The notes beneath the pieces are model-generated. The model was given only the letters and a program-made list of their open reading frames with translations, was not told where the DNA came from and made no database searches. DNA of 51,152 bases. It comes from Thermoanaerobaculia bacterium. Lineage in GTDB: Bacteria; Acidobacteriota; Thermoanaerobaculia; Gp7-AA8. Within the stretch, counting starts at the first letter, position 1, and each line of letters opens with the position of its first letter. The DNA lies in the NCBI GenBank assembly GCA_017883235.1, contig JADGNY010000036.1, forward strand, positions 1-51,152, read 5' to 3'. Below are positions 1-51,152 of the stretch, in pieces. A program made the translations under genes and the position numbers.

Positions 1-171
1 CGGAGGCAGTTAAACTGCCTCTCGGAGGCAGTTAATACGCTCCTGGAGGCGGTTAACACGCTCCCGGAGGCAGTTAAACTGCCTCTCGGAGGCAGTTAAC
101 ACGCTCTTGGGGGCAGTTAACACGCTCCCGGAGGCAGTTAACACGCTCTTGGAGGCAGTTAACTGCCTCTT
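1..171. repeat. 21-22 bp tandem repeat array
   Basis: Eight head-to-tail units of 21-22 bp with the consensus GGAGGCAGTTAACACGCTC can be read, and the array may continue to the left of the window. Each unit carries a GTTAAC palindrome or a GTTAAACTGCC variant. Units at 1, 66 and 151 carry a GGCAGTT(A)AACTGCC inverted repeat. The period is close to 21, so a frame through it gives a heptad repeat (EAVNTLL-like), but there is no plausible start signal or codon pattern. It is read as non-coding. Confidence 0.85.
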
Positions 172-196
172 AGAGCAGGCATCCTGCCTGCTCCGG

Positions 197-256
197 GTGC
201 CGCGTCAGCGGCACTGGAGTAATCGGGGACTCCATCCAGTGCCGCTGACGCGGCAC
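197..256. repeat. Perfect 22 bp inverted repeat (hairpin)
   Basis: Arms at 197-218 and 235-256 are perfect reverse complements (GTGCCGCGTCAGCGGCACTG and onward) around a 16-base loop. Each arm is itself partly palindromic. A second, shorter hairpin follows (CAGGGGTGC at 279-287 with its complement at 303-311). No T-run follows, so this looks like a dispersed palindromic repeat rather than a terminator. Confidence 0.8.
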
Positions 257-358
257 GCTTTCAAGAGACAACCCAGACCAGGGGTGCTCGCAAAAAGCGC
301 TCGCACCCCTGTCTACCTTCTTGAGCCGCTATCGCGGCGTCGTAACGTCCAATCTCCA

Positions 359-432
359 GACCGCGGCGTCTCGCCCGCGGTTTCAAGCGACAGGATGCCG
401 AGCATCAAGCGCGGGCGAGACGCCTGCGGTTC
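359..432. repeat. Imperfect inverted repeat with GGCGTCTCGCC core
   Basis: Arms at about 359-380 and 410-432 share the core GGCGTCTCGCCCGCG with its complement. The same GGCGTCTCGCC/GGCGAGACGCC core recurs in the repeat elements near 3443-3719, 17718, 19734, 21358, 29035 and 29548, so this is a member of the dispersed repeat set of this genome. Confidence 0.7.
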
Positions 433-443
433 AAGGGGAATCA

Positions 444-638
444 TCACCTCTGAATCGCGTAGCTCACTTTGAAGAAGATCGACCGGTCCTGTTTCACGAG
501 GTCGTTCTGTGCCGTCAGGATGCGGTCGTCGCCGTAGCCGGCGAAGAAAACGGTCTGCCAGTTCAGTTTGTAGCTGTAGAGGATCGATCCCAGGAACGCG
601 CCGCTGTGCTGGGGGACCGGGTTGACTACGCAGGTTAG
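444..638 (-). pseudogene. C-terminal remnant of a DUF5916-like outer-membrane protein
   Basis: The minus strand between 638 and the stop at 444-446 reads as about 65 codons ending in ILYSYKLNWQTVFFAGYGDD ... DRSIFFKVSYAIQ. This is the pattern I associate with the extreme C terminus of DUF5916 (carbohydrate-binding/beta-barrel) proteins, which are normally many hundreds of residues long. No start codon or upstream domain remains: the next minus-strand gene ends at 691. The fragment is therefore read as the left-over 3' end of a deleted gene. The family name rests on recalled motif similarity; a profile search would settle it. Confidence 0.5.
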
Positions 639-690
639 ACGGGGAAGGTTTCGGGAGGTTGGGTGGGCGGTGGCGTTCTCGGTTGTCGGC

Positions 691-1845
691 TCAACGGAAT
701 GAGACGATCAGCAGTTCGTCGCGATCGTCCGTGATCACCAGCAGGTCCGCTCGCTTGTCATGATGCAGATTGGCCATCACCAGGTTGTGCGGCTCAGGCA
801 TCACAGCGACGGTTGGACCGGGCCGCGGTCCGTTCGCGGATCCGTAGGCGATGCTTACCGTGCCATCAGCGGCGTTGACGAATGCCGCGTCGGCAAAGCC
901 GTCGCCGTTGATGTCGCCGGCGGCGATTCGCCAGCAGCCGTGGCCGATGGCGATGCGTTGGGGAAAGGCGGTGAAGTGCCGCTGCCCGTTGTTTCGGATC
1001 CATGTCAGTCCGTCACGCGAGGTGTCAGTGATATGGCCGGAGTAGTTGGTGACCAGGATGTCCGGCCGGCCGTCGCCGTTCACATCAGCGACAGCGACCA
1101 TGAAGGGAATGGGACCGCCGGCGATCGGGGATTGCGCCGCGTGCCGGAAGTGGCCGTGACCATCGCCGAAGAGAATCGATACGGTGTCGGAGGCCTCTCC
1201 CGGCCCGCCATTCGGCATGACCAGATCGACGTGCCCATCGCCATCGAGATCGGCGGCCACGACATTGACGTACGGTTCCCGGCCGATCTCGATCCGGATT
1301 CCCGGCGACTGCCACCCGCTGTGGCCGTCCGCGAGAAGCAGCGTGAGGCGCTTCTCCTCCCAACTGTCGGTGATCAGATCGACGTGCCCGTCGCTGTTGA
1401 CGTCTGCCGCGGCGACCGTGTGCGGATGCGGGTTCGAGTGGACGTTTACTTGTCGTGCGGTGAAGCGGCCGCCGCCTTCATTGTGCAGGACGGTGAGATA
1501 GCTGGTTGCATGATTCGCCACAGCCAGATCGATGCGCCCGTCGCCGTCGAGGTCAGCGGCGATCATCTGCGAAGGATTTGCGCCACAGCGCGCCTCCTGA
1601 GGGATTGGGCGCAGTCCTCCCTCCCCGTCACCGGCGAGGACAAGAAGTTGCTCGCCGGCTCCGCAGAGGGCGACGTCGGTACGGCCATCGCCGTTGAAAT
1701 CGGCAGCGGCGAGAGTCTGTGGATGAAATCCGCGGGGAAGCGGGAAGTGAACGGATGTCGTGTTGCCGGGAAGGCTGCCGGCGCGTGCGCAGCCGTTCAA
1801 CACGCTCAAGGCCAGCAAGGCGAGAAGTTGAAATCGAGCCATCAT
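691..1845 (-). CDS. FG-GAP/VCBS repeat lipoprotein
   Basis: The product is about 384 residues when started at the ATG at 1845; a TTG at 1860 is an alternative. A hydrophobic signal ends in a lipobox-like LSVLNGC, so the protein is probably a lipoprotein. At least seven FG-GAP/VCBS-type repeats follow, recognisable from Ca2+-binding-loop-like strings such as DFNGDGRTD, DLDGDGRID, DVNSDGHVD, DVNGDGRPD and DINGDGFAD. Such repeats fold as a beta-propeller and serve in adhesion or ligand binding at the cell surface; the ligand cannot be predicted. It is divergently arranged with the sigma factor gene at 1922, with about 76 bp between the starts. Confidence 0.85.
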   Translation of the reverse strand: MMARFQLLALLALSVLNGCARAGSLPGNTTSVHFPLPRGFHPQTLAAADFNGDGRTDVALCGAGEQLLVLAGDGEGGLRPIPQEARCGANPSQMIAADLDGDGRIDLAVANHATSYLTVLHNEGGGRFTARQVNVHSNPHPHTVAAADVNSDGHVDLITDSWEEKRLTLLLADGHSGWQSPGIRIEIGREPYVNVVAADLDGDGHVDLVMPNGGPGEASDTVSILFGDGHGHFRHAAQSPIAGGPIPFMVAVADVNGDGRPDILVTNYSGHITDTSRDGLTWIRNNGQRHFTAFPQRIAIGHGCWRIAAGDINGDGFADAAFVNAADGTVSIAYGSANGPRPGPTVAVMPEPHNLVMANLHHDKRADLLVITDDRDELLIVSFR

Positions 1846-1921
1846 ATGCAGAGGACGCAACGGAGCGGCCCGCCGTTAACGTGTTAACACTCGCTCCGCG
1901 CCTTGCGTCTTGCCATTGCTG

Positions 1922-2452
1922 ATGTCTGTTCGCAACGATGCCGATCTCGTTCTTGCCGCGCAGGCGGGCGATGTGGCGTCGTTCGAAATTCTCTACGCAA
2001 GGTATGCCCCGGTCGTGCACTCGATTCTCCTCGGACGCCTCTCTCCTGCCGATGCCGATGACGTGACGCAGAACGTCTTCATCACGGCGCTGACGAAGCT
2101 GGAGTCGTTGCGCGAGCCGGCCGCGTTCGCCGGGTGGATTGCGCGCACGGCCCGCAATGCCGCGGAGGACCATCGGCGGCGGATGATGGCCACAGCGGAG
2201 ATCGATGCTGAGATCGACGCCGCGCTTGCGACGCGGGGGACCCAGAGCGAAGACGCCGAGGCCGCGCGCGCGTTGCAGGCGATTCGTGATCTGCCCGAGG
2301 CCTATCGGGAGACGCTGATGCTGCGGCTCGTCGAAGGGATGTCGGGGCCGGAAATCTCCGCGCGCACCGGCCTGACGCCCGGCTCCGTGCGCGTGAACCT
2401 TCATCGTGGAATGCAGATGCTGCGCGGTGCGCTCGGCGGGAGTGCCGTATGA
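1922..2452 (+). CDS. ECF-type RNA polymerase sigma factor
   Basis: The 176-residue product has the two-domain layout of extracytoplasmic-function sigma-70 factors. Region 2 includes the DADDVTQNVFITALTKL stretch, typical of -10 recognition and core binding. Region 4 includes LPEAYRETLMLRLVEGMSGPEISARTGLTPGSVRVNLHRG, shown here as domain description: a helix-turn-helix for -35 binding. The ATG at 1922 is preferred over a TTG at 1910, although neither has a strong Shine-Dalgarno. The stop overlaps the start of the following membrane regulator (ATGA), so the pair is translationally coupled, as expected for a sigma factor and its regulator. Confidence 0.88.
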   Translation: MSVRNDADLVLAAQAGDVASFEILYARYAPVVHSILLGRLSPADADDVTQNVFITALTKLESLREPAAFAGWIARTARNAAEDHRRRMMATAEIDAEIDAALATRGTQSEDAEAARALQAIRDLPEAYRETLMLRLVEGMSGPEISARTGLTPGSVRVNLHRGMQMLRGALGGSAV

Positions 2453-3414
2453 ATGACGACTATCTGTGGGACGGAAGCGGCGAGCCGGATGTGGATGTGT
2501 CGCATCTCGAGGCGCTCCTCGGGCGCTATCGTTCCGCCGCGCCGATGTCCAACTTCCGGCGTGTCGCCGTGATGCGCCCACGCCGCCGCTGGCCGCTCGC
2601 GGTAGCGGCGGCAGCGTTGATCGTCGTCGCGGTACTGGGTGTACTGCGTATCTACACGCCGCCGAATCGTTGGAGGGCGACGGAGTCGTCCGGCGCGGCA
2701 ATCGTTCCCCACTCGATCCTGCGCGCCGGCGACGTCGTTCGCACCGGTGCGCAAGGATCTGTGCGTCTGGAGTCGCCCGGCGTCGGCACGCTCGACATCG
2801 GCGCGAACACGACCGTCCAGTTGATCGAGAGCCGCCGCAATCGGCACCGCCTGGCCCTCGCCGCCGGTACGATCCACGCGAAGACGACGTCGATGCCGGG
2901 AGTCTTCGTCATCGATACACCGCGCGCCCGCGCCATCGACCTCGGATGCGAGTACACGCTGACCGTCAGTCCCGGCGGGGGAGGGGCGCTGCGCGTTCTC
3001 TCCGGATGGGTCGATCTCACCCACGGCTACCAGCAATCGCTCGTGCCGCAGGGGGCGTCGGCGCTGATGACGGCGGACGGCGAGCTGACGGTGCCGGTGT
3101 TCGACGATGCCGCGCCACGCTTCCGCGCCGCCGTTCGCGACTTCGCGCGCACACACGATCTGGCCACGATCGTCTCGTTGTCGCGCCGCCGTGATGCGCT
3201 GACGCTGCTGAACCTCTTTCGTCTGACGACGTCCGAGGAGAGCGTGATCCTGTTCGACCGGCTCAACCAGCTCGTGCCCGCGCCGGCGTTGATCTCGCGC
3301 GAAGCCGTGCGCGACTGGCGGCCGGCAGTTACGGAGCTCTGGTGGCGGCCGATTATTCAGGCTACCGGTCTGATTGCGATCAAGAAGAAGAAGGGGATGT
3401 TCGATGGGCTGTGA
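2449..3414 (+). CDS. FecR-domain membrane regulator (putative anti-sigma factor)
   Basis: The 321-residue protein has a cytoplasmic N terminus, one membrane segment near residues 45-65 (RRRWPLAVAAAALIVVAVL), then a periplasmic FecR-like domain (about 85-190) that includes GDVVRTGAQGSVRLE and VFVIDTPRARAIDLGCEYT. FecR proteins transmit a periplasmic signal to a partner ECF sigma factor. Here the gene overlaps the sigma gene by four bases, supporting that pairing. No TonB-dependent receptor lies beside it, so the signal is unknown. The basic tail (IKKKKG) is unremarkable. Confidence 0.8.
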   Translation: MNDDYLWDGSGEPDVDVSHLEALLGRYRSAAPMSNFRRVAVMRPRRRWPLAVAAAALIVVAVLGVLRIYTPPNRWRATESSGAAIVPHSILRAGDVVRTGAQGSVRLESPGVGTLDIGANTTVQLIESRRNRHRLALAAGTIHAKTTSMPGVFVIDTPRARAIDLGCEYTLTVSPGGGGALRVLSGWVDLTHGYQQSLVPQGASALMTADGELTVPVFDDAAPRFRAAVRDFARTHDLATIVSLSRRRDALTLLNLFRLTTSEESVILFDRLNQLVPAPALISREAVRDWRPAVTELWWRPIIQATGLIAIKKKKGMFDGL

Positions 3415-3442
3415 GCTTCGACGGAGCGCTGGCGCACTGAGC

Positions 3443-3629
3443 GGAGAGCGGGCGTCCGCGCCTGCTCCCGGCGGGCGTCCCGCCCGACGGTGGGGGACGA
3501 ACGCAAACGTAGATGTTGAGCAAAGAGGGCGCTGTCTCCAACCGGGTTTCCAGGTTCAACTCTGCTGCTCCTATGGACCCACCGCCGGGCGAGACGCCGC
3601 GGCGGGAGCAGGCGAGACGCCTGCTCTCC
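3443..3629. mobile_element. 187 bp MITE-like element, family 2, copy 1 (nested)
   Basis: The ends form an inverted repeat starting GGAGAGCGGGCGTC, with the complementary GACGCCTGCTCTCC end at 3629. Internal GGCGGGCGTCCCGCC-type palindromes lie at both ends. A homologous copy of nearly the same length lies in opposite orientation at 29035-29220, sharing the interior as well as the ends. Outside it are remnants of the other family: GGAGCGCTGGCG at 3423 and the CAGCCGGCGAGACGCC end near 3698-3719. A 12 bp direct repeat CGCACTGAGCGG occurs at 3433-3444 and 3682-3693. This suggests nested insertions. No open reading frame of its own. Confidence 0.7.
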
Positions 3630-3749
3630 TATCCAAGCTCTGTCGGTTCCGCGCGGCCTGTGGTGGTGTTCATGCGGCCTACGCACTGAGCGGGCCAGCC
3701 GGCGAGACGCCTGCGCTCCGTACCACGGTCGGGATAAACTGGCCGACGC

Positions 3750-4109
3750 ATGCGCAAAACCCGCAGAACCTCCCGCGTCGGTGAATCCGTCCGCGACGCT
3801 CTCGTCGAAGTCTTTCGTCAGGAGCTGAAGGACCTCTCCCTCGGCCTCACCTCGATCACTGGCGTCGAAGTCAGCCCGGATCTTCACTTCGCGCGGGTCT
3901 ACATCAGCGGACTCGATGAGAAAGAGACCAAAGACATGGTCCGCGAGCTCCAGCAGCGCCGCGGCTTCATCCGCTCGCAGCTCGGCAAGCGCATCCGCCT
4001 CCGCTCCACGCCGGAGCTCGACTTCAAGTTCGATGAGACCGCCATGCGCGCCGGCCGCATCGAAGACCTCCTCGCCGACATCAACAAAGAGCCGAAGAGC
4101 GACGACTGA
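3750..4109 (+). CDS. rbfA: Ribosome-binding factor A
   Basis: The 119-residue product matches RbfA across its length: a basic N terminus (RTSRVGESVRDALVEVF), the KH-like core (SITGVEVSPDLHFARVYIS) and a C-terminal helix ending in RIEDLLADI. RbfA binds free 30S subunits and assists late 16S rRNA 5' end maturation and cold adaptation. In many bacteria it lies directly upstream of truB; here truB is 2.5 kb downstream with orn and two other genes between, so the nusA-infB-rbfA-truB order is interrupted. infB is not in the window upstream. Confidence 0.95.
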   Translation: MRKTRRTSRVGESVRDALVEVFRQELKDLSLGLTSITGVEVSPDLHFARVYISGLDEKETKDMVRELQQRRGFIRSQLGKRIRLRSTPELDFKFDETAMRAGRIEDLLADINKEPKSDD

Positions 4110-4121
4110 CTACGCGGTCAT

Positions 4122-4309
4122 CCTGAGGCGGCGGCAGCCCCGGAGGGGCAGAGCGCGCCGAAGGACCCCCAGCCTGTTAACCCGGGGAGGGCGGTGGTGT
4201 CGACTATTCCGCCGCCCAACCCGGATAACAACTTGGGGGTCCTTCGACCGTCCTGCGCCGCGCAATCGCTCCGCGATTACACGGCTCCGGCGGCTCAGGA
4301 AGACAGTGA
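4122..4309. repeat. Long imperfect inverted repeat between convergent genes
   Basis: The left arm (from GTCATCCTGAGG through GAAGGACCCCCAG to about 4187) and the right arm (from about 4219, TTGGGGGTCCTTCG, to 4309) are imperfect reverse complements. The GTCATCCTGAGG...GAAGGACCCCC layout is a dispersed intergenic repeat type known from many GC-rich genomes. It sits between the convergent rbfA and orn stops and may fold in transcripts from both sides. No T-tract was seen. Confidence 0.65.
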
Positions 4310-4352
4310 TGTGGGCTCAGCGCGAGAACGCCACGCAGCCGGCCGTGCCGGC

Positions 4353-4919
4353 TCAGCGTTTGACGAAGACCGTCTTCCGGTAGTAATCGAGCTCCGCGAT
4401 CGACTCCTCGATGTCCGCCAGCGCGCGGTGCGCGTCTTTCTTCTTCGGCGATTCGTAGCGGCCTTCGTACCACTGTGCGATCAGCGTCTTGATGGAGCTG
4501 ACATCGACGATCCGGTAGTGCAGAAAGGCGTCGAGCTTCGGCATGTACCTGGCCAGGAATCGTTTGTCCTGCCCGATCGAGTTGCCGCACAGCGGCGCGG
4601 TGCGCACGTAGCAGTATCGCCGGATGAAGTTGAGGGTCTGCCGTTCCGCCTCCGCCACACTGACGCCTTCGTCCCGCACGCGATCGAGCAGACCGCTGCT
4701 GCCGTGCGTCCGCCGGCACCAGGCATCCATCATGTCGAGCTTGGCCTTGCTGGGCCGGATGGCCAGCACGGGCCCTCGGGCGATGATTTCCAGATCGTAG
4801 TTCGTGATGATCGTGGCGATCTCGAGGAGCACATGCTTGTCCGGATCGAGGCCGGTCATCTCGCAGTCCATCCAGACGAGATAGTTCTTGCTGCGCTTCG
4901 GTCTTGGTGATCGGGTCAT
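4353..4919 (-). CDS. orn: Oligoribonuclease
   Basis: The 188-residue protein is a DEDDh 3'-5' exoribonuclease that degrades dinucleotides and very short RNAs, including pGpG from cyclic-di-GMP breakdown. The catalytic residues are visible: D18 and E20 in WMDCEMTGLD, a central Asp in GNSIGQDKRFL, and His and Asp in KKDAHRALADI. Its length equals the family norm. The ATG at 4919 starts just after a short basic leader. The presence of an HD-GYP protein at 15789 makes a role in c-di-GMP turnover plausible. It is convergent with rbfA. Confidence 0.95.
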   Translation of the reverse strand: MTRSPRPKRSKNYLVWMDCEMTGLDPDKHVLLEIATIITNYDLEIIARGPVLAIRPSKAKLDMMDAWCRRTHGSSGLLDRVRDEGVSVAEAERQTLNFIRRYCYVRTAPLCGNSIGQDKRFLARYMPKLDAFLHYRIVDVSSIKTLIAQWYEGRYESPKKKDAHRALADIEESIAELDYYRKTVFVKR

Positions 4920-5076
4920 TCAATGTATTCTAGCAATCCCACGCCTGAACATCTGAAAACAATCCTGACGGCCGCTTCGCTCGAAGCGCGCCGTGACTGC
5001 ATCGTGGTGATCGTGGGTAGGGTTTGATTCCTTCAATCACTCTAAGGTGGTAAGGTGTGTCGCCCTTCGCAGAATT

Positions 5077-5084
5077 AAAGGAGG
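5077..5084 (+). promoter_or_regulatory. Strong Shine-Dalgarno of the frameshifted gene
   Basis: AAAGGAGG lies seven bases before the ATG at 5092. That reading frame stops after 12 codons (TAA at 5128-5130 region), while a signal-peptide-like sequence continues in another frame. The well-formed ribosome site therefore marks the original start of the pseudogene rather than a genuine tiny gene. Confidence 0.65.
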
Positions 5085-5091
5085 ATGTTTG

Positions 5092-5938
5092 ATGAATAAA
5101 CACACTGAGCGGCCTGCCTCGCCGTCTTAATCGCTTCGTCGGCGCTCGCCGCGAAACCCGCGGGTACGGTGAAGCGACAGCTCATGTATCCCGGACTACC
5201 GACCATCACTTACTTGAGTGACGGCGATGGCCGGCTCACTGACGTGAGCGTGGGAGGAAGACCAGTTGTCTCCTATGACTGGTCCGAGGAGCCATACGCT
5301 GTCCCGGTGCGATTCTTCGACCGCTGGTCGATCAATACGTCGGTGATGCCTGACGGCTCGGCAACACAACAGGTGATCGATGCGGCGGGAGGACAGCACG
5401 CATCTGGCGTTGTACTTGCCCATGCTCGCGAATTGGGCCGGCCAACGATGCTACTCGATCTGGCGGCAGCGGGAGCGGAGCCACAGGTACAAATCAGATC
5501 AGTGACCCGACACTTCACACGGCGGTAGACAACGCGAAGGGCAATGCGATCAGTAAGTTGCAATCTACCCAGTGTCAAGCCATGATACGTAACAACAAGA
5601 ATGCGGCCGGCATCTCGCTCTGGGATGTCATGACTTCGTACGCGGCCGACCCGGCGACATACATCGATTCTCAGATCACCTTTGTGAAGGGTGACGGGGT
5701 TGTAGATACCGCCAGACTGATTATCCCGTGCAACGATTCTAACGAGTTAGCATGGGTGATTGTTCCGGGCGTGCATACCGTTGATGTTTGTGGAAGTTTC
5801 AGCGGCTTAAGTACCGGGATGGGTGGTGTAACATTGATCCATGAGATGCTGCATACGCTCGGTTTGCCCGAAGGCCCGCCTGACTATACGTCGCCGCAAA
5901 TTCAACAGATGGTCGTGGATTGGTGTGGCGCCCAGTGA
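5092..5938 (+). pseudogene. Frameshifted secreted metallopeptidase-like gene
   Basis: Three reading frames are needed to read one plausible protein. It starts at ATG 5092. From about 5109 the next frame encodes a signal peptide (LAVLIASSALAAKP) and a YD/RHS-like stretch (SDGDGRLTDVSVGG, VVSYDW) up to a stop at 5528. From about 5460 a third frame continues through TNQISDPTLHTAVDNAKGNA to the stop at 5938. The C-terminal part carries LIHEMLHTLGL, a HExxH zinc motif, like a secreted peptidase domain that recurs in Acidobacteriota-type proteins. Two shifts within 0.4 kb suggest real decay, although assembly error cannot be excluded. Alternatively, the second part could be translated separately. 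Confidence 0.6.
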
Positions 5939-5962
5939 CGGCGTTTTCTAATCGTCTCGTGT

Positions 5963-6008
5963 CCACCCACACGCTGTCGCGCCCTCGGGCGCGACAGCGT
6001 GTGGGTGG
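5963..6008. repeat. Perfect 22 bp hairpin with 2-base loop
   Basis: Arms 5963-5984 and 5987-6008 (CCACCCACACGCTGTCGCGC and onward, and the complement) pair perfectly around TC. It begins 25 bases after the metallopeptidase stop. No T-run follows, so it is either a Rho-independent-like barrier without a U-tract or a dispersed palindrome. It overlaps the most likely start of the next lipoprotein gene, where it would hinder translation if transcribed from upstream. Confidence 0.8.
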
Positions 6009-6507
6009 TGAATCGAGCCACAAACGCGATTCCATCTCGGCGATCACGCTCGCGTGTCTATGCGCTGCGGCACTGTTTGTCGCCGCCTGTCAACAGCGCG
6101 AAACACCGAAATGGGCGCCTAATGTCGAGCGCACCGACATCACCCCGTCAGAGTGGATGGTGGGCTGCTTTGCAATTGACCTTATGACCGACAGGCTGCG
6201 GGCGTCAGGTGCCCGCGATTACGAACTCACTGCCAAGCGCGTGAACGTGGTCGAGGGAAGGCAATGGTATCGCGTTGAACTGAACGGATCTCATCTGAAG
6301 TACGGGGTGTGGTCGCCGGTCGCGGCGTCGAGAATTCGCATTCAGGCAGGATCTAACGGTTTCGGCAGTCTGACGTATGTGCTCTCTCGCTCGGACGGCG
6401 GGCTTGTCGGAACGTATCGCGAAATAGGTGACGTCTCACCAGGATCGGGGCCGGAAGTCCCTGTCAAACTCCGCAGAATCCCCTGCGTATCCGCACCGGC
6501 AAAGTAG
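6001..6507 (+). CDS. Hypothetical lipoprotein
   Basis: From GTG 6001 the product is 168 residues; GTG 5959 and TTG 5920 are alternatives and no start has a good Shine-Dalgarno. A hydrophobic stretch ends in the lipobox FVAAC, followed by QQRETPKW, so membrane anchoring is likely. The remainder (EWMVGCFAIDLM, QWYRVELNGSHLKYGVW, GLVGTYREI) looks like a small beta-rich domain, perhaps lipocalin-like, but I do not recognise the family. The start lies inside the 5963-6008 hairpin, which may limit expression. Confidence 0.6.
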   Translation: MGGESSHKRDSISAITLACLCAAALFVAACQQRETPKWAPNVERTDITPSEWMVGCFAIDLMTDRLRASGARDYELTAKRVNVVEGRQWYRVELNGSHLKYGVWSPVAASRIRIQAGSNGFGSLTYVLSRSDGGLVGTYREIGDVSPGSGPEVPVKLRRIPCVSAPAK

Positions 6508-6645
6508 GCGCGGGTGCGAGTGGCAACGACGGACGCGAGGTGCGGCGATTCCCCCTCAGAGGGCAAGGCTTTGTCGTGCGCGACCGCCGCTCCAAACCGA
6601 TTCCGTGCTCCCGGCAGGGAGTGTTTGCTTTATCCTTCACAGCCC

Positions 6646-7575
6646 ATGCAAACTCCTCAACCGAAAGTCGACGGCCTGCTGCTCGTCGACAAGAAGACAG
6701 GCATCACCTCCCACGACGTCGTCGAGAAGTTCCGGCGGCGCTCGAAGATCAAGAAAGTCGGGCACACCGGGACGCTCGATCCGCTCGCCACCGGTCTGCT
6801 CGTGCTCTGCGTCGGCAAAGCGACGCGGCTGCAGGCGTACCTGATGGGAATGGAGAAGACGTACGAGGGGATCATCCAGTTCGGATGGGCTACCGACTCG
6901 TACGATGCCACGGGGGTTCCGGCGGGGGAGCCTGCCGAGGTCAATGTCGAGCACATCGACTTCGTGCCGCTGGTGAAGCCGTTCCTCGGTGCCATCGAAC
7001 AGATGCCGCCGCAGTTCTCGGCGAAGAAGGTCGGTGGCGTTCGTGCCTACGAGCTGGCGCGCAAGGGCGAAGTGGCGGCGCTGACTCCGAAGTCGATCAC
7101 CGTCTACGAGTTCGAGATCGTGCATGTGAGCGGATCGACGGTTCGCTTCCGGGTGCGATCCTCGGCCGGCACGTACGTCCGTTCGCTCGCCCACGACCTC
7201 GGTACCGCGGCCGGGGTTCCGGCGCACCTGAAGGAGCTGCGACGAACCACCATCGGCAACTTCCGCATCGCCGACGCGCTGCCGTACGAGACGCTCGAAA
7301 ACGCGCCGATCGAGACGCTCCTGGCCACGCCCTGGTTCCAGTCACTCTCCGATGTGGAGCTGCCGCTGCCGAAGTTGCGCATCGACTGGTCACAGCAGGG
7401 GAAATTCATGCGCGGCCAGTCCATCATCATGACGCCGTCCGTCGCCGTGAAGATCGGCGATCTCCTCGCGCTCGGCAATCCGGAAGACCGACTCGTCGCC
7501 ATCGGCGAGGTGGTGAACGTGTTGCGTGAAGGTGGTCCGGTCGAAGTGCAGCCGAAGGTCGTGCTTGCCGGGTGA
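6646..7575 (+). CDS. truB: tRNA pseudouridine-55 synthase
   Basis: The 309-residue product is TruB, which isomerises U55 in the T-loop of tRNAs. The N-terminal GLLLVDKKTGITSHDVV and the catalytic block KVGHTGTLDPLATGLLVL (with the nucleophilic Asp in TLD) are intact. The RSSAGTYVRSLAHDLG motif and a C-terminal PUA-like tail follow. The ATG at 6646 is chosen because homology begins immediately after it; an in-frame upstream start at 6514 would add unrelated sequence. It is separated from rbfA by the intervening region described above. Confidence 0.95.
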   Translation: MQTPQPKVDGLLLVDKKTGITSHDVVEKFRRRSKIKKVGHTGTLDPLATGLLVLCVGKATRLQAYLMGMEKTYEGIIQFGWATDSYDATGVPAGEPAEVNVEHIDFVPLVKPFLGAIEQMPPQFSAKKVGGVRAYELARKGEVAALTPKSITVYEFEIVHVSGSTVRFRVRSSAGTYVRSLAHDLGTAAGVPAHLKELRRTTIGNFRIADALPYETLENAPIETLLATPWFQSLSDVELPLPKLRIDWSQQGKFMRGQSIIMTPSVAVKIGDLLALGNPEDRLVAIGEVVNVLREGGPVEVQPKVVLAG

Positions 7576-7620
7576 CAGCCACCGCCGCGGGCCGTGCCCG
7601 CCTACTCATATAATCGCGAC

Positions 7621-8223
7621 ATGTCCCCCCGTACGGAGCGCGATTTCGCGGAGCCTGGGCGCGAGCCGTCGCGGCGGCGCTTCATGATCGCCGGCGAGCA
7701 CGTCATCCTGCGCGCGTTCGAGCGCGACGATGCGGAGCGCTGCTATCGATGGATCAACGATCCGAACATCATCCGCACGCTGAAGACGCGCTATCCGATC
7801 GCATTCCAGAACGAGAGCGAATGGCTCGACAGGGCCATGCGCGCCAGCCATGACGAGCGCCACTTCGCCATCGAGCGGCGGGACGATCGGACCCACATCG
7901 GAAACGCCTCGATCCACGACATCGATTGGGTCTCGCAGACGGCGTGGTTCGGCCTCTTCATCGGTGAGCCTTCGGCGTGGAACCGCGGCTTCGGCGGCGA
8001 TTCCATCCGCACCCTGGCCCGCTTCGCCTTCGATGAGATGAACCTCGGCAAGCTGCGCATCAACGTCTTCGACTATAACGACCGTGCCAAGCACGTGCTG
8101 GAAGCGCTGGGATTCGTGCAGGAGGGCTGCCTGCGGCGCGACTTCTATCGCGAGGGGAGCTACCACGACATCGTGATCCTCTCGAAGTTCCGCGACGCCG
8201 CGCCGCGGCAGGGAGAATCATGA
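7621..8223 (+). CDS. GNAT acetyltransferase, RimJ/RimL-like
   Basis: The 200-residue protein has the GNAT fold of RimJ/RimL-type N-acetyltransferases: [19 protein letters not shown] at the start, [18 protein letters not shown] as the acetyl-CoA pyrophosphate loop (an R/QxxGxG/A variant), and the C-terminal [19 protein letters not shown], which is typical of these enzymes. The substrate (protein N terminus, amino sugar or small molecule) cannot be told. ATG 7621 is used; ATG 7684, just before the domain, is a reasonable alternative. Its stop overlaps the next start (ATGA). Confidence 0.88.
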
Positions 8224-8618
8224 GCGACCGAAAAATCCGGGTGTTGATCGCAAAACCAGGCCTCGACGGCCACGACCGCGGCGCGAAGATCATCGCCCGC
8301 GCCCTGCGCGACGCCGGGATGGAAGTGATCTACACCGGGCTGCGGCAGACGCCGGAGCAGATCGTGGCCGCGGCCGTCCAGGAGGATGTCGATGCCATCG
8401 GCCTCTCGATCCTCTCCGGCGCCCACAACGTCCTTTTTCCCGAGATCATGCGCCTGCTGAAAGACGAGAGCGCCGGCGACATCGTCGTCTTCGCCGGCGG
8501 AATCATCCCTGAGAAGGACATCCCGAAGATGAAGGCCATCGGAATCCGCGAGATCTTTCTTCCGGGAACCCCGACGGCAACCGCGGTCGAGGCCATCCGC
8601 CGTGCCGTGAACGTGTGA
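8220..8618 (+). CDS. Cobalamin-binding subunit of methylmalonyl-CoA mutase type
   Basis: The 132-residue protein is a stand-alone B12-binding domain. The DxHxxG signature is present (D16, H18, G21 in [10 protein letters not shown]), followed by the LSILSGAH and [10 protein letters not shown] loops that hold the nucleotide tail. It closely follows the C-terminal part of methylmalonyl-CoA mutase, which is a separate small subunit in some bacteria. The catalytic large subunit is not in this window. Coupling with the carboxyltransferase at 8704 suggests propionyl-CoA or branched-chain acyl-CoA metabolism. Confidence 0.88.
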
Positions 8619-8703
8619 GCATTCACTCCCTGGGACGCTGAACCGCAGGGTTCGGCTGATGGTTGCAGCCGGCGCGGCCGGCATGTAGGCTGGCGCGCCG
8701 GCG

Positions 8704-10310
<1,607 letters not shown>

Positions 10311-10311
<1 letters not shown>

Positions 10312-10371
10312 TTGCGCGGTCTCGGGGTTGCGCGGTGCTGCGCGACCTCGTAACCTCGCCACTCCGAGACC
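10311..10371. repeat. GGTTGCGCGGTCTCGG-type dispersed repeat
   Basis: The spacer before the HAD gene carries GTTGCGCGGTCTCGGGGTTG followed by a partly complementary CGAGGT/ACTCCGAGACC end. The same word occurs as an inverted repeat at 38042-38138, so it belongs to another short dispersed family. Confidence 0.55.
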
Positions 10372-10980
10372 ATGTCCTCCACCTGGTTCCTCTTCGACCT
10401 CGGCAACACCGTCATCAAGCTCGCGTACGAGCGTGTGCTGGCGGCGGTCTGCGCCGATGCCTCCATCTCGCGGGACGAGCTTGTCGAGTTGCTCGAGCAG
10501 CCGGGGGCGTATCGGGATATGGAGCGGGGGGCGGTTTCGTTTTACGAGTTCTACGAGTTTCTCTGCGACCACGCCGGCTACAGGGGCTCGATCCGCGAGT
10601 TTCACCGTGTCTGGTCCGACTTCTTCGACGGTGTCATGCCGGGTATCGAGGATCTGCTCGATCGCGTCCGGGCGCGATATCGGGTCGCCTTCCTCTCGAA
10701 CTCGAACGAGATCCACGCCGAGGTCATCCCGACACTGTTCGCGGGCCTGTTTCACAAGGATGAGCCGCTCATCTTCTCGCACCGTATCAAGAGCGCGAAG
10801 CCGGATCCCGATATCTTCCGCAGCGCGCTGGAAACGATCGGTACGACGCCCCAGCAGACGGTCTTCATCGACGACCTGCTGGAGAACGTCCTGGCCGCCC
10901 GTGCCATCGGCATGCGCGCGTTCCAGTTCACCGACGCGCGGACGTTGACGAAGGAATTGGAGGCCGAAGGGCTGGTATAG
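10372..10980 (+). CDS. HAD-superfamily hydrolase
   Basis: The 202-residue product has the HAD motifs: I FLFDLGNTVIKL, II FLSNSNE, III the Lys in IKSAKPDPDIF, and IV FIDDLLENV. The helical cap between motifs I and II identifies subfamily IA. Motif I reads DLGNT rather than the usual DxDxT; the second Asp is replaced by Gly, as in YihX/alpha-D-glucose-1-phosphatase-like members, so phosphatase activity is still likely. The substrate is unknown. ATG 10372 follows the short repeat directly. Confidence 0.85.
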   Translation: MSSTWFLFDLGNTVIKLAYERVLAAVCADASISRDELVELLEQPGAYRDMERGAVSFYEFYEFLCDHAGYRGSIREFHRVWSDFFDGVMPGIEDLLDRVRARYRVAFLSNSNEIHAEVIPTLFAGLFHKDEPLIFSHRIKSAKPDPDIFRSALETIGTTPQQTVFIDDLLENVLAARAIGMRAFQFTDARTLTKELEAEGLV

Positions 10981-11021
10981 ACATTTCTCACGCGAAGGCG
11001 CGAAGCCGCGAAGAGCGTGAA

Positions 11022-12032
11022 CTACAACCCGTTGGCCACGCTGCGCGTCAGTCGATCGTTGCCGTACCACTGGCGATGGAACTGGAGCAGGGCGTCGCGG
11101 TCGGAGGTGGCGGGGGGCGTGGGCAGCGATCCTTCGCGGTGGAAGAGGCGGGGGACCGTGTAGAGCACGTAATCGAAGTTCCGCTTCGTGTACTCCTCGC
11201 CGATCTTGTGGAACGAGGCTCCGTCGATCGAGAACTTCGTCGTGCCGCGATACGACAGCTCCACGCGTTTGTAGCGCTTGTCGCGCAGCTTCTTGGCAAA
11301 CTCCAGGAACGCCGTGTGGACGTCGATCGGCGTCTGGCGCACGCCGATGCTGCGGAGGTCGTAGACCACCACGCCCGGTACCACGTAGTACTGGTAGTGC
11401 GCCGAGACCGCCATCCCGTTGAACGCGGCATTCTCGCGCAACACATCGTTGACCGGCTGCTGCAGGAGTACGGCGTTCGCGGAATAGCCGATGATCGCGG
11501 CGATGAGCGGCGTTCCGATGAAAACGATCTTCCTCTTCGGCATGCTGGGGATCGAAATCGCCACCCGCTCCAGTTTGGTCTGTTGCCGGATGCGCTGCCA
11601 GAGCGAGAGACGCTTGCGGGGGTTGCGTTTGGATGGCGGAGGCTCGACCGGGATCGCGTAGTAGAGGATCGAGAGAAGCAGGCCCGCGCCGATGGAGACC
11701 AAGCCGACGGGGCGGAACACCAGCAGCGCGCCTAGGCCGAAGATGTAGGCCACCCAACTGGCGTGGTTGATCCGGGAGCGGGTACGCTGCGCACGCTCGC
11801 GGTAGAAATCGTCGTTCACGATCTCCGAGCATTGCCGGCAGCGGATTGCGTTTAGCGGGATCTCGCTGCCGCAGAACTTGCACGGCGCCATCTGGTCGGC
11901 CGCGCGGCGCTTCTTCGTCGACAGATCCTCCGAGCGGCGGTGGGGGGCGAGATTCAGCAGCAGCAGCCCGCAATTCGAACAGGCTGCCGCGTTGGCTTCG
12001 TACGGGGTGTTGCACTCAGGGCAGCGCATCAT
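11022..12032 (-). CDS. Zinc-ribbon membrane protein
   Basis: The 336-residue protein starts at ATG 12032 (or 12029); longer reading would overlap the cold-shock promoter region. Two N-terminal zinc ribbons are visible: CPECNTPYEANAAACSNCG and CKFCGSEIPLNAIRCRQC. Two membrane segments follow near residues 115-150 (VAYIFGLGALLVF; LVSIGAGLLLSILYY), and another near 190-210 (IVFIGTPLIAAIIGYSANAVLL). The C-terminal half is a soluble domain of unknown function. It is convergent with the HAD gene. No enzyme motif was recognised. Confidence 0.7.
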   Translation of the reverse strand: MMRCPECNTPYEANAAACSNCGLLLLNLAPHRRSEDLSTKKRRAADQMAPCKFCGSEIPLNAIRCRQCSEIVNDDFYRERAQRTRSRINHASWVAYIFGLGALLVFRPVGLVSIGAGLLLSILYYAIPVEPPPSKRNPRKRLSLWQRIRQQTKLERVAISIPSMPKRKIVFIGTPLIAAIIGYSANAVLLQQPVNDVLRENAAFNGMAVSAHYQYYVVPGVVVYDLRSIGVRQTPIDVHTAFLEFAKKLRDKRYKRVELSYRGTTKFSIDGASFHKIGEEYTKRNFDYVLYTVPRLFHREGSLPTPPATSDRDALLQFHRQWYGNDRLTRSVANGL

Positions 12033-12160
12033 GATCAATAACTGCAAACGTGTCGCCAGGATGCCACTTTCCATATTGCCGCGGTCACCGGAATAGGCTG
12101 CTACCTCACCCGGTTGGCCTGTGCATCCGTGATTTGCCGAGTTGAGACGAAGAACACCGT

Positions 12161-12198
12161 TTTGAATCTCCGAAGGCAGCACAGAAAGGAGATTCAAA
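12161..12198 (+). promoter_or_regulatory. SD-sequestering hairpin in the cold-shock leader
   Basis: TTTGAATCTCC at 12161-12171 is a perfect 11 bp complement of GGAGATTCAAA at 12188-12198, separated by 16 bases. The right arm contains the GGAG of the Shine-Dalgarno (AAAGGAG, 12185-12191) and ends one base before the ATG at 12200. In mRNA this stem would hide the ribosome site. It is inferred to be a cis-acting translational control element for the cold-shock gene; temperature response or autoregulation by the Csp are both possible. Confidence 0.7.
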
Positions 12199-12199
12199 G

Positions 12200-12403
12200 A
12201 TGAGAACACAAGGTAACGTCAAGTGGTTCAACGACGCCAAGGGCTTCGGTTTCATCACCAGCGAGAACGGTGACGACGTATTCGTCCACTTCTCGGCAAT
12301 CCAGGGCGCCGGCTTCCGGTCGCTTCCCGAAGGTGCCGCGGTCGAGTTCGATATCGTCAAAGGACCGAAAGGTCTGCAGGCGGCCAACGTAGTCGCCGTC
12401 TAA
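12200..12403 (+). CDS. Cold-shock protein (CspA family)
   Basis: The 67-residue protein is a single cold-shock domain. RNP1 (KGFGFIT) and RNP2 (DVFVHFSAI) are intact, and the length matches the family. It binds single-stranded RNA/DNA and melts RNA structure. The gene has a strong AAAGGAG ribosome site that is paired in the leader hairpin described at 12161-12198, and a good terminator at 12426-12452, so it is a monocistronic unit. The family is certain; whether it is cold-induced is not. Confidence 0.95.
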
Positions 12404-12425
12404 GTAGCCGATCTTGCGATCGATG

Positions 12426-12452
12426 AAAGGGCAGGAGCGATCCTGCCCTTTT
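12426..12452 (+). terminator. Rho-independent terminator of the cold-shock gene
   Basis: AAAGGGCAGGA (12426-12436) and TCCTGCCCTTT (12441-12451) form an 11 bp stem closed by a GCGA tetraloop of GNRA type. The right arm ends in a T-run. It lies 23 bases after the csp stop codon. Confidence 0.85.
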
Positions 12453-12468
12453 CGTTGTGTGGAGGTTT

Positions 12469-12639
12469 ATGGGAAGGCCACAAGTATCCGTCGTCAAACG
12501 CCAGCGCGAGCAAGCCAAGCGCGAGCGTCAGCAGTTGAAAGCCGAAAAGCGTGCTCAGCGGAAGAATGCGGAGCCGGGAGAGCCGGGCTCCGACATCGAT
12601 CTCGCCGATCTCGTCGTCGAAGGCACCGAGATTCCGTAA
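12469..12639 (+). CDS. Small basic hypothetical protein
   Basis: The 56-residue product begins MGRPQVSVVKRQREQ and consists of a highly charged helix (RERQQLKAEKRAQRKN) followed by an acidic tail (GSDIDLADLVVEGTEIP). GGAGG precedes the ATG at 12469 at only three bases; a GTG at 12457 is an alternative. Small proteins of this layout occur next to cold-shock genes in several phyla, but no function is known to me. An RNA- or ribosome-associated role is a guess from its charge. Confidence 0.6.
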   Translation: MGRPQVSVVKRQREQAKRERQQLKAEKRAQRKNAEPGEPGSDIDLADLVVEGTEIP

Positions 12640-12735
12640 CGATGCGGGCGGCGACTAATGCCGGCACGGCCGGCAGCGTTGGTTGCCCAAGGCTCCGCCA
12701 GCAGTAGCGCAACAACGTTTCTACCGCGCAGGCTC

Positions 12736-13671
12736 TTAATGCCGGCGCCCGAATCTACGCTCGATATTGAAGCCGAGATGAAGGTCGCTCTTGTTCAGTG
12801 GTGAGCCCTGATACGTCGACGTCACGTACTGGTCGACTTGTGTGGCGTTGCTGTTCGTTAGCAGGATCTCGAAGTAGTGCCCGCCGATGGCGCGCTTGAA
12901 TCCCAGCGCCCAGCCAAAATCCCCCCCCTTCGCCGACGACGGCAGGTCGCGGTTCTTCGGGATGAGCTCTGCCACCACGCTCAGCCCGGGCCGGATGATC
13001 ACCGCCGCGCCTACCGGCACATTCGCCGCGTGCTTGAACAGCGCCGTGGATGCGTTTCCGCTGACCGCGCGGCCGGCATTCGTTGCGTAGGTAGGGATCA
13101 GGAAGATCTCGGCGCGGCCGCCGAACTGCCGCGAGATGATCGCCTGCGCGAAGAACGACGTCCGGTCGATGATGCCGCGCTCCGTCCGCCAATCCATCCC
13201 CCCGCGCACCGCCAGCGAGAACGGGATCGCCGGCGCCTGCTGCACCACCACGTACTTGAGCGACGACTCGATGTCGTCGTTGACATTACTGCGCATGAAC
13301 GTCGCCTGCAGGTCGCGCGTGATCACGTACGAGAAGCCGATGCCGACGTCGGCATTGCTGTCCAGCCCATACAGCGAGTGCACCCGGTCGCTGAAGCTTC
13401 CTTGATCGATGGACTGGTTGAATCGATGGGTGAACTTCACCTCCCACGTCCCCTCGGTCGGGATATGCGACGTCGGAAGCGACAGCAGCGCATCGCCGAG
13501 CGGCACGGGACGGGAGGGGGTGTACGGGTTGGGCGCGGGCGCTTGCTCCTGTGCTGAAAGGCAGAAGGCAGAAAGCATCAGAAGGCAGAAGGCAGAAAGC
13601 AGAAGGCAGAAGGAGGCGGTTGCGCGGCCGCCGCATCTTTGTCGTCGATCCCGTGCTGTCTTGTGTTCCAT
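12736..13671 (-). CDS. DUF5777-type beta-barrel protein
   Basis: The 311-residue product has a signal peptide and then a body rich in alternating hydrophobic and polar strands: FTHRFNQ, LYGLDSNADVGIGFSYVITRDLQATFMRS, YVVVQQ, and a terminal HLGFNIERRFGR strand ending in an aromatic-type outer-membrane signature. This fits the DUF5777 family of presumed outer-membrane barrels. The signal peptide is encoded by the AGAAGGC repeat (13553-13612). The ATG at 13671 is chosen because longer starts overlap the upstream gene. It follows the lipoprotein gene at 13712 in the same orientation, as these genes commonly do. Confidence 0.7.
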   Translation of the reverse strand: MEHKTARDRRQRCGGRATASFCLLLSAFCLLMLSAFCLSAQEQAPAPNPYTPSRPVPLGDALLSLPTSHIPTEGTWEVKFTHRFNQSIDQGSFSDRVHSLYGLDSNADVGIGFSYVITRDLQATFMRSNVNDDIESSLKYVVVQQAPAIPFSLAVRGGMDWRTERGIIDRTSFFAQAIISRQFGGRAEIFLIPTYATNAGRAVSGNASTALFKHAANVPVGAAVIIRPGLSVVAELIPKNRDLPSSAKGGDFGWALGFKRAIGGHYFEILLTNSNATQVDQYVTSTYQGSPLNKSDLHLGFNIERRFGRRH

Positions 13672-13712
13672 CGTCCCCACTTCTGCTTTCTGCTTTCTGC
13701 TTTCTGCCTTCT
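13553..13712. repeat. Paired GCAGAAGGCAGAAAGC simple repeats in inverted orientation
   Basis: A run of GCAGAAGGCAGAAAGC-type 7 bp units at 13553-13612 is matched by the complementary TTCTGCTTTCTGCTTTCTGC run at 13680-13712. The 60-70 bp between them encodes the n-region of the DUF5777-type protein. An analogous but different simple repeat, CCAGAAACCAGAAAC, occurs as an inverted pair at 33465-33588. Confidence 0.8.
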
Positions 13713-14137
13713 TAATCATTCGGAGCACCTCGGCGGATCCAATCGCGCACGAGCTTGATCTGCGCGACGGTAAGATACGGGCCACCCTGCGGCATTTGAA
13801 CGCCGGTGATTCCGGCGCCGGTGATCTTGCGGTAGAGGTATGAATTCGTCGGATCGCTCGGCGTTACACGCATGAGATTGGGAGTCTCGATGCTGGCCAC
13901 GCCGACCGTCATGGCGTAGGCCCGGCCGGGCGAGAGGATCATGCTCTCCTGCCGCCCCAGCGGATCGTGGCATCCGAGCTGGGCGCATGTCGGCGTGAAG
14001 ATCTCGGTCTGCACGCGGGTGAACGTAGCCGTCGGATCGACCGGATCGCCCCCTCCGACCCCCGGTGCGGTCGGCTCCTTCAGCCGGCCGCATGCGATGA
14101 AAAGGAGAAGTGTGAACGGGATGAGTTTACGGAGCAT
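13712..14137 (-). CDS. Haem-binding-like lipoprotein
   Basis: From ATG 14137 the product is 141 residues with the lipobox LLFIAC. The mature part contains FTPTCAQLGCHD, in which the cysteines are spaced CxxxxCH instead of the usual CxxCH, and the C-terminal VQMPQGGPYLTVAQIKLVRDWIRRGAP, which is the classic distal Met region (MP...) and final helix of cytochrome c-type domains of the planctomycete-type group. Haem attachment to a CX4CH motif is known in some c-type cytochromes but cannot be assumed. It probably forms an operon with the DUF5777-type gene just downstream. Confidence 0.7.
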   Translation of the reverse strand: MLRKLIPFTLLLFIACGRLKEPTAPGVGGGDPVDPTATFTRVQTEIFTPTCAQLGCHDPLGRQESMILSPGRAYAMTVGVASIETPNLMRVTPSDPTNSYLYRKITGAGITGVQMPQGGPYLTVAQIKLVRDWIRRGAPND

Positions 14138-14222
14138 GCGCTGCGAAGCGTAGCCGCGCACGCCGATCAATCGCAAGTCTCAAGTTTGAAAACTTCAGTT
14201 GCCGGGAGTTGCTGCCGCAGTC

Positions 14223-14350
14223 CATCCTGACGGCGAGCGCAAGCGAGCCTGTCAGGATCTCCGGTGGAATCGCGATGGCTCTGCTGGAACCGGCTGCCAC
14301 GCGGTCTCACCAGAGATCCTGACAGGCTCGCTGCGCTCGCCGTCAGGATG
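14223..14350. repeat. Near-perfect 38 bp inverted repeat
   Basis: The arm at 14223-14261 (CATCCTGACGGCGAGCGC and onward) and the arm at 14313-14350 are complementary with one single-base indel, around a 51-base centre. Each arm contains its own AGGCTCGC/GTCAGGA palindromes. It lies between the lipoprotein gene start and the diiron oxygenase stop; it is a dispersed palindromic repeat and may act as a transcription barrier. Confidence 0.8.
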
Positions 14351-14357
14351 AACCCCC

Positions 14358-15614
14358 TCACCACCCGTAACTCCGCCCCGGCTGCGGCGCCTCGCGGCCC
14401 AGAAGCGCTTCGCGATACTTGCCGAACTCGCGGCCGGCGGTGTAGTAGTCGGGCAGCGTCGTCTTCAGGTAATCGACGTACTTCTCGCCGCTTACCGGCT
14501 TCCCGTTCTCCATGATCATGGCGCCGTTCACGTCGTACGGCATGAAGGCGATCTCCTCCATCCCGCGGGAGCGGAAGAACTTCACGTCGGGAGCGAAGAG
14601 CAGATCCTTCGGTTCCACGCCGCTGACGGTCTCGTGCGTGTCTTGCACTTCCCTGACGATCGTGCGCGCCTCGGGGGCAGGCGTGCCCTTCACCTTCGTC
14701 TGGACCACGGCGATGTTCACCAGCTCCAGAACCTCGCGCACCTCGTTGTAGTACTCGCTCTGCGCTGTGCCGTTGTTGCGGTCCTTGAAGCCGAAGGCGA
14801 TGGCCGTATCGCCGCCGCGCTCGTTGCCGAACATCTCCACGCCGCGGGGTATCCAGACGTTGAGCACTTTCTGGATTTCTTCGATCGAGTAGCGGCCCGT
14901 GTCGTTGTGCGCCGCCACGGCCAGGTCGCGGAGGAAGCCGCGGCCGCTGCCGATGTGGAAGCCTTCCTCCGAGAGCATCGGACCCATCGACCGCGCCATC
15001 GGCGCGTACGAAAAGACCTTCTGCATTTCGAGCTGATACTTCCCGACCAGATCGATCACCGTGGCGAAGACCACGTTGTCGATGAAGTTCACGAAGGGGA
15101 TGTTGAAGGCATCGAGCACGTGGTTGCCCAGCTCCATCGCCAGCAACTCATCGATCGTCTCCTGGGCCACGTCGGGATGCCCCGGCTTCTTCCAGCTCTT
15201 GTCGTGGTCGAAGACCCAGAACATCTGATACCCGTGCCGCAGCTCCTCGGCCATGATGCGGAGCACGGCCAGCTTCATCTGATCGTTCGGCGCTTCCTCC
15301 AGCGTGAGGCGATGCTGCTGGATCGATCCGAGCTCGGTCGACGCCTGAGCCCGGACGATGTCGCGCGCCGTGTAGAACATGTTGCCCACCATGTCGCCGG
15401 CCTGTTCGAAGCGCGGCTGGCCGGTCATGCGGCCGTAGGTGATGTTCTCCGAGGCCAGCTTGCCGACCTTGGCGAAGAGCTGGAACGGCGTCTGGTTGTA
15501 ATACTTCGACCAGTTCGTCTGCAGGAATTCGAGCTCGGGGAAGTTCTTCTTCTGCCACGCCACCAGGGCATCGTGATGCTTGGGCGTGATGGTTTCCGTC
15601 GTATAGGCTGCCAA
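14358..15614 (-). CDS. Diiron oxygenase of the PaaA/PaaC-BoxB family
   Basis: The 418-residue protein is a ferritin-like diiron monooxygenase/epoxidase subunit. Two ExxH iron-binding pairs are visible, in MAEELRHGYQMF and LSEEGFHIGSG, embedded in long helices. The size is intermediate between PaaA and BoxB (benzoyl-CoA epoxidase). Such enzymes insert oxygen into aromatic CoA thioesters. No PaaB/C/D/E or BoxA partner lies in the window, so the electron donor and substrate are unknown. The start is TTG at 15614, supported by the AGGAGG described at 15619-15624. Confidence 0.8.
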   Translation of the reverse strand: MAAYTTETITPKHHDALVAWQKKNFPELEFLQTNWSKYYNQTPFQLFAKVGKLASENITYGRMTGQPRFEQAGDMVGNMFYTARDIVRAQASTELGSIQQHRLTLEEAPNDQMKLAVLRIMAEELRHGYQMFWVFDHDKSWKKPGHPDVAQETIDELLAMELGNHVLDAFNIPFVNFIDNVVFATVIDLVGKYQLEMQKVFSYAPMARSMGPMLSEEGFHIGSGRGFLRDLAVAAHNDTGRYSIEEIQKVLNVWIPRGVEMFGNERGGDTAIAFGFKDRNNGTAQSEYYNEVREVLELVNIAVVQTKVKGTPAPEARTIVREVQDTHETVSGVEPKDLLFAPDVKFFRSRGMEEIAFMPYDVNGAMIMENGKPVSGEKYVDYLKTTLPDYYTAGREFGKYREALLGREAPQPGRSYGW

Positions 15615-15618
15615 GGAT

Positions 15619-15624
15619 CCTCCT
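15619..15624 (-). promoter_or_regulatory. Shine-Dalgarno selecting a TTG start
   Basis: The minus strand reads AGGAGG four bases before TTG at 15614. There is no in-frame ATG closer to the conserved N terminus (AAYTTETITPKHHDAL), so the ribosome site supports a non-ATG start for the diiron oxygenase. Confidence 0.65.
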
Positions 15625-15788
15625 GAGAGAAACTACCGGTGCGGTCGACGGCCTGAACGCCCGTGGACGCGGCAACATTCTCGCCGGATCGGTGCGATAA
15701 TCCGGCAGCGCGGCGGATTGTAAGCGGTTCCATCGCCGCGTGGAAGATCGATGGGAACCCCCCGGTTGCTGGCAACGCCGACACTTCA

Positions 15789-17711
15789 ATGCAGACGCTG
15801 ACGCTGGTCCATTCCGAGAGCTTTCCGATCGGCAGGTACTCCGATGCCTTGCGCCGGGAATCGATCTTCACTCTTCCCGTAACCAGCCTCGACGAACTGA
15901 ACAGCGATTCCGGCTCCCTGCGCGTAATCCTGCTCGATCCGGTCATCAACAACGGACGGCCCTCCTCCTTCGACGGGCGCATGGCCATCGTCGGCGTCGG
16001 CCTGGAGGAAGAGCCGAAGTGGCTCACCGCCGACACCATCTACCTCGACCTTCCGGAGAACCCGCCGGCGCCGGCGTTGGTGAGCGCCGTCAAGAACGCC
16101 TGGCAGTCGCTCTATCAGAAGCTGCGCGCCGATCAACTGGAGCGCCAGCTCGGCGAGCGGACCCGCGAGCTCCGCGAGCTGAGCGAAGTGGGCATCGCCC
16201 TCTCCACCGAGCGCGATCACTCCGTGCTGTTGACGACGATCCTCAGCAAAGCGCGCGAGCTCTCGCGCGCCGACGCCGGATCGCTCTACCTGCTGGACGA
16301 GGTCAACGGCGAGCGGGTGCTGCGCTGGAAACTGGCCCAGAACGATTCGATCAAAGTCGGTGCCTTCGAGGAGATGGTCCTCCCGATCACCCGCCGCAGT
16401 CTGGCCGGCTGGGTGGCACTGACCGGCGACACCCTCGTCATCGACGACGCCTACGCGCTCCCCGAGGATGTTGAGTATTCGATCAACCGGACTTTCGACC
16501 AAAAAAACGGCTACCTGACCCGGTCGATACTCGTCTTTCCAATGGTCAGCCATGTCGGCGAGCTCGTCGGCGTTCTGCAATTGATCAACAGACGGAAGAA
16601 GGGACCGCCGGCCAAGCTGACCGCGGAAACGGTCCCGTCGGAGGTCGTTCCGTTCGATCACGAGACCGTCGAGCTGATGCGCTCTCTCGCCGCGCAGGCG
16701 GCAGTGGCGGTCGAGAACAATTCTCTCTACAAATCGATCGAGCGCCTGTTCGAAGGCTTCGTCACCGCCGCGGTCACGGCCATCGAGCAGCGCGATCCGA
16801 CCACCTCGGGTCACTCCTTCCGCGTGGCCGACCTCACCGTCGAGCTGGCGCGCGTCGTCGACCGCGACGACGACCGTTACCGCGACATCTGCTTCAGCGC
16901 CGAGCAGGTGCGCGAGATCCGCTATGCCTCGCTGCTGCACGACTTCGGCAAAGTCGGCGTGCGCGAACAGGTGCTGGTCAAGGAGAAGAAGCTCTACCCG
17001 CTGCAGCTCGAGACGCTCCGCAACCGCTTCGAGTTCGCCATGAAGACCGCCGAGAACGATGCCAACAGGCGCAAGCTCGACTACCTCATCAAGCATGGCC
17101 CCGAGCCCTTTGCGGGATTCGGAGCGCAGGTGGATGAAGAGCTCCGCGAACAACTGGCGAAGATGCGGAAAGACTTTGCCTTCATCACCAAATCGAATGA
17201 GCCCACCATCCTGCCGGAAGGGGAGTTCCAGTATCTGCAGCAGCTCGCGGAGATGGAGTTCGGCGACATCCGCGGCGAACGCCGGCGACTGCTGAACCCG
17301 GAGGAAGCGCGCATCCTCTCCATCCGCAAAGGAAACCTCGACGCCGGCGAGCGCAGCGAGATCGAGAGCCACGTCACGCACACGTTCAACTTCCTCCGGA
17401 AGATCCCCTGGACGAAAGACCTCTCCGCCGTCGCCGACATCGCCTACGCCCATCACGAGAAACTCAATGGCCGCGGCTACCCGCGCAAACTGACCGCCGA
17501 AGAGATCCCCATCCAGTCGCGGATGATGACCGTCTCCGACATCTACGACGCCCTCACCGCCAACGACCGCCCTTACAAGCGCGCCATCTCCACCGAGCGT
17601 GCCCTCGACATCCTCAAGATGGAAGTCAGCGACGGTCTGCTCGACGCCGCCCTGGTGAATCTCTTCATCGATGCCAAGGTATTCGAGCGTGCCGGGGTGC
17701 TGAGGACGTAA
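15789..17711 (+). CDS. GAF/HD-GYP cyclic-di-GMP phosphodiesterase-like regulator
   Basis: The product is about 640 residues from ATG 15789 (a GTG at 15663 is possible). A short N-terminal receiver-like region is followed by a coiled coil (LERQLGERTRELRELSEV), a GAF domain (about 140-310, including DAGSLYLLDE and SILVFPMVSHVGELVGVLQLIN) and an HD-GYP domain. The HD pair is H384-D385 in LLHDFGKVG, and the GYP block is HHEKLNGRGYP at 555-565, so catalysis of c-di-GMP hydrolysis is expected. A roughly 100-residue insertion lies between HD and GYP. The GAF domain would sense a small ligand. It is divergent from the diiron oxygenase. Confidence 0.9.
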   Translation: MQTLTLVHSESFPIGRYSDALRRESIFTLPVTSLDELNSDSGSLRVILLDPVINNGRPSSFDGRMAIVGVGLEEEPKWLTADTIYLDLPENPPAPALVSAVKNAWQSLYQKLRADQLERQLGERTRELRELSEVGIALSTERDHSVLLTTILSKARELSRADAGSLYLLDEVNGERVLRWKLAQNDSIKVGAFEEMVLPITRRSLAGWVALTGDTLVIDDAYALPEDVEYSINRTFDQKNGYLTRSILVFPMVSHVGELVGVLQLINRRKKGPPAKLTAETVPSEVVPFDHETVELMRSLAAQAAVAVENNSLYKSIERLFEGFVTAAVTAIEQRDPTTSGHSFRVADLTVELARVVDRDDDRYRDICFSAEQVREIRYASLLHDFGKVGVREQVLVKEKKLYPLQLETLRNRFEFAMKTAENDANRRKLDYLIKHGPEPFAGFGAQVDEELREQLAKMRKDFAFITKSNEPTILPEGEFQYLQQLAEMEFGDIRGERRRLLNPEEARILSIRKGNLDAGERSEIESHVTHTFNFLRKIPWTKDLSAVADIAYAHHEKLNGRGYPRKLTAEEIPIQSRMMTVSDIYDALTANDRPYKRAISTERALDILKMEVSDGLLDAALVNLFIDAKVFERAGVLRT

Positions 17712-17717
17712 CCCTGG

Positions 17718-17884
17718 GACCGCGGGCGTCTCGCCCGCGTGCCTGGAGGGCCGTCAACGCCTCGCTACGCTTCGTGGCACAGACAAGAGTGTCTGTGCCA
17801 CATTGTCTCTGCTGGTAGTAGACACGGTGCAGGTGCCACGAGCGCGGTCCAATGTGGCACAGACACTCTTGTCTGTGCTTTTTT
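17718..17884. repeat. Palindromic repeats between convergent genes, possible terminator
   Basis: First, CCGCGGGCGTCTCGCCCGCG at 17719-17740, a short version of the GGCGTCTCGCC family. Then a pair of 29 bp arms, 17777-17805 (GCACAGACAAGAGTGTCTGT and onward) and 17850-17878, which are perfect complements, each arm also folding on itself (GGCACAGACA/TGTCTGTGCC). The right arm runs into TTTTTT at 17879-17884, so it could terminate transcription of the HD-GYP gene. This type of repeat is widespread in some large genomes. Confidence 0.7.
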
Positions 17885-17887
17885 CGA

Positions 17888-18430
17888 CTACCCCAGGTCC
17901 TCCAGCCCCATCTCATCCAGAATCCGCCGGCATACGTCCCGCCGCGACTCACGCCTCTTCATCAACATCGGCCGCGCCGATGCCGGCAACCACGCCGGCT
18001 CCTCCGCATCCGCGAGCGCATGGCGGACCACATCGAGCACCGAGCTCCCTTCCCGGCGCGAGCGCGCCAGACGTTCGGCAAGTCCACGGACGCCGGCCGA
18101 GTCGATGAGCAGCGCCGCCGCCACCGCCTGCTCCGCATCGGTCGAAGGATCGTCAAGCCTGCGGATGGACGCCGCGGTTGCCCGCAACTCTCCCTCGGAG
18201 AGTCCGATCGTCAGCACTGCCCGCGAGAGATTGCCGACCTTCTCCAGCCAACGCCCCAGTCCGTGAAAGAGGAGAAGCAGCTCGAACGCCCGATCATCGC
18301 CCGCGTAATACCGCCGCGCGATCGCCTCCACGCGCTCGACGTCGTCGAAACGCGAAACGCCGTCGAGATCCTGATACAGCGGACGGAGAAACGACTCCAG
18401 CCGCGCGCGCAGAGCGGGATCGATCGTCAT
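17888..18430 (-). CDS. Hypothetical helical protein
   Basis: The 180-residue product is predominantly alpha-helical with no signal peptide or membrane segment (LLLLFHGLGRWLEKVGNLSR; AEQAVAAALLIDSAGVRG; RRESRRDVCRRILDEMGLEDLG). I do not recognise the family. ATG 18430 overlaps the stop of the upstream methyltransferase (ATGA) and is therefore firm, indicating translational coupling and possibly a role with that enzyme. It ends directly after the 17718-17884 repeat on the minus strand. Confidence 0.7.
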   Translation of the reverse strand: MTIDPALRARLESFLRPLYQDLDGVSRFDDVERVEAIARRYYAGDDRAFELLLLFHGLGRWLEKVGNLSRAVLTIGLSEGELRATAASIRRLDDPSTDAEQAVAAALLIDSAGVRGLAERLARSRREGSSVLDVVRHALADAEEPAWLPASARPMLMKRRESRRDVCRRILDEMGLEDLG

Positions 18431-19701
18431 CGCCGCTCCAGAATCCACACACCGACCTGCAGGCCGCCACTCTCCACGCGCCGCTCCTCGGTGACCTTCA
18501 CCTTCGTCGTCCGCCGCAAAAGGGCGACCAGCGTTTTCGCGTGCGCCGTGTAGAGCAGTGCACGGCCGCCAGGCGCCAGCGTGCGGGCGATGTTGCCGAC
18601 GATGCGGCGATACAACCCGTCGAGGTTGCGGTCTTCGGTGCGAAGGCCGAACGGAAGGTTGGCCAGCACCTCCTCGCATCGATCCGGCCACGTGATTGGA
18701 TCGCCTCCATCCCCCTGGCGCGCGGCAATGCGCGCCGCCAATCCGGCAGCGATCACGTTCCCCACCGCGGCCCGAATCGCCGTCGGACTGATGTCGATTC
18801 CCGCCAGCATCGTGCCGCGATCGAGCATGGCCCGTTCGATGAGCAACGTCCCGCTCCCGCACGTCGGATCGACGACCAGACCCTCGTCCCCTCGACGCAC
18901 CAGCCGCGCCAGACACGCCCCCACCACCGGATTGATCGATGCCCCGACGTCGGCGACGCGATAGGTGAACCGCTCGTCCGATTCGAACGTCGGTACCAGC
19001 CAGATCCGCGTGGCGCCGTCATCGGCTTCCACCCGCAACATCGCCGCGTAGCTGGAAGGGGAGTCGGTCAGCCCCTGCAGCGAAAACGTCTCGCGCGCCA
19101 GCCGCAGCAGGTCGTTGAACTCCTGTTTGGTGATCCGGGCGTTCTCGAGCGAGAAGCGATAGGGGAGGATGTCTGACGCGCTGGTGATCCATTCGCGCCA
19201 GCGCACCTCAGCCTTCCTCACCGTTTCCGCAAACGCCCCAGCCGCCCCCTCGGCGATGAGAATCCGAACGTCATAGATGCAGCGAAGTGCCGCTGGCCTT
19301 TTCGATAATGCGATCGTCCCCCGACGGACAACCGTCGCCTCGATCCCATGTTCGCGCGCCTCGGCGATGGCAACGTCTTCCAGCCCGACCGGCACGCTTG
19401 CGAAAACGTTCGTTACCGCGCGCCACCCAAATCCCGTAGCCGGCCCGCTGACCCGATCCCGCGCCTTCCGCAACGCCTCGGCCTCCGACTCGGAGCGCGC
19501 CTCAATCTCCGCCAGCGCCGCCCGCGCCTCATCCCCGCCGATCCTCCCGAGCGCCAGGATCATCGACGGACGCACCCATCCCACCTCCTCCGTTTCCAGC
19601 GCCGCCCGCAACGCCGCGACAGAACCTTCGCCGCCGCGCTTCCCGAGCGCGATCGCCGCAATGCGGCGAGATTGTGGGGAGGTGTCGTGAAGATCAGGCA
19701 T
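18427..19701 (-). CDS. HEAT-THUMP-methyltransferase fusion (RlmL/Trm-like)
   Basis: The 424-residue product has three parts. Residues 12-80 form a PBS-lyase HEAT-like repeat (IAAIALGKRGGEGSVAALRA; SMILALGRIGGDEARAAL). Residues about 95-215 are a THUMP-like RNA-binding domain. The C-terminal half is a Rossmann methyltransferase with DPTCGSGTLLIERAML (SAM site) and the catalytic NLPFGLR motif (an N/D-P-P-Y-like tetrapeptide), as in Trm11/TrmN/UPF0020 enzymes. It probably modifies a guanine or adenine in tRNA or 23S rRNA. The longer frame upstream is discarded because it passes through repeats; MPDLHDTSP at 19701 is the start. Confidence 0.8.
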   Translation of the reverse strand: MPDLHDTSPQSRRIAAIALGKRGGEGSVAALRAALETEEVGWVRPSMILALGRIGGDEARAALAEIEARSESEAEALRKARDRVSGPATGFGWRAVTNVFASVPVGLEDVAIAEAREHGIEATVVRRGTIALSKRPAALRCIYDVRILIAEGAAGAFAETVRKAEVRWREWITSASDILPYRFSLENARITKQEFNDLLRLARETFSLQGLTDSPSSYAAMLRVEADDGATRIWLVPTFESDERFTYRVADVGASINPVVGACLARLVRRGDEGLVVDPTCGSGTLLIERAMLDRGTMLAGIDISPTAIRAAVGNVIAAGLAARIAARQGDGGDPITWPDRCEEVLANLPFGLRTEDRNLDGLYRRIVGNIARTLAPGGRALLYTAHAKTLVALLRRTTKVKVTEERRVESGGLQVGVWILERR

Positions 19702-19733
19702 CGCGCGCAGTCTATCGAAGCGCGCAGCGCGTC

Positions 19734-19886
19734 GGAGCGCTGGCGTCTCGCCGGCTGGCCCGGAGGCGTCTCGCCTCCGGTCTGGCGGACTCCAAACCTT
19801 ACGTTGTATCCCGCGTCGAAACGCTACATCCCCGCAAACACAGCGGCGAGACGCCGCTGAGCCAGCCGGCGAGACGCCAGCGCTCC
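19734..19886. mobile_element. 153 bp MITE-like element, family 1, copy A
   Basis: The 26 bp ends, 19734-19759 (GGAGCGCTGGCGTCTCGCC and onward) and 19861-19886, are perfect reverse complements. Inside lie two further hairpins: CCGGAGGCGTCTCGCCTCCGG on the left and CAGCGGCGAGACGCCGCTG on the right. A copy of exactly the same length lies at 21358-21510. No coding capacity. No obvious flanking target-site duplication was found. Confidence 0.85.
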
Positions 19887-19933
19887 GGTAGCGAACCCGC
19901 ACGCGGTTCTCGCCTCCATGTAACACTATCCCC

Positions 19934-21355
19934 ATGCCCACATACGACGCCGTCGTCGTCGGCTCCGGCCCCAACGGCCTTTCCGCCGCCATCGTCCTGG
20001 CTCGTGCCGGATTGAGTGTCCTCGTGCTCGAAGCGCACGAAACCATCGGCGGCGGTGTGCGCACCGAGGAGCTGACGCTGCCGGGGTTCAAACACGACAT
20101 CTGCTCGGCCATCCATCCGATGGGCGTCATGTCGCCGTTCTTCAAGACCCTGCCGCTGGCCGAACATGGACTGGTCTGGCTCGACTCGCCGTATCCGATC
20201 ACCCATCCGCTCGACGACGGCAGCGCCGCGGTGCTCGAGCTCTCGGTCGACAAAACCGCCGCACGGCTCGGCGGCGACGGGGATGCCTACCGCCGGCTGA
20301 TGCAGCCCTTCGCCAGCAACGCCGCCGCACTCTTCGACGAAATTCTTCGCCCGGTCCGTCTCCTCCCGCATCATCCGTTTCTGCTGGCGCGCTTCGGACT
20401 GGACGGCGTTCGCTCCGCGCTGTCGCTGGCGAAGCGATTTCGAGGAGATGCCGCCCGCGCGCTCTTCGGTGGCTGCGCCGCGCACTCCTTCCTGCCGCTC
20501 GACGCCGCCGGCTCGGCATCGTTCGGACTGGTCCTGGCCATCGCCGGCCACGCCATCGGCTGGCCGTGCGCAAAAGGGGGCTCGGTAGCCATCATCGAGG
20601 CGCTGGCCAGCTACTTCCGCTCGCTCGGCGGGACGATCCGAACGTCGATGCCGGTCCGATCGATGGGAGACGTTCCCGACTCGCGCGCCGTCCTCTTCGA
20701 CGTCACGCCGCGCCAGCTCGCCGACATCGCCGGCGATGAGCTGCCGCCGTCGTACACGAAACGCCTGCGCCGCTTCCGCTACGGCCCGGGCGTCTTCAAA
20801 GTCGACTGGGCGCTCGACGGACCGATTCCGTGGCGTGCCGAGGAGTGCCGGCACTCCGCGACGGTCCACGTCGGCGGCTGCATCGAAGAGATCGCCAGCC
20901 ACGAAGCGGCCATCTGGCAGGGGCGCAACACCGGCCGCCCATTCGTCCTCGTCGCCCAGCAAAGCCTCTTCGACGACAGCCGCGCGCCGGACGGGAAACA
21001 GACCGGCTGGGCCTACTGCCACGTCCCGCACGGCTCGACCGAAGACATGACCGAAGCCATCGAGCAGCAGATCGAGCGCTTCGCCCCCGGCTTCCGCCAA
21101 CGCATCCTGGCCCGCCACACCACGAACACCGCCGCCTACGAGTCCTACAACGCCAACATCGTCGGAGGCGACATCTCCGGCGGCGCCAACACCCTCGCCC
21201 AGGTCCTGGCCCGCCCCTTCCTCCGCCGCGACCCTTACTCCACGCCGAACAAACGCATCTTCCTCGCCTCAAGCTCCACGCCCCCCGGCGGAGGAGTACA
21301 CGGGATGTGCGGCTACTGGGCCGCAAGGTCAGCATTAAGAGGAGCGCTGGCGTAA
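19934..21355 (+). CDS. Phytoene-desaturase-like FAD oxidoreductase
   Basis: The 473-residue protein begins with the FAD-binding GxGxxG fold (VVVGSGPNGLSAAIVLARAG, then the acidic end LEAHETIGGGVR). The C-terminal region carries GGDISGGANTL and PGGGVHGMCGYWAAR, as in phytoene desaturase/isomerase-type NAD(P)/FAD enzymes. Substrate (carotenoid, retinol-like or other) is unknown and no other carotenoid gene is in the window. The gene is bracketed by 153 bp elements A and B. Its last codons (GALA) lie in an extra copy of the element's GGAGCGCTGGCG end, which suggests the C terminus was rewritten by an insertion. Confidence 0.85.
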   Translation: MPTYDAVVVGSGPNGLSAAIVLARAGLSVLVLEAHETIGGGVRTEELTLPGFKHDICSAIHPMGVMSPFFKTLPLAEHGLVWLDSPYPITHPLDDGSAAVLELSVDKTAARLGGDGDAYRRLMQPFASNAAALFDEILRPVRLLPHHPFLLARFGLDGVRSALSLAKRFRGDAARALFGGCAAHSFLPLDAAGSASFGLVLAIAGHAIGWPCAKGGSVAIIEALASYFRSLGGTIRTSMPVRSMGDVPDSRAVLFDVTPRQLADIAGDELPPSYTKRLRRFRYGPGVFKVDWALDGPIPWRAEECRHSATVHVGGCIEEIASHEAAIWQGRNTGRPFVLVAQQSLFDDSRAPDGKQTGWAYCHVPHGSTEDMTEAIEQQIERFAPGFRQRILARHTTNTAAYESYNANIVGGDISGGANTLAQVLARPFLRRDPYSTPNKRIFLASSSTPPGGGVHGMCGYWAARSALRGALA

Positions 21356-21357
21356 AC

Positions 21358-21510
21358 GGAGCGCTGGCGTCTCGCCGGCTGGCCCGGCGGCGTCTCGCCG
21401 CCGGTCAGGCAGACCCAAACTTTAGCTTGTATCCCCGCGCCGAGACGCGACATCCCCGCCAACGCAGCGGCGAGACGCCGCTGAGCCAGCCGGCGAGACG
21501 CCAGCGCTCC
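21358..21510. mobile_element. 153 bp MITE-like element, family 1, copy B
   Basis: It has the same 26 bp perfect terminal inverted repeats and total length as copy A. The left internal hairpin is CCGGCGGCGTCTCGCCGCCGG; relative to copy A, both sides of the stem have changed together (GGAGGCG/CGCCTCC to GGCGGCG/CGCCGCC), which preserves pairing. A 12-base duplicate of the end, GGAGCGCTGGCG, lies just upstream at 21341-21352 inside the preceding gene. Confidence 0.85.
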
Positions 21511-21602
21511 GGAGCGCAAGCGCTCTGTTACGCAAGCGCTCCTTATCCTGGCTCGCCGGTTGCTCTTAATAATCCTGAATCGCAGCCCCAACAGGAGACA
21601 CT

Positions 21603-22457
21603 ATGCTAAAGAAAACACAGAATTTACGTGGCGGGATCACCGCCGCCGTAGTCGCTTGTTCCCTCGCCGTATTCGGCTGTTCCACCAACCACACTCCCGG
21701 CGACGGCCAGCCGTCGATGACGCCGCCGATGAACCCGGCTGCGACGCCGGGTTCATCCTCGGGGACCACCAATCCGCCGATGGCCAGCGCGATGGACATC
21801 AGCATGAGCGTCCAGCGCGCGAATGACGCCGCGGCGATCGTGGCCGCCCATCAACGCGAGCGGTTCCTCGGCTACATCAATCCGACCGGTCCCCAGCCCA
21901 CCCCTCCCGGCCAGATGCCCGTAACCGGACAGGAGATCCCTCCTTCGCAGTACGCAAACCCGGAAGTCACCGTCAACGCATCGATCAGTTCCGGTCCTAC
22001 GCCGGTGATCTCGAGCGGAGCAGACGGTAGCGACATGGCCGCATTCCTCGCAGCCACAGCTACCGAATCCGCTCCAACCGTCACGAACAGCGCAACGGCG
22101 ACACCGGCCACTGCCGCCCTCTCCGCAACGCCCGGCCAGTTCGCCGCCGGCCCGTCAACGATGTCGACGACGGCAGCAATGACAGCCATGCCGAACACCG
22201 CGGCGCTGACCCCGACGCTCTCCTCCGCGGCCACGCCGAGCCCGACCCGCGCCGCCAATCCTCCGCTGACCAGCGCCGGCGTGACGTCATCCTCGACGAC
22301 GACCTCTATGTCCTCAACAGCACCCTTTACCACCCTCGCCACCGGACGTCTCGTCATTCCCAACGGAGCCGTGACCAACGGCTCGGTCCACGCGGTCACC
22401 AACGCCAACGGCGCCGTCACCATCACCAACATGCCGGTCGTCATGAAGAACAAATAG
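21603..22457 (+). CDS. Low-complexity Ala/Thr/Ser/Pro-rich lipoprotein
   Basis: The 284-residue product has a signal peptide with lipobox SLAVFGC and a good AGGAG ribosome site before ATG 21603. The mature part is an extended Pro/Thr/Ser/Ala-rich chain (TPGDGQPSMTPPMNPAATPG and similar) with a short conserved-looking C terminus (GRLVIPNGAVTNGSVHAVTN). It resembles a surface stalk or linker. No enzymatic domain and no recognised family. It follows the copy B element directly. Confidence 0.7.
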   Translation: MLKKTQNLRGGITAAVVACSLAVFGCSTNHTPGDGQPSMTPPMNPAATPGSSSGTTNPPMASAMDISMSVQRANDAAAIVAAHQRERFLGYINPTGPQPTPPGQMPVTGQEIPPSQYANPEVTVNASISSGPTPVISSGADGSDMAAFLAATATESAPTVTNSATATPATAALSATPGQFAAGPSTMSTTAAMTAMPNTAALTPTLSSAATPSPTRAANPPLTSAGVTSSSTTTSMSSTAPFTTLATGRLVIPNGAVTNGSVHAVTNANGAVTITNMPVVMKNK

Positions 22458-22507
22458 CGACGAAAAAGGGTCGCCGATACCCGTCTCCCCCCATGCCTCA
22501 ACAGCAA

Positions 22508-23074
22508 TTACGGCGGGATCGGGACGTCATGCGGTCCGCTGGCGTCGATGAGCCGCACGGTCTTCGCTCCCTTGGCCTCGAAGAACTCCGAAACGCTGAA
22601 CGTCGCTTGCGTCGGCGGGACGCCGGCCTCCGGCGGCTGCTCGTAGACGATGAAGACGGGCGGCTCTTCCCGGCCCGGCACAATGTCGAGCCAGACCATG
22701 TAGTCGTTTCCCTTCTTCGTACCGGTGACGTCGAGCGAATAGAACGAGCCTTGTTGTTTCTTCACCTTCATCGTCGCCGCCGTGGCGCGAGGAAGCTGCT
22801 TTGCGCCGCTATCGAGCCATCGTTTGTAGAGCGTGAGCCACTCGTCGGGCCAGGGGCCGCTGTTGTCGGGTGGCGGCATCATGCGGAATGGATCGGTGGC
22901 GCCAGCCTCCTGCAGCACGCGAACGCGCCATAACTCACCGGTGTTGTCGTCTGCCGAGGCCAGACTGTCGTAGCTCCAGAGATCGAGCTCGGGCTGAATG
23001 CCGAGCATGTGCTGGCGATCGATCTGGCGAAACAGAGGGCGGATGTGAAGCTCGTAATAAAGAGTCCGGGCCAT
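22508..23074 (-). CDS. Tyrosinase partner protein
   Basis: The 188-residue product starts at ATG 23074 behind AGGAG, ten bases after the tyrosinase stop, so the two are cotranscribed. It has no signal peptide. The N-terminal third (LYYELHIRPLFRQIDRQHMLG; FRMMPPPDNSGPWPDEWL) and the C-terminal beta-rich part (SVSEFFEAKGAKTVRLIDAS) match no family I can name. Accessory caddie proteins deliver copper to some tyrosinases; here that function is only suggested by position. No Cys- or His-rich copper motif is evident. Confidence 0.7.
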   Translation of the reverse strand: MARTLYYELHIRPLFRQIDRQHMLGIQPELDLWSYDSLASADDNTGELWRVRVLQEAGATDPFRMMPPPDNSGPWPDEWLTLYKRWLDSGAKQLPRATAATMKVKKQQGSFYSLDVTGTKKGNDYMVWLDIVPGREEPPVFIVYEQPPEAGVPPTQATFSVSEFFEAKGAKTVRLIDASGPHDVPIPP

Positions 23075-23084
23075 GTTCGTTCTC

Positions 23085-24434
23085 CTATCGAATCGACTGC
23101 GTAAGCGACGTCTCTTTCTCGATCGACACCTTCCGCCAGTTGAATTCCGGTCCTGGTTCGATGCCCTTGAAGATCTCTTTGTCGTTGACGCGCTCGATGT
23201 CGATCTGCACGACGCGCTTCGCCGCCGGCGCGCCCGCCTCGAGCTCGCGGAGCCGGTCCGTGACGTCGAGAGCGACGTCAATCGTCGGCTCCTCGTCGTC
23301 GCCGTGATCATGATTGCTGCGCCAGGTCGTGAAGAACGTCAACTGTTCCGACTCCGTACGCGTCGCCGGATTGGAGCCGGCCGGGCGCAGATAGACGCGC
23401 ACGACGTACGACGCGTCGACCGGCCTGCTGACGCCGGTGAACCGCAGCACGATCCTCTCACCGGCAGCCGGCGGCGCGACATTGAAGGGCACTTCGACCA
23501 CGTGCGCGGCGCTCGGCATCGCGATCTTCAGCAGCGCCGGTCTCGCTTCTTTCTTCATTGCCGCTGCCTGGGCCAGCCCCTTGCCGGTGCACTGCTTCTG
23601 CTGCGGTTGATAGGTGTAATCGAGCCATGGTGAGGAGATGTCGGCGTAGTCGCCGGAGAGCTCATGCGGCATTCCCTTGCGAAAGTTGATCTTGAAATCT
23701 TTCTTGACCGGCCCCGGCTCGCGCCCACTTTTCCGCGCGGCGGTCTGGAATTCCGACCAGAGGCGGTCGAGGTTCGAGTGATGCCCCCAGAACAGCGGGT
23801 CGCGCGCGGCGTTCAGATTGCTCGCGTTGAGACCGCCTATGTACGCTCCGTGAATCGTGTTGTGCGGCTGGAGCTCGAGACTTCCAGCCGAGACCGCCAG
23901 CCCGCCGTATAAGGACCAGTCAGGGATCGCCTGGATCGAGGCGATGGTCTTCGCATCGAATGGCGCGGAGGGATGCGGCGTCGTGTTGCGGCACGTTGAC
24001 GGGGTAGGACAGTCGGTGCCGACCGGCAGGAGTCCCGGCAGGGTCTCGAACTGAATCGGATAGCGTACGCCCGTGGGCGGCTGGGTCCAATCCCAGTACG
24101 GTAGCGTGACATTCGCGGTGATTGGAGGATCGGAGGCGCGCAGGGCGTTCTCGAACCAGATCAGATACGCCCGATGCCACGGCCAGATCTGCTCGCTGCC
24201 GTGTTTGCACGGTCCGGTGGAGATCGGCATACCGCTGCCGTGGATCTGCGCCCAGCGGATGTAGTTATTCGGGTCGTCTTCTGGCAGCGCCTCCAGCTTC
24301 TGGAAGGCGTGATCGAGCGCGGTCCACTCGGCGTCGCTGAGGTCGCAGACATGCTTGCGCACGCGTGTCTGGGCGAATGCGGTGGCGACGAAAAGACAGA
24401 CTGCCAGGGTCGCAAAGAATCGTGCGGATCTCAT
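23085..24434 (-). CDS. Secreted tyrosinase / polyphenol oxidase
   Basis: The 449-residue protein has a cleavable signal peptide (LAVCLFVATAFA) and a type-3 copper centre. CuA ligands are H65 (QIHGSG), H78 (CKHGS) and H87 (PWHRAYLIWFE); CuB ligands are H191 and H195 (PHNTIHGAYIGG) and H218/H219 (DPLFWGHHSNLDRLW). Tyrosinases oxidise phenols to quinones. The C-terminal third is a beta-sandwich-like domain of the kind that covers the active site in plant-type polyphenol oxidases. The start has a GGAGT ribosome site. It is divergent from the D-aminoacylase-like gene. Confidence 0.9.
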   Translation of the reverse strand: MRSARFFATLAVCLFVATAFAQTRVRKHVCDLSDAEWTALDHAFQKLEALPEDDPNNYIRWAQIHGSGMPISTGPCKHGSEQIWPWHRAYLIWFENALRASDPPITANVTLPYWDWTQPPTGVRYPIQFETLPGLLPVGTDCPTPSTCRNTTPHPSAPFDAKTIASIQAIPDWSLYGGLAVSAGSLELQPHNTIHGAYIGGLNASNLNAARDPLFWGHHSNLDRLWSEFQTAARKSGREPGPVKKDFKINFRKGMPHELSGDYADISSPWLDYTYQPQQKQCTGKGLAQAAAMKKEARPALLKIAMPSAAHVVEVPFNVAPPAAGERIVLRFTGVSRPVDASYVVRVYLRPAGSNPATRTESEQLTFFTTWRSNHDHGDDEEPTIDVALDVTDRLRELEAGAPAAKRVVQIDIERVNDKEIFKGIEPGPEFNWRKVSIEKETSLTQSIR

Positions 24435-24539
24435 CAGAACACTCCTTGTTTACATAAGGAGAGTGAAGATAGGGACTTTTCCCTACCCGCCGTTCGTCCT
24501 CCAGGCCGCGGACCTCCACTGCCATATGCTTCCGCCCGC

Positions 24540-26216
24540 ATGAGAAATCTCCTCGCGATTGCGCTCCTTCTGCTCTCCGCCTGCGCGTCGACTTCGCCCC
24601 CACGCACTGACTACGACATCGTCCTCCGCCACGCCACCCTGTACGACGGAAGCGGGAAGGAGCCGGTCCACGGCGATCTCGCCATCCGCGGCGATCGCAT
24701 CGCCGCCCTCGGCGACGTGCACGGCCGCGGCGCGACGGAGATCGACGTCCACGATCTCGCCGTCGCCCCGGGATTCATCAACGTCATGAGCCAGGCCCAG
24801 GAATCGCTCATCGCCGACGGCCGCGGGCTCTCCGACACCAAGCAGGGCGTGACGACGGAAATCTTCGGCGAAGGGGAGTCGATGGGACCGCTCTCGCCCG
24901 TTATGAAGAAGGAGCTCGTCGACGGTCAGGCCGACATCAAATATCCGGTCGAGTGGACCACCCTTCGCGAGTACCTCGACTGGCTGCGTACGCGCGGCGT
25001 CACGCCGAACATCGGCTCCTTCCTCGGCGCCGCCACGCCGCGCGTCTACATCCTCGGCCGCGAGAACCGCGATCCCTCGCCAGCCGAGCTTCAGCAGATG
25101 CTGGCCGTCACCCGCAAAGCGATGGACGACGGCGCGTTCGGAGTGGCGTCGGCGCTCATCTACGCCCCCGGCGCCTATGCTAAGACCTATGAGCTGATCG
25201 CGCTGGCCAAGGTCGCCGGTGAGCACGGCGGCATCTACATCTCCCATATGCGCAGCGAGGGGAACCGCCTCGTCGAAGCGGTCGATGAGCTGATCACCAT
25301 CGCCCGCGAGGGACAGCTCCCCGCCGAGATCTACCACCTCAAAGCCGCCGGCCGCCCGAACTGGCCGAAGATGGATGAAGTCATCGCCCACGTGAACGCC
25401 GCCCGCACGGCCGGCCTGCAGATCTCCGCCGACATGTACACCTATACCGCCGGCATGACCGGCCTCGATGCGGCCATGCCGACATGGGTGCAGGCCGGCG
25501 GCTACGAAGCGTGGCGCAAACGCCTGCAGGATCCTGCTACGCGGCAGAGGGTGATCGCGGAGATGCGCACCCCCAGCGACAACTGGGAGAACCTGCTGCT
25601 CCTGGCCGGCGGCGCCGACCGCGTGCTGCTGGTCGGATTCAAGAGCGACGCCCTCAAGCCCCTCACCGGAAAGACGCTGGCCGAGGTGGCGAAGATGCGC
25701 GGCGTCTCCCCCGAGGATGCAGCCATCGATCTCGTCATCGAAGACGGCACCCGCATCAGCACGATCTACTTCCTGATGTCGGACGACAACCTGCGCAAGC
25801 AGATCGCGCTGCCCTACGTCTCCTTCGGCTCCGACGCCGACTCGTCCGCCCCCGAGGGGGTCTTCCTCAAGTCGTCGAACCACCCGCGCGCCTACGGCAA
25901 CTTCGCCAACCTCCTCGGCAGATACGTCCGCGACGAGCACGTGATCCCCCTCGCCGAGGCCGTACGCCGTATGACCTCCCTCCCGGCCCGGAACCTCGGC
26001 ATCGCCAACCGCGGCCTCCTCACCCCCGGCCACTTCGCCGACATCGTCGTCTTCGATCCCGCCACTATCGGCGCCCAATCGACCTACGAAAAGCCGATGC
26101 AATTCGCGACGGGCGTCATCGACGTCTTCATCAACGGCGTCGAGGTGCTGAAGGACGGCGAACACACGGGCGCGAAGCCGGGGAGGGTGGTAGTGAGGGA
26201 AAGGGGAGGGCGATGA
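24540..26216 (+). CDS. D-aminoacylase-like amidohydrolase lipoprotein with altered metal site
   Basis: The 558-residue product has a lipobox (LLSAC, C15) and the amidohydrolase fold of N-acyl-D-amino-acid deacylases: PGFINVMSQ at 78-86, then YISHMRSEG, EIYHLKAAG, ADMYTYTAGMTGLDAA, VSFGSDADS and the closing GHFADIVVFD. The canonical HxH metal pair after PGFID is absent (INVMSQ replaces IDVHTH), as in a known subfamily. Other His and Asp ligands persist, so a one-metal mechanism or altered substrate is likely. ATG 24540 is selected; upstream codons in frame lie in the divergent promoter region. Confidence 0.82.
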   Translation: MRNLLAIALLLLSACASTSPPRTDYDIVLRHATLYDGSGKEPVHGDLAIRGDRIAALGDVHGRGATEIDVHDLAVAPGFINVMSQAQESLIADGRGLSDTKQGVTTEIFGEGESMGPLSPVMKKELVDGQADIKYPVEWTTLREYLDWLRTRGVTPNIGSFLGAATPRVYILGRENRDPSPAELQQMLAVTRKAMDDGAFGVASALIYAPGAYAKTYELIALAKVAGEHGGIYISHMRSEGNRLVEAVDELITIAREGQLPAEIYHLKAAGRPNWPKMDEVIAHVNAARTAGLQISADMYTYTAGMTGLDAAMPTWVQAGGYEAWRKRLQDPATRQRVIAEMRTPSDNWENLLLLAGGADRVLLVGFKSDALKPLTGKTLAEVAKMRGVSPEDAAIDLVIEDGTRISTIYFLMSDDNLRKQIALPYVSFGSDADSSAPEGVFLKSSNHPRAYGNFANLLGRYVRDEHVIPLAEAVRRMTSLPARNLGIANRGLLTPGHFADIVVFDPATIGAQSTYEKPMQFATGVIDVFINGVEVLKDGEHTGAKPGRVVVRERGGR

Positions 26217-26275
26217 AGGACCCTGTCATCCTTAACCATTGATGCGCCGAACGATCTTTGGCGAACGGGCACTCA

Positions 26276-26627
26276 TACCATGGTAAGAGCGCGAGCATCG
26301 AAACGAAGCACGCGAGGGTCAAAATGAAGCGCGCGAGCATCGAAACGAAGCGCGCGGGGATCGAAATGAAGCGCGCCAGCCTCAAAATGAAGCACGCGAG
26401 GGCCGAATTGAAGCACGCGAGGGTTGAAATGAGGGTTAAATTCTTACCATGGTAAGAACGCATGGATAAAAATGAAGCAGCATGCATCGAAATGAAGCAT
26501 GCATGCTGTAGAATAGAGCATGCATGCTCATAAATGAAGCATGCGACGCTTGAAATGAAGCAGCACGGGGTCAGAACGAAGCGTGCGAGCATCAAAACGG
26601 AGCAGGTGCTCTTACCATGGTAAGAGC
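26276..26627. repeat. 21 bp tandem array punctuated by TTACCATGGTAA palindromes
   Basis: Three palindromes lie at 26276-26285 (core TACCATGGTA), 26441-26458 (18 bp perfect) and 26608-26627 (20 bp perfect: GCTCTTACCATGGTAAGAGC). Their centres are 169 and 168 bases apart, that is eight units of 21. Between them are 21 bp units: in the first block like GCGCGCGAGCATCGAAACGAA and in the second like AAATGAAGCATGCATGC. Several have GCATGC palindromes. Reading frames on both strands are open through the array (26258-26455 plus; 26131-26595 minus), giving seven-residue repeats, but there is no good start. It is probably not protein-coding; DNA or RNA binding is possible. The 148 bases after it up to 26775 hold nothing recognisable. 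Confidence 0.85.
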
Positions 26628-26775
26628 GGCCGTTCCAGGGTGGCGCAGGCGAGGTTCGAAACGACGAATACCAGGGCGAGAAGGCAAATGCTTACGCCTG
26701 ACGCGCGATGCCTGCAATGCGGTATGCAAGGTCACGCGCGGTGATCTTCGGACATCCAGCGGCTGATCGGCAGGA

Positions 26776-27408
26776 TCAAGAGTGTGGAGTTGACTCAGGA
26801 GTGCGCCTCAGCCACCGCGCGATCGTGTACGAGAAGTCCGCGAACGCAAGATGCGCGAGGTCGAGTTCCAATTCGACACAAATCGCAGGCAGCTCGGCTC
26901 TGAACTTCTCGTAGCGGTCGTAGATTGCCGCTCCGCCCGGGATGTCGTCTCTGTCTGTCTCCGTGCGGAGCCAATCGCGAACATGCGTCACTGCGGCCTT
27001 CGGACTGTTGGCGTGCTGGTGAAGGTCTTGTCCGCTGATGTCCGAAACGTACTTCTGGAATTGGTACTGTTCGGAGTCGAAGATGAGAAACGACTTGTCG
27101 GCGCAGTCGGGGTTGAATGCTTTGCAGCCGAGGTCAATCCCAAGCTCCAGCGGCATGTTGAATCGGGGAAGGGAGGTCCTCTCGTCAAGCGCCGTTCGGG
27201 AAAGATCGTGGATCGAGTAGCGGGAGGCAGAGATCAACTCGACGATCTTGTACAGCCGTACCTGGCTCGAATCGAGACGCTCGCGCGCACACTTCGGGCG
27301 GAAGCCGGCGTCGTTGATGGCGAAGACGATCGCCTCAAACAGTGGCGCGTAGTCGTCGTCGAAGGGGCAGTTAATGAATACGTTTCTCTCGTACTCGTCG
27401 TGACGCAT
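26776..27408 (-). CDS. Uncharacterised NCPFDD-type protein (possible TIR-like fold)
   Basis: The 210-residue product has no signal peptide. It opens with a beta-strand and signature RNVFINCPFDDDYAPLFEA, followed by RLDSSQVRLYKIVELISASRYSIHDLSR, RFNMPLELGIDLGCK and FLIFDSEQYQFQKYVSDISGQDL. I recognise a widespread hypothetical family with this pattern; alternate strands and helices suggest a TIR-like or nucleoside-deoxyribosyltransferase-like fold, but no catalytic residue has been assigned and this is inference. The gene starts 11 bases after the small protein gene at 27420 ends, so the two form a unit that resembles a toxin-antitoxin or defence pair. Confidence 0.6.
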   Translation of the reverse strand: MRHDEYERNVFINCPFDDDYAPLFEAIVFAINDAGFRPKCARERLDSSQVRLYKIVELISASRYSIHDLSRTALDERTSLPRFNMPLELGIDLGCKAFNPDCADKSFLIFDSEQYQFQKYVSDISGQDLHQHANSPKAAVTHVRDWLRTETDRDDIPGGAAIYDRYEKFRAELPAICVELELDLAHLAFADFSYTIARWLRRTPESTPHS

Positions 27409-27419
27409 CGCGACGACCG

Positions 27420-27623
27420 CTACTTCCTCCGCGAGATCACGAGGTCGATGGCACGATCGATCTTCTCGCGAGGGATGGTGGTCGGCTCGGTGGGAAAGAG
27501 GATTTCGCGGCGGGTGCCTTTGAATGACCCCTCGTCTGTATCGCGCTGTACGAACTCTCCGCTAACACTCGAACGGTCGCGAACGGCACTTCTGCGAGCG
27601 CTACCATCTGGATTCTTCGCCAT
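27420..27623 (-). CDS. Small protein of the FPTEP family, copy 1
   Basis: The 67-residue product starts at ATG 27623 (MAKNPDGSARRSAV). The last 30 residues are conserved with the copy at 28624: ILFPTEPTTIPRE followed by KIDRAIDLVISRRK. The N-terminal half is basic, variable and probably disordered. It is the upstream partner of the NCPFDD-type gene (11 base gap). It has the size and charge of an antitoxin or adaptor but no known DNA-binding fold. Confidence 0.65.
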   Translation of the reverse strand: MAKNPDGSARRSAVRDRSSVSGEFVQRDTDEGSFKGTRREILFPTEPTTIPREKIDRAIDLVISRRK

Positions 27624-27981
27624 GAGCCTGATCTCCACTCTTCGTGTCGGACATCGAAACGTCCGGTGACCGACGGACATTCTAACCCCTGGGGGACCTG
27701 AAGAGCGGGAAGACCGGATGCGGTAATGAACATCACAGGGAGATTCACTTGGGTCAAGCCTTCGTTCTTGGCAAGCGGGTAAGCCTATGAAATGAAGTGA
27801 CTTGTCGAAGGATGTTCCAGCCTCCAGACAACGTGATCATTTATTTGTTGCGAGCCATGGCGGGAGGTTCCCGGTCTGAAGGGCATGGAGGGGCAGAGAA
27901 TCTGGTCGTCGCGGAGAGGATCGAACGCTTGCGCCAACCGCAGTATCCTGCTATATGTGCATACGACGGGAAGGAGGACGA
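27624..27981. other. Divergent intergenic region
   Basis: No gene was found in this 358 bp spacer between the small FPTEP gene (minus) and vapB (plus). The vapBC promoter sits at its right end (27929-27957). Otherwise nothing is recognisable; longer frames across it are shadows. Confidence 0.6.
27929..27957 (+). promoter_or_regulatory. Probable sigma-70 promoter of vapBC
   Basis: TTGCGC (27929-27934) and TATATG (27952-27957) are separated by 17 bases, the ideal spacing. A start near 27964 leaves a short leader with AAGGAGG (27971-27977) before vapB ATG 27982. The promoter is close to the coding start, as in autoregulated toxin-antitoxin operons. Confidence 0.5.
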
Positions 27982-28206
27982 ATGCCCCAGCTACACCTGT
28001 ACGTTTCTGATGAAGTCGCGGAGGCGGCGAAGTCCAGAGCAAAGGCCGCTGGGAAATCGCTCTCCTCGTACTTGGCCGACCTCGTCGTCGATGAAGTGGC
28101 TGGCGAGTGGCCGGAAGGCTTCTTCGAGGAGGTCGTCGGTGGATGGAAAGGGGAGCCGCTGGAGCGGCCGAAGCAGGGGCGCGCCGAGCGCCGTGATCGT
28201 TTCTAG
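27982..28206 (+). CDS. vapB: VapB-type antitoxin
   Basis: The 74-residue product begins QLHLYVSDEVAEAAKSRAKA, the ribbon-helix-helix/Arc-like DNA-binding start typical of antitoxins, with the hydrophobic turn GKSLSSYLADLVVDEV. The C-terminal half (EWPEGFFEEVVGGWKGEPLERP) would wrap around the toxin. ATG 27982 has a strong AAGGAGG. It ends two bases before the toxin start. Confidence 0.8.
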   Translation: MPQLHLYVSDEVAEAAKSRAKAAGKSLSSYLADLVVDEVAGEWPEGFFEEVVGGWKGEPLERPKQGRAERRDRF

Positions 28207-28208
28207 CG

Positions 28209-28610
28209 ATGTATCTGCTCGACACGAACGCCTGCATTCGTATCCTCAACGGAACTTCACCCTCTCTGGCCGAGCGGTTGCGGTTCATTCCACGTTCGCA
28301 GTTGAGGCTCTCCTCGGTCGTGAAAGGCGAGCTTCTCTACGGTGCGAGGAAGAGCAAGCGGGTCGCTGAGAACCTGCGGCTTCTGGAGCGATTCTTCGAC
28401 TCGGTCGCGAGCCTTCCCTTCGACGATGGCTGCGCCGAGGAGTATGGTCTCCTTCGGGAGGAACTCGATCGCGCGGGAACACCGATCGGAGCGAACGACA
28501 TGCTGATCGCTGCTACGGCCCGCGTCCACCATGCGGTACTCGTCACGCACAACGTTCGGGAGTTCTCGCGCGTCGCGGGCTTGCGCCTAGAAGATTGGGA
28601 GTCGCGCTAA
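28209..28610 (+). CDS. vapC: VapC-type PIN-domain ribonuclease toxin
   Basis: The 133-residue PIN domain carries the acidic metal-binding residues D5 (MYLLDTN), E41 (VVKGELLYGA) and D97 (IGANDMLIAA), plus a C-terminal VTHNVREFSRV in which N115 replaces the usual fourth acidic position, a common variant. VapC toxins cleave tRNA or rRNA and are neutralised by VapB. The pair appears intact and translationally close. Confidence 0.88.
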   Translation: MYLLDTNACIRILNGTSPSLAERLRFIPRSQLRLSSVVKGELLYGARKSKRVAENLRLLERFFDSVASLPFDDGCAEEYGLLREELDRAGTPIGANDMLIAATARVHHAVLVTHNVREFSRVAGLRLEDWESR

Positions 28611-28623
28611 GACGTGGAGGCCG

Positions 28624-28794
28624 CTACTTCCTGCGCGAGATCACGAGGTCGATGGCTCGGTTGATCTCTTCGCGAGGGATCGTGGTCGGTTCGGTGGGGA
28701 AGAGGATTTTGCGGCGGGGACGTTTGGGTCGCGAGGCAGTGCGTTGGCCGGCGGTGTCGTCGTGCTTTACGTCTTGCGTTTGTTTCTTTGCCAT
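28624..28794 (-). CDS. Small protein of the FPTEP family, copy 2 (no partner)
   Basis: The 56-residue product starts at ATG 28794 (MAKKQTQDVKHDDTA). Its C-terminal 30 residues match those of the 27420 gene (ILFPTEPTTIPREE then INRAIDLVISRRK), and the corresponding DNA is about 90 percent identical by eye over roughly 105 bases, extending to just past the stop. No NCPFDD-type gene follows it: the vapC gene, on the other strand, ends 14 bases away. It is thus a partner-less copy, perhaps an immunity or decoy version. The start is 36 bases from that of the 28831 gene (divergent). Confidence 0.65.
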   Translation of the reverse strand: MAKKQTQDVKHDDTAGQRTASRPKRPRRKILFPTEPTTIPREEINRAIDLVISRRK

Positions 28795-28830
28795 CGTGCT
28801 CTTATCCTGTTCGGACGACGGTAACGACAA

Positions 28831-29007
28831 ATGAGTGACGATCAGTCTAACTCGGGTGGGCCGCACGACCACGACGACAGTTATGACGATTCTGTGCCGC
28901 CGATCTGGCAGTCGATCATCGAGCTTGGCTCGAGTCTACCGGCGGAAGAGTGGGATCGCATTCCGACGGATTTTGCGGCGAACCTTCATCGATATCTCTA
29001 CGGATGA
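28831..29007 (+). CDS. Small antitoxin-like protein without toxin
   Basis: The 58-residue product begins MSDDQSNSGGPHDHDDSYD and ends with VPPIWQSIIELGSSLPAEEW, then DRIPTDFAANLHRYLYG. The conserved-looking tail (PIWxxIxExxxxxPxEEWxxxPxD...YLYG) is one that I recall from small proteins upstream of PIN-domain toxins. No toxin gene follows; a family 2 repeat element begins 28 bases after the stop. The gene is too short to appear in ordinary ORF lists. It is acidic, like many antitoxins. Family assignment is tentative. Confidence 0.5.
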   Translation: MSDDQSNSGGPHDHDDSYDDSVPPIWQSIIELGSSLPAEEWDRIPTDFAANLHRYLYG

Positions 29008-29034
29008 CGAGCAGAAGGTGCCGGAGGCCGGGAT

Positions 29035-29220
29035 GGAGAGCGGGCGTCTCGCCTGCTCCCGCCGTGGCGTCTCGCCCGGCGGTAGGTTCCCGCCAACAGC
29101 AGGGTTGAACCGGAAAACGCAGATGGAGACATCGTCGTCTTTACCCAACATTTACGTTCGCGTTCGTCCCCACCGCCGGGCGAGACGCCCGTCGGGAGCA
29201 GGCGCGGACGCCCGCTCTCC
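29035..29220. mobile_element. 186 bp MITE-like element, family 2, copy 2
   Basis: The ends are inverted (GGAGAGCGGGCGTCTCGCC from 29035 and its near complement up to 29220). Internal GGCGTCTCGCCCGGCGGT and CACCGCCGGGCGAGACGCC palindromes sit inside the ends. Reverse-complemented, the whole element aligns with copy 1 at 3443-3629, including the interior (GGACGAACGC, ATGTTG, GGTTCAACCCTGCTG). No coding capacity. It immediately follows the 28831 antitoxin-like gene. Confidence 0.75.
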
Positions 29221-29304
29221 TTTCGCAGCGCAAGGATGGGCGGCGGCTCGGAATCCCATGAGGGCGATCCTATATTCATCGTTTCTTGGTAACAAGGAGA
29301 CCTG

Positions 29305-29532
29305 ATGCCGACCTACAACATCTCCGAGCTCGAGGCGCATCTTTCGAGTCTCGTCAACCGTGCGTTGGCGGGCGAAGAAGTCATTGTCGCGCGGGACAAC
29401 AGGCCGCTCCTGAAGCTGGTACCGATCGAGTCGCCATCGGGCAGGCGGATGCCTGGTTCGGCGCGGGATGTGGTGAAGTTCGCTGACGACTTCGATTCGA
29501 CGCCGGGCGATTTCGCGGACTACATGGGTTGA
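29305..29532 (+). CDS. Phd/YefM-type antitoxin without toxin
   Basis: The 75-residue product begins MPTYNISELEAHLSSLVNRA and continues GEEVIVARDNRPLLKLVPI, the conserved N-terminal DNA-binding domain of Phd/YefM antitoxins. ATG 29305 has AAGGAGA. These genes normally precede a PIN or Doc toxin by a few bases; here the stop at 29532 is followed 15 bases later by a family 1 element half. The partner toxin is missing. It may be a remnant or act in trans. Confidence 0.8.
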   Translation: MPTYNISELEAHLSSLVNRALAGEEVIVARDNRPLLKLVPIESPSGRRMPGSARDVVKFADDFDSTPGDFADYMG

Positions 29533-29547
29533 TAGCAGCGCGCGTCC

Positions 29548-29593
29548 GCAGCGGCGAGACGCCGCTGGGCCAGCCGGCGAGACGCCAGCGCTC
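29548..29593. mobile_element. Right half of a family 1 element
   Basis: The sequence CAGCGGCGAGACGCCGCTG followed by CAGCCGGCGAGACGCCAGCG and CTCC is identical to the right portion of the 153 bp elements at 19734 and 21358 apart from one or two bases. No left half exists. It is a truncated copy positioned right after the toxin-less antitoxin gene. Confidence 0.75.
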
Positions 29594-29619
29594 CGGCGCT
29601 GCGCGCTTCTCGCTACGCG

Positions 29620-29649
29620 AAAAAAAGGGCCGCCTTGCGGCGGCCCTTT
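29620..29649 (-). terminator. Rho-independent terminator of the M16 operon
   Basis: On the minus strand a GGGCCGCC stem is closed by a GCAA tetraloop with GGCGGCCC, followed by TTTTTT (plus strand 29621-29626). It lies 25 bases after the stop codon at 29674 of the M16-like gene. Confidence 0.85.
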
Positions 29650-29673
29650 CACATCACGAAACCAAATCGCGAA

Positions 29674-31812
29674 CTACTTCGGTGCCGGCTTCTCGAAGAT
29701 CTTCGGATCAACGGTTGGGTTGATCTCCATCGCCGTCATCTTGCCGCTGCCGCTGGGTTGGCCGGCGGTGGTGATGGTGAAGGCCACCGGGAGAGTGATG
29801 CCGTCGAAGGTCTTCCACTCGGTGTAGTCGGTCACGGCGTCGCCGCGGGGGGAGGAGGAGAGGCGTTGCAGGATCTTGCCGGAGGTGGGGTCGACGACAT
29901 ACTTGACGGGGGAACCGTCGGCGTCGATCGAGAGGATCGGGGCGTCGGCCGTTCCGACCTTCGCGGTGCCGTCGACGGTGAAGATGTACTTCGGGTTGTC
30001 GATGTTCTTGACGATGCCGAGGATGTCGGCGCGCGACTCATTGTGCATCGCGGTCTTCTGCGAGCCGGGCATGTCCCCCGAGCCCATGGGGCTCGACATG
30101 AACGCGGCATCCGCCGTCATCACCATGATCATCTCGCCCATCGGCGTCTTCATGACCCGGCGGCTCGAATCGGGGTACTTGATGGTGCTGTCGACCTCGA
30201 TGTCCATCGGCCCTTGCTGCGACGGCATCTGCATCGTGCCGGCGGAGTGCGTCGTCTGGACGGCGTCGATCTTCGCTTTGCCGCCGACGAAGGCCTGGAC
30301 CTTCTTCACCAGCGCAATTCCCTCGGGGCTGCTGGCGGCCGGCTTGGCCGCGGCCGCGCCGGGGGCGGCGGGCTTGGCGCCGGGTTCGGGGATGGTGATG
30401 TCGATCGGCGTTACGGCGCCGAGGGTCGAGAGAGGCTTGTCGAAATCCTTCTCCTTGCCGACCACCAGCACCGAGGTCTGATTCGGCTGGACGTACTTTT
30501 TCGCGACCCGCGCCACGTCGTCGGCGTTCACGGCCTGCAGCTTGGCGGGGTACTGCTGGTAGTAATCAGCGGGATAGCCGTAGAACTCGAGGTTCACCCG
30601 CTGCGACAGGATCTTGGCTTTGGAGTCGGCGGTGAAGACGTAGGCGTTGAGGATCGATTCCTTCGCCTGCGCCAGCTCGCCGGCCGTGAACGGCTTCGTC
30701 TGCAGGTCGGTCAGGTCGATGCGGGCCGCGTTGATCGCTTCGACCGTGGATCCGCTCTTGGTGCCGATCCAGATCTGGAAAAGGCCCGGGCGGTCCCAGT
30801 TCGTGTCGATGCCACCGAAGACGCCGTAGGCCAGGCCGCGCTGCGTGCGGATGTCGTTCATCAGGCGTCCGGAGAACCCTCCGCTCAGGATCTCGTTCAT
30901 CACCTGAGTGGCATAGAAATCAGGATTGCTGCGCAGCACGCCGGTGCCGCCGTGGACGAGGTAGATGTTGCTCTGCGTGACGTCGTCCTTGGCCACGTAG
31001 TAGACACCCGGTTTCGCGGCAGTGCCGACGGCGGGGGCAGCCGCCGGAGCCTGAGGGCCCTTCGGCCACGCGCTGAAGGCGGCGCGCAGCTTCTTCTCCA
31101 TGGCGGCGGCATCGAAGTCGCCGACGAAGCTGAGGATGATGTTGTTGGAATGGACGTACTTCTTGTGAAAGGCGATCAGATCGTCGCGCGTGACCGCGTT
31201 GACTGTCGCATATTCGGGGACGCGTGCATACGTCGAATCGGCGCCGTAGCCGAGCTTCCTCATCTCGCGGCCGGCCACGCCCATGGCGTCGTCATTGCGG
31301 CGCGAGATGGCCGTGGCGGCCTGGGTCTTGGCCAGATCGATCTTGTCCTGGCGGAAGGAGGGGTGCTCGAGAATGTCGACGAAGATCGGGAAGACCGTGT
31401 CGAAATCGCCCTTGAGCACGGACATGGAGACGTTCGTGGAGTCTTCGGCGGTGCCTGTCTCGACGCGCGCGGCGCGTGCTTCGAGGAAGTCGTCGAGCTC
31501 ATCGCCGCTCTTTGACTCGGTGCCGCCGGTGCGCCAGGCCGAGCCGAGGAGGCCGGCAAGGCCGCTCTTTTCGGCGGGGACGTCGCGTCCGCCGCCGCGG
31601 ATGCGTGCGCCGCCGCCGATGAGAGGCAGCTCGTGATCCTCCATCAGGAAAATCACCATGCCGTTGGCGAGCTGTACGCGCTTCGGCTGCGGCTGCTGGA
31701 TCTGATGCAGTGGGGGCGTCTTGATGTCGTGGTAATCGGAAACCTGGGCGACGGCGGGTAACGAGAGAAGAACCGCCGCGGCCGCGATGGCATGCATGCG
31801 AAGCGATTTCAT
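29674..31812 (-). CDS. Inactive M16 peptidase-like protein with extra C-terminal domain
   Basis: The 712-residue product has a signal peptide (AAAVLLSLPAVAQ) and an M16 repeat pair, but the catalytic HxxEH is gone: LAGLLGSAW at 85-93 replaces the LAHMFEHMA seen in its partner. This fits the non-catalytic subunit of M16B heterodimers. Residues about 510-712 form a second domain (TMQMPSQQGPMDIEVDSTIK; KYVVDPTSGKILQRL; WKTFDGITLPVAFTI), resembling outer-membrane lipoprotein-sorting-type beta folds that bind lipids. ATG 31812 overlaps the stop of the active subunit by four bases, so the pair is coupled. Confidence 0.85.
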   Translation of the reverse strand: MKSLRMHAIAAAAVLLSLPAVAQVSDYHDIKTPPLHQIQQPQPKRVQLANGMVIFLMEDHELPLIGGGARIRGGGRDVPAEKSGLAGLLGSAWRTGGTESKSGDELDDFLEARAARVETGTAEDSTNVSMSVLKGDFDTVFPIFVDILEHPSFRQDKIDLAKTQAATAISRRNDDAMGVAGREMRKLGYGADSTYARVPEYATVNAVTRDDLIAFHKKYVHSNNIILSFVGDFDAAAMEKKLRAAFSAWPKGPQAPAAAPAVGTAAKPGVYYVAKDDVTQSNIYLVHGGTGVLRSNPDFYATQVMNEILSGGFSGRLMNDIRTQRGLAYGVFGGIDTNWDRPGLFQIWIGTKSGSTVEAINAARIDLTDLQTKPFTAGELAQAKESILNAYVFTADSKAKILSQRVNLEFYGYPADYYQQYPAKLQAVNADDVARVAKKYVQPNQTSVLVVGKEKDFDKPLSTLGAVTPIDITIPEPGAKPAAPGAAAAKPAASSPEGIALVKKVQAFVGGKAKIDAVQTTHSAGTMQMPSQQGPMDIEVDSTIKYPDSSRRVMKTPMGEMIMVMTADAAFMSSPMGSGDMPGSQKTAMHNESRADILGIVKNIDNPKYIFTVDGTAKVGTADAPILSIDADGSPVKYVVDPTSGKILQRLSSSPRGDAVTDYTEWKTFDGITLPVAFTITTAGQPSGSGKMTAMEINPTVDPKIFEKPAPK

Positions 31813-33350
31813 TTCGCGTCTCCCTTCGGCGTGGTGATGGCGGTGGTGGCCTTCTTCGCCGACTCGATCATGGCCGTGGTGCGGTTGGACGGCACGAACG
31901 TGGCGTTGGCGACGCGGCGGATGTCCGCCGGCGTCACTTTGTCGATTCTCTCGACCTCGTGAAACAGGTCGCGCCAGTCGCCGACGACCGTCTGGTAGAT
32001 GGCGAGCTGAAGGGCCAGACCGGAGTTGTTGTCGAGCCGGCGAAGCAGGTTTGCCTTCGTGCGGGTCTTGATCGACTGCAGCTCCTCCGCCGGTACGTCC
32101 TCATTCTTGAGACGCTCGATCTCGGAATGAATCGGATCCGCCAGCTCGCTGGCCGTATGGCCGGCAGTGGGGATAGCAATGAAGGCGAAGAGAGTCGGAT
32201 ACTTGTTACCGGGAAAGCCATTGAATCCGGCCGCAACCGCGGCCACCTTCTTGTCGCGGACGAGCGAGCGATAGAGGCGGGAGGTGCGCCCTTCCCAAAG
32301 CAGCCTCTGGATGACGTCGAACGTTGCCGCATCGGGATCCGTCTCTGCCGGGCGGTGATAGCCCTCGAGGTAAACCGGCTGCGCCTGTTCGCGGAGGATG
32401 ACCGTGCGTTCCGCGGTCTGTTTCGGCTCGATCGTGCGCAGCGGGTCGGGGGCGGGCGCTTTCGGCAATCGGCCGAAGTACTTCTCGATGATCGGCATGA
32501 CCTCGGCGGCTTTCACGTCGCCGACGACGGCCACGACCATGTTGGCCGGAACGTAGTACTTGGCGTAGAACGCTTTGGCGTCGGTGGCGGAGAAGCTTTC
32601 CAGATCCGAGGGCCAGCCGACGACCGGCTGTCCGTACGGATGCGCCGTGAAGGCAGCGGCCAGAGCCTGCTCGAAGAGGCGGCCGAACGGGTTGCTCTCG
32701 CTGCCCATGCGCCGCTCTTCGTGAACGACGTCGCGCTCTTTGTAGAACTCGCGGAAGACGGGGTGGAGGAAGCGCTCGGAGTCGAGATAGGCCCAAAGCT
32801 CGACGCGGTTCGATGGCATCGAGTAGAAGTAGGCGGTCTCGTCGGTGTTGGTGAAGGCGTTCATGCCGGTGGCGCCGGCGCGGTCGACGATCTTGCTGAA
32901 CTCGTTCGGCACGACGTACTTCTGTGCCTCGTCGATGGCCGCCTTCCATGCTTTGTCGAGCACGGCGACTTTCGCCTCGTCGTGGTTGACGGGATCGCGG
33001 CGGGCGCGGTCGTAGGCGGCGTATGCCTCTTCGACTTTTGCCAGCGCGGCCGACTCGGCCGTGTAATTCGATGTGCCGACCTGGGTGGTGCCTTTGAAGG
33101 CCATGTGCTCGAACATGTGAGCCAGGCCGGTGATCCCCGGGACTTCCTGAGCCGATCCGACGTTCACGATCGTGGCGAACGAGAAGACGGCGGCTTCGGG
33201 GCGCTCCATGACGATCACGGTCAGGCCGTTGTCGAGCTTGCGCATGGTAGTGCGCTTCTCGAACGAGGCGAGATCCTGCGCGTGCAGGGTCGCCGTGATC
33301 GTCAGAAGCAGGAAGAACGATGTGGACAGTCTTCGAACTGCTCCCTTCAA
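31809..33350 (-). CDS. Active M16 zinc metallopeptidase
   Basis: The 513-residue protein has a signal peptide (STSFFLLLTITATLHAQ) and the inverted zinc motif HxxEH: H78, E81, H82 in GLAHMFEHMAFKG. Two M16 domains follow (MVVAVVGDVKAAEVMPIIEK; TDPDAATFDVIQRLLWEGRTSR). It likely forms a heterodimer with the inactive 29674 product in the periplasm to degrade peptides. The TTG at 33350 is the start, set by the ribosome site described at 33357-33361; the long frame upstream to 34424 is an artefact of repeats. Confidence 0.9.
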   Translation of the reverse strand: MKGAVRRLSTSFFLLLTITATLHAQDLASFEKRTTMRKLDNGLTVIVMERPEAAVFSFATIVNVGSAQEVPGITGLAHMFEHMAFKGTTQVGTSNYTAESAALAKVEEAYAAYDRARRDPVNHDEAKVAVLDKAWKAAIDEAQKYVVPNEFSKIVDRAGATGMNAFTNTDETAYFYSMPSNRVELWAYLDSERFLHPVFREFYKERDVVHEERRMGSESNPFGRLFEQALAAAFTAHPYGQPVVGWPSDLESFSATDAKAFYAKYYVPANMVVAVVGDVKAAEVMPIIEKYFGRLPKAPAPDPLRTIEPKQTAERTVILREQAQPVYLEGYHRPAETDPDAATFDVIQRLLWEGRTSRLYRSLVRDKKVAAVAAGFNGFPGNKYPTLFAFIAIPTAGHTASELADPIHSEIERLKNEDVPAEELQSIKTRTKANLLRRLDNNSGLALQLAIYQTVVGDWRDLFHEVERIDKVTPADIRRVANATFVPSNRTTAMIESAKKATTAITTPKGDAK

Positions 33351-33356
33351 TTGATA

Positions 33357-33361
33357 CCTCC
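33357..33361 (-). promoter_or_regulatory. Shine-Dalgarno selecting the M16 TTG start
   Basis: The minus strand reads GGAGG at 33361-33357, six bases before TTG 33350. It decides the start of the active M16 gene, since the signal peptide begins right after this TTG and no ATG is closer. Confidence 0.65.
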
Positions 33362-33464
33362 TTGGTTGGTTCGGTTGCTTGTTGATGAGTGAGAGACGAT
33401 GGTTGATGAGGACTGGGGAAGTGGGCAGAGAGTACACCCTTCTTTCCTGATCCAAACATCGGGA

Positions 33465-33588
33465 GTCGGGGGTCGGCCAAAACCAGAAACCAGAAACTAG
33501 AAACCAGAATGCTGCGCTCCACCGTCGTTTCTGGTTTCTGGTTTCTGGTTTCTGGTTTCTGGTTTTGCCCGACCCCCGGCCCCCGACT
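33465..33588. repeat. Inverted repeat of CCAGAAAC units
   Basis: GGCCAAAACCAGAAACCAG-type units at the left (33465-33510) and complementary GTTTCTGGTTTCTGG units at the right (33528-33570) are flanked by AGTCGGGGGTC and GACCCCCGGCCCCCGACT. Together they form a 124 bp imperfect hairpin with a short centre. It is the same kind of simple-repeat pair as at 13553-13712, but with a different unit. Confidence 0.75.
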
Positions 33589-33641
33589 GACAAACCTCCG
33601 GGTTTCTGTGATACGTCTTGACGCGGGGAGGGTTTCGTTGA

Positions 33642-34493
33642 TTGAACGCGGATGACGATCTCGGCTATCGCGGCTGGCGGCGCCCCGGTCCGGTCCCGCC
33701 GCGCGGGGTTGACGCCGAACCTGGCGAGACCCTCGACTATCTCTGCGGCCACTTCCGCATCTTCCAGTACGAGCGCGGTCACCGCTATTCGACCGACGAT
33801 GTGCTGACGGCGTGGTACGCGGCGCAATGGGCTCCCCGCGTCGACCGCGCCGCCGACCTCGGCTCGGGTATCGGCTCGGTCGCGCTGATCACGGCATGGC
33901 GCCTTCCGGGAGCGCGTTTCTGCATGGTCGAGGCGCAGGCGATGTCGGCCCGGCTGGCGCGCAAGAGCATTCTCTACAACGGACTGGAGCCGCGCTTCAC
34001 GGTCTACGAGGGCGATCTTCGCGATCCGTCGATCCTGGCCGGCGAGGCGCCGTTCGATCTGGTGACCGGCTCCCCGCCGTACTGGCCGGCGTCCGCGGCG
34101 ACGGGAGCCGCGCATCCGCAGGCGGTTCCGGCGCGCATCGAGATCCGCGGAACGGTGGCCGATTACGCGGCCGCGGCGGCACGGATTCTGGCGCCGGGCG
34201 GGATGTTCGTTTTCGTCTTCCCGTACATCCAGCGCGAACGCGCTTTCGACGCCCTGCAGACGAACGATCTCGTCCTGCTGCGCCGCCGCGACATCGTCTT
34301 CAAAGAAGGGGAGCCGCCGATGATCTCGCTCTTCGGGGCCATGCGCGCCGCCGACATACCACCTCGACGCGAAACGTGGATCGAGCCGCCGTTGATCATC
34401 CGCGCGGCGAACGGGTCCGTGCATCCGGAGTATGCGGCGGTGCGGATGAGCTTTGGGTTTCCACCGGGGGATGTAGGGCCGGCCGAGGCGTGA
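33642..34493 (+). CDS. TrmN6-like tRNA adenine methyltransferase
   Basis: The 283-residue product follows the tRNA1(Val) A37-N6 methyltransferase pattern: ERGHRYSTDDVLTAWYA near the N terminus, the SAM-binding LGSGIGSVALITAW, then the catalytic GSPPYW (N/D/S-PPY/F motif). Start is TTG 33642. Its 3' end is partly duplicated in decayed form at 34981-35043 and 38152-38315, see those entries. The next gene is on the other strand and ends 14 bases away. Confidence 0.75.
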   Translation: MNADDDLGYRGWRRPGPVPPRGVDAEPGETLDYLCGHFRIFQYERGHRYSTDDVLTAWYAAQWAPRVDRAADLGSGIGSVALITAWRLPGARFCMVEAQAMSARLARKSILYNGLEPRFTVYEGDLRDPSILAGEAPFDLVTGSPPYWPASAATGAAHPQAVPARIEIRGTVADYAAAAARILAPGGMFVFVFPYIQRERAFDALQTNDLVLLRRRDIVFKEGEPPMISLFGAMRAADIPPRRETWIEPPLIIRAANGSVHPEYAAVRMSFGFPPGDVGPAEA

Positions 34494-34506
34494 CGAGACT
34501 GTTGCG

Positions 34507-34947
34507 TTAGAACCTTTGGCGGAGCGCCATCACCGCCTGGATCACGGCCGATGTCGCAATCAGACAGAAGCCGGCAATCAGTCCGGCCAGCATCGCCGGC
34601 ACGACCAGTGCCCACTTGCCGCTCGCGAATTGCAGATAGCGCAACAGTCCGATTGCGCCGCACATCGCGGCAAGTACACCGAGGACGACACCAACGAAGA
34701 ATGCTCTCGCCGTTGGCATGGCAAGCAACCAGCGTCGAAGAATGGTCACGACGAGCCAGACGCCAATCCCGCCGAAAAGACCAAGTAGCCCGAACCCCAC
34801 CACATTGAACAGGATCGCGGCCACCAGACTCCCCTCGGCGTCGGAGGGCAGCTTGCCGGTTGACATCATGGCGATGGTGCTCGTCAGTATCCCGGAAAGC
34901 GCCGCCCCGGCCGCGAAGCCATAAGCAATGGAGAGTCGGTTCTGCAT
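34507..34947 (-). CDS. Four-helix membrane protein, unknown
   Basis: The 146-residue protein has four hydrophobic segments: about 7-27 (YGFAAGAALSGILTSTIA), 42-68 (AAILFNVVGFGLLGLFGGIG), 83-102 (FFVGVVLGVLAAMCGAIG) and 113-138 (ALVVPAMLAGLIAGFCLIA). No signal, no motif and no family was recognised. It is convergent with the methyltransferase gene. Confidence 0.6.
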   Translation of the reverse strand: MQNRLSIAYGFAAGAALSGILTSTIAMMSTGKLPSDAEGSLVAAILFNVVGFGLLGLFGGIGVWLVVTILRRWLLAMPTARAFFVGVVLGVLAAMCGAIGLLRYLQFASGKWALVVPAMLAGLIAGFCLIATSAVIQAVMALRQRF

Positions 34948-34980
34948 CGAGGACGCTCGCGGGTAAGTATGAACCCTCTG

Positions 34981-35043
34981 CTGGCTCGGTGCGTCCGGAG
35001 TACGTCGCGATCCGTTAGCCTCGGTTAGCCGGGGATGTGGCGG
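34981..35043 (+). pseudogene. Relic A of the methyltransferase 3' end
   Basis: The words GTGCGTCCGGAGTACGTCGC and CCGGGGATGTGGCGG resemble positions 34425-34480 of the TrmN6-like gene (GTGCATCCGGAGTATGCGGC; CCGGGGGATGTAGGGCCG), with a deletion between them. It is a short, degenerate copy and cannot be translated. It points to repeated duplication of this gene tail. Confidence 0.5.
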
Positions 35044-35130
35044 ATGAATGCCGCGAAGGTTTCGCTGGTCGCCGGCTCCTCAAATCGACGATTCTCGAGG
35101 TTTTCCGGCGGACTCACGGCAGCGTGACTC

Positions 35131-35160
35131 TTGACATCATTCGGCTACGGCGTGTATTTT
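35131..35160 (+). promoter_or_regulatory. Promoter of the small Cys-rich gene
   Basis: A perfect TTGACA at 35131-35136 and TATTTT at 35155-35160 are separated by 18 bases. Transcription would start near 35167, followed by AAGGAGG (35172-35178) and ATG 35184. It is the clearest sigma-70-like promoter seen in the window. Confidence 0.6.
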
Positions 35161-35183
35161 AGGGTACACGTAAGGAGGAACAT

Positions 35184-35426
35184 ATGTTCCGTCGTGTCGC
35201 CAGCCTCTTTTCGGTGATCGTCCTCGCCAGCTCGATCTCGTTCGCGCTCCCGAACGGGTGTAACAACTATTACTGCATAGACGACGGTTACGGGGGAATG
35301 TACTGCTGGCAGGCCCTCGATGGTGGCGGCATCGGCAATCTGGCCGGGTGCATGACGGTGCGGCTGTACAACGGTGACGGGTCGGGCACCGAGTACTGCC
35401 GCGCAACATTCTGTTACTACGTTTGA
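35184..35426 (+). CDS. Small secreted Cys-rich protein
   Basis: The 80-residue precursor has a signal peptide (LFSVIVLASSISFA) and a mature part of about 58 residues with six Cys residues (NGCNNYYCIDDGYGG; YCWQALDG; AGCMTV; YCRATFCYYV). The Cys, Gly and Tyr content resembles a disulphide-stabilised exported peptide. No known family. A strong promoter and ribosome site precede it, and the next gene starts 14 bases on, so it leads a small operon. Confidence 0.65.
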   Translation: MFRRVASLFSVIVLASSISFALPNGCNNYYCIDDGYGGMYCWQALDGGGIGNLAGCMTVRLYNGDGSGTEYCRATFCYYV

Positions 35427-35440
35427 CGGGCCGGATTTCT

Positions 35441-37579
35441 ATGAAGCCCGTTGTACGCGCAGCGGTTGTGTCACTGCTTCTGGTGTCGGCGGGCGATGCG
35501 ATCGCCATCGTGCTGCCAGTCGTCGCTCATGGGATCGAGGTTCGATCGTGCGACGGCGACGTGACGTCTCGACAGTCATGTCCTGGGGCAGCGTGCAGGA
35601 CGCTTACGTTCCCGCTGGCAAGTCTGCCCCAATCGCACGGCCTGAACTTACCAGCCGGTCGCTGGGACCTGACCGTGGAGTCGTTGCGATGCTGGGCTCC
35701 CCCAATCACCGTTGACCCAGGTGGCGCGAACGTGCTTCCCGTCTGGCCTGCGGCTGAGATACACGGAACGATCGCGAACACCAGCGGGGATACAGTGAGT
35801 TCCCTGACAGCGGAGTTTCGATTCACCGGCGAGACTAGTGAGCAGGAGCGGCGTTTTTCGATAGTCTGCCCGGTTGTTAACTCGCGATGGAGTTGCCGCG
35901 CGCCCGCCGCAGAATTTCAACTCCGCCTGTCATTGGATCGACGTGCGCCCCGGTACGTTCACCTCAACATCCCTCCTGACGAACGGAAAGATCTCGGCGA
36001 AATACGGTTCGAGCCCGGCGCCTCGGTGGCGGGAACGATCGCCAAACCGGGCGGCCGGCACGAGGAGACAATCGTGGAGCTCATCCCGGAGTCCACGCGC
36101 TCCCAATCGCTCGTTGGCCGGCGCACCGTGGTGAACGAGTCCAGCGGCAGCCTCTTTCAATTCACCGGAGTTCCGCGGGGAGTCTATCGCCTCACTGTCT
36201 CGCGGCCGGGCTGGTTCCCGGCAGAGGTGAAGTCGATTCAGGTGGAGGAGGCGCGCGAATCGTTTCTGGACGAGCCCGTTCACCTTACAAGAGCGGCTGC
36301 AATCAGAGTGTTCATCACCCCGGCCCTCTCAACGGAGGGAGAACCGTGGCTCGTGCGTATCGAAAGCACTGCCGCGGTGGCTCCAGCCGAGCCAATCGCC
36401 GAATCGCCCGCATCGTTTTCCGGGGAATGGCGTAACGAAGCGCTTCATGCCGGGAAGTACGCGTTGTCTGTTGTCGATCGGCAAGGATCCGTCTTTCTCA
36501 GGGAAACGGTGGAGGCGCGCATCGACGCCGCCCCACGGTTTCTGAACATTCTCAAGATTCATGTCCGCGGCATCGTGAAACTGGGTGCGGTCCCGTTCGC
36601 CTCACAACTGGTGTTCACGGACGACGACGGCTCTTCGAGGATTACACTCAAGTCGGACGCAGCCGGCAAATTCGACGGTGTTCTTTCCCACGAGGGCCGG
36701 TGGTATGTACAGGTTCTCGACCCGGCAAATACGTTCTACATCAAAGAAATCCGTGTTGAGGTCAAGCGCAGCCCGGAACAGGCTGTCGCCCTTCTATCCA
36801 TTTCGTTACCCGGTGCGAAGGCCATTGGTCATGTGACCAATGAGGCAGGCGATCCCGGGAGAGGAGACGTGATCGTGTTCCGGGACGGCAGGGGAATCGC
36901 GGATGCCCTGATCATGCCGGACGGATCGTTTGAGGTGGATGGTCTCGATCCCGGTCCCGTAACGCTGCAAGCCCTTGCTCGCGGGGCGGAAAGCGACGAG
37001 GTCTCGTACCTGGCGGCGGAAGACGATCCCGCGACCGCGGAGCTCCGGCTGCAAACGCTCCTCGAAGTAAAGGGCCAGTTGCTTTCCGAAGACGGCTTTC
37101 CCATAGCCGGCGCGGTCATTCGATACGCTGGCGCGGGAATGGCGCGCTTCCGGCAGGCGATCAGCGGACCGGCAGGAGAGTTCTCGGTGCGAGTTCCGCG
37201 GGGCACCACCAGCCTGCTGGCTTCGATCTCTGCCTCTGGTTTCCCGGCAACTCTTCGGAATTTGAGCCCGGACGCGCCGGGGACCCAGCGCATCATCCTT
37301 GGGACCGCGTCCGCTTCGCTCCATATCGTTCAGCGGCCCGGCGCAGCATGGCCTTTTGTGACGTTGGACGGCCAGGCGTTTCTCAGGGTCAGCGCGCTGC
37401 TGTCCCTGCCCTCGGCCGATGGACTTCCCGGTCTTGTAGCCGACGGTCTTCAGGTGCAGGTCACTCCCGGGTTTTACACGATCTGTTACGCGGCGAAGGT
37501 GAAGGAGGCCTGCCAGTCGGCCAGCGTGGCGGCTGGTCATGAACGGTCGTTCTTCCCTCCGGATGGGCCTTCCAGGTGA
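35441..37579 (+). CDS. Secreted protein with carboxypeptidase-regulatory-like repeats
   Basis: From ATG 35441 (signal peptide VVRAAVVSLLLVSAGDAIA) the product is about 712 residues and rich in beta-strands. Several repeats resemble carboxypeptidase-D regulatory/Cna-B-like domains, e.g. ASVAGTIAKPGGRHEETIVE, VTNEAGDPGRGDVIVFRDGR and GQLLSEDGFPIAGAVIRYAG. Such domains are adhesive or structural. No enzyme domain is present. GTGA overlap with the PDZ gene indicates coupling. Confidence 0.75.
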   Translation: MKPVVRAAVVSLLLVSAGDAIAIVLPVVAHGIEVRSCDGDVTSRQSCPGAACRTLTFPLASLPQSHGLNLPAGRWDLTVESLRCWAPPITVDPGGANVLPVWPAAEIHGTIANTSGDTVSSLTAEFRFTGETSEQERRFSIVCPVVNSRWSCRAPAAEFQLRLSLDRRAPRYVHLNIPPDERKDLGEIRFEPGASVAGTIAKPGGRHEETIVELIPESTRSQSLVGRRTVVNESSGSLFQFTGVPRGVYRLTVSRPGWFPAEVKSIQVEEARESFLDEPVHLTRAAAIRVFITPALSTEGEPWLVRIESTAAVAPAEPIAESPASFSGEWRNEALHAGKYALSVVDRQGSVFLRETVEARIDAAPRFLNILKIHVRGIVKLGAVPFASQLVFTDDDGSSRITLKSDAAGKFDGVLSHEGRWYVQVLDPANTFYIKEIRVEVKRSPEQAVALLSISLPGAKAIGHVTNEAGDPGRGDVIVFRDGRGIADALIMPDGSFEVDGLDPGPVTLQALARGAESDEVSYLAAEDDPATAELRLQTLLEVKGQLLSEDGFPIAGAVIRYAGAGMARFRQAISGPAGEFSVRVPRGTTSLLASISASGFPATLRNLSPDAPGTQRIILGTASASLHIVQRPGAAWPFVTLDGQAFLRVSALLSLPSADGLPGLVADGLQVQVTPGFYTICYAAKVKEACQSASVAAGHERSFFPPDGPSR

Positions 37580-38004
37580 AAAGTGCGTTGATCCTCGTCG
37601 CGACTTTGGCTGCCTCTCTGATAGCGGCAGCGGACGCGCGTTCGTCATCCCCGCACGCCTCTGGATGGCTGGGACTCGGCTACACCTACAACGTAACAAA
37701 CACATCGACGGGACGGATGGTCTGGCTCTTCGTCCGCCAGATCGTGCCCGGGGGCCCGGCGGACAGGGCAGGCCTGAAGACACAGGACGTGATCACCCTG
37801 ATCAACGGCAAGAGGATCTCCTTCATCGATGAGCTCGCGGCTCTGAATTTTTTCAGCGGAATCCGGCCGGGCCAGCGGGTGCTGCTTGGCGTTGTGCGTG
37901 GAAGAACCGTGCAGACTGTGACCATCGTGGCCGCCGGCGCGCCGCCATACATGGTTGAGCGTCGACGGATCAATGAAGAAGTGGCAAAAGCGCAGCGGCA
38001 CTGA
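37576..38004 (+). CDS. Secreted PDZ-domain protein
   Basis: The 142-residue protein (GTG start overlapping the previous stop) has a signal peptide (ALILVATLAASLIAAADA) and a single PDZ domain: GWLGLGYTYN, then RQIVPGGPADRAGLKTQDVI, LINGKRI and GQRVLLGVVRGRTVQTVTI. There is no protease domain. A PDZ-only exported protein could bind C-terminal tails of partners, possibly those of the two preceding gene products. Confidence 0.8.
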   Translation: MKSALILVATLAASLIAAADARSSSPHASGWLGLGYTYNVTNTSTGRMVWLFVRQIVPGGPADRAGLKTQDVITLINGKRISFIDELAALNFFSGIRPGQRVLLGVVRGRTVQTVTIVAAGAPPYMVERRRINEEVAKAQRH

Positions 38005-38041
38005 ACCGTGGGCTCATGAAGAGACGTCCGGCGAGGGGTCG

Positions 38042-38138
38042 CGGGGTCTCGAGGTTGCGTGGTCTCGCGACCGTAGCACCATCCCGCGGCGCCTGCCCGA
38101 AACACCGCGCGACCGCGAGACCCCGAGACCGCGCAACC
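38042..38138. repeat. Inverted GGTTGCG/CGCAACC repeat
   Basis: The left arm (about 38042-38071, GGTCTCGAGGTTGCG) and the right arm (38106-38138, CGAGACCGCGCAACC) are imperfect complements around about 35 bases. The GGTTGCGCGGTCTCGG word is shared with 10311-10371. Confidence 0.65.
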
Positions 38139-38151
38139 GTTTCGGCTGGCG

Positions 38152-38315
38152 CTGGGCGCTGCGGACAAAGGGCCTCGTCCTGCTACGCCGGGGCGACACC
38201 GAGCCGCCGTTGATCACCCGATAGCGTGATGGCTCCGGCCTATCCGGAGTACGCGGCGGCTCGCATCGGCTTCGGGTTTCCGACTGGGGATGTGGGGCGG
38301 TCTGCGCTGCCCTGA
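38152..38315 (+). pseudogene. Relic B of the methyltransferase 3' end
   Basis: The segment aligns with the 3' third of the TrmN6-like gene: CTCGTCCTGCTACGCCGGGG matches CTCGTCCTGCTGCGCCGCCG at 34269; then, after a deletion, GAGCCGCCGTTGATCACCCG matches GAGCCGCCGTTGATCATCCG at 34383, and TATCCGGAGTACGCGGCGGC matches CATCCGGAGTATGCGGCGGT. Stops interrupt it (EPPLITR then TAG). It is a non-functional fragment in direct orientation, 3.7 kb from the intact gene. Confidence 0.7.
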
Positions 38316-38423
38316 TGGCAATGCAGGTGGCGGTGCCGAGAGAAAACGTGTGCACACCAGCGGACGGCCAGTCACCAATTTTGCACATGTGGGGAAATTC
38401 ACTTTTCTTGTATGGTGATGGCC

Positions 38424-38457
38424 GTCACGAAGTAGAGTGATGTTTCTACTTAGTGAC
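38424..38457. promoter_or_regulatory. Candidate operator: 13 bp inverted repeat
   Basis: GTCACGAAGTAGA (38424-38436) and TCTACTTAGTGAC (38445-38457) pair at 12 of 13 positions around eight bases. It lies about 90 bases before the response regulator start (38544), in the only long leader of this region. It may be a binding site for a LuxR-type dimer or a transcript hairpin. The rest of the 38316-38543 spacer holds no recognised gene. Confidence 0.4.
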
Positions 38458-38543
38458 CGAAGAATCTGTTGCATACTGTTCCACATCCAAGGTAGACCAG
38501 GAAGTCCGGACAGACGGTTGCCGATGAGAGGGAAGGCGCCTGA

Positions 38544-39371
38544 ATGTACGAAACGAAGCTCAACTCGAATCCCGATTCGAAGCCAGAGCCGTCGCGGATC
38601 GTGATCAGCGGCGATCAGGCGGTGATTCGCGCGGCGATCTGCCGGCTGGTGGAGATCGAGGCTGGATTCGCGGTGGTTCGTGATTGCGACAACTCCCCGG
38701 AGGCGCTGGCCGAGGCTCTAGCGGCGCGGCCCGATCTCATACTGATGGATCTGGATCTCAATACGCGCTGTAGCGGCGCGCTGGAGCGAATCGGAGCGCT
38801 CCTGCGCGCGACAGCGGGGACTCCGGTGCTCATCCTGACCGCAACCGACGACTGCCAGGCAACGCAGTTTGCGCTACGCCACGGCGCCATCGGGTTCGTT
38901 CTGAAGCACAGCTCGCCCGACACACTCGGGCGTGCCATCCGGGCCGGCCTGGCGGGAGAGATGTGGCTGGAGCAGTCGACCATGGCGGCATTGTTCCGCG
39001 CCAAACCGGCATTGAACGGCAACCACGGCTCCAGGCTGACGCCGCGCGAGCGCGAGATCATCGAGCTGGTCGTGCTCGGACTGCAGAACAAGGTGATCGC
39101 GAAGCGGCTCTCCATCTCCGGCACCACGGTTCGCCATCACCTCACCTCGATCTTCGAGAAGCTCGACATATCGAATCGCATGGAGCTGATGCGCTGCATG
39201 TTCGACGGAGTGGTAGACGAGGCGCCGGCTCCGGCGTTCGTGACGCGCCGACCCGGAACAGCAAACGACCCCACAGTTGAGCCCCCCACGGGGGCTCTTC
39301 CTCCCATGAAAGTGACTCGCATGTTTGTCGCTTTGTCCGATGCGACACCGCACCGCGGCAACCTAACTTGA
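38544..39371 (+). CDS. LuxR/NarL-type response regulator
   Basis: The 275-residue product has a receiver domain with acidic D24, the phosphorylatable D69 (LILMDLD) and the GAIGFVLKHSSP Lys region, then a LuxR helix-turn-helix (LTPREREIIELVVLGLQNK; IAKRLSISGTTVRHHL). About 50 extra residues at the C terminus contain a proline-rich stretch in which a short GAGCCCCC/GGGGGCTC hairpin (39279-39297) lies. No histidine kinase is nearby. It is 103 bp upstream of the oxidase operon in the same direction, making it a likely regulator of that operon. Confidence 0.88.
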   Translation: MYETKLNSNPDSKPEPSRIVISGDQAVIRAAICRLVEIEAGFAVVRDCDNSPEALAEALAARPDLILMDLDLNTRCSGALERIGALLRATAGTPVLILTATDDCQATQFALRHGAIGFVLKHSSPDTLGRAIRAGLAGEMWLEQSTMAALFRAKPALNGNHGSRLTPREREIIELVVLGLQNKVIAKRLSISGTTVRHHLTSIFEKLDISNRMELMRCMFDGVVDEAPAPAFVTRRPGTANDPTVEPPTGALPPMKVTRMFVALSDATPHRGNLT

Positions 39372-39474
39372 TTGCAGACCCGCAGACGGCTGCTTTCCTC
39401 GGTGCGCTCCGGAATTGTTTCGAAGCAGTTCGCCGTGTTCGTATGCCGTTCGGCGGGATATGAGGAGAGCAGGG

Positions 39475-42400
39475 ATGCAAACCATCAGTCCTTTTCGATC
39501 TCGCACGTTGTTTCTTCTGACCGCCATGGTCGCGGCGATGATGTTGTCCGGAGGTGCAACACTCGGCCAGACAAGTACGCCCGCCGCGGGCACAGACGGT
39601 CTGATCGGAGCAACGGCCTGCGGACGGACCGTCCAGGCTGACGTGGTGGCGCTCGATCAGCCGTGGCTCTGGAATCGCATTGGGGCGGTCGAGCCGCAGG
39701 GGATGATGTTCGCGCTGAAGCGCGACATCGTGCCCATCGACGCCACGCTCGGCCTGGTGGCGGGCAACGTCCAGCTTCGCCCGGACAAACGTCCCCGCCC
39801 GCTCATCCTCCGGATGAATGTCGGCGACTGCCTGCAGATCAATTTCACCAACCTCCTGGCGTCGGCGCCGAAGGATGCCGAGCAGCCGGCCACGCGCACC
39901 GCCTCGGTGCACGTCAACGGGATGCAACTCGTCGACAGCATCGCCTCCGACGGATCGAACGTCGGCAAGAACGCCAGTAGCCTGGTCAAACCGAACGGTT
40001 TCACCATCTACAAGCTCTACGCCGAGCGCGAGGGCGGCTACGTCATGTACAGCGCCGCGGCGACCACCGGCGGCGAAGGCGACGGCGGCTCGCTGGCCGC
40101 GGGACTCTTCGGCGCGGTTCTGGTGCAGCCGACGAGCGCCGAGTGGTATCGCAGCCAGGTCACCAGGGACGACCTGAAGTACGCGACCATCGGTACCACG
40201 ACGGACGGCCATCCCATCCTCAATTACCAGGCCGTCTATCCCACCGGACACAAGTTCGCCGGTCTGCCGGTGCTGAACATGCTGCAGAACGGAAAGATCG
40301 TCCATTCCGATCTGACGGCCATCATCACCGGACCGAATGCAGGGAACTTCCCGGCCGGCACGTATCCGCCGAATCCGGTGTATCCGAACCGCCTTCAGCC
40401 GTACCGTGAGTTCGGGATCATCTACCATGATGAAATCGGCGCGGTGCAGGCCTTCCCTGAGTTCGAAGACGCCGTCCTGAGCTTCACCCTGCACGGGGTC
40501 CGCGACGGATTCGCCATCAACTACGGCACAGGCGGCATCGGCGCGGAGATTCTGGCCAACCGCTTCGGCGTCGGCCCGGTGGCGGGTTGCACGGAGTGCA
40601 AGTACGAGGAGTTCTTCCTCGCGTCATGGGCACTGGGCGATCCGGCCATGGTGGTCGACGTTCCGGCAAATGCTCCCTGCACGCCGGACCAGATCAAGAA
40701 GGCCATTCCGTGCCTCAAGCCGGGACTGAAGGCGACCAAGGCCTTCTATCCCGAGGATCCGTCGAACGTCTACCACAGCTATATCAGCGATCACGTGAAG
40801 TTCCGGATCCTGCATGCCGGGCCGAAGGAACATCACATCCATCACCTCCACGCCCACCAGTGGTTGCATACGCCCGACAGCGACGAGTCGGCGTACCTCG
40901 ACAGCCAGGCCATAGGACCGGGCTCGGCATTCACACTGGAGATCACCTACAACGGCACCGGCAACCGGAACAAGGTCGTCGGCGACTCGATCTTCCACTG
41001 CCACTTCTACCCGCACTTCGCGATGGGGATGTGGTCGTTGTGGCGCAGTCACGACGTCTTCGAGGGTGGGACGCAGCTCGACGCCAACGGCCGCCCGGCC
41101 GCCGGCTCACGCGCATACCCCGACGGTGAGATCATGACTGGCACTCCCATTCCGGCCGTCGTGCCGATGCCGACGCTGGCCATGGCGCCGTTGCCCGAGG
41201 CGACGGCGACGATCGTCAACGGACAGGTTCAGATCACGGGGACGGGCAATCCCGGCTATCCGTTCTTCGTCCCCGCGGTGGCCGGTCACCGTCCGCCGCA
41301 TCCGCCGCTCGACACGGTCGATGACGGCGGGCTGCCGCGTCACATCATCATCGGCGGAACGTTCACGGAGAAGCACACCCGTCTGGACTTCGACAAGACG
41401 CTGCTCACCGCGAACGCCAGGTTCATACCGGAGACCGGTTCTCCGACCGAAGTGGCGGCGATGAAATATCACTCCATCCGCCTGCACCCCAGCTTCACGC
41501 CCAGTGGTGCGGCGGCGAACTTCGTCACGAACGGTCTGCCGCCGCAGCCGGGCGCGCCGTACGCCGATCCGTGCATCACCGACGCCGGTCTGGCCACAGG
41601 CACGCCGCGCGTGTATAAAGCGGCGGACATCCAGCTCGACGTCAATCTCAACAAAGCGGGCTGGCACTTCTTCCAGCAGCGCCTCACCGCGCTGTGGGGC
41701 GACGTCGCCGCAACGCGCAACCGCACGCGGCCGCCCGAGCCATTCTTCTTCCGCGCCAACACGGGCGACTGCATCACCTACAACCTCACGAACCTGGTGC
41801 CGAACGTCTACGCGCAGGACGACTTCCAGGTCCGCACCCCGACCGATGTCCTCGGACAGCACATCCACCTGGTGAAGTTCGATGTGACGTCGTCCGACGG
41901 CTCGGGCAACGGCTGGAACTACGAAGACGCCTCCTTCTCGCCGGACGAGGTGATCGAGCGCATCAAGGCCATCAACGCCTTCAACCCCAACACCACGCCT
42001 CTCGTGCCGAAGCCGCATCCGTACTTCGGTACTCTCGGCGCGCAGACCACCGTGCAGCGTTGGTTCGCCGACGACGTGCTCGACAACGCCGGCAACGACC
42101 GTACTCTGCGCACCATCTTCACGCACGACCACTTCGGGCCTTCGACGCACCAGCAGGTCGGCCTCTATGCCGGCCTGGTCATCGAGCCGAAGAACTCCAA
42201 GTGGCGCCATTCAGAGACCGGCGTAATCTTCGGTACCCGCTTCGACGGCGGCCCGACGAGCTGGCACGCCGACATTCTCACGGCCAACAGCGCCGACAGC
42301 TATCGCGAGTTCATGCTCGAGTTCAACGACATGGCGCACGCCTACAGGCCGAACGCCGGCTTCCCTGATCCGGCGAACGTGATCAATCCGCCGAACAAGA

Positions 42401-44343
42401 AGGACGCCGGCCTGCCGTTCCTCCTGGAGGTAGCGGACCCGTGCCCCCTCAATCCGAATGTGCCGCCGCCGGCGGTGCTTCCCAGGCCGCCGTGCCCCGA
42501 GGCCATCGCCTCGGCCGACCCCGGAACGATGGTGGTGAACTACCGCAACGAGCCGATCGCTCTGCGCGTGCAGAACCCCGCCACCAATACCCAGGCCGCC
42601 GGTAAGGCGGGCGATCTCTCCTACGTTTTCCGCTCCGACGTCACGCGCGCCAACGCGGCGCTCAACGTCCAGCCCAACTTCTATCCGCCGCTCACCGGCA
42701 GCATCCAGCCTGGCGATCCGTACACGCCGCTGCTGCGCGCATACGAGGACGACAAGGTGCAGGTGCGCGTGCTGGTCGGCGCGCACGAGGAAGGTCACAA
42801 CTTCGCCATCAACGGCATCAAGTGGCTCTTCGAGCCCTCCGACCCCAACTCCGGATTCCGCTCCTCGCAGATGATGGGCATCTCCGAGCACTTCGAGTTC
42901 CTCGTCCCGCGGCTCCCGAAGGAGGGCGTCGGCGCGTTCGCCGACTATCTCTACACGCCGGGCCGCTCGACCGACGACATGTGGAACGGCCTGTGGGGGC
43001 TGATGCGCGCGTACGGTAACGCGCAGGCAGACCTGTTGATCCTGCCGAGCAATCCGAACGGCGGCAAGGTGATCACGAACACCGGCGACTTCAACGGCGT
43101 CTGCCCGAAGACGGCGCCTGTGCGCAACTCGGACGTCACGGCCGCCCTTGCCAGGGACATCCTCTCGGAAGGGACGCTGATCTACAACCACCGCACCAAT
43201 CAGGGTGGAATCCTTCACGACCCGACCGCGATCATGTTCGTGCGCACGAGCGAGCTTGGTCTCAACGGCAAGCTCGACCCGACCTTCCGGCGCGAGCCGC
43301 TCGTTCTTCACGCCAACTCCGGCGATTGCATCAATCTGACGCTGCGCAACAACCTGCCGCTGACGGCACCCGATCTGGCGGGCTTCAGCAGCCTGCCGAT
43401 GATCGTCGAGCACTTCAATGCCAATCAGATCATTCCCTCCAGCGTCGTCGGTCTGCATCCGCAGAACCTGTTCGTCGACGTGACGCGCGGCGACGGTCAG
43501 GAGGTCGGCTTCAATCCCTCCCAGACCGCCACGCCGGGCCACTCGGTAACGTATCAGTGGTACGCGGGCGATTTGCTGGTGGATTCGACCGGCTTCGCCA
43601 CCCCGCGCCCCATCGAGTTCGGCGCAACAAACCTGATGTCCTCCGACCCGATCAAGCACAGCAACAAAGGCGCGATCGGCGCGATGATCATCGAGCCGAA
43701 GGGCTCCGTTTGGACGTGGGACGCTGATTCCCACGATTCGGCCACGGTCTTCCCCCCGGACGGAAGCACGATTCGCGACTTCGCGGTGCTGTTGCAGAAC
43801 GACGTCAACCTCCGTTACGGCGTCGACGGATCGGCGGTCAAGAACATCAAGGATGACGACGACGCCGAGGATTCCGGACAGAAAGGTGTGAACTACCGCA
43901 CCGAACCGATGTGGAAGCGGATGAACTATCCACCGGAAACTCCGTTCAACATCACCCGCACCTTCGACTTCACCAACGTTCTTTCCAACACCCAGGTCGG
44001 CGGCGATCCTGAGACGCCGGTCTTCACCTCCCACACCGGAACCACGCTGACCCGCTTCCGTCTGCTCGAACCGGGCGGTCACCAGCGCAACAACGTGTTC
44101 ACCATTCACGGCCACGTGTGGCGCGAAGAGCCGTATGTCAACAACTCGACCGTGCTGGCCGGACGGACGGAATCGGAATTCGCAGGCGCGATGATGGGCG
44201 TCGGTCCCGGCTCGCACTTCAACCTCCTGTTGAGGAACGGAGCGGGGGGCGCGTTCAGCGTCACCGGCGACTATCTCTATCGCACGTTCAACTCCTTCCA
44301 GTTCGACGGCGGCATGTGGGGGATTCTCCGTGTCATCCCATAG
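39475..44343 (+). CDS. Giant multi-cupredoxin multicopper oxidase
   Basis: The 1622-residue secreted protein (signal peptide LFLLTAMVAAMMLSGGATL; ATG 39475 behind GAGGAGAG) is a multicopper oxidase built of many cupredoxin domains. Copper motifs include HHIHHLHAHQW (453-463), the type-1/type-3 cluster HCHFYPHFAMGMW (508-520), QHIHLVKF (about 795), THDHFGPSTHQQVGLYAG (883-900), GAHEEGHNF (about 1103) and TIHGHVW (1543-1549). Ordinary laccases have about 500 residues; large multi-domain relatives include Mn(II) oxidases of the MnxG type. Substrate is unknown. It heads an operon with copper chaperones, which supports copper dependence. Confidence 0.85.
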   Translation: MQTISPFRSRTLFLLTAMVAAMMLSGGATLGQTSTPAAGTDGLIGATACGRTVQADVVALDQPWLWNRIGAVEPQGMMFALKRDIVPIDATLGLVAGNVQLRPDKRPRPLILRMNVGDCLQINFTNLLASAPKDAEQPATRTASVHVNGMQLVDSIASDGSNVGKNASSLVKPNGFTIYKLYAEREGGYVMYSAAATTGGEGDGGSLAAGLFGAVLVQPTSAEWYRSQVTRDDLKYATIGTTTDGHPILNYQAVYPTGHKFAGLPVLNMLQNGKIVHSDLTAIITGPNAGNFPAGTYPPNPVYPNRLQPYREFGIIYHDEIGAVQAFPEFEDAVLSFTLHGVRDGFAINYGTGGIGAEILANRFGVGPVAGCTECKYEEFFLASWALGDPAMVVDVPANAPCTPDQIKKAIPCLKPGLKATKAFYPEDPSNVYHSYISDHVKFRILHAGPKEHHIHHLHAHQWLHTPDSDESAYLDSQAIGPGSAFTLEITYNGTGNRNKVVGDSIFHCHFYPHFAMGMWSLWRSHDVFEGGTQLDANGRPAAGSRAYPDGEIMTGTPIPAVVPMPTLAMAPLPEATATIVNGQVQITGTGNPGYPFFVPAVAGHRPPHPPLDTVDDGGLPRHIIIGGTFTEKHTRLDFDKTLLTANARFIPETGSPTEVAAMKYHSIRLHPSFTPSGAAANFVTNGLPPQPGAPYADPCITDAGLATGTPRVYKAADIQLDVNLNKAGWHFFQQRLTALWGDVAATRNRTRPPEPFFFRANTGDCITYNLTNLVPNVYAQDDFQVRTPTDVLGQHIHLVKFDVTSSDGSGNGWNYEDASFSPDEVIERIKAINAFNPNTTPLVPKPHPYFGTLGAQTTVQRWFADDVLDNAGNDRTLRTIFTHDHFGPSTHQQVGLYAGLVIEPKNSKWRHSETGVIFGTRFDGGPTSWHADILTANSADSYREFMLEFNDMAHAYRPNAGFPDPANVINPPNKKDAGLPFLLEVADPCPLNPNVPPPAVLPRPPCPEAIASADPGTMVVNYRNEPIALRVQNPATNTQAAGKAGDLSYVFRSDVTRANAALNVQPNFYPPLTGSIQPGDPYTPLLRAYEDDKVQVRVLVGAHEEGHNFAINGIKWLFEPSDPNSGFRSSQMMGISEHFEFLVPRLPKEGVGAFADYLYTPGRSTDDMWNGLWGLMRAYGNAQADLLILPSNPNGGKVITNTGDFNGVCPKTAPVRNSDVTAALARDILSEGTLIYNHRTNQGGILHDPTAIMFVRTSELGLNGKLDPTFRREPLVLHANSGDCINLTLRNNLPLTAPDLAGFSSLPMIVEHFNANQIIPSSVVGLHPQNLFVDVTRGDGQEVGFNPSQTATPGHSVTYQWYAGDLLVDSTGFATPRPIEFGATNLMSSDPIKHSNKGAIGAMIIEPKGSVWTWDADSHDSATVFPPDGSTIRDFAVLLQNDVNLRYGVDGSAVKNIKDDDDAEDSGQKGVNYRTEPMWKRMNYPPETPFNITRTFDFTNVLSNTQVGGDPETPVFTSHTGTTLTRFRLLEPGGHQRNNVFTIHGHVWREEPYVNNSTVLAGRTESEFAGAMMGVGPGSHFNLLLRNGAGGAFSVTGDYLYRTFNSFQFDGGMWGILRVIP

Positions 44344-46411
44344 CCGTTTGTTGTACTCCTCTCTGTTCGTGGCGGCGCTCCTCGGGAGCGCCGCCACGGC
44401 GGTTTCTGCCGGGGTGCCCAAGCCTGACGTGACCAGGCCCGGGGTCACCAAACCCGGGGTCACCAAACCCGAGGTCACCAAACCCGGGGTCACCAAACCC
44501 GAGGTCACCAAACCCGAGGTCACCAAACCCGAGGTCACCAAACCCGAGGTCACCAAACCCGAAGTCGTCATGCAGAAAGTGGTGCGCGACGGCATCTCGG
44601 TCGAGTTCATGCCCACGGTCGCCGCACCGGGCCAGGGCCGTCCCGATCTGATGGAAGGAGAGGACGTCGATCTTCGCTTCTGGATCCGCGGCGCGGCCGG
44701 GGAGCGGCTGGCCGGCATCAAGCCGGCGGCCTGGATCGACGCACGCAACGACGCATCGAACGCCGCCTCCGGAAGCGACGTCTGCAAGCAAAAGGTGCAG
44801 TCGTTCGTCTCCGGCACCCTGAACGCGCGGCCACAGGTCGATCTCAACTCGTACTTCATCCTGACCCTCAACGCCGAGCCGGTCATCTCCGTCATTGATC
44901 CGATCCTCGGCTTCGGCGGTAGCCGTCTCTTCACCGACATCCGGCTGGCCAGCCCCGGCTTCGACTGGGTGCTGAGCAAAGACCAACGACGCCTCTTCGT
45001 GGCCATGCCGCTGATCAATCAGGTCGCGGCGATCGATACCGACTCCTGGAAAGTCATCAAGAACATCGATGCCGGAGTCAGACCGACCCATCTCGCCTTC
45101 GCTCCCGACGACAAGATGTTGTGGGTTTCCGGCCAGAACGCGGATGCCGCGGCTCCGTCGGTGACGGTGATCGACGCGGCCACGCTGACGGTCGTCTCAT
45201 CGCTGCGCACCGGACGCGGTCCGCACGGCCTGGCATTCTCGCCGGACGGCGGCGCCGCCGCCGTGACCAATGGAGCCGAGGGCACCGTCACGCTCATCGA
45301 CTTGAAAAACGTCCGCGCGATCAAGGAACTGCAGATCGGCGGTTTCCCCGCGGCCATCGGCGCCTCACCGCTGAGCGGTGCCCTGTACGTGGGTGACGCC
45401 AGGAGCGGAACGATCTCGGTCATCGACCCCGTCAAGCAGCGGGTGACTACACACATGGACGGCAAGCCCGGCCTGACGACGATCCGCTTCGCGCCCAACG
45501 GGCGCTTCGGGTTCGTCACTCTTCCGAACGCCAACGTGGTCGAGGTCATCGATTCGTCGAATGCCTCGATCGTCTCCACCATCGACGTCCCGAAGACACC
45601 GGACCAGATCACCTTCACCGAGACCTTCGCCTACGTCCGCTCGGCCGGCGCCGACACCGTCACCATGATCCGGCTGGCCGATCTGGGGCCGGGACGCAAG
45701 CCGAACCTGGTCGACTTTCCGTCCGGCCAGCTTCCACCATCCGCCGCGATGGTGTCAGGAACCGCCGACGCCATCATCTCCGCACCACAGTCGGGTGCGG
45801 TGATCGTAGCCAACCCGGCGGACAAGCTCCTCTACCACTATGAAGAGGGGATGGCTGCCCCCATGGGGAACTACGAGGCGTACGGCCAGACGCCGAAGGC
45901 GGTGCTGATCGTCGACCGCAGCCTGCGCGAGTCCGCGCCGGGCGTCTTCTCCATCAAGACCCAGGTCCCCGCGGCAGGAATGTACGACGTGGCGTTCTTT
46001 CTCGATTCGCCGCGCGTGGTGCACTGCTTCAACCTGAGCGTCCGGAGCAATCCGGCGCTGAAGAAGCTGATCATCGAGCGTAAGGTCGCCGTGCAGCCGC
46101 TCTTCAAGCCGTCGACCATTCACGTCAACGAGCCGGTCGAGCTGAAGTTCAAGCTCACCAATCCAGTCACCGGACAGACGCACGACGACGTCAAGGACCT
46201 CCGGATACTCACCTTCGCTCCCGGAGTGTGGCAGAAGCGCGAGTTCGCCCATCCGCTCGGCGCCGGGATCTACAGCATCACGGCGACGGTCCCGCAGCCG
46301 GGCATTTACTACGTGTTCGCGGAATGCCCGTCGCTCGGGCTGAAGGTCAATGCCCTCCGGCCGGTGATGCTCTCCGCGGTCGCCGCCGAGGACAGAAAGG
46401 AATCGCCATGA
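44330..46411 (+). CDS. YVTN beta-propeller protein with VTKPE repeat
   Basis: The 693-residue product starts at GTG 44330, overlapping the oxidase stop by 14 bases. A signal peptide (LFVAALLGSAATAVSA) is followed by ten pentapeptides (VPKPD, VTRPG, VTKPG, then mostly VTKPE) as a rigid spacer, then a YVTN-type beta-propeller (about 190-470; SWKVIKNIDAGVRPTHLAF; TLTVVSSLRTGRGPHGLAF; GTISVIDPVKQRV) and C-terminal beta-sandwich domains. YVTN proteins commonly surround redox enzymes as surface or cofactor-carrying propellers. Its role with the oxidase is inferred from operon position. Confidence 0.82.
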   Translation: MSSHSRLLYSSLFVAALLGSAATAVSAGVPKPDVTRPGVTKPGVTKPEVTKPGVTKPEVTKPEVTKPEVTKPEVTKPEVVMQKVVRDGISVEFMPTVAAPGQGRPDLMEGEDVDLRFWIRGAAGERLAGIKPAAWIDARNDASNAASGSDVCKQKVQSFVSGTLNARPQVDLNSYFILTLNAEPVISVIDPILGFGGSRLFTDIRLASPGFDWVLSKDQRRLFVAMPLINQVAAIDTDSWKVIKNIDAGVRPTHLAFAPDDKMLWVSGQNADAAAPSVTVIDAATLTVVSSLRTGRGPHGLAFSPDGGAAAVTNGAEGTVTLIDLKNVRAIKELQIGGFPAAIGASPLSGALYVGDARSGTISVIDPVKQRVTTHMDGKPGLTTIRFAPNGRFGFVTLPNANVVEVIDSSNASIVSTIDVPKTPDQITFTETFAYVRSAGADTVTMIRLADLGPGRKPNLVDFPSGQLPPSAAMVSGTADAIISAPQSGAVIVANPADKLLYHYEEGMAAPMGNYEAYGQTPKAVLIVDRSLRESAPGVFSIKTQVPAAGMYDVAFFLDSPRVVHCFNLSVRSNPALKKLIIERKVAVQPLFKPSTIHVNEPVELKFKLTNPVTGQTHDDVKDLRILTFAPGVWQKREFAHPLGAGIYSITATVPQPGIYYVFAECPSLGLKVNALRPVMLSAVAAEDRKESP
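44414..44563. repeat. 15 bp in-frame tandem repeat
   Basis: Ten units of 15 bp (GTCACCAAACCCGAG or GGG) encode the pentapeptide linker. The last six or so units are almost identical, so copy number is likely to vary by slippage while the frame is kept. Confidence 0.85.
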
Positions 46412-46965
46412 GACTGTTTGCGGCAGCGGCCGTCATTCTGATTACGGCATCGCTTTACGGAGCGACCGAGAACTTCAAGCCGGCCATTCCCGACGTACCG
46501 GTGTTGACGCAGGATGGGAAGAGCGTCCGCTTCTACACCGACCTGGTGAAGGGAAACGCGGTGGCCGTGAACTTCATCTTCACCAACTGCAAGACGATCT
46601 GCCCGATGCTCGGCGGAATGTTCACCAACCTGCAGAAGCAGAACGCCCGCGAAGTGCGGCTGATCTCGGTCAGCATCGATCCGACCGTCGATACGCCGCG
46701 CCGGCTCAAAGAGTGGGGAGCGAAGTTCCACCCAGGACCGTCGTGGACGTTCGTCACCGGACGCCAGGCGGACATCGATCAGATTCTGAAGGCGTTCGGC
46801 GCTTACACGTCGCAACCGCAGGCCCACCTGCCGATCACCATCGTCGGCAGCGACGCCACCGGCATCTGGACGCGCAATTACGGCTTTCTCAGCGGTCCTG
46901 AGCTGGCGTTGGTGGTCGCGCGCGTGACCGGCGCCGCACAGAAAACGGAGGTTGGCAGCAAATGA
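46408..46965 (+). CDS. SCO1/SenC copper chaperone 1
   Basis: The 185-residue protein has a signal peptide and a thioredoxin fold with the copper-binding CxxxC (C61, C65 in TNCKTICPM) and the distal H140 (QAHLPITIV). SCO proteins metallate the CuA centre of cytochrome oxidases or other copper enzymes. ATGA overlaps at both ends place it in the oxidase operon, so the partner is more likely the giant oxidase. No transmembrane anchor beyond the signal peptide. Confidence 0.9.
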   Translation: MRLFAAAAVILITASLYGATENFKPAIPDVPVLTQDGKSVRFYTDLVKGNAVAVNFIFTNCKTICPMLGGMFTNLQKQNAREVRLISVSIDPTVDTPRRLKEWGAKFHPGPSWTFVTGRQADIDQILKAFGAYTSQPQAHLPITIVGSDATGIWTRNYGFLSGPELALVVARVTGAAQKTEVGSK

Positions 46966-47513
46966 AACACGCCATGATCGCTCTGCTCTTGCTCGCCGCC
47001 GTTCCCGCGTTTGCCGCGGATCTCCCGACCGCGGGCCGCAACTACTTCACCGACGTCGAGCTGACCAACCAGAACGGCGAAAAGATGCGCCTCTACAGCG
47101 ACCTGATCGCCGGCAAGACGGTAGTCATCAACTCGTTCTATACGACCTGCGTCGGCATCTGCCCGATCATGGCCGGCACGTTCAAGCGCATCCAGACCGC
47201 GCTCGGCGACCACCTCGGCAAGGATCTGATCCTCATTTCCGTGACCGTCGATCCGGAGACCGACACGCCGGCACGCCTGCGCGACTACGCGAAGAGCATG
47301 TCGGCGAAGCCGGGGTGGTACTTCCTCACCGGCAAGAAGGAAAATGTCGAGGCGGCGCTGCACAAACTGGGGTTGCTCGTCGACGATAAGGAGAATCACA
47401 AGGCAGTGATCCTCATCGGCAACGAGCCGAAGGGCGTCTGGAAGAAGGCCTTCGGTCTGGCCACCTCCGAGGACATCGTGAAGATGGTCGAGGAGGTGGT
47501 GGCCGCACAATGA
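46962..47513 (+). CDS. SCO1/SenC copper chaperone 2
   Basis: The 183-residue protein has a signal peptide (ALLLLAAVPAFAAD), CxxxC (C63, C67 in TTCVGICPIM) and H146 (ENHKAVILIG). The sequence differs considerably from the first copy, so the pair is not a recent duplication. Two chaperones in one operon may act sequentially, one as thiol reductase and one as copper carrier. It overlaps both neighbours by four bases. Confidence 0.9.
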   Translation: MKHAMIALLLLAAVPAFAADLPTAGRNYFTDVELTNQNGEKMRLYSDLIAGKTVVINSFYTTCVGICPIMAGTFKRIQTALGDHLGKDLILISVTVDPETDTPARLRDYAKSMSAKPGWYFLTGKKENVEAALHKLGLLVDDKENHKAVILIGNEPKGVWKKAFGLATSEDIVKMVEEVVAAQ

Positions 47514-48955
47514 AGCGCTGCGCCATCGCCGTTGCATTCCTCGTCGTGGCCGCCGCATCGGCCGCGGACCTGCTCACCCCCGCGGAGAAACGCGGACGCG
47601 AGATCTACCTCCATGGCCAGGGCGCCGCGCGGCCGATCACGGCATTCTTCGGATCGGACGATGCCGGCGAGATCAGCGCGAGTGTCGTCCCCTGCGCGTC
47701 GTGTCACGGCCCGGACGGCCGCGGCGTACCGGAAGGCACGGTCGCGCCGTCCGACGTCCGCTGGAGCGTTCTGACCAAGCCGTTCTTCTCGAGCGACGGT
47801 GGCCGGCGCCGCCCGCGTTATGACGCGGGCCTGCTCGCGCGGGCGGTGCGCGAGGCGGTCGACGCCGCAGGCACGCCTCTGTTCGCCGTCATGCCGCGCT
47901 ACCGCATCGACGACCGCGATCTCGACGATCTCGTCGCGTACCTGCGCCGGTTGGGCAATGAGCCGCAGCCGGGGCTCGACGACGCCGCGATCGTCGTCGG
48001 AACGGTCGTGCCGCTGACCGGACCACGCGCGCCGGCCGGCGAGGCGGTCCGCAGCGTCATCAGCGGCTACTTCGACGACATCAACGCGGAAGGCGGTCTG
48101 TTCGGCCGCCGCCTGAAGGTCGAGGCGATCGACGCCGCCACGGCGGCGAAGAAGATCGCCGGAGGACAATTCTTCGGGGTGGTCGGAGTTTCCTCGGATG
48201 ATTCGTCTCTCGACGACATCGTCAGCGCCGAGCGAATCCCGCTGGTCACTCCGTTTGCCACCGCGCTGGAGAGCCGGTCGGCGGTGAGCTCGTTCTTCAT
48301 TTTTTCCGATCTCGAGAGCCAGGCGCTGGCGCTGCTCGACTTCGCGGCGGAACGCGAGGGCAAGCGCGCGCTGCGCGTCGCCATCGTGCACGACGGCGGC
48401 AAGCTCGCCGACGCCGCGGCCACCGTCGCCGCGCGGCATTGCAACTCCCTCGGCTGGACGGTGGGGAAGAGGGACGCCGAGATCCTTCTTGCCATCGGCA
48501 GTGTCGACGTTCCCGCGGTCGCGGCGACGGTCAAGACCCCGCAGATCCTCATCGCCGGTGCGTCGGTCACCAAATCGCTGTTCGAGCTGCGCGGGAAGAC
48601 CGTGTTCGTCGCCGCGCCGACGCTGCCGGGTGACATCTCCGACGAGGGGAGGGGCGAGATCGAATCGTTCGCCATGCGGCATCACCTCAGCCCGGAGCAC
48701 CACGCCGCCGAGATCTCCGCCTACGCGGCGGTCAAAGTCTTCGTCGAAGCGCTGCGTCGTGGCGGCCGCGACGTCACCCGCGAGAAGGTCATCGCATCGC
48801 TCGAGCATCTGTACGGTTTTGCCACCGGCGTCACGCCGGCGATCACCTACGGGCCGAACCGCCACATCGGCACCGTAGGCGCGTACGTTGTCGGTATCGA
48901 TTTCGATCGCCGGACGTTCAGTCCGGCCAGCCGCTGGATCACGCCGGCGGAATGA
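47510..48955 (+). CDS. Cytochrome c fused to a periplasmic binding protein
   Basis: The 481-residue protein has a signal peptide (VAFLVVAAASAAD), a class I cytochrome c domain with CASCH at 62-66 and a distal M128 (AVMPRYRIDD), and then a type-1 periplasmic binding-protein fold of the branched-chain amino acid/ABC type (about 155-480; VGTVVPLTGPRAPAGEAVRSV, GYFDDINAEGGLFGRRL). A ligand-binding domain fused to a haem domain suggests redox sensing or substrate-coupled electron transfer. It closes the operon; no ABC permease is nearby, which argues against a transport role. Confidence 0.85.
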   Translation: MKRCAIAVAFLVVAAASAADLLTPAEKRGREIYLHGQGAARPITAFFGSDDAGEISASVVPCASCHGPDGRGVPEGTVAPSDVRWSVLTKPFFSSDGGRRRPRYDAGLLARAVREAVDAAGTPLFAVMPRYRIDDRDLDDLVAYLRRLGNEPQPGLDDAAIVVGTVVPLTGPRAPAGEAVRSVISGYFDDINAEGGLFGRRLKVEAIDAATAAKKIAGGQFFGVVGVSSDDSSLDDIVSAERIPLVTPFATALESRSAVSSFFIFSDLESQALALLDFAAEREGKRALRVAIVHDGGKLADAAATVAARHCNSLGWTVGKRDAEILLAIGSVDVPAVAATVKTPQILIAGASVTKSLFELRGKTVFVAAPTLPGDISDEGRGEIESFAMRHHLSPEHHAAEISAYAAVKVFVEALRRGGRDVTREKVIASLEHLYGFATGVTPAITYGPNRHIGTVGAYVVGIDFDRRTFSPASRWITPAE

Positions 48956-49091
48956 CAAAGGAGACAGAAGCATACCAGCTACAAGACGGATGACCGTAAC
49001 TGTTGGCTGGAATCTGGCACTGCCACGATTGCGGCCGGGATCAGCGCGACTCCGGGAGTGGGAGCTCCCTGGCTTCTCGGCTACGCCCCGA

Positions 49092-49787
49092 TCATTCGGG
49101 CTTTGGCATTTGTTTCAACTGCTCGATGTACTCGTACGCCTTCGCAGCCTGAGGGCTCATCGGAGCGATCCGGATGACGCGGTTCCAGGTCTTGACGGCC
49201 TTGTCCTGGTCCTTCAGGTCCTCGGCATAGAGCACCCCCAGGTCGAGAAGGCTCGGCAGGTGCCTCGGATCGATCGTGCTCGCCTTTTCGAAGTTGGCGA
49301 TTGCCTTGTCGAACGCACCGAGTTCCCTGTACATGACGCCCTGGTCGGTGAGGACGTCGGGATTGTTCGGTTCCAGTTGGAGAGCTTTGCCGTAGGCCTC
49401 GACCGCCTTCTCTCTCTGCTGCGAATCGCAGTATTCGTTGCCGAGCGCGACCCAGCCCTTGGCGTTGCCGGGATCACGGTCGACGAGCTGACGCATCGCT
49501 GCAATTCGCTGCTGCCTTCCGCTCGCAGGCGCCGCCTGAGTCGCGGCGTGAGGCGCGGCCTGAGTCGCCACCTGAGGCGTGGCCTGAGGCGTGGCCTGAG
49601 GCGTGGCCTGAGGCGTGGCCTGAGGCGTGGCCTGAGGCGTGGCCTGAGGCGTGGCCTGAGGCGTGGCCTGCTTCGTTCCGGTGGGGGCAGCAGCGGGCAG
49701 CTCCTGTTGGGAATGCCTGCAGGCTGCCACGGACATCACCATAGCGGCCGCCATGCCAGCGACGAAACACTCGACTCTGCGGTTCAT
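49092..49787 (-). CDS. TPR lipoprotein with ATPQ linker
   Basis: The 231-residue product has a signal ending in MSVAAC (lipobox-like), an eight-fold ATPQ linker (about residues 40-71), and TPR repeats (AKGWVALGNEYCDSQQREKA; NPDVLTDQGVMYRELG; LPSLLDLGVLYAEDLKDQDK). TPR proteins are scaffolds. The spaced linker would project the TPRs from the membrane. It follows the SCO1-cytochrome gene in the same direction and lies convergent with the oxidase operon. Confidence 0.8.
   Translation of the reverse strand: MNRRVECFVAGMAAAMVMSVAACRHSQQELPAAAPTGTKQATPQATPQATPQATPQATPQATPQATPQATPQVATQAAPHAATQAAPASGRQQRIAAMRQLVDRDPGNAKGWVALGNEYCDSQQREKAVEAYGKALQLEPNNPDVLTDQGVMYRELGAFDKAIANFEKASTIDPRHLPSLLDLGVLYAEDLKDQDKAVKTWNRVIRIAPMSPQAAKAYEYIEQLKQMPKPE
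49568..49668. repeat. 12 bp in-frame tandem repeat (ATPQ)
   Basis: Eight copies of GGCCTGAGGCGT (plus strand) encode the ATPQ linker. Units are nearly identical, as in the 15 bp repeat at 44414. Copy-number change is expected to be frame-neutral. Confidence 0.85.
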
Positions 49788-49871
49788 GCGTTCAGCTCCT
49801 CCTCGCCTGTGCGCGACGATACGCGTCCGGCGCAGAACAGCCTGCGGATCGTGAATCTGCGCCGGCGCTGC

Positions 49872-50828
49872 TCACTGCGCGGACGGCGAGCCCTTCGTCG
49901 CCGAGCCCGCCGCGGCTCGACTCTGCTGCTCCATGTATGGAAGGAGCGCGTCCACTTCCTCTGCGCTCAAGCCCAGATTGGGCATCCGGACGTTCGGGTA
50001 CCTGGCGAAGAGCTTCTTGGCGATGGGATCGCCCGCGGCGAGAACGCGGTCCGGCACCGCCACGTAGCGGGCCAGCCAGGCGCGATCGCGCAACGTGGTC
50101 ACGTTCAACAGATCGGGCCCCAGGCCCTCTCCCTTCCCGATGGTGTGGCAAGCGGTGCAGCGGGACTGGAACAGGTACTCGCCTTTGCCGACGTTGTGGA
50201 GCGGCCCCATGTCCGCGTAGCTCTTCACCGGCTTCGCATTGTACCCTTCGAGAAAATGGAGGATGGTCGTGGCGAGGAACTGCGGGTTGTCAACGGCCGA
50301 GTTCATCATCCACTCGCCCGTCGCCTCCTTGCCGATCAAGAGCGCGGGCTGGTGACCGTCGGGGTTTGCCGCGTCGGTCAGAGACGACAGGCCGAGCTGC
50401 TTGCTGATGAGATTGATGTCCTCCTTCTTCCCGGTGAGGAAGAGCCAGCCGGGTTGGACGTGAAACTTGGTGGCGTAGGCCTTCAGCGCCTTCGGCGTGT
50501 CGTGCTTCGGATCGATGCTGATCGAGTAGAAGAAGATGTCCTTGCCGACCCGATCGCCCAAAAGGCGCTGCACCTGCGACAGCTTCGCGGTCTCGAGCGG
50601 GCAACTGAAGGTGCAGCGCGTGTAGATGAGGTTGATCACGACGGACTTGCCCTTGAGCAGGTCGTCGTAGAAATGAACGACTTTCCCGTCCTGGGTGGTC
50701 AGGGGAACGTTGGGAAAGTAGCCCGGGCCGCCGAGGGCGGCGGCGATCGCCGGCGCCGGACCCAGCATGGCTGCCGCTGTGGCCAGCAGCACTGCAAATC
50801 CGATCCTGCTTCGAAGAGGTGCTCGCAT
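49872..50828 (-). CDS. SCO1-cytochrome c fusion protein
   Basis: The 318-residue protein joins a SCO domain (C72 and C76 in TRCTFSCPLE; H159 in DGHQPALLIG) to a C-terminal class I cytochrome c (C224, C227, H228 in CTACHTIG; distal M282 in RMPNLG). A signal peptide is present. Such a fusion would couple copper insertion to haem redox. It is the third SCO protein within 5 kb and lies on the other strand from the other two. The ATG at 50828 is clear; the next gene on the same strand ends 90 bases upstream. Confidence 0.9.
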   Translation of the reverse strand: MRAPLRSRIGFAVLLATAAAMLGPAPAIAAALGGPGYFPNVPLTTQDGKVVHFYDDLLKGKSVVINLIYTRCTFSCPLETAKLSQVQRLLGDRVGKDIFFYSISIDPKHDTPKALKAYATKFHVQPGWLFLTGKKEDINLISKQLGLSSLTDAANPDGHQPALLIGKEATGEWMMNSAVDNPQFLATTILHFLEGYNAKPVKSYADMGPLHNVGKGEYLFQSRCTACHTIGKGEGLGPDLLNVTTLRDRAWLARYVAVPDRVLAAGDPIAKKLFARYPNVRMPNLGLSAEEVDALLPYMEQQSRAAAGSATKGSPSAQ

Positions 50829-50917
50829 TTGTGTGTCGCTCCCTTTTCAATGATGAGAACAGGCGAGCCGGCCTGATGCCTGGCCGGCTGGCCCGTTCAG
50901 GGTTCCTGCTGCTGCGA

Positions 50918-51152
50918 TCAGGGGGTGCCGGCGCTCGTAATCACCAGAGTGCTGACGCTGGCAGTCACCTTGCTGAGCGTCTTCGTCGTCGTGTTGTAGG
51001 TCATGTTCAGGGTCAAGAGCCCCGTCTTGGCCTTGAGGTATGACCCCGGCGCATCCTCGAAGTAGGCGAACGTGGTTTCGATCACGTCCGTCCCCGCGAA
51101 CGGCCGGGTCAGGTTCGCCTCGCACTCGTTGAGGTAGACAATCCCCGTCTTG
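50918..51152 (-). CDS. Partial hypothetical protein (C-terminal part)
   Basis: The C-terminal 78 residues run in from the right edge of the window: TGIVYLNECEANLTRPFAG then DVIETTFAYFEDAP and SYLKAKTGLLTLNMTYNT, ending VITSAGTP. The alternating strands suggest a beta-sandwich exported protein. No start lies in the window and the family is not recognised. Confidence 0.55.
   Translation of the reverse strand, partial: KTGIVYLNECEANLTRPFAGTDVIETTFAYFEDAPGSYLKAKTGLLTLNMTYNTTTKTLSKVTASVSTLVITSAGTP

Follow-up and report, generated by a model that had tools for sequence, protein, structure and literature searches.

The palindrome array described here is probably one member of a dispersed, intergenic family of predicted binding-site arrays for a presumably self-regulated, C-protein-like regulator of the XRE/Cro type, encoded on contig C105 of the same genome. 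As palindromes of the same kind stand before this small regulator gene, the array is probably a landing strip for the regulator rather than a random repeat. It lies in a window of 51,152 nucleotides – contig C25 of the 6.9-Mb genome of a Thermoanaerobaculia bacterium (G000), assembled in 246 contigs.

Layout of the array and the phase rule

Three palindromes centred on CCATGG – TACCATGGTA, TTCTTACCATGGTAAGAA and GCTCTTACCATGGTAAGAGC, with centres at 26280, 26449 and 26617 – stand 169 and 168 bp apart and grow from 10 to 18 to 20 bp, just as an earlier note, made from the window's letters, had described them (Table 1). The blocks between them, again as that note had it, differ in sequence and keep the 21-bp period throughout; judged by eye from the list of their units, neither block seems to be a copy of the other. 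Of five perfect palindromes of at least 16 bp in the window, two come from the array. The same note's remark that both strands stay free of stops was mistaken, since a single frame of the six is open over 26276-26627, the other five holding 3, 9, 7, 5 and 3 stops.

Table 1. Positions of the array, its parts, the genes on either side of it and the candidate regulator gene; positions refer to the window unless a contig is named.
Feature	Position	Strand	Remarks
Whole array (query)	26262-26640		Three palindromes, with two blocks of seven 21-bp units in between
Palindromic site 1, CTCATACCATGGTAAGAG	26272-26289		10-bp perfect core TACCATGGTA at 26276-26285
Spacer block 1	26290-26440	+	21-bp units of type AAAYGAAGCRCGCGAGSRTCG
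Palindromic site 2, TTCTTACCATGGTAAGAA	26441-26458		Perfect over 18 bp
Spacer block 2	26459-26607	+	21-bp units; GCATGC-centred palindromes in some (26496-26507, 26516-26529)
Palindromic site 3, GCTCTTACCATGGTAAGAGC	26608-26627		Perfect over 20 bp
Amidohydrolase-family gene	24597-26216	+	3' end toward array; Pfam PF01979/PF07969; relatives in 15 of 18 genomes; start chosen by hand (longest ORF begins at 24174)
Gene for a 210-aa protein	26776-27408	-	3' end toward array; no Pfam match
Small XRE gene (88 aa)	G000 C105:2673-2936		Promoter region carries window-type palindromes

The earlier note read the spacing as a higher-order repeat of eight units (168 bp), which describes the window's two intervals but fails elsewhere: among 43 intervals between neighbouring sites at 13 loci – nine in the window's own genome and four in G002, a genome of the same genus – five measure 168 or 169 bp and two more 171 bp. 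A fixed eight-unit repeat is rejected, because the number of 21-bp units between palindromes varies among the loci from 0 to 8. What persists is the phase. Exactly 21k+1 bp is found in 32 of the 43 intervals and 21k+0 to 21k+2 in 39, the remaining four being 21k+3 (three) and 21k+6 (one); random spacing in relatives, which had been named beforehand as the result that would sink the proposal, is not what these intervals display. The palindrome thus counts as a 22-bp unit within a lattice of 21-bp units, and the rule reads 22 + 21k bp with k variable, the range of k just given being exceeded only in one 384-bp interval that holds further, more diverged sites missed by the search. The nominal p value of 7e-29 overstates the rule, because the loci are partly copies of each other; when they are pooled into six layout groups of presumed copies – a grouping that reflects our own judgement of layout – it still holds for 21 of 24 distinct interval values. 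The count covers sites with a neighbour and thereby leaves aside C6, C40, C60, C96 and C100 in G000, C47, C48 and C65 in G002, and two places in G001, another genome of the genus. Twenty-one base pairs correspond to two helical turns at 10.5 bp per turn, and at that pitch, by simple arithmetic, sites spaced by 21k+1 depart from a common face by no more than roughly one tenth of a turn, even when they are 169 bp apart.

Dispersal in the genome and its relatives

When used as a query against its own genome, the array finds matches at E < 1e-6 on at least 21 contigs, a count based on scoring 40 of 42 initial candidates. One copy (C44:85882-86249) is 85% identical over query positions 3-369 and carries three palindromes at 169 and 169 bp; in the alignment of the window with this copy, identity is 96% in the palindromes, 82% in the spacers and 64% in the surroundings. 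Three to five palindromes are carried by the arrays on C22, C74, C87, C88, C137 and C231, while C14, C130, C140, C81, C238, C68 and C48 have arrays of many near-identical 21-bp units devoid of palindromes. Altogether, 13 of the 21 array contigs have no palindrome within three mismatches, so the regulator model leaves those arrays unexplained. A long uniform array of the unit GCGCGCGAGCTAGGAAACGTA on C28 of G002 (L038) is the counterpart, in that genome, of the palindrome-free arrays.

Matches to the motif CTCTTNCCATGGTAAGAG with up to three mismatches exceed chance in the window's own genome, with 39 forward and 42 reverse matches where the reversed pattern, as control, gives 3 and 4. The same search is less clear in the genus mate G002 (20 and 14 matches, control 7 and 7), and in G001 the 1 and 2 matches fall below the control (7 and 5). 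The CC..GG frame is invariant in all 39 G000 sites compared, which were themselves selected with up to three mismatches; this comparison took in C40 as the only single site of G000 and, in G002, set aside three singles and three sites on C88.

Beyond the genus, the arrays fade. Among 40 genomes searched with the array at E up to 0.001, four matched (G000, G002, G020 and G023), the last two with one 42-bp match each, of which the one inspected (L039) lies in sequence lacking a 21-bp array. A strict 31-base array pattern had no match in a genome-contig collection from which near relatives are possibly absent. The search of related genomes that the earlier note had advised did bring results: both the palindrome and the 21-bp period recur at four loci of G002. 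Of 148 genomes of the class, G000 has the exact site CTCTTNCCNNGGNAAGAG 15 times, G002 seven times and two others a single time each, while the remaining 144 lack it. Its listed places in G000 and G002, compared with the array and promoter positions, lie within arrays or before the regulator gene, and it recurs within a genome in these two of the 148 only – both of which have C105-type genes. Coming from two positive genomes of one genus, this co-occurrence of site and regulator is consistent with the proposal and lends it weak support.

The window-type array is absent from the G002 gap syntenic to the window gap. Present there are palindromes of the TGTCCATGGACA type, like the sites before a regulator gene on C5 of G002; this likeness comes from reading the sequences, since the gap was not among the matches of a homology search with the C5 promoter. 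Elsewhere, the C5-type array of G002 gave only short, weak matches, on three other contigs. The same genome also contains a short repeat of about 30 bp, unrelated to the arrays, with dozens of matches across contigs (mostly to query positions 77-126 of L134:2133-2760).

A small regulator gene with the same sites

The earlier note had recommended searching for a DNA-binding gene that co-occurs with the array. Such a gene, the small XRE gene on C105, has the same palindromes in its promoter and makes that note's guess of a protein scaffold a good one, on the premise – likely, in our view – that the regulator binds these palindromes. The C105 promoter contains eight CCWWGG sites in 400 bp, six of them of the window array's type, and such palindromes are also found just upstream of the G002 relatives on C88 (71% identity) and C103 (73%). 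At least two CCWWGG sites, and up to 10, occur within 400 bp upstream of 15 of 16 close relatives from five genomes, where the window's rate would predict about 0.23; the exception – G002 C73, the best relative by identity (78%) – has a single one. As the motif was chosen after the first promoters had been inspected, the weight lies not on the count itself but on the controls: among 20 other XRE genes of G000 (drawn from 29 matches, that is, 33 less C105, C38, C8 and C79), none has two CCWWGG sites upstream and three have one, and five weaker relatives have none.

The flanks of the sites vary between paralogues (for example ATCCATGGAT, TTGCCATGGCAA, GCCATGGACACTTGAG and AACCAAGG), and the phase recurs: across 15 promoters, counting sites as far as 700 bp upstream, intervals of 21k or 21k+1 make up 64 of 82. 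Outside the rule fall G011 C408 and G001 C223, each with two sites 27 bp apart. Relatives found with the family profile at E up to 1e-18 are confined to five of the 148 class genomes, all of one family; G001 has only more distant ones (57% at best), with other sites, none of the CTCTTNCCNNGGNAAGAG type. Among the four longer spacers in the promoter of C105, three are more similar to the 21-bp unit than their shuffles are (uncorrected p 0.003, 0.03 and 0.022; the fourth 0.298), which is why the dispersed arrays may have descended from the regulator's own operator region. The promoters of three regulator paralogues (G000 C8, G002 C31 and G002 C3; L139, L140 and L142) contain related repeats, 42-43 bp long and bearing GCCATGGACACTTGAG, with 69-72% identity where they match, and the C8-type array has a second G000 copy at C6:41831-42174.

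All 16 family members match Pfam HTH_31 and HTH_3. Searched against solved structures, the family profile retrieves first C.AhdI (E 9.5e-13) and then C.BclI (3.9e-12); a fold search with the predicted structure of the C105 protein (mean pLDDT 80.8) places ClgR first, followed by C.BclI, another XRE protein, C.Esp1396I and C.AhdI. NCBIfam matches of the C105 protein all fall below the cut-offs, an antitoxin (hipB-like) model being on top. Pfam searches of six regulator neighbours (both at C105, and one each at C103, C88, C3 and C73 of G002) gave ABC, SpoIIE, GH1, ABC, bPH_2 and GyrB, with no restriction-modification gene among them. Judged by these resemblances, the C105 protein looks as if it works as a C protein, yet it is not filed as one.

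Proposed mechanism and genomic context

We propose that each palindrome CTCTTNCCWWGGNAAGAG is a dimer site of the C105 regulator, whose predicted target is CTCTTACCATGGTAAGAG. Because 21 bp make two turns, the units between sites would align successive dimers along very nearly the same face of the helix, where they could bind cooperatively or loop. A regulator gene with an array of its own sites in its promoter would be expected to regulate itself. The dispersed copies – at the window, between two gene ends – would most likely act as multi-site nucleoprotein blocks, that is, as transcription roadblocks or architectural sites, and also as a sink setting the level of free regulator. That the dispersed arrays have a working role at all is a tentative suggestion, to which we give rather less than even weight.

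The window copy has no neighbouring promoter to control: the 3' ends of both neighbouring genes face the array, making the gap convergent. An operator for the promoter of either neighbour was considered and ruled out at this locus, since both genes end there. Both flanks could be called for seven palindrome arrays, of which three are convergent (C25, C22 and C87), four tandem (C44, C74, C88 and C137) and none divergent – gene ends having been taken from our own codon-score script rather than a curated gene finder. On C88, the right-hand ORF touching the array edge is a DUF2238 gene (2.4e-57), hence the tandem assignment. The palindrome loci on C231 and C40 stop at contig ends and stay outside this count, as do C27, C238, C158, C68 and C245. 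These contexts give no sign of promoter control and fit a roadblock or a sink, or equally a harmless site for a spreading repeat.

A broader picture, which we offer as speculation and think rather unlikely in its entirety, would have an orphan family of controller-type regulators within one Acidobacteriota family, each paralogue with its own palindrome 'address' around the shared CC..GG core, and phased arrays seeded as programmable sites of silencing or architecture; address systems would then swap at the same intergenic positions between species, as with the window array and the TGTCCATGGACA-type palindromes of the G002 gap. If true, dispersed, phase-locked operator arrays together with a diversifying family of tiny regulators would show a bacterium spreading binding sites for its own proteins by an unusual route. 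An anonymous intergenic repeat becomes a testable protein-DNA pair, with natural data on XRE proteins that change site specificity while the CC..GG core stays, and with the question whether such arrays are selfish by-products or working chromatin.

Comparison with known systems

C proteins sit in restriction-modification operons and usually have two operator sites. Those closest to our case – C.AhdI, C.BclI, C.Esp1396I and C.Csp231I – are small XRE dimers and, as in the C105 family, have palindromic sites upstream of their own genes. The C105 family differs in having up to 10 sites in 400 bp, a CCWWGG core, sites dispersed to other intergenic loci and, among the six neighbours checked, neither a restriction nor a methylation gene. 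A precedent for spacing that matters comes from C.Csp231I, which, according to the accessible part of the report, recognises CTAAGN5CTTAG at two sites separated by 18 bp: once the spacer is shortened by 6 bp the second dimer no longer binds, whereas randomising 12 bp of its sequence has no such effect, so that spacer length, not sequence, decides the joint binding of the two dimers (PMC4321490).

The stoperators of cluster A mycobacteriophages, in the excerpts available to us, are repressor sites in promoters and short intergenic spaces, proposed to halt both initiation and elongation (PMC9283540). The window-type arrays share this combination of promoter and intergenic positions, and their suggested part as roadblock or sink is drawn by analogy (PMC9283540). 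Stoperators, as far as those excerpts describe them, are asymmetric 13-mers, bound by a two-domain monomer and oriented with transcription, whereas the window arrays are near-symmetric 18-mers, phased and located on a bacterial chromosome.

The earlier note had held that neither CRISPR nor REP elements have this layout, and neither reading finds support. The units follow one another directly, are degenerate and turn up again at other loci, with no unique spacers between repeats as in CRISPR. Plasmid-origin iterons are direct repeats spaced by roughly two turns of the helix and recognised by a replication protein; the window-type arrays differ in being spread over more than 20 contigs of a genome of 6.9 Mb. 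REP elements (GTAG/CGTC families), on the available portion of the source, are dispersed extragenic palindromes, often clustered (PMC3733652). Set against that account, the window-type consensus CTCTTNCCATGGTAAGAG has no GTAG or CGTC tag (PMC3733652), keeps a 21-bp register and also stands before an XRE gene. Judged by titles and the openings of abstracts, the literature searched contained no description of such arrays.

Alternative explanations

The strongest alternative, which we consider possible though unlikely, is a selfish or neutral minisatellite: copies of the operator region and its spacers, multiplied through duplication and gene conversion but idle today, would have inherited phase and palindromes from a parent array. 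Several loci share layouts (169/169, 169/168 and 169/148, and 43/106 in C87, C88 and C137), as copying would produce, and the 13 of 21 array contigs that lack a palindrome, the mixed gene context (three convergent, four tandem and no divergent arrays out of seven) and the missing array in the syntenic G002 gap all sit well with it. An idle repeat accounts less well for the palindromes being better kept than the spacers between C25 and C44 (96% compared with 82%), for the CC..GG frame being invariant in all 39 selected sites, and for the same phase recurring in paralogue promoters whose sites have different flanks.

Far less probable is a partition or nucleoid-organising site (similar to parS, SlmA or Noc sites) read by the XRE protein, a reading suggested by dispersed palindrome arrays for which a small DNA-binding protein is a candidate partner. 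Most of the class, 144 of 148 genomes, lacks the exact site, unlike what is known of core segregation sites, and the six regulator neighbours tested include no ParA-type partner.

The earlier note also suggested a source of phased RNA hairpins; this, or a non-coding RNA, we regard as very improbable. Both strands do fold much more stably than shuffled sequences (z -8.83 and -8.71), but near-equal folding on both strands is expected of any palindrome array. The pair at palindrome positions 6 and 13 is not kept, G002 sites having a Watson-Crick pair in 1 of 15 and T-T, C-T or A-A in 13 of 15. The window contains no Rfam family at gathering score – at E up to 1, the one sub-threshold match lies outside the array – and one promoter-like match (0.3 expected) and no terminator (0.8 expected) were found.

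The remaining candidate, a coding sequence for a repeat protein with heptapeptide repeats (21 bp being seven codons), can be given hardly any credence: two of three forward frames are open in several palindrome-free arrays (L092, L014, L087, L089 and L090; also L078), one minus frame runs open through the window array, and two of six frames have a synonymous excess (167 where 107.4, and 195 where 139.2, would be expected, of 460 differences), but the forward frames of the window array hold 2, 9 and 6 stops, the 22-bp palindrome units shift the frame, L094, L082 and L085 having units in each of the three phases, and the excess is largely due to C/T and G/A substitutions at positions 5 and 11 of the unit, probably of the CpG type. 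With forward-frame stops and frame changes at several loci, and that one minus frame open at the window locus, no conserved open frame runs through the arrays; a translated product, which the earlier note had said would overturn its reading, is thus not indicated at the window locus as far as frames can tell.

Other features of the window

A second array, similar in habit but of other sequence, occupies window positions 1-172. It consists of units of 20-22 bp like CGGAGGCAGTTAACACGCTCC (21 bp) with two palindrome-like 22-bp units, CGGAGGCAGTTAAACTGCCTCT, and ends in a perfect 18-bp palindrome, GAGGCAGTTAACTGCCTC; it may belong to another regulator. Inverted pairs of runs of 7-bp repeats, from which long hairpins could form, are found at 13558-13712 (AAACCAG.../...GTTTCTG) and 33480-33565 (AGAAGGC.../...TTCTGCT). 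Two short ORFs on the minus strand (27420-27680 and 28624-28872) have the C-terminal sequence ILFPTEPTTIPRE.I.RAIDLVISRRK in common, with no Pfam match and with similar DNA on C50 of G002. Between them, the plus-strand gene at 28209-28610 encodes a PIN-domain protein and, with a small ORF just upstream (27955-28206), possibly forms a toxin-antitoxin pair of the VapBC type.
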